The position numbers and the translations under genes are program-made. A DNA stretch of 22,834 nucleotides from a virus. Positions 1-22,834 of the stretch are shown piece after piece. Location: positions 1 through 22,834 of the IMG/VR virus record IMGVR_UViG_3300027971_000237; one strand, 5' to 3'. Each line of letters begins with the position of its first letter. The first letter of the stretch is position 1. Under the pieces are notes generated by a model. That model saw only the letters and a list, made by a program, of their open reading frames with translations, was not told the origin of the DNA and made no database searches.

Positions 1-213
1 AATGTAATCCGTTGAATTTGCTCTTATAATTGTATTTAAAGTGTCTAACTGCCCTCTTTTCATCCACTTTGAATACGTAAATTTTGTTGAATCTGTTGGC
101 GTTCCAAACGTCCTATTCAGATACGCACTTGCAGACGAGCGAAAGCGCAACGAACGGGGGATAACATATCCACCAGAAGGACGCGTTAGCAGTGTATCTT
201 TAGCAGCAAACAT
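1..213 (-). CDS. Phage tail/fibre-type protein with lectin-like N-terminus (partial, runs off left edge)
   Basis: Only the first 71 codons are in the window; the frame is open to base 1. It starts with ATG at 213-211, overlapping the TAA stop of the upstream gene as TAATG (211-215), so translation is probably coupled. The peptide begins MFAAKDTLLTRPSGGYVIP and continues with SLRFRSSASAYLNRTF and then SKWMKRGQL. From memory, this Ser-Leu-Arg-Phe-Arg...Tyr-Leu-x-Arg-Thr...W-x-K-R-G signature opens many phage tail proteins that carry a concanavalin/LamG-like jelly-roll domain. A receptor-binding or fibre role follows from that resemblance and from its place at the distal end of the structural operon. 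The rest of the protein, including any host-binding tip, is not visible. Confidence 0.7.
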   Translation of the reverse strand, partial: MFAAKDTLLTRPSGGYVIPRSLRFRSSASAYLNRTFGTPTDSTKFTYSKWMKRGQLDTLNTIIRANSTDYI

Positions 214-782
214 TACGCGAACGCCTGTGCGAAGGTTCCATACCAGACTGAGGCAACACAAACAAAGCTAAGAACGTCTACACCAGTTGATGCGGTAGTC
301 GTAATCGTCGGAGCCGTTCCACCGGGCCATTTAACGCTGGTAAATGTAGCCGTTCTGGAACCTGTAGCATCCTGAATTAGCCGCACAATGAACGAAGTAC
401 CTGAAGTCGCAGTCGGCATCGTGAACGTGCAGTTGCCGGTCAGCGTGTAGGAAAGCACCGTCCCGCTTGCAAGCGCGATGGTCTGCGTAGTAGATGAGTT
501 GACAATAGCTGGTGCGGTTTCAAGATAGGCCGTAACGGTTGGATTCGTCAAAACCGGCGTTGCAATCGTCGGCGTGGTATCCAGAACCATTTTGCCAGTG
601 CCAGTAACCGCGCTTGTCAGAGTCACGCCGCCGTAGTTTAAGGTTCCAGCAACCGTGGTTCCCGTAGAGGTGCAAGCAACAGCGGAGGTTGACCCCGCAA
701 GTAAGCTAATATTACCGGAGTTATCCGCAGTGGCTACAATGCCACCAACCCCTGTAGTTACCGCTGCTAATGTAGAAGCCAT
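213..782 (-). CDS. Tail fibre-like beta-structured protein
   Basis: A 189-aa protein very rich in Thr, Ala, Gly and Ser, with almost no charged residues. The middle part has the phrase GKMVLDTTPTIATPVLTNPT, which recurs in phage fibre proteins (family knowledge). The C-terminal third (about residues 115-185) is a compact beta-rich stretch including WPGGTAP and ending in a Trp-Tyr-Gly-Thr phrase, as in many fibre head domains. No signal peptide or membrane segment is seen. It starts at ATG 782-780 with AGGAC upstream and ends in a TAATG overlap with the next fibre gene. A tail fibre or fibre-attachment role is inferred from composition and position. Confidence 0.6.
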   Translation of the reverse strand: MASTLAAVTTGVGGIVATADNSGNISLLAGSTSAVACTSTGTTVAGTLNYGGVTLTSAVTGTGKMVLDTTPTIATPVLTNPTVTAYLETAPAIVNSSTTQTIALASGTVLSYTLTGNCTFTMPTATSGTSFIVRLIQDATGSRTATFTSVKWPGGTAPTITTTASTGVDVLSFVCVASVWYGTFAQAFA

Positions 783-794
783 AGTCGTGTCCTA

Positions 795-1262
795 TTAAAT
801 AACTACCCATCTTTGACCAGAGTTAACAGTAACAGCGATGCCGCTATTCACCGTTATCGGGCCTACAGAGAAACCGTTTACACCAGTAGCTATTGTGTAA
901 TTGGCTGAGATTGTTGTGTTGTTTAAGACGATGCCCTGACTGCCACCGGTATAAGCGGAATACTCAGATGGGTAGGTAACGAATACGTCTTTGGTTCCGG
1001 CGCTGAAATTAACCGCCGCGCCCGCATTTGACGAAGAAAGAACCGTTGTCCGCGCAAGCGTGGTGCCAGATGAAGCGTAGGTTCCAACCCCAACTTCCCA
1101 TTCAGCAGTGCCTTGACCCGCGATGCAGTAGTAAGTGGTATTGGTATTGCCAATGACTGAGAAGTTCTGATACCCAGTGGGGGCGGTGCCGGATAACGTA
1201 ATCGTGCCTGTTCCGGTTGTAGTGGTAGAGTCTTTGACCCGATCTGCAATAACAAGAGCCAT
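795..1262 (-). CDS. Phage structural protein, tail-associated, beta-rich
   Basis: A 155-aa protein starting MALVIADRVKDSTTTTGTGT. This N-terminus, followed by a TYYCIAGQGTAEWEVGVGTY phrase and a DVFVTYPSEY phrase, is recalled as a widespread conserved protein of unknown exact role in the structural regions of environmental phages. The W-E-V-G-x-G-T-Y...L-x-R-T core looks like a small beta-sandwich. The last 40 residues (VNSGIAVTVNSGQRWVV-I) resemble the terminal triangle-like motif of trimeric fibres. It lies directly downstream of the repeat-containing gene at 1263-1748, with no gap. A virion surface or baseplate/fibre component is inferred. Confidence 0.6.
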   Translation of the reverse strand: MALVIADRVKDSTTTTGTGTITLSGTAPTGYQNFSVIGNTNTTYYCIAGQGTAEWEVGVGTYASSGTTLARTTVLSSSNAGAAVNFSAGTKDVFVTYPSEYSAYTGGSQGIVLNNTTISANYTIATGVNGFSVGPITVNSGIAVTVNSGQRWVVI

Positions 1263-1748
1263 TTAGTTCACCGTTCCTATCACTGTCCAGCCAGTTGTCT
1301 GGGAGTTGTTTATCGTTCCCCATGACGTAGCGTTTGAAGCATTTATCACTACCCAATTAACCGTTTGCGAATCATTGATAATCTCCCACAGCAGCCTTTG
1401 GGATTGAGAATCAGTTGCCGTTGCAAGCTCTGCAATTAAGCTTATAAATGTCTGAGTGCTTCCTACTTCATCCGTTGCCGTTGCGGTTTCTAAAACAGAT
1501 GGTGTAAACAAAAAACCACCTGCAATAACGTCTGTTGCTGTTGCTGTTTCAGATAGCAAACATAGAAACGTCCGTGTGCTACTTATTGCATCTGTTGCGG
1601 TAGCTGCTTCAGATAAAACACTAAGAAACGCCTGTAAACTACTTATTGAATCTGTCGCGGTAGCCGTTTCTGTTACCGCAGAGCTATATACTGCGCCCCC
1701 GGCTAATGCAGCAAACGGTGCATTCGCAAAAGTTGAAGTCCCGAACAC
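1263..1748 (-). CDS. Two-repeat phage structural protein (ETATATD repeats, then W-x-x-I repeats)
   Basis: A 161-aa protein starting at GTG 1748-1746 (MFGTSTFANAPFAAL), one base away from an out-of-frame ATG in the upstream gene's TAATG. The MFG...PFAAL start is typical of this family, so GTG is preferred. Residues about 25-120 hold five copies of a 20-21 residue unit built on ETATATD followed by a hydrophobic stretch (SISSLQAFLSVLS and relatives). Residues about 124-161 hold a second, unrelated repeat of about 11 residues with the pattern W-x-x-I-N-x-S-x-x-x. Such regular repeats suggest a stacked beta fold on the virion. The molecular role is unknown; repeat number may vary between relatives. 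Confidence 0.6.
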   Translation of the reverse strand: MFGTSTFANAPFAALAGGAVYSSAVTETATATDSISSLQAFLSVLSEAATATDAISSTRTFLCLLSETATATDVIAGGFLFTPSVLETATATDEVGSTQTFISLIAELATATDSQSQRLLWEIINDSQTVNWVVINASNATSWGTINNSQTTGWTVIGTVN

Positions 1749-1749
1749 A

Positions 1750-2331
1750 TTACCCCGCCAGACTTAGGGTATAAGTTACATTTAGTGTATCGCCTGACGT
1801 TACAGACCGATCCCCCGGAGAGGTGAAGTCAGAGGCAGAGAACAATGTCCCCGCAGTTCCGCTCTTGGCGCTACCGCTGGTCAGAAACGCCCCACCCACT
1901 GTAGAGGTGGCATTGATGTTGAACGACGCGGGAGAAGCTGAGTTTGTAGCTACAGACGGGTTTGCAGTTGTCGCAGTAACAAAAGTAACAGCCACACGAG
2001 TAGCGTTGCTGTAAGGAACTACCTCAGTCCAGCCAGCATGACTTGACATGGTATCGCCAGCGGCTGGGGTATTAGAAGCGCCAGCACCATACAGACCGAT
2101 ATACCAAGCAGTTATAGCCGTAACACTAGTTAGCGCAGAACCAGCCATATAAGCCAGACCTACGTTTACCACCAAATTAGGAACTGACCCAGTCCACTTA
2201 ACTTTCCCATCCGCGCCGATACATTCAAGATCAAACCGCCCAAGCGCCACGGCTGATTCTTCGGGGCGCACACCGCAAATAAGTCCGCTAGAAACTTCAT
2301 CCACAGACTTGGCTTTATCATTTGTTGACAT
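1750..2331 (-). CDS. Conserved phage structural protein (GRFDLEC family)
   Basis: A 193-aa protein with a good ribosome-binding site (AAGGAG, 7 nt before ATG 2331-2329). After about 30 polar residues comes LGRFDLECIGADGKVKW, then NLVVNVGLAYMAGSAL. These phrases recur in a common family of phage proteins next to tail fibre genes (recalled). The middle (WYIGLYGAGASNTPAAGDTM, then GWTEVVPYSNATR) is also typical, and the C-terminus is beta-rich (SGDTLNVTYTLSLAG). The stop codon is shared with the start region of the next gene. A virion tail or decoration component is inferred; no enzymatic motif is seen. Confidence 0.6.
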   Translation of the reverse strand: MSTNDKAKSVDEVSSGLICGVRPEESAVALGRFDLECIGADGKVKWTGSVPNLVVNVGLAYMAGSALTSVTAITAWYIGLYGAGASNTPAAGDTMSSHAGWTEVVPYSNATRVAVTFVTATTANPSVATNSASPASFNINATSTVGGAFLTSGSAKSGTAGTLFSASDFTSPGDRSVTSGDTLNVTYTLSLAG

Positions 2332-2346
2332 AAAAACTCCTTGGGG

Positions 2347-2772
2347 TTACGCAATCCTTATAATGGCTGAAGTGCTATCTGCCGTAGGAAACTGCACTGT
2401 GAATGTAGTGGTAGATGTCTTATCTGAACCGAAGTCCAGAACGCAGACTGTCCCACCACTGACTTTGTAGATCAGCGCACCACGGGCGGTAATAACGCCT
2501 GACCATGAAACATTGTCAAACGACCAGTAAGATACATTGCTTGTAACAACAGGGACTGTGCTAACCGTCAAGACAGACCCCGTAGTTGTGTACACTGAAG
2601 ACGGTGCAACCTCACCCGTGGCGGTATATACAGCAGTATCTGCATTTAGCGTAGCCGCGTTGGTATACAGGGCAATCTTAAATACGTCTGTAGTGCCGGT
2701 AGCGAAGTTATATGACCCGCTAGGCATCCCCAAGAGGAAAGCGTCAGTTGTGTAGTTGCCGGTAAATGCCAT
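2347..2772 (-). CDS. Conserved small phage structural protein
   Basis: A 141-aa protein starting MAFTGNYTTDAFLLGMPSG. It contains DVFKIALYTNAATLNADT, a W-S-F-D motif, and ends in ARGALIYKV...VLDFGSDKTST...IIRIA. I recall this order of phrases as a very widespread protein of environmental phages, always with tail or structural genes and with no assigned function. The fold is predicted all-beta from its alternating hydrophobic pattern. It starts immediately after the upstream gene's TAA (the ATG is preceded by TAAG), with no separate strong SD, so translational coupling is likely. Confidence 0.6.
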   Translation of the reverse strand: MAFTGNYTTDAFLLGMPSGSYNFATGTTDVFKIALYTNAATLNADTAVYTATGEVAPSSVYTTTGSVLTVSTVPVVTSNVSYWSFDNVSWSGVITARGALIYKVSGGTVCVLDFGSDKTSTTTFTVQFPTADSTSAIIRIA

Positions 2773-2773
2773 C

Positions 2774-3502
2774 TTATTTCACCGGAACCCTAGCTTGCCC
2801 GCTACGGTAGGCATCTTGACGCTCAAGGCCATCACCCAACCGTTTAGCCAGCATGAGTGCTTCTTGATACTTCCCGTTGTAGTTGGCAAGGATATCTGCT
2901 TCAGCCTTCTGGAACGTGCAAGCTTCAACCATTGCACCGTAGAGCAAGACTGAATCAATGTTATCCCCCAGCCAAGTCTGACCACCAGATACCGTTGTAA
3001 TGCTCTCAGGATAATAGTAGTAATGAAGTTCTATGTTGTAGGCTGCATCAGGGGTCGGCCCCAAAAGGAACGACAATTCCGCAGTTGGCACGGGGGGAGT
3101 TGCGTTCGTAGTAGTAGGGCCAAACAAAGCGTAATAAGCCGGGGTGCCCGTATCAGTTGGAGTCGGAAAGGATTCACGGATAAAGTTCACATCCTTGTTA
3201 AGAAGGTATGAATACGCGCCAGTGGTAAGGTCTATCACCGCCATCGAATACGAAGCCAAAAAGTCCGAAGGGCAGGACAGATACCTATTGCTCGTGGTAG
3301 CAAAGCCAGTCACGTTCTTACGCAACGAAGGAAACTGAACAGAGTTGTATATACGCTGTTCAGCTTGGGTGATGAACGTGTTAATCTGCTCTACGCTGGT
3401 AAGGGTAGTCGCGGTTGTTCCATCGGTACCATAGAAAATAGTATCGGGGAAGTCGGACTCAAGGTAACCCTTGATCGTTAGAAACAGCGTAGAGTAGTTC
3501 AT
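2774..3502 (-). CDS. Head-tail adaptor-like protein
   Basis: A 242-aa protein. The N-terminal half is helical: YSTLFLTIKGYLESDFPDTI, then a V-E-Q-I-N-T-F-I-T-Q-A-E-Q-R-I-Y helix (about residues 37-52). Next comes a Pro-rich central insertion with a beta hairpin (NIELHYYYYPESITTV), and then a helical C-terminus (LLYGAMVEACTFQKAEADIL...KYQEALMLAKRLGDG). This layout matches the SU10-type adaptor and T7 gp11-like gatekeeper proteins, which form a ring between portal and tail (family knowledge). It lies in the same operon as portal and capsid, before the fibre genes. Adaptor versus tail-tubular protein cannot be settled by eye. Confidence 0.6.
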   Translation of the reverse strand: MNYSTLFLTIKGYLESDFPDTIFYGTDGTTATTLTSVEQINTFITQAEQRIYNSVQFPSLRKNVTGFATTSNRYLSCPSDFLASYSMAVIDLTTGAYSYLLNKDVNFIRESFPTPTDTGTPAYYALFGPTTTNATPPVPTAELSFLLGPTPDAAYNIELHYYYYPESITTVSGGQTWLGDNIDSVLLYGAMVEACTFQKAEADILANYNGKYQEALMLAKRLGDGLERQDAYRSGQARVPVK

Positions 3503-3505
3503 ACG

Positions 3506-3742
3506 TTAAGCCATCGGGCCACGAGCCATCTTGCCTTTGGTCTGCGCCTTACCGCCGCGCACCTGAATACCAGAGGTCTTGATCTCATTGTTCATCGAAG
3601 TGCTGACATTGCCAACACTCATGCGCCGGTTGCTAAGTTCGCTCATATCCTTACCAGAGCCGGGATTATTTTTAATGGTTACAGATTTACCGGTCATCGT
3701 GTGCGGCTTGGCATAGGCAGAAGCGGGAAGATTGTCAGCCAT
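3506..3742 (-). CDS. Small basic phage protein, function unknown
   Basis: A 78-aa hydrophilic protein (MADNLPASAYAKPHTMTGKS...) rich in Lys, Gly, Ser and Met, with a low-complexity tail (GGKAQTKGKMARGPMA). There is no recognisable fold. The MARGPMA/MAKGG-type ending is shared with other small proteins in this cluster (for example 5832-6683), suggesting a related role. Its ATG overlaps the TAA of the 50-aa gene upstream as TAATG (3740-3744). A minor virion or DNA-associated protein is only an inference. Confidence 0.6.
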   Translation of the reverse strand: MADNLPASAYAKPHTMTGKSVTIKNNPGSGKDMSELSNRRMSVGNVSTSMNNEIKTSGIQVRGGKAQTKGKMARGPMA

Positions 3743-3894
3743 TATTTGCCCCTCTGATTGTTCGCACGAGCCATATTGCGTCCTACGGCTTTCATCGCCA
3801 TACCAGTAGGGCCACCCTTTTTCATGCCGTGCAGACGTTTCTCATGCCCTTTAATTTCTTTGTCGGCAATCTTCTTAACTTGCTTCTTATCCAT
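3742..3894 (-). CDS. 50-aa very basic protein (small gene)
   Basis: A short frame beginning MDKKQVKKIADKEIKGHEKR, continuing RLHGMKKGGPTGMAMKAVGR and ending ANNQRGK. It has a strong ribosome-binding site (AGGAG, 7 nt before ATG 3894-3892) and is coupled to the next gene by TAATG. Nearly one third of residues are Lys or Arg. The first 20 residues form an amphipathic basic helix and the Gly-Gly-Pro break follows. The protein fills what would otherwise be a gap in a gapless operon, so it is very likely real. It may be a nucleic-acid-binding or virion-internal peptide; there is no known family that I recognise. Confidence 0.65.
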   Translation of the reverse strand: MDKKQVKKIADKEIKGHEKRLHGMKKGGPTGMAMKAVGRNMARANNQRGK

Positions 3895-3903
3895 TTGAAT
3901 CTC

Positions 3904-4293
3904 CTAAGTAACCGCTATTGTAACCGTGCCAATACTAACCGTGAGGGCTAAGTTATTGGGGGTTAAAGCTGCGTCAAACTGCCTAGAACCGCCCACCGGA
4001 TTCCAGCCCCATTGGATTATTCTACTACCCCCGCTAGGGTATCCGTCATCGCCCACCCCTGAAGTCACGTAGCTGGTGTCTGGGCGTGGATTCCTAATCG
4101 CCTGTGGATCGTTAACCGGATACATCCCAAGCTGCAACTGAGGCTGATCTTCTTCCCAGCATTCTGGGCAAACCAAGATATTCACATTCTTGGTCTTAAT
4201 TATCAGGCTTCTTAACTCTTTTAGCTTATAGCGAAAGCCACACCGGTCACATTCGGCAATTGCTTTGCTGCCAGAGGCAAATGGTGTAGGCAT
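3904..4293 (-). CDS. Zinc-ribbon phage structural-operon protein
   Basis: A 129-aa protein. Residues 1-50 form a rubredoxin-like zinc ribbon with two CxxC knuckles: C15-D-R-C18 and C42-P-E-C45. Then comes the conserved phrase LGMYPVNDPQAIRNPRPD, and a Gly/Ser-rich region with IIQWGWNPVGG. The C-terminal 20 residues are beta-rich (LALTVSIGTVTIAVT). I recall this N-terminal module as common in environmental phage genomes next to adaptor genes, without a known function. Start ATG 4293-4291 overlaps the upstream stop as TAATG. A head-completion or tail-attachment role is inferred from location. Confidence 0.65.
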   Translation of the reverse strand: MPTPFASGSKAIAECDRCGFRYKLKELRSLIIKTKNVNILVCPECWEEDQPQLQLGMYPVNDPQAIRNPRPDTSYVTSGVGDDGYPSGGSRIIQWGWNPVGGSRQFDAALTPNNLALTVSIGTVTIAVT

Positions 4294-5213
4294 TACATTA
4301 CCATCATGTCTCTAGGAACAAACCTAACAGGTGCTTTTTCCCGGTCTTCCGTTGACGCCATCTCAAACTGCTCTTGATACTCCGCCTTAAGCATCTGTAT
4401 TCTTGCTTCGGCTCCGGGTATCTTCATGGACAAGTAGAATGCCAGCCCGGCCACCATACAGGGCAGAAACCTAAACGGAATATCCTCTCCGTTTACACCG
4501 TTTCCCGCATCCTGCATCCGGCGAAGCCTCCAATACACATACGTATAGGTTTGGCTGCTGTCAGGAGTGGGCCATACGTTAATTGCTGGTAAGCTGACTA
4601 CATAGATAGCCGTAGCCGTTGTATGCGCGGCAGCAGTGGTATTAGCCTGTCCACGCACACAATTCTGTATGGTTGTGCTGGTTGTGCCGCTGTAATAGAT
4701 GATTTCTGAGTCAATCTTGATATATCCAGCACTTGCCAGACCTACCGTAGTACTCAGAGTAATCGTTGTGTCAGTGGCAGTAAGAGTCTCATTTAGCGTA
4801 ACTGTTGTAGGGGCTGTAGTCCCTGACTGCCGGTTAATCCAAACCTGAATAGGTCTTCCTGTAGCGTTCTTATTTGGAATGGTTGAATAGGTAGATTCGC
4901 TAATGCGACTAATATTGACATCAATTTGGTTGCTATCTGCGCCAGTGCGGATAACACTATCCAGCAAGTCTATTGTGTCTGTGGGAAGGGCGTAGGTGCT
5001 TTGCCCGGTAGCCAAGACAATCTGCCCCTGCTCCACAGTCCACATATTCAACCCACGGTTCGCCCACTCCAAAGTAAGCAAGTTCAAGCTTCTGCGGGCG
5101 GTACGCATATCGTAGCCCGAACGAAGCTCTTGCCCACAACGCTCAAAAGCCTCTTCTATGAGGTTATTGAGGTCTAGGTTGAACGCAACAGTGCCTGTAG
5201 TGTTATAGGCCAT
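4293..5213 (-). CDS. Head-tail connector / adaptor-like protein
   Basis: A 306-aa protein from ATG 5213-5211 (MAYNTTGTV). A TTG four codons upstream (5225) is an alternative start. The N-terminus has a helical core (LIEEAFERCGQELRSGYDM, then RRSLNLLTLEWANRGLNMW) and the phrase YALPTDTIDLLD. A beta-rich insertion lies at about residues 125-205, and a helical C-terminus follows (PFRFLPCMVAGLAFYLSMKI). It resembles podovirus connector proteins that follow the portal (family knowledge). With the 242-aa gene at 2774-3502, this phage may have two successive adaptor-ring proteins. It overlaps the small 33-aa frame at its 5' end. Confidence 0.65.
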   Translation of the reverse strand: MAYNTTGTVAFNLDLNNLIEEAFERCGQELRSGYDMRTARRSLNLLTLEWANRGLNMWTVEQGQIVLATGQSTYALPTDTIDLLDSVIRTGADSNQIDVNISRISESTYSTIPNKNATGRPIQVWINRQSGTTAPTTVTLNETLTATDTTITLSTTVGLASAGYIKIDSEIIYYSGTTSTTIQNCVRGQANTTAAAHTTATAIYVVSLPAINVWPTPDSSQTYTYVYWRLRRMQDAGNGVNGEDIPFRFLPCMVAGLAFYLSMKIPGAEARIQMLKAEYQEQFEMASTEDREKAPVRFVPRDMMVM

Positions 5214-5304
5214 GCTCTTCGTCAACCATAATCTGATCTTCTATTTCTCTATTCTCATCAGCCAGACATTCATCTATCCATTCTTGATATTCAGATGGGT
5301 TCAT
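5203..5304 (-). CDS. 33-aa acidic small ORF
   Basis: ATG at 5304-5302 is preceded by AAGGAAGAATT, a good ribosome-binding site. The peptide starts MNPSEYQEWIDECLADENRE and ends MVDEEHGL. It is strongly acidic, unlike its very basic neighbours. It overlaps the start of the connector gene by 11 bases and may serve mainly to bring ribosomes to that start, which lacks a well-placed SD of its own. It could be a leader peptide rather than a working protein. Confidence 0.45.
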   Translation of the reverse strand: MNPSEYQEWIDECLADENREIEDQIMVDEEHGL

Positions 5305-5315
5305 AATTCTTCCTT

Positions 5316-5549
5316 TTATCTATATCCTGCTGTTTTTCTGGCTATGCTCTTGGGCTGGGCTACAAACTGCTTACCCGCCGCCTTACCTTTCCGTTTTGCT
5401 TTGGTAGTGGCTGCATACTCTTGTGAACTGAGGGCTTTTATTGCCTTCTCTGGCAGGTATCTTTCACCTGTCTTTGACGATGGTTTACCAGACTTTGTGC
5501 GCCATTTCTGGTCACCCCAGTCTTTAAGGGATTGCTGTGGCGCTTTCAA
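5316..5549 (-). CDS. Small basic virion-type protein (DUF5872-like)
   Basis: A 77-aa protein with TTG start at 5549-5547, overlapping the previous stop as TTGA and preceded by GGAGG about 9 nt upstream. The sequence runs MKAPQQSLKDWGDQKWRTKS, then GERYLPEKAIKALSSQEY, and ends QPKSIARKTAGYR. The W-x-x-Q-x-W-R-T-K-S-G-K-P-S...YLP..AI-x-AL-S pattern matches my memory of DUF5872, found in phages and in giant viruses of algae. It is about one quarter Lys and Arg, so binding to packaged DNA is plausible but unproven. Confidence 0.65.
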   Translation of the reverse strand: MKAPQQSLKDWGDQKWRTKSGKPSSKTGERYLPEKAIKALSSQEYAATTKAKRKGKAAGKQFVAQPKSIARKTAGYR

Positions 5550-5830
5550 TCTTTATACCCTCCACCAGCAGCCTTGTAGCGTTTAGCCATAACTTGGGCC
5601 TTTCTCGCGCTCCACTGCCCAGCACCCGTGCCTACAATTGCCGCAGCCTTGACGCTATTGAAGATGCGTTTACGCAGCCCCGGTTTGGTGTAGTTACCAG
5701 CAGCATTTACTTTAGACTTTGTTTCTCCGCCCTGTTTAAACACCTTAACAGGTTCGTTTCCATCCCGCTTCTTGATGAGTTTAGGCACCTTTGAGGGGGC
5801 TATGGCCCCCATCCCACGAGATGGGCGCAT
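5546..5830 (-). CDS. Conserved basic phage protein (94 aa)
   Basis: ATG 5830-5828 lies one base after the TAG of the upstream gene. A longer frame upstream exists, but its N-terminus is only the antisense-like continuation of the preceding gene's low-complexity tail. The protein starts MRPSRGMGAIAPSKVPKLIK and contains FKQGGETKSKVNAAGNYTKP, a helical RKRIFNSVKA segment, and the C-terminal GQWSARKAQVMAKRYKAAGG. The G-N-Y-T-K-P...L-R-K-R and W-S-A-R-K-A-Q phrases recur in a widespread phage family (recalled). It is strongly basic. Role unknown; a virion-internal or DNA-binding protein is the best guess. Confidence 0.65.
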   Translation of the reverse strand: MRPSRGMGAIAPSKVPKLIKKRDGNEPVKVFKQGGETKSKVNAAGNYTKPGLRKRIFNSVKAAAIVGTGAGQWSARKAQVMAKRYKAAGGGYKD

Positions 5831-5831
5831 C

Positions 5832-6683
5832 CTAGCAGCGGGTCTTGCCGCGTTGAGCAATCCCGTCCGCACGGCGTGAAGCGGAGCTAACAGAACCGCC
5901 AGAAGCCATACGAACCATCGTTCCCTTGGTCTTGCCACGGGACTCAATACCGCCGCCCTTGGCGTAAGACATGCCGCCTTTAGCCATGCCCATTTCAGAT
6001 TTCTCATGTTTGATCATGGAAGCGGGAGCGCCCTTCTTCTTCATGAACCGCATCTCTTTGCCTACCATTGCTTTAGATTCTTTCATCATTCCTCCCCTAG
6101 CCATTTGTTTAGACTTTACTGCTGCTACGTTGAGTTTGTCGATCTCACGCTGCGAACCGCCAGCGCGGGTTTGAGAAACTAGCTTTTTAAGATTACCAAA
6201 AAAAGAAGAATCTGCTGCGGCGGTTGCTGCCTGTCTAGAATTAGTTTTGTATGCCCGTTCATTGTTGGCAAAGTCTTTTCTTGCTTTATCTTCTACAGCT
6301 TCTGACGTAGCTATACGATCTGCATTTGCTTGATAGTCAGATTCGTCAGTTTTCATTTTGGCATATGCTGCCAGTTCTCTAGCGTTTTGCGGCGGGCTAC
6401 CTTCGTACTTGTCTTTAGCTTTTTTAAAGGCAGCCTTCTTGGGCGCGGCATCATACAAACCATGTGCGCGGCGGCTATCCGGGTCTATTTCGTAATCCGA
6501 AACATCACCACCTTCATCAAAACGACGCTTTTTCATCATGCCACCCCTATTAAAAGTCTTACCTTTGTCAGCAGCGTTAAAGTCTTTGCCGACAGATTGA
6601 GATACCCCAACTTTTTTAGCAAATGAGGGGCTATTAGCAATTGCTGCCATGAAGTTATGTTGCTTTTTAGAGGTGGAAGGCAT
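5832..6683 (-). CDS. Basic Gly/Lys/Met-rich phage protein with dispersed GGMM motifs
   Basis: A 283-aa protein from ATG 6683-6681 (MPSTSKKQHNFMAAIANSPS), which overlaps the upstream TAA as TAATG. This N-terminal phrase plus AKKVGV-x-Q-S-V-G-K-D-F is a well-known conserved start in environmental phages. Residues about 90-185 are helical and highly charged. The C-terminal third is a low-complexity array of RGGMMK, MAKGG, YAKGGG and MASGG units that ends RRADGIAQRGKTRC. The repeated Met-x-x-Gly-Gly units suggest a flexible polycation. A role in DNA condensation or as an internal virion protein is inferred, not shown. Confidence 0.65.
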   Translation of the reverse strand: MPSTSKKQHNFMAAIANSPSFAKKVGVSQSVGKDFNAADKGKTFNRGGMMKKRRFDEGGDVSDYEIDPDSRRAHGLYDAAPKKAAFKKAKDKYEGSPPQNARELAAYAKMKTDESDYQANADRIATSEAVEDKARKDFANNERAYKTNSRQAATAAADSSFFGNLKKLVSQTRAGGSQREIDKLNVAAVKSKQMARGGMMKESKAMVGKEMRFMKKKGAPASMIKHEKSEMGMAKGGMSYAKGGGIESRGKTKGTMVRMASGGSVSSASRRADGIAQRGKTRC

Positions 6684-6931
6684 TAGCATTTCCACGCTCT
6701 TAAACTTTTATTTATCCGGCTGTTCGGGTCATTAGCGGTCTTGGCTGAAGTCAGCTTCTTCTTCATACCCGTCATCCGGGCACAGAATGACTTCTTGCGG
6801 CTCCCACCTTCTGGTTGAGGAGCTTTTAAACCGGGCTTACCCGGATTGGCTGCATTGTAAGAAGCCCTGCCCTTGGCGTTTAAACCGCCCTTGGGATTCT
6901 TACCCTCTTTGCGCGTCCATGCTTGGCTCAT
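6683..6931 (-). CDS. Small basic phage protein (DUF6321-like)
   Basis: An 82-aa protein from ATG 6931-6929 (MSQAWTRKEGKNPKGGLNAK), preceded by GGAG and overlapping the upstream TGA as ATGA. The phrase TRKEGKNPKGGLN-x-KGR and the later KAPQPEGGSRKKSFCARM match the DUF6321 pattern as I remember it, which is found in phages and large DNA viruses. It is strongly basic, with a single Cys near the middle and one as the last residue. It is part of a run of basic small proteins between the methyltransferase and the connector genes. Confidence 0.65.
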   Translation of the reverse strand: MSQAWTRKEGKNPKGGLNAKGRASYNAANPGKPGLKAPQPEGGSRKKSFCARMTGMKKKLTSAKTANDPNSRINKSLRAWKC

Positions 6932-7116
6932 GCTTCGCTCCAAACGGTTTTAGGATAGATGGCGTCTGTCTCTTCAATGGCATTACACTTATCGCACACA
7001 TGAGTGAACGGATTGGTTTTGTATTTGACGCTAAACTTATGTTGAAACTCACCGCCGCAGTCGCACATCAGTTTCTCTACAACCCATGTGATCGGGGCTA
7101 TTGTTACGCTAGGCAT
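6928..7116 (-). CDS. Small zinc-finger-like protein
   Basis: A 62-aa protein with four cysteines in zinc-ribbon spacing: C18-D-C20-G and C41-D-K-C44. The first knuckle is CxC rather than CxxC. The intervening KFSVKYKTNPFTHV segment is beta-like. The start overlaps the end of the methyltransferase gene by 8 bases, and the end overlaps the next gene as ATGA. Proteins like this are common in phage operons and usually unassigned. A zinc-stabilised structural or adaptor peptide is the inference. Confidence 0.6.
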   Translation of the reverse strand: MPSVTIAPITWVVEKLMCDCGGEFQHKFSVKYKTNPFTHVCDKCNAIEETDAIYPKTVWSEA

Positions 7117-7648
7117 ATTTACTTTCTATGCGTGAAGGTTTTGCGGCGCGTAACATAAATTTAAAAGAATCAATGTCCTCATTTGGGAGTGCTTTGGCGT
7201 CAAAATCTGATTTATAAATGTATCTAAAATCACTTGCCGCAGTATTCCCTATATTTTGTGCGTAAAAAATTTGAGAAAGAAATGCTATATTTTCCTTTGA
7301 GATAATCCTTGTATGCGATGGGTCTCCCCATGCCCATACAGATGTAGCGGTTGGACAAGAACCAAAGAAAAAACCACCGGGTTTTAAAACGCGATAAAAC
7401 TCATCCCACTGCTTAAAGAAAAATTTGTAATCCCCTTGTTGCCCTGTATGCTCAAGAACATCATACGCATGTATTTCATCAAACGTGTTGTCCTCAAACG
7501 GGTAAGGAAAACTCATCAAGTCATGAACCACATTCGGTTTATGATCCGGGTTTATATCCAGTGTAACTAACTCATCCCACTCAAAACTATCATCTGACGA
7601 AAATTGTTTTGTTAAGTTAGAACCGCACCCAATTAGTAAAGATTTCAC
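7109..7648 (-). CDS. Class I SAM-dependent methyltransferase
   Basis: A 179-aa single-domain methyltransferase. Motif I is L5-I-G-C-G-S-N11, and the acidic residue at the end of strand 2 is D31 (LDINPD). Motif IV is Y62-D-V-L-E-H, and the L88-K-P-G-G92 turn follows. This is the order of the Methyltransf_11 type. It lacks an N-terminal target-recognition domain and the NPPY/DPPY motif of DNA adenine methyltransferases, so a small-molecule, sugar or protein substrate is more likely. It overlaps the glycosyltransferase start region as ATGA (7645-7648), which suggests the two enzymes act together, for example on a virion glycan. Confidence 0.8.
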   Translation of the reverse strand: MKSLLIGCGSNLTKQFSSDDSFEWDELVTLDINPDHKPNVVHDLMSFPYPFEDNTFDEIHAYDVLEHTGQQGDYKFFFKQWDEFYRVLKPGGFFFGSCPTATSVWAWGDPSHTRIISKENIAFLSQIFYAQNIGNTAASDFRYIYKSDFDAKALPNEDIDSFKFMLRAAKPSRIESKYA

Positions 7649-8397
7649 GCCGCATCACTCATGGTTTGATTTTTAATCATCGACGGATACAGAACGTCTT
7701 CACCAAAGTCACTCTTATGCTCAATCACACCCATGTGCCCTAGCTTGATAGTGGGGTCAACCCATACTTCAAACCCAGCCTCACGCGCACGGTCACAGAA
7801 GAGAAAGTCTTCGCCAATCATTCCTTCTGGGGTTACCAAGAAGTCAAAAAAGCTGTAAAGCATTTGCGGACTGCCGTTATCCATGTGCTTCCACTCAGGA
7901 TGCAGTTCTGCCAACTTGGTAAAGACTTGCTTCTGGATCATCATGAAGCCCGTAGCTACGCGGTAAGCCCTGACAAGACCGTCTTTATCCATCGTGACTT
8001 TGCCACGGGAGCCGTTGATACCATCTCCACCATCCAGCGACAGGATGTAGGTCTTCGGTTCTTTACGGGCTAGATACGCACCAGCAACAACCCCACGGGT
8101 TTGATTCCACCCCATCAACCGAATAACTGACTCAGGCTCAAACGTCATGTCCGCGTCGATGAACATCAGGTGGTCACAATCAGACTCCAAGAACTGTTTG
8201 GCAATGACGTTACGCGCACGGGAGACAACAGAACAGCCACAGATGCTATTAACCTGTATATCAATCCCATGCCGCATCACCATCTGGCTGAGTTTCATAA
8301 GTGACACAGCCATGCTTACAGTTACTTTGTGGTCATAGGCGGGAAGCCCTATCATCAACTTCTTACCCGCCAGATGAAAATCTGTGCTTGTTTGCAT
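7645..8397 (-). CDS. GT-A fold glycosyltransferase (family 2-like)
   Basis: A 250-aa protein. LMIGLPAYD opens the nucleotide-binding fold (about residue 14), SRARNVIAKQFL follows at about 59-70, and the DxD metal/sugar-nucleotide motif is F79-I-D81-A-D83-M. A GAYLARK acceptor-side phrase lies at 106-112, and a GED motif (195-197) plus LGHMG (219-223) occupy the C-terminal half, as in family 2-like enzymes. No membrane segment is present, so it acts in the cytosol. It sits in the structural operon between a decoration-like protein and the methyltransferase, which points to modification of a virion or host surface component. The target cannot be told. Confidence 0.8.
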   Translation of the reverse strand: MQTSTDFHLAGKKLMIGLPAYDHKVTVSMAVSLMKLSQMVMRHGIDIQVNSICGCSVVSRARNVIAKQFLESDCDHLMFIDADMTFEPESVIRLMGWNQTRGVVAGAYLARKEPKTYILSLDGGDGINGSRGKVTMDKDGLVRAYRVATGFMMIQKQVFTKLAELHPEWKHMDNGSPQMLYSFFDFLVTPEGMIGEDFLFCDRAREAGFEVWVDPTIKLGHMGVIEHKSDFGEDVLYPSMIKNQTMSDAA

Positions 8398-8399
8398 TT

Positions 8400-8699
8400 T
8401 TATCCGTAGATTATAGTTGCAGAACCAAGGTTTGAAACCGTTCCATATACAGCGGTTTGAAACACTATTCCCTCTCCGGGAAGCAACATATAGGTCGGTT
8501 GAGTAGCAGATGCTACGGTGTTGACTGTAATTCTAATGGTGCTGCTTGACACACCATCCCTGAGAACAAGACTACCCGCCGTGGCGGTAGGAACGATGTA
8601 GATTGCCTTGACCCTGCAACGGGTAAGATTATTAGTAGCTTGGTCAGTAAACTGACCGCTGGCGGTAATGGGTACGCTTGCTAGAACGTCTGTCTGCAT
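8400..8699 (-). CDS. Small conserved capsid-region protein (decoration-like)
   Basis: A 99-aa all-beta protein beginning MQTDVLASVPITASGQFTD. It continues RCRVKAIYIVPTATAGSLVL and has a MLLPGEGI turn near residue 72. I recall it as a highly conserved companion of the major capsid protein in environmental phages, without a fixed name. It has AGGAG 7 nt before ATG 8699-8697. A 7-bp GC-rich hairpin lies between it and the upstream decoration-like gene. A head decoration or minor capsid protein is inferred. Confidence 0.6.
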   Translation of the reverse strand: MQTDVLASVPITASGQFTDQATNNLTRCRVKAIYIVPTATAGSLVLRDGVSSSTIRITVNTVASATQPTYMLLPGEGIVFQTAVYGTVSNLGSATIIYG

Positions 8700-8722
8700 G
8701 GTTAATCTCCTAAGATGTTAAT

Positions 8723-8740
8723 TGGGGGCCGTAGCCCCCA
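8723..8740 (-). other. GC-rich hairpin with UACG tetraloop
   Basis: In the leftward mRNA this reads U-GGGGGC-UACG-GCCCCC-A, a 7-bp stem closed by C-UACG-G, a stable UNCG-type tetraloop. No U tract follows, so it is not a classical intrinsic terminator. It lies between the 237-aa and 99-aa genes, and may set the 3' end or protect the abundant capsid/decoration mRNA. Confidence 0.5.
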
Positions 8741-8749
8741 GAAGATTAA

Positions 8750-9463
8750 TTAATCAAAGTTACCATACGGATATGCGGTGGTCGTGCCAATGTTGTTATC
8801 AGGTTGCGAATAAACAATCGTGAAGTAAAAAATACCACCCGTAATTGCTACGTTGGTGCTATTAATCGACGCAATTGTAAACACAATTTGCGACAAGCTT
8901 TGAGTGTTGTTGATACCCACCAAGTCCGTTGATGTAGCTTGCTGGTTGGCAAGCTGGGTTGCCGTAAACGCATTGAAGTTTTGGCGACCAGCGGCGGGGG
9001 AAGTTAGAACAGCCGTTTGAGCGTAAGTGCAAGTGCCCGCAGCGGCTACATAGTCGTTGCTTACGTTAACTTGAATCGAAGTTAACGTACCGCTGGTAAA
9101 AGTAGTAATAGCGTTGATATCAACAAAGAAGTTGTTAATACGGCTACCGGCTGGCAGGTAAGCTACATACCCGCGATAAACCGTTGCAGCGTCCGCAGGG
9201 GGCGTAGAAGCCACCAAGACGGGATTGGTAGAACTTGGGGTGTAAATAACCGCATTAGCATTAGGAATGCCGTTGGATTTTACAAAAACTTGTGAAGCGC
9301 CGCTGTAGCCAGCAGTGTTTACCGGGGAGGTGACCGGCGAGGCTTGCGTTGTGGTAATGTTTAACGCGGCTGATTGCGTCATCGCCATAGAACCCACGTT
9401 ACGAAACGGGCCAAAACGATTGTCGCCAGACAGTACTGGGCCTTCAAATGTAGAACGTCCCAT
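8750..9463 (-). CDS. Capsid-region structural protein, probable decoration/head fibre
   Basis: A 237-aa protein beginning MGRSTFEGPVLSGDNRFGPF, a conserved opening I recall from phage proteins next to the major capsid gene. The remainder is beta-rich and low in charge: RGYVAYLPAGSRINNFFVDI in the middle, and a C-terminal strand region ITGGIFYFTIVY. It has AAGGAG 7 nt before ATG 9463-9461 and follows the capsid gene after a 162-bp gap. It is likely an exposed head protein; that role is inferred from position and composition. Confidence 0.6.
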   Translation of the reverse strand: MGRSTFEGPVLSGDNRFGPFRNVGSMAMTQSAALNITTTQASPVTSPVNTAGYSGASQVFVKSNGIPNANAVIYTPSSTNPVLVASTPPADAATVYRGYVAYLPAGSRINNFFVDINAITTFTSGTLTSIQVNVSNDYVAAAGTCTYAQTAVLTSPAAGRQNFNAFTATQLANQQATSTDLVGINNTQSLSQIVFTIASINSTNVAITGGIFYFTIVYSQPDNNIGTTTAYPYGNFD

Positions 9464-9625
9464 GATGGAACTCCTTATGCAAAAGTCCTATACCGATCAT
9501 TGCATTGTCTGCTGGGGCAGTGGTGGTATAGGTAAAATCCCAGAAAGGTAAAACAGGTGGACGCTTTAAGCCGTCTTTTAATGGCTAGTTCTTCATTCTG
9601 CCATCCACCCTTAAATCATACTACA
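9464..9625. other. 162-bp non-coding gap downstream of capsid gene
   Basis: This is the largest gap in the leftward block. No open frame with a ribosome-binding site is seen on either strand. On the leftward strand a TATGAT (9615-9620) resembles a -10 box, but no convincing -35 lies 16-18 bp upstream. The gap may carry an internal promoter or an mRNA processing site that adjusts decoration-protein levels. Confidence 0.4.
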
Positions 9626-10534
9626 TTAGTACGAACCGGCTGAACCAAAGATGCCCAGCGGATCAGAAGCGCCAAACGAATAACGCTCACGAGCCTTGTA
9701 ACGCACGTTACCGGTGTCAAAGTCTCCATCCATACCCGTAGCAAGCGGGGTGCGGACAAAGTGCTTCAGACCATTCGGCACATCCGTGGTCAGAAACCAC
9801 GCATTGGTGTCGGTCAGGAAGTGGTTAATGCAATACCCACCCGGAATCGAACCATTGTTTTTAAGCGCGTTGATGTCGTTGTTGTTCGTGCCAACACGCA
9901 GTTCCGTTTCCAGAAGACGCGTAGCCACAAACATCAATGCCGGTGGGATTACCAGTTTGACCGGTTTTGCAGCGATAAGCAGACCGCGCTCATCCGTCCA
10001 AGCAGCAATTTGAATGACAGACGCCTCAAGAGAGGTTTCGTTCAAATCAGCCGCCGCGAGGATGTTGCTGTTTACACCGCCAGAAACCAGCGGATGCGAA
10101 GCCGAACACAGAACCACACCGTCACCGTATGTCGGGCCACCAGCAAAAGCGTTGTTAAGGATTGCAGCAGCCTTAACTTGCTTGGTGTACGACATAGCGC
10201 GAGCCAGACCCTTGGTATAACGAGCCGAAAGGCTGTCATACAGGTTATCTTCAATCGCTTCTTCAGTGATTGAGAAACCCAGAGCAATGGTTTCGTGTTG
10301 GTAACGCGCCGTGAAAGCTTCCTGTGCATTGTCATAGGCAATCGCGCTGCCTTCGTTTTTCACCGGAGCAGCCGAAAAGCCCGACAGTTTCGTTTCTTCT
10401 TCAAAAGAACGCTCAGAGGTTTCAGTTTCAAAAATCTCTTTGTGTTCTTCGCCATACTTCTTGTACTCAAGACCAAACAGGGCATTCAGCCCCGGAAGGA
10501 GTTCTTTAAGTAGCTGTGCGCGTGAAATAGCCAT
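9626..10534 (-). CDS. Major capsid protein (Mu gpT / HK97-fold type)
   Basis: A 302-aa protein. The N-terminus is helical (LKELLPGLNALFGLEYKKYG), then comes a charged E-loop-like stretch (EEHKEIFETETSERSFEEET). A spine-helix region follows (HETIALGFSITEEAIEDNLYD, then ARYTKGLARAMSYTKQVKAA). The P-domain/A-domain part has LVIPPALMFVATRLLETELR and a VPNGLKHFVRTPL strand. The order and the phrase A-R-Y-Q-H-E-T-I-A-L-G-F-x-I-T-E-E fit Mu-like gpT capsid subunits with the HK97 fold. AGGAG precedes the ATG. The upstream scaffold-like gene and the GroES-like gene fit the assembly role. Confidence 0.85.
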   Translation of the reverse strand: MAISRAQLLKELLPGLNALFGLEYKKYGEEHKEIFETETSERSFEEETKLSGFSAAPVKNEGSAIAYDNAQEAFTARYQHETIALGFSITEEAIEDNLYDSLSARYTKGLARAMSYTKQVKAAAILNNAFAGGPTYGDGVVLCSASHPLVSGGVNSNILAAADLNETSLEASVIQIAAWTDERGLLIAAKPVKLVIPPALMFVATRLLETELRVGTNNNDINALKNNGSIPGGYCINHFLTDTNAWFLTTDVPNGLKHFVRTPLATGMDGDFDTGNVRYKARERYSFGASDPLGIFGSAGSY

Positions 10535-10545
10535 TAGTTATTCTC

Positions 10546-11160
10546 CTAGACGCCGGTTGCAAGGCGATATTGATGAATGCCTTGGTTCCATGACACCAGA
10601 ACTTCGACAAAGGAACCGGTAGCCGGTGCGGTATCAGGCACAACGTCCACAACCTTAAACGGAATCGCCGCCGTGGTTGCAGTGCTGTTCAAGACAGCCA
10701 TTGCGCTGTTGCCGGTGGTCGTGCTACCAGCGTTAGGAACCAGCGCAGTATTTCCGCCAACCAGATTTGCACGGGTAGCTTGTGCAACAGTGGTAGTGCC
10801 AGAAACAATCGCGGTCTTCATCACCAGATCGGGATCATCCGCAACATACGCGGTAATCGCAGTCGTGGTATCCGGGGTACCGGTGGTGTCAGCCGGATAA
10901 TATTGCGAGTAAATGCGCTGGCCCGATGAGTTGATGTAGCTGCAACCCATAAAGATACCAACCACATTAACCGTGGTCGCAGTCAAAACAGCCGTAGTAA
11001 TACAGCCATTTGCAGACATCAGAACCACATCACCAAAGTAAATGCTGGTGTCGTGCGACGTTTGGATCGGAATTTGCCGGGTTGAACCAGCGAAAACCTG
11101 TCCGCCCAGCAGATTGACGGGAATTAGCCCGTACGGTGCTGAAACAGTAGGATAAGCCAT
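10546..11160 (-). CDS. Capsid-region structural protein (204 aa)
   Basis: It begins MAYPTVSAPYGLIPVNLLGG, then QVFAGSTRQIPI, and has SQYYPADT near residue 85 and AYVADDPDLVMK after it. I recall this family as a conserved protein next to capsid genes in environmental phages, probably a head protein. The C-terminal 40 residues are beta-rich (AIPFKVVDVVPD...FVEVLVSWNQG). AGGAG lies 8 nt before ATG 11160-11158. It is probably expressed at high level together with the capsid gene 11 bp downstream. The exact role in the head is not known. Confidence 0.6.
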   Translation of the reverse strand: MAYPTVSAPYGLIPVNLLGGQVFAGSTRQIPIQTSHDTSIYFGDVVLMSANGCITTAVLTATTVNVVGIFMGCSYINSSGQRIYSQYYPADTTGTPDTTTAITAYVADDPDLVMKTAIVSGTTTVAQATRANLVGGNTALVPNAGSTTTGNSAMAVLNSTATTAAIPFKVVDVVPDTAPATGSFVEVLVSWNQGIHQYRLATGV

Positions 11161-11192
11161 GTAAAACTCCTAAAAGTTGTTTAAATGTTACG

Positions 11193-11645
11193 TTATTTGT
11201 TGCCGCGACCGAATGACACAGACGTTTTGCTCTCTTTAAATAAAGGCATCCGTGGGTCATTGTCTTTCATAAGATTATTATCTACAGCAGCCATATTATC
11301 TTCGCCTTGCTTCTTAAAATAAGCAGCGCGTGCCGCCATTATTTCTTCAGGAGCCTTGCAGAGCAATAGACCACCTATTTCTATATTTCCGGGAAACCTA
11401 GAGTCACGATCTACCATAACAAAAAGTTCAGGGTAGTCTTCCGACTTGCATGGTTCCCAACCCTCACGAAAACGGGCAGACACATTGGCATTGTCTAAAT
11501 GTCCAATAACGCTTGTGCGAATCCAGCGATGCGACCAACCATCACGCGGTGAAACATTTGGCAGCGTTTGTGGAGGAGTCCAAGATTTAGCACGTTCGTT
11601 TACTGCGCGATTTTGTGATTCACGACCTTGACGTTGTTCAGCCAT
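11193..11645 (-). CDS. Conserved head-region protein (150 aa)
   Basis: The start chosen is ATG 11645-11643 (MAEQRQGRESQNR), with GGAG 7 nt upstream inside the end of the scaffold gene. A TTG two codons upstream also opens this frame. Conserved phrases are GWSHRWIRTSVIG, FREGWEPCKSEDYPEL and GNIEIGGLLLCKAPEEIMAA, then DNDPRMPLFKESKTSVSFGR at the end. These recur in phage genomes between scaffold and capsid genes (recalled). The C-terminal tail is basic and may bind the capsid interior. Function unproven. Confidence 0.6.
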   Translation of the reverse strand: MAEQRQGRESQNRAVNERAKSWTPPQTLPNVSPRDGWSHRWIRTSVIGHLDNANVSARFREGWEPCKSEDYPELFVMVDRDSRFPGNIEIGGLLLCKAPEEIMAARAAYFKKQGEDNMAAVDNNLMKDNDPRMPLFKESKTSVSFGRGNK

Positions 11646-12564
11646 TATCAACTCCGTTTATAACTGCGACTTGTTTGGCGTATTCCGCGAGCGGAACGTT
11701 TAAACGCTTTGCTATGGCTACTTGCGTCTGAGTCAGCGCAACTCTTTTTCCAGTGGCCGTTCTGGTCACTGAAGCCACCACTGTTGCGGCGCGGCTTTGG
11801 CGGGGGTTTCCCGGTTTGTCATCACCCCAATCAAAATTGGGGAATGTTTGACGCATTGCTTTATCGATTTCTTCATAATATTTGATGGCATCCCTTTCAG
11901 GATGTATATTATTAGAAATCAATTCTTCGTGAACACCATACGCCAAGCTGGTCATGCGGCGATCTTTGCCAAACCATGGGTTTTTTGATACCCATGCAGT
12001 GGCCTTTTGATCGGGTGCTGGCGCTGTGTAAACATCTTGCGCTTGTTTTACTTCATTTATTTCTTCTTGTAAAGGGGGTTCTTTGGTCAGGGAGTTTTCA
12101 TGACGCATTGTCGCCCTGCTCATGGCTTCCTGCGCTTCTATGATAGCGTCAGCGTCACCACTCTCATAAGCTGTCTTATAAGACTGCTTCGCCCTTTCTA
12201 AATCGCTTTCCGCCTTGGATTTCCAAGTTTCATGCAGCAGAGTTGCACTACTATTTGTCTTTTGAATCAAAGACTTATTCTGTTCGGACACATTCTGTGC
12301 ATACCGTAGAGCTTCTTGCTGCTCACGGGTAGCCTGTTCCTTTGCCCTGCGCTCATCGTGATAAGCGCGTTGCAGAGTTGAAATACGCTTTTTGACCTTG
12401 TCGGAGTAAGAAGCTAGTTCCTCTTCTTTGGGTTCCGGGTCTTCAGTCATTGGTTCTTTATTGCGATCCTCCGGTGGGATATCGTCAATAATATCAATGT
12501 CTATTTCGCCATCCTTAATAGGTTCATTGTCCTTGTCTAACTCCTGCATATACTCTTCAGCCAT
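11638..12564 (-). CDS. Scaffolding-like protein
   Basis: A 308-aa protein. Residues 1-50 are strongly acidic (GEIDIDIIDDIPPEDRN and neighbours). Residues about 55-165 form a long charged coiled coil (VKKRISTLQRAYHDERRAKE...). A conserved middle follows (WVSKNPWFGKDRRMTSLAYG), then YYEEIDKAMRQTFPNFDW at about 226-244 and a basic C-terminus that could bind the capsid. Length, helicity and location between portal and capsid genes fit an internal scaffold. No protease motif is seen in it or nearby, so scaffold removal is unexplained. Confidence 0.7.
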   Translation of the reverse strand: MAEEYMQELDKDNEPIKDGEIDIDIIDDIPPEDRNKEPMTEDPEPKEEELASYSDKVKKRISTLQRAYHDERRAKEQATREQQEALRYAQNVSEQNKSLIQKTNSSATLLHETWKSKAESDLERAKQSYKTAYESGDADAIIEAQEAMSRATMRHENSLTKEPPLQEEINEVKQAQDVYTAPAPDQKATAWVSKNPWFGKDRRMTSLAYGVHEELISNNIHPERDAIKYYEEIDKAMRQTFPNFDWGDDKPGNPRQSRAATVVASVTRTATGKRVALTQTQVAIAKRLNVPLAEYAKQVAVINGVDNG

Positions 12565-12576
12565 AACAATCTCCTA

Positions 12577-12957
12577 TTAGGCGCGGCTATACCCGCGTGG
12601 GTCTTCAACAACTCCTAGAACATCATCATCGTTAATCATGCGGAATTCCTGACCATGAACACGAAAACGTGTGCCTTTGTAACCACCTACCAAGACAAAG
12701 TCGCCCTGTTTACACCAAGCACTTTTAAAGCGTTCATCTTTGTAAGCATCGCTACCAATCGCTAGGACAAAACCAACTACAGTGCCTATTTCTTCTTGAT
12801 GTCTGGTTGAGTCAGATTTAATGATTCCAGAATCAAATTTCTCATCAGCTTTTGGCAAGGCAAGAAGAACATGATATCCAGATGGGATTGGGACTTGGGT
12901 TGCAGACCGTTCGCCTTCTGGTATCGATTCCGCTATCTTGTTTGCTTCTTCAAACAT
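12577..12957 (-). CDS. GroES-like (Cpn10) co-chaperonin
   Basis: A 126-aa protein. It follows the GroES order: a GYHVLLALPKADEKFDSGII strand region and mobile loop (residues 28-47), TVVGFVLAIG (59-68), GDFVLVGGY (85-93), then the terminal FRMINDDDVLGVVED (105-119), equivalent to the GroES VLIMSESDILAIVE end. It is a little longer than bacterial GroES because of an N-terminal extension and a YKDERFKSAW insertion. No GroEL gene is in the window, so it probably works with the host chaperonin, as T4 gp31 does for its capsid protein. It lies right before scaffold and capsid genes. Confidence 0.75.
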   Translation of the reverse strand: MFEEANKIAESIPEGERSATQVPIPSGYHVLLALPKADEKFDSGIIKSDSTRHQEEIGTVVGFVLAIGSDAYKDERFKSAWCKQGDFVLVGGYKGTRFRVHGQEFRMINDDDVLGVVEDPRGYSRA

Positions 12958-13151
12958 TATTGCTCCTTGTTGTATTCTTCTAGCGTATCCAAAAAGATAC
13001 GTTCGGCATAAGCAAGACCAGCTATCTGTCCAGTTATGAATTTGTACTCATCAAAACTCTTAACACTTCCTGCGGCTACAATATCAGCCAGTTCATTCAT
13101 TTGGCTTCGCACTTCCTTTTTGAAGAACTCTTCCAGCGTTTTGCTGATCAT
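12957..13151 (-). CDS. Small helical phage protein (64 aa)
   Basis: A protein beginning MISKTLEEFFKKEVRSQMNE, with a second helix FITGQIAGLAYAERIFLDTL. It is predicted almost fully alpha-helical and has no Cys or membrane segment. Its first 59 bases overlap the 3' end of the portal gene in another frame, and AAGGA precedes the ATG. Its stop overlaps the GroES-like start as TAATG. Small helical proteins at this position recur in related phages (recalled), with no established role. Confidence 0.6.
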   Translation of the reverse strand: MISKTLEEFFKKEVRSQMNELADIVAAGSVKSFDEYKFITGQIAGLAYAERIFLDTLEEYNKEQ

Positions 13152-15531
13152 TGTATTTCCTTAACTCAACACCTGTTTTAAACCCGACTATCTTTTGATC
13201 CACTTCCAACTTCTGATCATGCCTCTTGTTTGAAGAACCAATATTTGCCCCAGCAATCTTCTCCTGAGACTCAATACGCATACGCTCCCGCTCATCCTTG
13301 CTTTGTTCTATCTGCATCTTCAAGGCCAACTGGGCTTTGTTAAATTCATCCTTACTCTTCAACTCTTGCATTTTTAATTGAAGTTCCTGCTGTTGAGCCT
13401 GAATAACAGGGTCTTGCTGTTGTTGCATAGCAGCTTCTTGTGCCGCCTTCTGACTATGCATTTGCAGAACTAATGGGGCAGCTTCAGCAGCAAGTCTGCT
13501 GACCTTAAGCTCAACATCATCTTCCATTTCATCATCAGGTTTTGGAAGCGAAACACCCATCTGCTTCTCAATATCAACGCGATATTTAAAGCCCATGTGT
13601 TCCATCAAATGAGCCTGTAATGCCTGTTGAATAACGGGAGCCATTGGGTTTTGACCAATAATCTTCTGCATCGCTGGGTCTTGTGCAGCCGCCATATGAA
13701 CCTGAATATGCGCGTCATGGTCTTGATACAGGAAAGCCTTAACCGGCTTCGCATTCAAGATACTCATATTCTCAGTCACGGGGTCTTTGGGTTTGATGTC
13801 ATCCTTGTCAGGGACAATCAAATCTGCATTCTTCATACCCAATACACGCAGAGTTTCCCTATGGAGCAATGGCATGTCATATAACTGAGGTGCGGTAGCA
13901 GACAACTGCATTGCCGCCTGATACTGCGCCATACGCTGGACTGAACTGGAAGCATTCGGATCAGATACAGGGATTATGTCGCAATGCTCATAGTCAGACT
14001 GCTTGACCATTCTGCCGCGCTCTGTTTCATAATCGTATTCTTCTGGGGTGTAATCCCGAATTATGTTCTTGAGCATCTTGAATTCTTTCTTCATAGAAGA
14101 ATGAATCCTTGCCTGAACAGCAGACATGACTTTCATCATGCGCTCAATAATAGCCAGAGTAGTTCCGACAGGAGCTTGCTGATTCATATCAGCAACCTTC
14201 ATATCCGCCGTAGAAGCCAGACTTCTACCCTCATCCACGACTTCTTTAAACAGCGCAAAGAGAGTGGCGGAAGGTTCCTTATAGGGAAGCATCATGATGT
14301 TGTCCCTAACCGTTCCAGCCGGGACATCTACATCTCTGAATTCACCGGGTGATATAGGAGTGTCATCACCCTTAATACGAAGACCACGCGCTTTTAAGCC
14401 ACCGGGAAGGTTAGCCAGCGTTCCAGCATCAACCAATTGCCTGAGAATTGACGTTGCACCTTTGGCATATCCACCAAGGATGTGGACATAACCAAACCCA
14501 TACGCACCAAATCCCGGAATGAAAGTGTATTGAACAAAGTGATCACGCTTTGCTTTTGTGTCATCTGCTGGATTCCAGTTGCGATAGATGGAAAATACGT
14601 TACCCATCGTATCCAGAGTGACAACATAAGGAAGGGCGATACCCGTTTGTTCGCCATCTTCTTCGTCTTCAAAACCGGGAAGGTCTAACTCAATATGGCT
14701 TTCATACAAAACATACCGGTCATCTTCAAGAGCAGTAGTGCCGGAAAGCTTCTGTTTCTTCTTCTCAATATCATTGTTTTGGAGGGTTGATTTATGCAGT
14801 TCTTGTTCTACATAGAAACCAGCTTGCATCAGCTTATTTAGCTCATTCTCACTTTTACGCATCATCTGGGTAATGCGGGGAGAGCTACTAAGCTCAGTAC
14901 ACCCATAAGGAAGATAGACATCTTCTGCCGGGACATACATCGATACCTGACGATCCAAGGCGGGATCGTAGTAAACCTTCTTAAAGGCGGAACCACAGAA
15001 CCCCAGATTCCATAACATCCGCTCATGCTCTGCGCGGTATTCAGTCATGTTCTCCGTTAGCTGCCAGTTCATGTCATCTTTGACACGCGCAGCAGCTTCT
15101 TCTTTGTCTTTACTGGTCTTGCCAATTACTTTGGTATGAACCGGCCCAGCGGCGGGAAAGGTTTCCAGAATCATCTCAGACTGAAACTTGATTACCGCCT
15201 CAGACATAATGCTATGAAAAACGCCACAGGCACCCTTCCAAGGTTCCGTCCTGTCTTCCATCCGCATACCCAACAGTTCCATCCCATCTGAAACTGTCTT
15301 CTCCCAATCACGGCGGGAGGTAGTGTCTATCCTGATCTCTTCCATAATATCAAAGGCAAGAGTCTGGAGAACATTGGCCGGTATTTCTTCTGCCAGATTT
15401 TGTTTAAACGAATCATCTGGTGCAATTACAACTATCGCAGTTACTTCGGTAGGCTCATCAGGCAAATCAATATCAACCGCACCAGCATTATTGATATCGT
15501 CCAAACTCATGGGTCTGAGGGCTTTTTCCAT
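13093..15531 (-). CDS. Portal protein (large, SU10/podovirus-like)
   Basis: An 812-aa protein. The N-terminal clip/stem region includes RRDWEKTVSDGMELLGMRME and the phrase PWKGACGVFHSIMSEAVIKF. The core has NLGFCGSAFKKVYYDP and VPAEDVYLPYGC, and the stem is near ATLFALFKEVVDEGRSLAS. The C-terminal 150 residues form a long Gln-rich coiled coil with runs of Gln (about residues 690-760), resembling a portal barrel that reaches into the head. The size fits SU10/P22-like portals rather than HK97-type (about 400-500 aa). It begins 8 bp after the TerL stop with AAGGCGG upstream. Portal identity is confident; the subfamily is less so. Confidence 0.85.
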   Translation of the reverse strand: MEKALRPMSLDDINNAGAVDIDLPDEPTEVTAIVVIAPDDSFKQNLAEEIPANVLQTLAFDIMEEIRIDTTSRRDWEKTVSDGMELLGMRMEDRTEPWKGACGVFHSIMSEAVIKFQSEMILETFPAAGPVHTKVIGKTSKDKEEAAARVKDDMNWQLTENMTEYRAEHERMLWNLGFCGSAFKKVYYDPALDRQVSMYVPAEDVYLPYGCTELSSSPRITQMMRKSENELNKLMQAGFYVEQELHKSTLQNNDIEKKKQKLSGTTALEDDRYVLYESHIELDLPGFEDEEDGEQTGIALPYVVTLDTMGNVFSIYRNWNPADDTKAKRDHFVQYTFIPGFGAYGFGYVHILGGYAKGATSILRQLVDAGTLANLPGGLKARGLRIKGDDTPISPGEFRDVDVPAGTVRDNIMMLPYKEPSATLFALFKEVVDEGRSLASTADMKVADMNQQAPVGTTLAIIERMMKVMSAVQARIHSSMKKEFKMLKNIIRDYTPEEYDYETERGRMVKQSDYEHCDIIPVSDPNASSSVQRMAQYQAAMQLSATAPQLYDMPLLHRETLRVLGMKNADLIVPDKDDIKPKDPVTENMSILNAKPVKAFLYQDHDAHIQVHMAAAQDPAMQKIIGQNPMAPVIQQALQAHLMEHMGFKYRVDIEKQMGVSLPKPDDEMEDDVELKVSRLAAEAAPLVLQMHSQKAAQEAAMQQQQDPVIQAQQQELQLKMQELKSKDEFNKAQLALKMQIEQSKDERERMRIESQEKIAGANIGSSNKRHDQKLEVDQKIVGFKTGVELRKYNDQQNAGRVLQKGSAKPNE

Positions 15532-15539
15532 TGTCCGCC

Positions 15540-17060
15540 TTAGTAATAAGCCTTAACCCTGCGTGGTTGAGGTTCTTCATAATCATCAGAGGCGATACGA
15601 ATAAAGCCTCCCTGACGATAGCGCAGCAATGCTTGGCTCATAGAATCTACCAAGTCATCATGGTCGCCATTTGGAAAATCAGCAGTTTCCTCAATGAGTT
15701 CATGCGCCCATCGTGTATCTGGGCACCATATTACACCAGAGGCAAAAAGATCAGCTATAGCGTTTACACGAGCAATCTTGTCATTGCCCTTTGATGGCAC
15801 ATATTCCTGTACTGGTATGCCCATCTGCCTTAATTCTGATATCAAGGGTTGTCCTGAAGCCTTGGCTTCAACTATAAGCGTATCAGGATTAAACTCCTTA
15901 TAGTGTTTAAACGCAACATCTTTAAGCTCTGGGAACTCCATCTTCGCCTTAAAGCTGTCTAGCAATATCACATTAGGTAGTAGCTTCCCCGTCTTGTTAT
16001 CGTCCTCCTTATAGAAGACGCCCCAAGTTGTACAGGCTGAATAGTCAGACCTTTCGTTCTTGGTAAAGGCAGTATCCCAAGACTGGATAACAAACTCACA
16101 CTTGGGAGCCTCATCCGGCTCCCATATCTGCCACCAATCCCGCTTAATAATGGCGGATTCAGAAGCGGTAGGTTCCTGTTGGTACTGAGCCGCCCAAAAC
16201 CTAGGTGCAATCGTGTTTTTGGTAGCTTCTAACTCCTCTAAGCTCCAAAACTCAGGCCATAATGGCTGTCCCGAAGGCATGATCGCCGGAAACTCAATAA
16301 CCTCCCACTGGTCAGCATCCGGGTTCTTAGCCGCATAATCCAATAACTTACCCGTCAAATCCCGCTTGCCCCAACGGGTCATAATCAAAAGAATAGCCCC
16401 TCCCGGCTGTAACCGCTGCCTAGGGCCAGTCATATACCAGTCGTAAACCCCGTCAAATGCCTCAGGATTCAGGTTCTTACCGTCCTGCTCAGAGTGTGGA
16501 TCGTCAATAATGATCAAATCCCCACCATAACCAGCTACAGCACCACCTACACCCACCGCAAAGTAAGACCCACCCTTGTTTGTAGCCCACTTTCCAGCCG
16601 CTTTTGAGTCCGCCTGTAACGATATATTTGGAAAGACCGCTGAGAATTGTGGCGAAGCCACCAAGTTCCTGACCTTACGTCCAAACTCTAATGCTTTATC
16701 CGCTGTATGAGAAGACTGAATAACCTTCTTCTGTGGAAACTTACCCATAAACCAAGCAGGTAACAAATAACTTCCAAACTCAGACTTGGTATGCCTAGGC
16801 GGCATATTAATAATCAACCTCTTGATCTTCCCAGAGGCTATTTGCTCAAACTTGTCCGCCATAATCTTATGATGCCTACCCGAAATAAAGGTATCACTCA
16901 CAGACCCCGGCCAAATCAACTGGACAAACTCCATAAAGCTGCCAGAAGCTAACTTCTCACGTTCCGCCCTCTTATATGCCTCCAATAGCTTGAATATCTC
17001 TACCTGCTCATTAGCAGTCATCTTCCCCAACAAAGGAACAATGTCAGCAAAGCCTGTCAT
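15540..17060 (-). CDS. terL: Terminase large subunit
   Basis: A 506-aa ATPase-nuclease that packages DNA. The Walker A-type motif is M86-P-P-R-H-T-K-S93, Walker B is L182-I-I-I-D-D-P-H189, and the coupling motif lies near IMTRW (226-230). The C-terminal RNase H-like nuclease has S327-W-D-T (D329), E398 in LIVEAKASG, and D466-H-D-D (462-469 FPNGDHDD). All key residues appear intact and the length is normal. It overlaps the winged-helix gene by 17 bases. The preceding TerS-like gene and the following portal complete a standard packaging cluster. It belongs to the Terminase_6-type group by eye. Confidence 0.95.
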   Translation of the reverse strand: MTGFADIVPLLGKMTANEQVEIFKLLEAYKRAEREKLASGSFMEFVQLIWPGSVSDTFISGRHHKIMADKFEQIASGKIKRLIINMPPRHTKSEFGSYLLPAWFMGKFPQKKVIQSSHTADKALEFGRKVRNLVASPQFSAVFPNISLQADSKAAGKWATNKGGSYFAVGVGGAVAGYGGDLIIIDDPHSEQDGKNLNPEAFDGVYDWYMTGPRQRLQPGGAILLIMTRWGKRDLTGKLLDYAAKNPDADQWEVIEFPAIMPSGQPLWPEFWSLEELEATKNTIAPRFWAAQYQQEPTASESAIIKRDWWQIWEPDEAPKCEFVIQSWDTAFTKNERSDYSACTTWGVFYKEDDNKTGKLLPNVILLDSFKAKMEFPELKDVAFKHYKEFNPDTLIVEAKASGQPLISELRQMGIPVQEYVPSKGNDKIARVNAIADLFASGVIWCPDTRWAHELIEETADFPNGDHDDLVDSMSQALLRYRQGGFIRIASDDYEEPQPRRVKAYY

Positions 17061-17289
17061 ATCTCACCCCACTAGGCTTCATAGTCCTCTTCTTGTTCTT
17101 CTCCTTGTCTATTATTCCCAAACTCACCAACCTATTAACTATCCTCAATATGTTGTTCTTGGACTTCAACCCCAACCCCTCAGCTATGTCCAAACAAGAA
17201 GGCGAATACCCAAACGTCTTCCAAAAAAATCTCACATACAAATAAACGTCCCTTTGTCTTGGAGTCATAGGTACCGGTAAACCCTTCAC
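17044..17289 (-). CDS. LexA-like winged-helix DNA-binding protein
   Basis: An 81-aa protein from GTG 17289-17287, downstream of a G-rich SD-like run. An ATG seven codons in (17268) has no SD. Residues 8-60 match the LexA DNA-binding domain: TPRQRDVYLYVRFFWKTFGY, then SPSCLDIAEGLGLKSKNN and the second helix LRIVNRLVSLGIID. The peptidase half of LexA is missing, so it cannot be cleaved in an SOS-type way. It sits between TerS and TerL and overlaps TerL by 17 bases. It may regulate the operon, bind packaging DNA, or both. Confidence 0.7.
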   Translation of the reverse strand: MKGLPVPMTPRQRDVYLYVRFFWKTFGYSPSCLDIAEGLGLKSKNNILRIVNRLVSLGIIDKEKNKKRTMKPSGVRYDRLC

Positions 17290-17299
17290 AATTAACTTA

Positions 17300-17330
17300 C
17301 CACCCCCCTTTACAATACTATGGGGGGAGG
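17300..17330 (-). promoter_or_regulatory. SD-masking hairpin before the winged-helix gene
   Basis: A run of six C (17303-17308) pairs with six G (17322-17327) across a 13-nt loop, extended by two more C-G pairs past one A-A mismatch (17300-17330). In the leftward mRNA the 3' arm, GGGGGGUGG, is also the Shine-Dalgarno-like run for the GTG start at 17289. Pairing would hide it. A short AT-rich stretch (17333-17383) lies just upstream in the transcript. Confidence 0.4.
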
Positions 17331-17413
17331 GGGCTTTAAATTGATATATAACGATGATATACCCTTTGAAATATGCTACTAAAATGTGGGGGGGACACCG
17401 TCAAACCCTGCCG

Positions 17414-18082
17414 CTACGGGTCACGCTGCACGGGGGTGGTGGGGGGCGGGTGGGGGTCAGCGGCGCTGTTTACACGAAGGCTGCCAACCTCTGCGGAGGC
17501 ACCAGCTCCCCCTTCTGAATCAGTGGCATCGTTTAAACAGTCCCCATCGATCACCCTTCCTTGAATGGTTGCCAGCATCGCCTCAATCTGCTGCCTGATT
17601 GCGTCAGCACCTCCGACGATTGCAACCTCCTGCCTGTCTACGAACATCCCAGCGGTTTTACCAAGGGCTATGAGGGACGCCACTCTTGCGCTGTCTCCAC
17701 CTTCTGTTGACTCCACCACCAGCCGGTCTAATACATAGTCACGACGTTGTGCTGCACTCATTAGGCTTCCCCTGATTGCCGCCTCAGTTGCATGTTGAAT
17801 GGCAACCTTGACTGCTGGTGACTTGTATTCCAGTTCGTGGCCTGACTTCGATGCGTTGCTGACTTGGGGCATGTGTTTCTCCCATGATTGTTTGGGTGTA
17901 TCACCTGCGGCTCTGCTCATTACATATGCACGATGCCGGGGCTGCACTCTCTTGAGTGAGTCACCTAGTGTTCTTGCTTCCTGCTGTATTACTTGTCTTT
18001 GTATCTTAGATGCCGCCGCGCTTCGCGCAAGCCCTGCACTGACGGGCTTCGATGCGGTCTTCGTGCGGTCTTCGTCATTCAT
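17414..18082 (-). CDS. Terminase small subunit-like protein
   Basis: A 222-aa protein from ATG 18082-18080. The N-terminus is basic and Ala-rich. Residues about 45-80 include HRAYVMSRAAGDTPKQSWEK, resembling the recognition part of small terminases. A central AVKVAIQHATEAAIRG helix follows, then an oligomerisation-like end SARVASLIALGKTAGMFVDR (about 131-150). The C-terminal 40 residues are acidic, then Pro-rich (DPHPPPTTP), encoded by a G-quadruplex-forming DNA tract on the opposite strand. First gene after the promoter and two genes before TerL, as expected of TerS. No strong sequence match can be claimed by eye. Confidence 0.65.
   Translation of the reverse strand: MNDEDRTKTASKPVSAGLARSAAASKIQRQVIQQEARTLGDSLKRVQPRHRAYVMSRAAGDTPKQSWEKHMPQVSNASKSGHELEYKSPAVKVAIQHATEAAIRGSLMSAAQRRDYVLDRLVVESTEGGDSARVASLIALGKTAGMFVDRQEVAIVGGADAIRQQIEAMLATIQGRVIDGDCLNDATDSEGGAGASAEVGSLRVNSAADPHPPPTTPVQRDP
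17432..17456 (+). other. G-quadruplex-forming tract
   Basis: On the plus strand four G runs (GGGGG, GGGGGG, GGG, GGGGG) are separated by loops TGGT, C and T. This meets the usual G4 rule and the short loops favour stability. It lies within the Pro-rich 3' end of the TerS-like gene, on its template strand. Further G runs occur at 17322-17333 and about 17385-17391, making this a G/C-polarised zone. Confidence 0.55.
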
Positions 18083-18096
18083 GCCCCGGAGTCTAT

Positions 18097-18104
18097 GTGT
18101 AAAC
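18097..18104 (-). promoter_or_regulatory. Operator-like motif copy in TerS 5' leader
   Basis: Plus strand GTGTAAAC, i.e. GTTTACAC on the minus strand, 15 bp upstream of the TerS start codon. It faces the copy at 18187-18194 in inverted orientation across the leftward promoter. A regulatory role is inferred from that placement. Confidence 0.4.
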
Positions 18105-18153
18105 GCAGCTTAAAACAATTATTTTCACCGTTATTCCTTAACTACTACAACTA

Positions 18154-18182
18154 CTTACAATTTAGTTTACTATGACTGTCAA
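18154..18182 (-). promoter_or_regulatory. Sigma70-type promoter for the leftward morphogenesis operon
   Basis: Read leftward: -35 TTGACA (18182-18177, perfect), a 17-bp spacer, and -10 TGTAAG (18159-18154, 4/6). Transcription would start near 18147, leaving a leader of about 65 nt before TerS. The region is AT-rich and contains no other match of this quality. No phage-specific sigma gene is visible, so host RNA polymerase is assumed. Confidence 0.6.
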
Positions 18183-18186
18183 CCAT

Positions 18187-18194
18187 GTTTACAC
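18187..18194 (+). promoter_or_regulatory. Operator-like GTTTACAC copy upstream of the -35
   Basis: GTTTACAC begins 4 bp outside the -35 box of the leftward promoter. It belongs to the window-wide GTTTAMAC family (see the dispersed-repeat entry). With the copy at 18097-18104 it forms an inverted pair about 90 bp apart, a layout typical of activator or repressor sites. Confidence 0.4.
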
Positions 18195-18348
18195 GGCGTC
18201 GTTAATGGATGGGTAGTTGATTGAGTTTGTGTGTGTGTGGAAGCGTGGCGTTAACCAAGTAAGGTTCGGAGTTTTGGTTGCCACCGGTGCCTGATCGCCG
18301 TGAGTGTCAGGGAAGCAGGGAGGCGGGTTCACTACCCCCAAGCCTGCA

Positions 18349-18376
18349 TTGATCTGGTGCGAAAGCATCACATAAA
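18349..18376 (+). promoter_or_regulatory. Weak candidate rightward promoter
   Basis: TTGATC (18349-18354), a 16-bp spacer, and CATAAA (18371-18376): four of six matches in each box. It is the best candidate I find upstream of the rightward operon, but such matches occur by chance. Confidence 0.2.
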
Positions 18377-18496
18377 TCCTCAGTAAGCAGCTAACAAACA
18401 GTTACTTAGAGCGATCATCGCGGCGTAGGCGTCGTGGTGAGCGGGAACGAAGGCGAACGGTGCCTGACTCCCCTGCTGCTAGTAACGTGCCCTTTT

Positions 18497-18520
18497 GCCG
18501 CGCAGTCTGTAAGACGCGGC
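18497..18520. other. Strong bulged hairpin
   Basis: GCCGC pairs with GCGGC, and inside it GTCT pairs with AGAC around a GTA loop, with a 3-nt bulge (GCA) on the left arm. The total is nine base pairs. It is preceded, not followed, by a T run on the plus strand, so it is not a terminator in either direction. It may be part of a structured leader or a replication element. Confidence 0.45.
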
Positions 18521-18571
18521 GTGAGCGGGGCGCTGCATGAACAAGGTGTGAGCCTAAATACCAGATCAGGG

Positions 18572-18589
18572 CACTCCCATCAGGGAGTG
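18572..18589. other. Perfect 7-bp hairpin
   Basis: CACTCCC (18572-18578), loop ATCA, GGGAGTG (18583-18589). Its 3' arm shares two bases with the left arm of the 19-bp inverted repeat starting at 18588, so the two helices would stack or compete at the junction. Confidence 0.45.
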
Positions 18590-18737
18590 ACTCTCAGAGC
18601 GCATTCTTGAAATCTTGGTGAAAAAATGGGTAGGTTGGCCTCTCCCCGGTTACACGGCAAACGACCCCGTGACCTGACCGCCATGCGTTTATCAAGGTGC
18701 ATTGTTATCCCAAGCAGGGAATGCGTTCTGAGAGTCA
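18588..18737 (+). promoter_or_regulatory. Structured 5' leader closed by a 19-bp inverted repeat
   Basis: The left arm 18588-18606 (TGACTCTCAGAGCGCATTC) pairs with the right arm 18719-18737 across 112 nt. The single non-Watson-Crick position is G18599 with T18726, which is a G-U pair in plus-strand RNA but would be C-A in minus-strand RNA, so all 19 pairs form only in the rightward transcript. Inside is a smaller hairpin, CACGG with CCGTG (18653-18657, 18667-18671), extended by GGT/ACC. The helix ends 6 nt before the GGAGG (18743-18747) of the first rightward gene. A cis-regulatory RNA is inferred. Confidence 0.5.
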
Positions 18738-18751
18738 ACAACGGAGGCGGC

Positions 18752-18937
18752 ATGAACATCACTATCGTGGCGAAATCGAACTACGGGACGCAAGCGTTCT
18801 ACCCGGTCTGCGACAACGCAAAGTTGTTCGCGGAGATTGCTGGCACAACAACCCTGACGCCGCGCACCCTGCGTAGCGTCAAGGCGCTTGGTATCAACAT
18901 AATCATTAATTCTCAGGAGGTTAGCTATGAATTTTAA
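18752..18937 (+). CDS. 61-aa conserved phage protein
   Basis: ATG 18752 follows GGAGG by 4 nt. The same frame opens further upstream at 18626, but that extension is Arg-rich, lies inside the structured leader and has no SD. The protein begins MNITIVAKSNYGTQAFYPVC and continues AKLFAEIAGTTTLTPRTLRS, then KALGINIII. The phrase TQAFYPVC-D-x-A-K-LFAEIAGT recurs in small proteins of phages and prophages (recalled), where it stands at the start of replication or accessory operons. It may be a small DNA- or protein-binding adaptor. It overlaps the next gene by 11 bases. Confidence 0.6.
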   Translation: MNITIVAKSNYGTQAFYPVCDNAKLFAEIAGTTTLTPRTLRSVKALGINIIINSQEVSYEF

Positions 18938-19541
18938 GACGCGTGAAGAGTGGCTGGAGGCATTGATCAGTAAGCTGTCGCTAAAGTTTGCCGTGCTGGG
19001 TCATCCTATCCCAGCGCATGTCCGCGTGACTTGCGGCTTTACCTCTGGTGGCACACGCCGCAAGGCGGGCAAGAGCCAGACCGGGGAAGTGTGGGACGCA
19101 TCACGGTCAGGCGATGCAGCATACGAAATCATGGTCAGCCCGATCATCGATGACACGAAGTTGGTCGCGGTCAACGTGTGCGATTCGTTGTGCCATGCAG
19201 CATCAGGTGACGTTCGACTGCACAACGCGGCGTTTGAGGTGCTGGCGCGTGGCCTGAAGTTGGAAGGCGCTCTGCCTGATCTGAAGGGCGGCAACGACTT
19301 CGCCGTGTTCATCCAGCCGATTCTGGATGAACTTGGGGCTTATCCGCACTCCCGTTTAAACACAGACACGAGACCTACGCAGACCACGCGCATGATCAAG
19401 TGCGTCTGCCCTACGGGCAAATGTGACGGGACGCTACATAAGCCCGGCACCAAGGCATACGCGGTGCGTATCAGCCAGAAATGGCTGAGTATCTGCGCGC
19501 CGGAATGCCCGGTGCATAACGTCCGACTTGTGGTTGAGTGA
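18927..19541 (+). CDS. SprT-like zinc protein with destroyed HExxH active site
   Basis: A 204-aa protein with AGGAGG 6 nt before its ATG. Its plan follows phage SprT-like proteins: an N-terminal helix (TREEWLEALISKLSLKFAVL), VRVTCGF near 32-38, and a catalytic-like segment at about 83-103. There the family's HELxHA is replaced by D86-S-L-C-H90-A; H99 may correspond to the third ligand. GAYPH (137-141) and a C-terminal zinc ribbon follow (C159, C161, C166, C190, C194, with KW at 185-186). First His and catalytic Glu are both gone, so it is probably not a peptidase. Binding via the ribbon could be its remaining role. Confidence 0.6.
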   Translation: MNFKTREEWLEALISKLSLKFAVLGHPIPAHVRVTCGFTSGGTRRKAGKSQTGEVWDASRSGDAAYEIMVSPIIDDTKLVAVNVCDSLCHAASGDVRLHNAAFEVLARGLKLEGALPDLKGGNDFAVFIQPILDELGAYPHSRLNTDTRPTQTTRMIKCVCPTGKCDGTLHKPGTKAYAVRISQKWLSICAPECPVHNVRLVVE

Positions 19542-19551
19542 AAGGCCAGCC

Positions 19552-19590
19552 CACTGCCCAGCTTGCTGGGTAGTGAGATGTTCTTTTTTT
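19552..19590 (+). terminator. Intrinsic terminator / attenuator before the AAA+ gene
   Basis: A 10-bp stem (19552-19561 with 19566-19575, one G-U pair) with loop CTTG is followed after a few bases by TTCTTTTTTT (19581-19590). It sits between the SprT-like stop and the SD (GGAGG, 19596-19600) of the AAA+ gene. Partial read-through would set the level of the downstream module; otherwise a promoter would be needed, and none is evident. Confidence 0.65.
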
Positions 19591-19605
19591 CTCTTGGAGG
19601 TAATC

Positions 19606-20928
19606 ATGGCTTTGAAGATGAAAGATTTTGATGGTGTCCCGTCCAGCACCTTGCTGAATGCCGCGATCTGTCTTGGCGTTCAGCCAATCGGTGCGAACGG
19701 TCAGCCCAGTACCCGCGATGATGAACTCGTGGCGGCGCTCATCAAGAGCGGCGCGACACTGGCAACGATCAAAGCGATTCGACCGCCAGCGTCACCGGCA
19801 GTTGCTGGGGTCAAGGTTGACGAAGTGGTCAACGCGGCGGTGTCTGCTCTGGAGTCGAAGCTGCGCTCACATGTCGGTGACATTAAGGCCGACATGCAGG
19901 ATAGCATCGACAAAGCTGTCGGCGGCATCAAGGTGCCGGACGTTTCGGGTGATGTTGCTGCTGCTGTGGCGGCAGCGTTTAAACCGATAGCGGATGCGTT
20001 CAACGCCGCGCCTGTTGCGGTGCAGCAGAAGGTGGCGGCATCTATCCCGCGTCAGCGCAAGCCGATTGCTGACGTATTCGGTGTCGCAATCAGTGGTGAC
20101 TGCGAAATCTGGGGTGAGCCTTACGGCATCGATGCGGACTACGTGTGGGACGTCCGTGCCTTGGCTCTTGCACTGCGCGATGCTGAGGCAGGCCAGAACG
20201 TGTGGCTCTGGGGCATGAAGGGCACCGGCAAGACGACATTCGCGCAGCAGTTTGCGGGGCGTTTGGGGCGTCCGTTTTTCTTGGTGCCGGTCGATGGCAC
20301 GACTGAGAAAAGCGAAGTCATCGGCGACAACGGCATCAAAGGCGATGGCAAAGGCGGCACCAGCAGTGTCTGGCAGGATGGTGCGATTCTTCAGGCCTAC
20401 CGTACCCCCGGCGCTATCTGCTTGCTTGATGAGGTAGACCACGCAAGAGCGGACAACCTCACCACCCTGCACACTCTGTGCAGCAAGGGCAGCACCTACC
20501 GTGTGCCCAAGACCGGTGAGATCGTTCACCGTGCGGCTGGCATGATGTTCTTCGGTGCGGCGAATACGAACGGGACGGGCGATGAGAGCGGGGAATACGG
20601 CGGCACGAAGGCGCAGAACGCAGCACTCTGTGACCGGTTCGCTCACTTCCCGCGCCTGACGTTCATGCCTGAAGCGCAGGAGATCGCGCTGCTGGTCAAG
20701 CGTGGTGCGCCGGTTGATGTAGCCCAGAAGTTGATCAACGTGTTTAAACGGTGCCGCGCTGAAGTCGGTGGCTCACTCAATGAGCCTCCTTCGCTTCGAC
20801 GCGCTTTCGCCTTCATCGACATCGTCGATCTTGGCGCTGACTATGCATGGGAGGTGAGCATTGTTAACAATGCGCCTGCGATGTATCAGGAAACCCTGCG
20901 TCAGTTGTTTGCCGCGCACTACAACTAG
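19606..20928 (+). CDS. MoxR/CobS-type AAA+ ATPase
   Basis: A 440-aa protein from ATG 19606 (TTGGAGG 5 nt upstream); the longer frame from 19528 runs through the terminator and is rejected. Residues 1-150 are an Ala/Val-rich helical extension probably for oligomerisation (ALESKLRSHVGDIKADMQDS). The AAA+ core has Walker A G203-M-K-G-T-G-K-T210, Walker B I271-C-L-L-D-E276, sensor-1 Asn in AANTN (318-322), an arginine finger in C342-D-R-F and sensor-2 SLRRAF (396-401). The NGTGDESGEYGGTKAQNAAL stretch resembles the CobS/MoxR insert. It should power remodelling of a target presented by the vWA protein encoded two genes on. Confidence 0.85.
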   Translation: MALKMKDFDGVPSSTLLNAAICLGVQPIGANGQPSTRDDELVAALIKSGATLATIKAIRPPASPAVAGVKVDEVVNAAVSALESKLRSHVGDIKADMQDSIDKAVGGIKVPDVSGDVAAAVAAAFKPIADAFNAAPVAVQQKVAASIPRQRKPIADVFGVAISGDCEIWGEPYGIDADYVWDVRALALALRDAEAGQNVWLWGMKGTGKTTFAQQFAGRLGRPFFLVPVDGTTEKSEVIGDNGIKGDGKGGTSSVWQDGAILQAYRTPGAICLLDEVDHARADNLTTLHTLCSKGSTYRVPKTGEIVHRAAGMMFFGAANTNGTGDESGEYGGTKAQNAALCDRFAHFPRLTFMPEAQEIALLVKRGAPVDVAQKLINVFKRCRAEVGGSLNEPPSLRRAFAFIDIVDLGADYAWEVSIVNNAPAMYQETLRQLFAAHYN

Positions 20929-20936
20929 GAGGCACT

Positions 20937-21857
20937 ATGAGAAAAGGCACTGCAATAAAACAGGCTATCAGCACGACGCTGATGAAGACATGGGTAGCGG
21001 CAGGGCGTCAGCCCGTCCAGCTAACCGTGCGCTTCGCTGGCACTGGCGCGTCGATGATGGTCGGCGGGGGCGGCAGCATCCTTGTCAACCTGCCGGATTT
21101 CAAGGATGACCACGCGTATAACGATGCACATGCCGACCGCATTGTGGCGATGGCGCTGCATGAGTTGGGACATGCTTTTTTCACCGATAACGCACGGTGG
21201 ACTGCGGCGGTTGTGTCCTACAATAATTGCCTCACTTTACACCGCTGCATCAATGCTTTTGAGGACGTTCGGATGGAGCGGGCGATCATCAAAAGCGGGT
21301 ATGCAATCGGTGCGGAGAGGTTGTTGACTGTCCTGCTGCGGCACATGGTAGCGGGGTGCGATGCCGACACGTTTAAACGCAAGGAGAACATTGCGTTTGC
21401 GATCTGCGTTGACGGGCGCGGCTACGGTGTCAACGTCTTGCCGCTGGTTGCGCCTGCGTTTCAAGCCATTGTGGCTGAGGGCATTGATCGATGCGCTGCG
21501 CTTGTCACTACTGCGGACGCAATCGACGCGGGCATCTGGCTCTGGAAGAAACTCAAGCCCCTGAAGAATCCCCCGCCGCCGCCTGACGATGGTGAAGAGG
21601 GTGAAGGTGAGAAGGGCGAAGGTGAGGGCGAAGGTGAAGGTGAAGGTGAGGGCGAAGGTGAAGGTGAGGGTGAAGGTGAAGGTGAAGGCGAGGGTGAAGG
21701 TGAAGGTGAGGGTGAAGGTGAAGGCGAGGGTGAGGGTGAGGGTGAAGGTGAGGGCGGCGGGTCAGATCAGATACGGGTCGGTGACCGTGTCCTCTGTCCT
21801 GACGGTAAGGAGGGGGTGGTCACTTCGATCACTAACGGCGTTGCTGAAGTCATCTAG
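20937..21857 (+). CDS. CobT-like N-terminal half: HELGH metallopeptidase domain plus acidic (GE)n linker
   Basis: A 306-aa protein. Residues 1-205 form the globular domain with H75-E-L-G-H79 in MALHELGHAFFTDNARW and a downstream N106-A-F-E-D-V-R-M-E segment that could give the third zinc ligand, as in gluzincin-type enzymes. After LKPLKNPPPPPDDG comes a 23-fold Gly-Glu repeat, then a small basic end VGDRVLCPDGKEGVV like an SH3/KOW barrel (about 280-300). In CobT the acidic linker joins a front domain to a vWA domain; here the vWA is a separate gene. The stop overlaps the SD of that gene (TAGGAGG). Confidence 0.7.
   Translation: MRKGTAIKQAISTTLMKTWVAAGRQPVQLTVRFAGTGASMMVGGGGSILVNLPDFKDDHAYNDAHADRIVAMALHELGHAFFTDNARWTAAVVSYNNCLTLHRCINAFEDVRMERAIIKSGYAIGAERLLTVLLRHMVAGCDADTFKRKENIAFAICVDGRGYGVNVLPLVAPAFQAIVAEGIDRCAALVTTADAIDAGIWLWKKLKPLKNPPPPPDDGEEGEGEKGEGEGEGEGEGEGEGEGEGEGEGEGEGEGEGEGEGEGEGEGEGEGEGGGSDQIRVGDRVLCPDGKEGVVTSITNGVAEVI
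21615..21752 (+). repeat. (GGNGAR)23 hexanucleotide repeat coding for Gly-Glu
   Basis: Twenty-three uninterrupted 6-bp units encode (GE)23; a few imperfect ones precede it. Third positions vary (GGT/GGC, GAA/GAG), so it is not a fresh DNA-slippage product throughout, although unit number could still change. The coding strand is almost purely purine. It forms a long, highly acidic, flexible linker. Confidence 0.9.
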
Positions 21858-21865
21858 GAGGCATC

Positions 21866-22807
21866 ATGGGATACAAAGTCACGGCGTTGAAGAAGTTGAG
21901 CAAGAAAAAGAAACCGGTGGGAAAGGGCAAGGGTCACTCCGACCTGCCGGTTTCGGTGGAGCCGGAAGCGTTCGACGATATCCCCATGAATCCCGGCGCT
22001 ACCTGCACTGCGCTGGCTGAGATCACTGCGGGACAGGTTCGCAACGCGCCGAATACTCCAATGTTGCACATTGTGCCGCGCAATCTAGGCAGGTTGCAGC
22101 AGCAGTTACAGCAGGTGCTGGAAAATACCAGCACCGACCGTACGCAGACGCGATTGCAGTCTGGCTCTCTGTCTGGTGACTGGGTTGGCGTGGTGAGCGG
22201 CAATGAGTCTGTGTTTAAACGCCGCAAGATCGAAGAGGGCATTGACTCTGCCGTGCTGATTGCAGTCGATCAGAGCAGCAGCATGGGTGGGGCTTGCATG
22301 GTAGCGGCGGCACATGCGACGCTGCAATTCGCAGAGGCGCTCAAGCGCTGCAACGGCGTGGAGTTTGAGGTGCGTGGATTCAGCGATGCCGGAGCCGCTG
22401 TCGTGACGCAGCACGGTGTTGGCGGAGCGCAGAAGGGCTTGTTGAGCCGCGCTGCGTGGCGCATGTATAAGTCGTTCAAGGAGTCTGCGAACGTCCTGCG
22501 CCAGCGCGGCGAGTGGCTCTACCATGCGTCAGGCTGCACCCCGGAAGTTGCTGCTTTGAACGATGCGCTTATCGCTCTGAGCAAACGCCCAGAGCCGCGC
22601 AAGGTGCTGATCTGGATCGGTGACGGTGACGGTTATCGTGCCGATGCAATCTTGGCATTGCAAGCAAAACACAAGAACGTCACGGTGATTGGCATTGGAA
22701 TCGGCGTCGATCTGAGCGCGTATTTTGTTCACAACGTGAAGATCAAGACGATTGCTGACTTGGGCACGGCAAGCTTTGGCGCTGTCATCAAGGCGCTGAA
22801 AAAGTAA
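21866..22807 (+). CDS. vWA protein with intact MIDAS (CobT-like C-terminal half)
   Basis: A 313-aa protein with GGAGG 6 nt before ATG 21866. The N-terminus is basic (KKLSKKKKPVGKGKG), which could dock to the acidic linker of the preceding protein. Residues 68-127 carry the CobT-like pre-vWA signature: HIVPRNLGRLQQQLQQVLEN, then SGSLSG and NESVFKRRKIEEG. The MIDAS is D135-Q-S137-S-S139, T225 (GCTPE) and D253 (WIGDGDG). The last part (NVTVIGIGIG) closes the Rossmann-like fold. It probably binds a substrate or adaptor through Mg2+ and links it to the AAA+ ring. Confidence 0.85.
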   Translation: MGYKVTALKKLSKKKKPVGKGKGHSDLPVSVEPEAFDDIPMNPGATCTALAEITAGQVRNAPNTPMLHIVPRNLGRLQQQLQQVLENTSTDRTQTRLQSGSLSGDWVGVVSGNESVFKRRKIEEGIDSAVLIAVDQSSSMGGACMVAAAHATLQFAEALKRCNGVEFEVRGFSDAGAAVVTQHGVGGAQKGLLSRAAWRMYKSFKESANVLRQRGEWLYHASGCTPEVAALNDALIALSKRPEPRKVLIWIGDGDGYRADAILALQAKHKNVTVIGIGIGVDLSAYFVHNVKIKTIADLGTASFGAVIKALKK

Positions 22808-22812
22808 CCGAT

Positions 22813-22829
22813 GGGGGGCGGTTCCCCCC
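22813..22829 (+). terminator. Terminator-like hairpin after the vWA gene
   Basis: GGGGGG (22813-22818), loop CGGTT, CCCCCC (22824-22829), 6 bp after the vWA stop. The window ends four to five bases later, so a following T run cannot be checked. Confidence 0.45.
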
Positions 22830-22834
22830 GAACC

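Follow-up and report, generated by a model that had tools for sequence, protein, structure and literature searches.

The window analysed here is the whole of a 22,834-base IMG/VR contig (IMGVR_UViG_3300027971_000237) from an uncultured tailed phage. Packaging and head functions (large terminase, portal, head proteins) are encoded leftward, and the position of the ORF at 17414–18082, which matches no family, marks it as the presumed terS. The rightward genes, starting at 18752, encode in order a 61-aa protein, a SprT-like protein, an AAA ATPase and a VWA protein, and the two divergent operons are separated by 669 non-coding bases (18083–18751). The cultured large terminases nearest to that of the window are those of Pelagibacter phage HTVC027P and phages 023Pt_psg01 and DSL-LC04, at about 53–56 % identity; cultured TerL relatives (Pelagibacter phages HTVC027P and HTVC023P, 023Pt_psg01, DSL-LC04 and Synechococcus phage MinM2) were rejected as comparison loci, the gene order around terL being different in them. 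No tRNA or tmRNA was found in the window or in the 11 loci scanned. Farther along the window, a 306-aa protein (20937–21857) carries a long Gly-Glu dipeptide run (GEGEGE...) that is likely to be prone to length variation. The features of the non-coding stretch and the operon start are these:

18187–18194, plus strand: GTTTACAC, the counterpart of the GTTTAAAC-type site of relatives and likely promoter/operator region of the leader
18205–18751, plus strand: putative 5′ leader RNA for the rightward operon, its start placed approximately; non-coding, between the divergent operons, with an architecture kept in relatives
18302–18567, plus strand: ultraconserved non-coding body of the leader (2 differences from its closest relative, L013)
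18572–18589, plus strand: short hairpin CACTCCC-ATCA-GGGAGTG, 7 bp, directly upstream of the long helix and overlapping it by 2 nt
18588–18606, plus strand: 5′ arm of the end helix (repeat search; covariation)
18607–18718, plus strand: 112-nt apical extension of the end helix
18653–18672, plus strand: CACGGCAAACGACCCCGTGA, a hairpin with the core CGGCRAAYGACCCCG, kept inside the otherwise diverged apical extension
18719–18737, plus strand: 3′ arm of the end helix (repeat search)
18743–18747, plus strand: Shine–Dalgarno sequence GGAGG of the first gene
18752–18937, plus strand: first gene of the rightward operon, 61 aa, no family
18927–19541, plus strand: SprT-like protein (phrog_6361), the syntenic anchor for finding relatives

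The initial annotation had drawn attention to a 19-bp helix enclosing 112 nt just ahead of the rightward operon, and a repeat search recovers the same arms (18588–18606 and 18719–18737), 19 nt each and 95 % complementary, with 112 nt between them. Its reading of the sole mismatch, G-U in plus-strand RNA and C-A in RNA of the minus strand, is likewise borne out, as is the existence of a 7-bp hairpin overlapping the helix end (18572–18589, with a 2-base overlap); the distance from the helix to the Shine–Dalgarno sequence, given there as 6 nt, is 5 unpaired bases (18737 to 18743). An arm with three or fewer mismatches occurs at only these two sites in the window, with 0.02 expected by chance. Folding of 18588–18737, a check that had been suggested, gives −61.8 kcal/mol (z −5.0 versus shuffles), and the opposite strand folds less well (z −3.8). 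Since the arms are absent elsewhere in the window and the fold energy lies 5 SD below that of shuffles, the helix goes beyond chance. It is followed by ACAACGGAGG, without the U run of an intrinsic terminator; the combination of G+C stem and U run is thus lacking, and the helix does not appear in the list from the terminator scan.

On both sides, a close match to the window was found in a single contig, IMGVR_UViG_3300011114_000202 (L013). Both helix arms and their flanks are identical in the two genomes (0 of 24 and 0 of 29 differences), and the helix interior is nearly unalignable, with 63 of 102 sites differing. The CACGGCAAACGACCCCGTGA hairpin is still recognizable there by its core CGGCRAAYGACCCCG, though the interior differs at 62 % of sites, and was found in no other fetched locus besides these two. 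In more distant relatives a loop of 3–5 nt stands in the place of the apical extension (18607–18718); its 112 nt are an elongation of that short loop peculiar to the window's lineage. A short G+C hairpin of other letters occupies the position of 18572–18589 in L013, L022, L026, L027 and L028. A longer in-frame ORF from 18626 was considered as the first gene and rejected in favour of 18752–18937; the earlier start is unsupported because L013 begins the same protein at MNITIV with its own Shine–Dalgarno sequence. Between the helix and the 61-aa gene, L013 carries two extra small ORFs (4782–5208), each with a Shine–Dalgarno-like stretch, and we read this region, as a possible interpretation of the sequence, as a gene-cassette exchange site right after the leader. 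The gene that follows the helix thus differs in L013, so that the helix stays while the first gene changes. The 61-aa gene was also considered as the partner of the leader and rejected: other relatives of the 61-aa protein (L004–L012) are without such a helix upstream, so gene and leader are not linked.

Another phage (L015/L022), in which no other DNA similarity was found, has the exact 5′ arm as well, and its gene order is as in the window: a terS-like gene, a non-coding stretch, small genes, a SprT-like protein, AAA and VWA. With the SprT-like protein of this phage as query, 58 loci were collected. Their common upstream design is a GTTTAAAC-type site, a non-coding stretch and a final hairpin 14–46 nt before a start codon, nearly always that of the first small gene; the downstream gene varies between phages though the hairpin placement is near-constant. 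About 40 of the 58 loci have the final hairpin, an upstream module shared among them, or both, and a pattern search with the module gave 14 further contigs, several with the hairpin downstream. The RNA family, which belongs to a clade of uncultured tailed phages, is present in about 55 contigs. A loose hairpin motif (at least five further pairs) has 19 matches in 411 kb of these loci, all on the plus strand and ahead of the operon of the SprT-like gene. Beyond them, the region has no DNA similarity to phage and plasmid records, the exact arm is absent from 84,980 bacterial and archaeal species, each represented by one genome, and the leaders of three other groups found no match among 50,697 phage records.

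Compensatory changes, which the initial annotation had looked to relatives to provide, are plentiful. Twenty distinct hairpins from the window and related uncultured phages were compared over ten inner pairs, the loop of the window having been cut out. Of these cells 95.5 % are paired and 45 are changed on both sides, counts that include mutual relatives and so are not independent events; shuffled controls average 13.0 such cells, with none of 500 reaching 45, and slid controls give 10 or fewer. Within the window's own group the full helix has both-side changes in 7 of its 19 pairs. Many different stem sequences give the same fold. Hardly any change is seen at the apical pairs (C-G, A-U, U-G and U-A), and the lower stem varies freely, the apical U-G being present in 19 of 20 hairpins with the window, which has U-A, as the exception; near-fixed pairs on a changeable stem would fit a recognized apical platform on a supporting one. 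The nine inner pairs contain 27 G-U cells versus one A-C cell, an excess which indicates that selection acts on the rightward RNA, in agreement with the selection on the rightward transcript originally proposed from one mismatch. We have very little doubt that the structure is real and that the RNA is conserved.

The helix appears to be the 3′-terminal hairpin of a non-coding leader of about 300–550 nt, a transcript that we predict from sequence. At its other end the GTTTAAAC-type site stands at the leader start in all 15 cases tested; in 14 relatives the end hairpin follows it at a distance of 265–404 nt, and in five a sigma-70-like promoter (TTGCAT..TATYGT) encloses the site. No site in the window passes a promoter consensus scan, and a transcript start near 18205–18215 is a guess. 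The body between the two ends (18302–18567) differs from that of L013 at 2 of 266 sites (264/266 identical), versus 25 of 219 (11 %) in the adjoining non-coding DNA and 18–37 % at downstream third codon positions; recent exchange could explain this identity, which is seen in one genome pair, L013 being the only close relative. The body of the window's leader alone folds no better than shuffles (z −0.5).

Leaders of the other groups share a module of the form GGCUAGUA..GAACGAGAU..ACCGCUUUGAC–helix–CGAGUGCG, examples of which lie, among others, at 3269–3357 in L033, 2521–2612 in L047 and 2781–2878 in L060, and which has no Rfam match. In its helix all 48 of 48 cells pair and 24 have changed on both sides, where shuffles reach 16 at most, and 95 % of cells remain paired in an enlarged set; these counts were made with the helix in register, a first MAFFT alignment having been out of register there and not used. 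The strands around it (UGAC / CGAG) could, as read by eye, form a kink-turn. This GGCUAGUA..CGCUUUGAC..CGAGUGCG module was not seen in the leader body of the window, which has its own body instead; the leaders are thus mosaic, sharing their start and their end. A motif ACCCACCUACAC..CAGGGG, recurring in the leaders of L032, L051, L058, L060 and L063 and twice per leader in L032 and L063, looks like a further module. A GTCCGGACGATCTCCGGC hairpin occurs twice in the L026 leader (4866-b contig), as if it were an inserted movable spacer, and the leader region of L027 is also listed for it.

Most phages have one copy of the end hairpin, with a range in relatives of one to three. A second, with a different and fully paired stem, precedes the next small gene in L027, and the group of L033, L035 and L041 has another type of end hairpin in two to three copies near the operon start, which in the cases inspected precede small ORFs. 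A further structured stretch, of three hairpins whose stems covary, was also observed between the SprT-like and AAA genes (L026 3352–3440, L027 4562–4650, L028 3476–3560 and L030 4562–4645).

How the RNA acts can be argued only tentatively. The reading that we favour, which comes fairly close to an even chance, is a cis-acting leader whose end hairpin would be a protein- or ribosome-facing platform protecting the mRNA. A long structured 5′ leader would be transcribed rightward from a promoter near 18190–18210, divergent from terS, and would act in cis on the operon mRNA. In its end hairpin a near-fixed apical stem with the strands CAUU and AGUG would sit on the freely covarying lower stem, a protein or the ribosome would read this CAUU/AGUG platform, and the hairpin would shield the mRNA body just upstream of the first ribosome-binding site. 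Action in cis is suggested by the operon-level placement, the indifference to the first gene and the closeness to the first ribosome-binding site, and the repeated copies near small genes favour a role at the mRNA level (protection, or docking of a ribosome or protein) over polymerase loading. Shine–Dalgarno accessibility is not systematically raised (p 0.14), which lends no support to a direct effect on translation, and conserved hiding of the ribosome-binding site was not found among the relatives tested. With neither conserved Shine–Dalgarno hiding nor conserved terminators, the evidence goes against switches and, more weakly, against antitermination. Possible, if somewhat doubtful, is a bolder proposal, that of a new, large and modular class of phage RNA in which mosaic 300–550 nt leaders, with interchangeable covarying modules and a CAUU/AGUG end hairpin, would programme a non-structural operon by an undescribed mechanism (an RNA that modifies polymerase or ribosome on its own, for instance, or one that is released to act in trans).

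A cis-acting antitermination RNA, loading onto RNA polymerase after the promoter and giving read-through of the operon like the put RNA of phage HK022, would account for a leader that, like put, follows a promoter and precedes a long operon, for the pair of neighbouring stem-loops in the window's group, which put RNA also has (PMC9378689), and for independence of the first gene. We think it rather unlikely, however: no terminator is conserved downstream, a conserved one having been looked for after the SprT-like gene and not found, the one terminator-like site (19552–19575) compares with 1.7 expected by chance, some phages repeat the end hairpin before the second and third genes, and the leaders are far longer than put. 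The long, module-built body, conserved while the first gene changes, would also suit a trans-acting non-coding RNA cut from the operon transcript, with the end helix as its 3′ end or as a processing site (for example for RNase III). This too is unlikely, given a 3′ end without a terminator, the gene's Shine–Dalgarno sequence following at once in nearly every case, and hairpins of only about 11 bp in many relatives, which is short for RNase III.

The description of the element as riboswitch-like fares worse. A regulatory switch (riboswitch or attenuator) would give the 5′ arm two alternative partners, and AGAGTC, GAGAGAC and GAGAGGC upstream in L022, L026 and L027 could, as read by eye, pair with it, but such a partner occurs in some relatives only and is not evident in the window or in L028. 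Shine–Dalgarno pairing is not systematic, neither sequestration of that sequence nor a terminator is conserved, no riboswitch expression platform (a Shine–Dalgarno sequence hidden and freed, or a terminator) was recognized, and an apical part ranging from 3 to 112 nt is unlike a ligand pocket, all of which makes a switch very unlikely. Least probable of all is a DNA-level element (replication origin, packaging site or operator) in which the inverted repeat acts as DNA: a place between divergent operons beside terS, with GTTTAAAC-type sites nearby, would suit it, but G-U is kept on one strand only (27 G-U versus 1 A-C), the distance to start codons is fixed and the orientation is always with the downstream gene.

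Rfam 15 has no family above its gathering threshold for the leader, the only match being a tRNA in L063 that lies outside it; the idea of a new structured leader element stands to that extent, with the correction that the helix is only one end of a much longer conserved leader. One hand-spotted helix has in this way become a conserved RNA family with strong covariation, absent from Rfam and the phage genome records searched, and the persistence of these long modular leaders ahead of changing first genes suggests that tailed phages have an RNA device for control at the level of the operon.

The ESAS of Cluster K mycobacteriophages are 17-bp imperfect inverted repeats with a variable spacer, located just upstream of translation starts and of unknown function (PMC3203893). 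The end helix is likewise an inverted repeat of similar length in tailed phages, has a spacer that varies and lies shortly before a start codon, but the 13-bp SAS GGGATAGGAGCCC that goes with ESAS was searched for here and is absent, ESAS phages have many copies per genome where the window has one and its relatives one to three, and there is a long conserved leader here, none being described for ESAS. The put RNA of phage HK022, about 70 nt with two stem-loops downstream of an early promoter, has proven antitermination activity (PMC9378689). In general design both are phage RNAs downstream of a promoter (here putative) with adjacent stem-loops (here two hairpins in the window's group), not tied to one gene; the present leaders differ in being 300–550 nt long, in lacking conserved terminators and in having extra hairpin copies inside the operon. 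GOLLD and ROOL are large, elaborate phage-encoded RNAs of unknown function, often near tRNA genes (PMC12286853). The likeness to these is in size only, as large phage RNAs; the leaders do not match their Rfam models and stand instead at the start of a protein operon beside terS.
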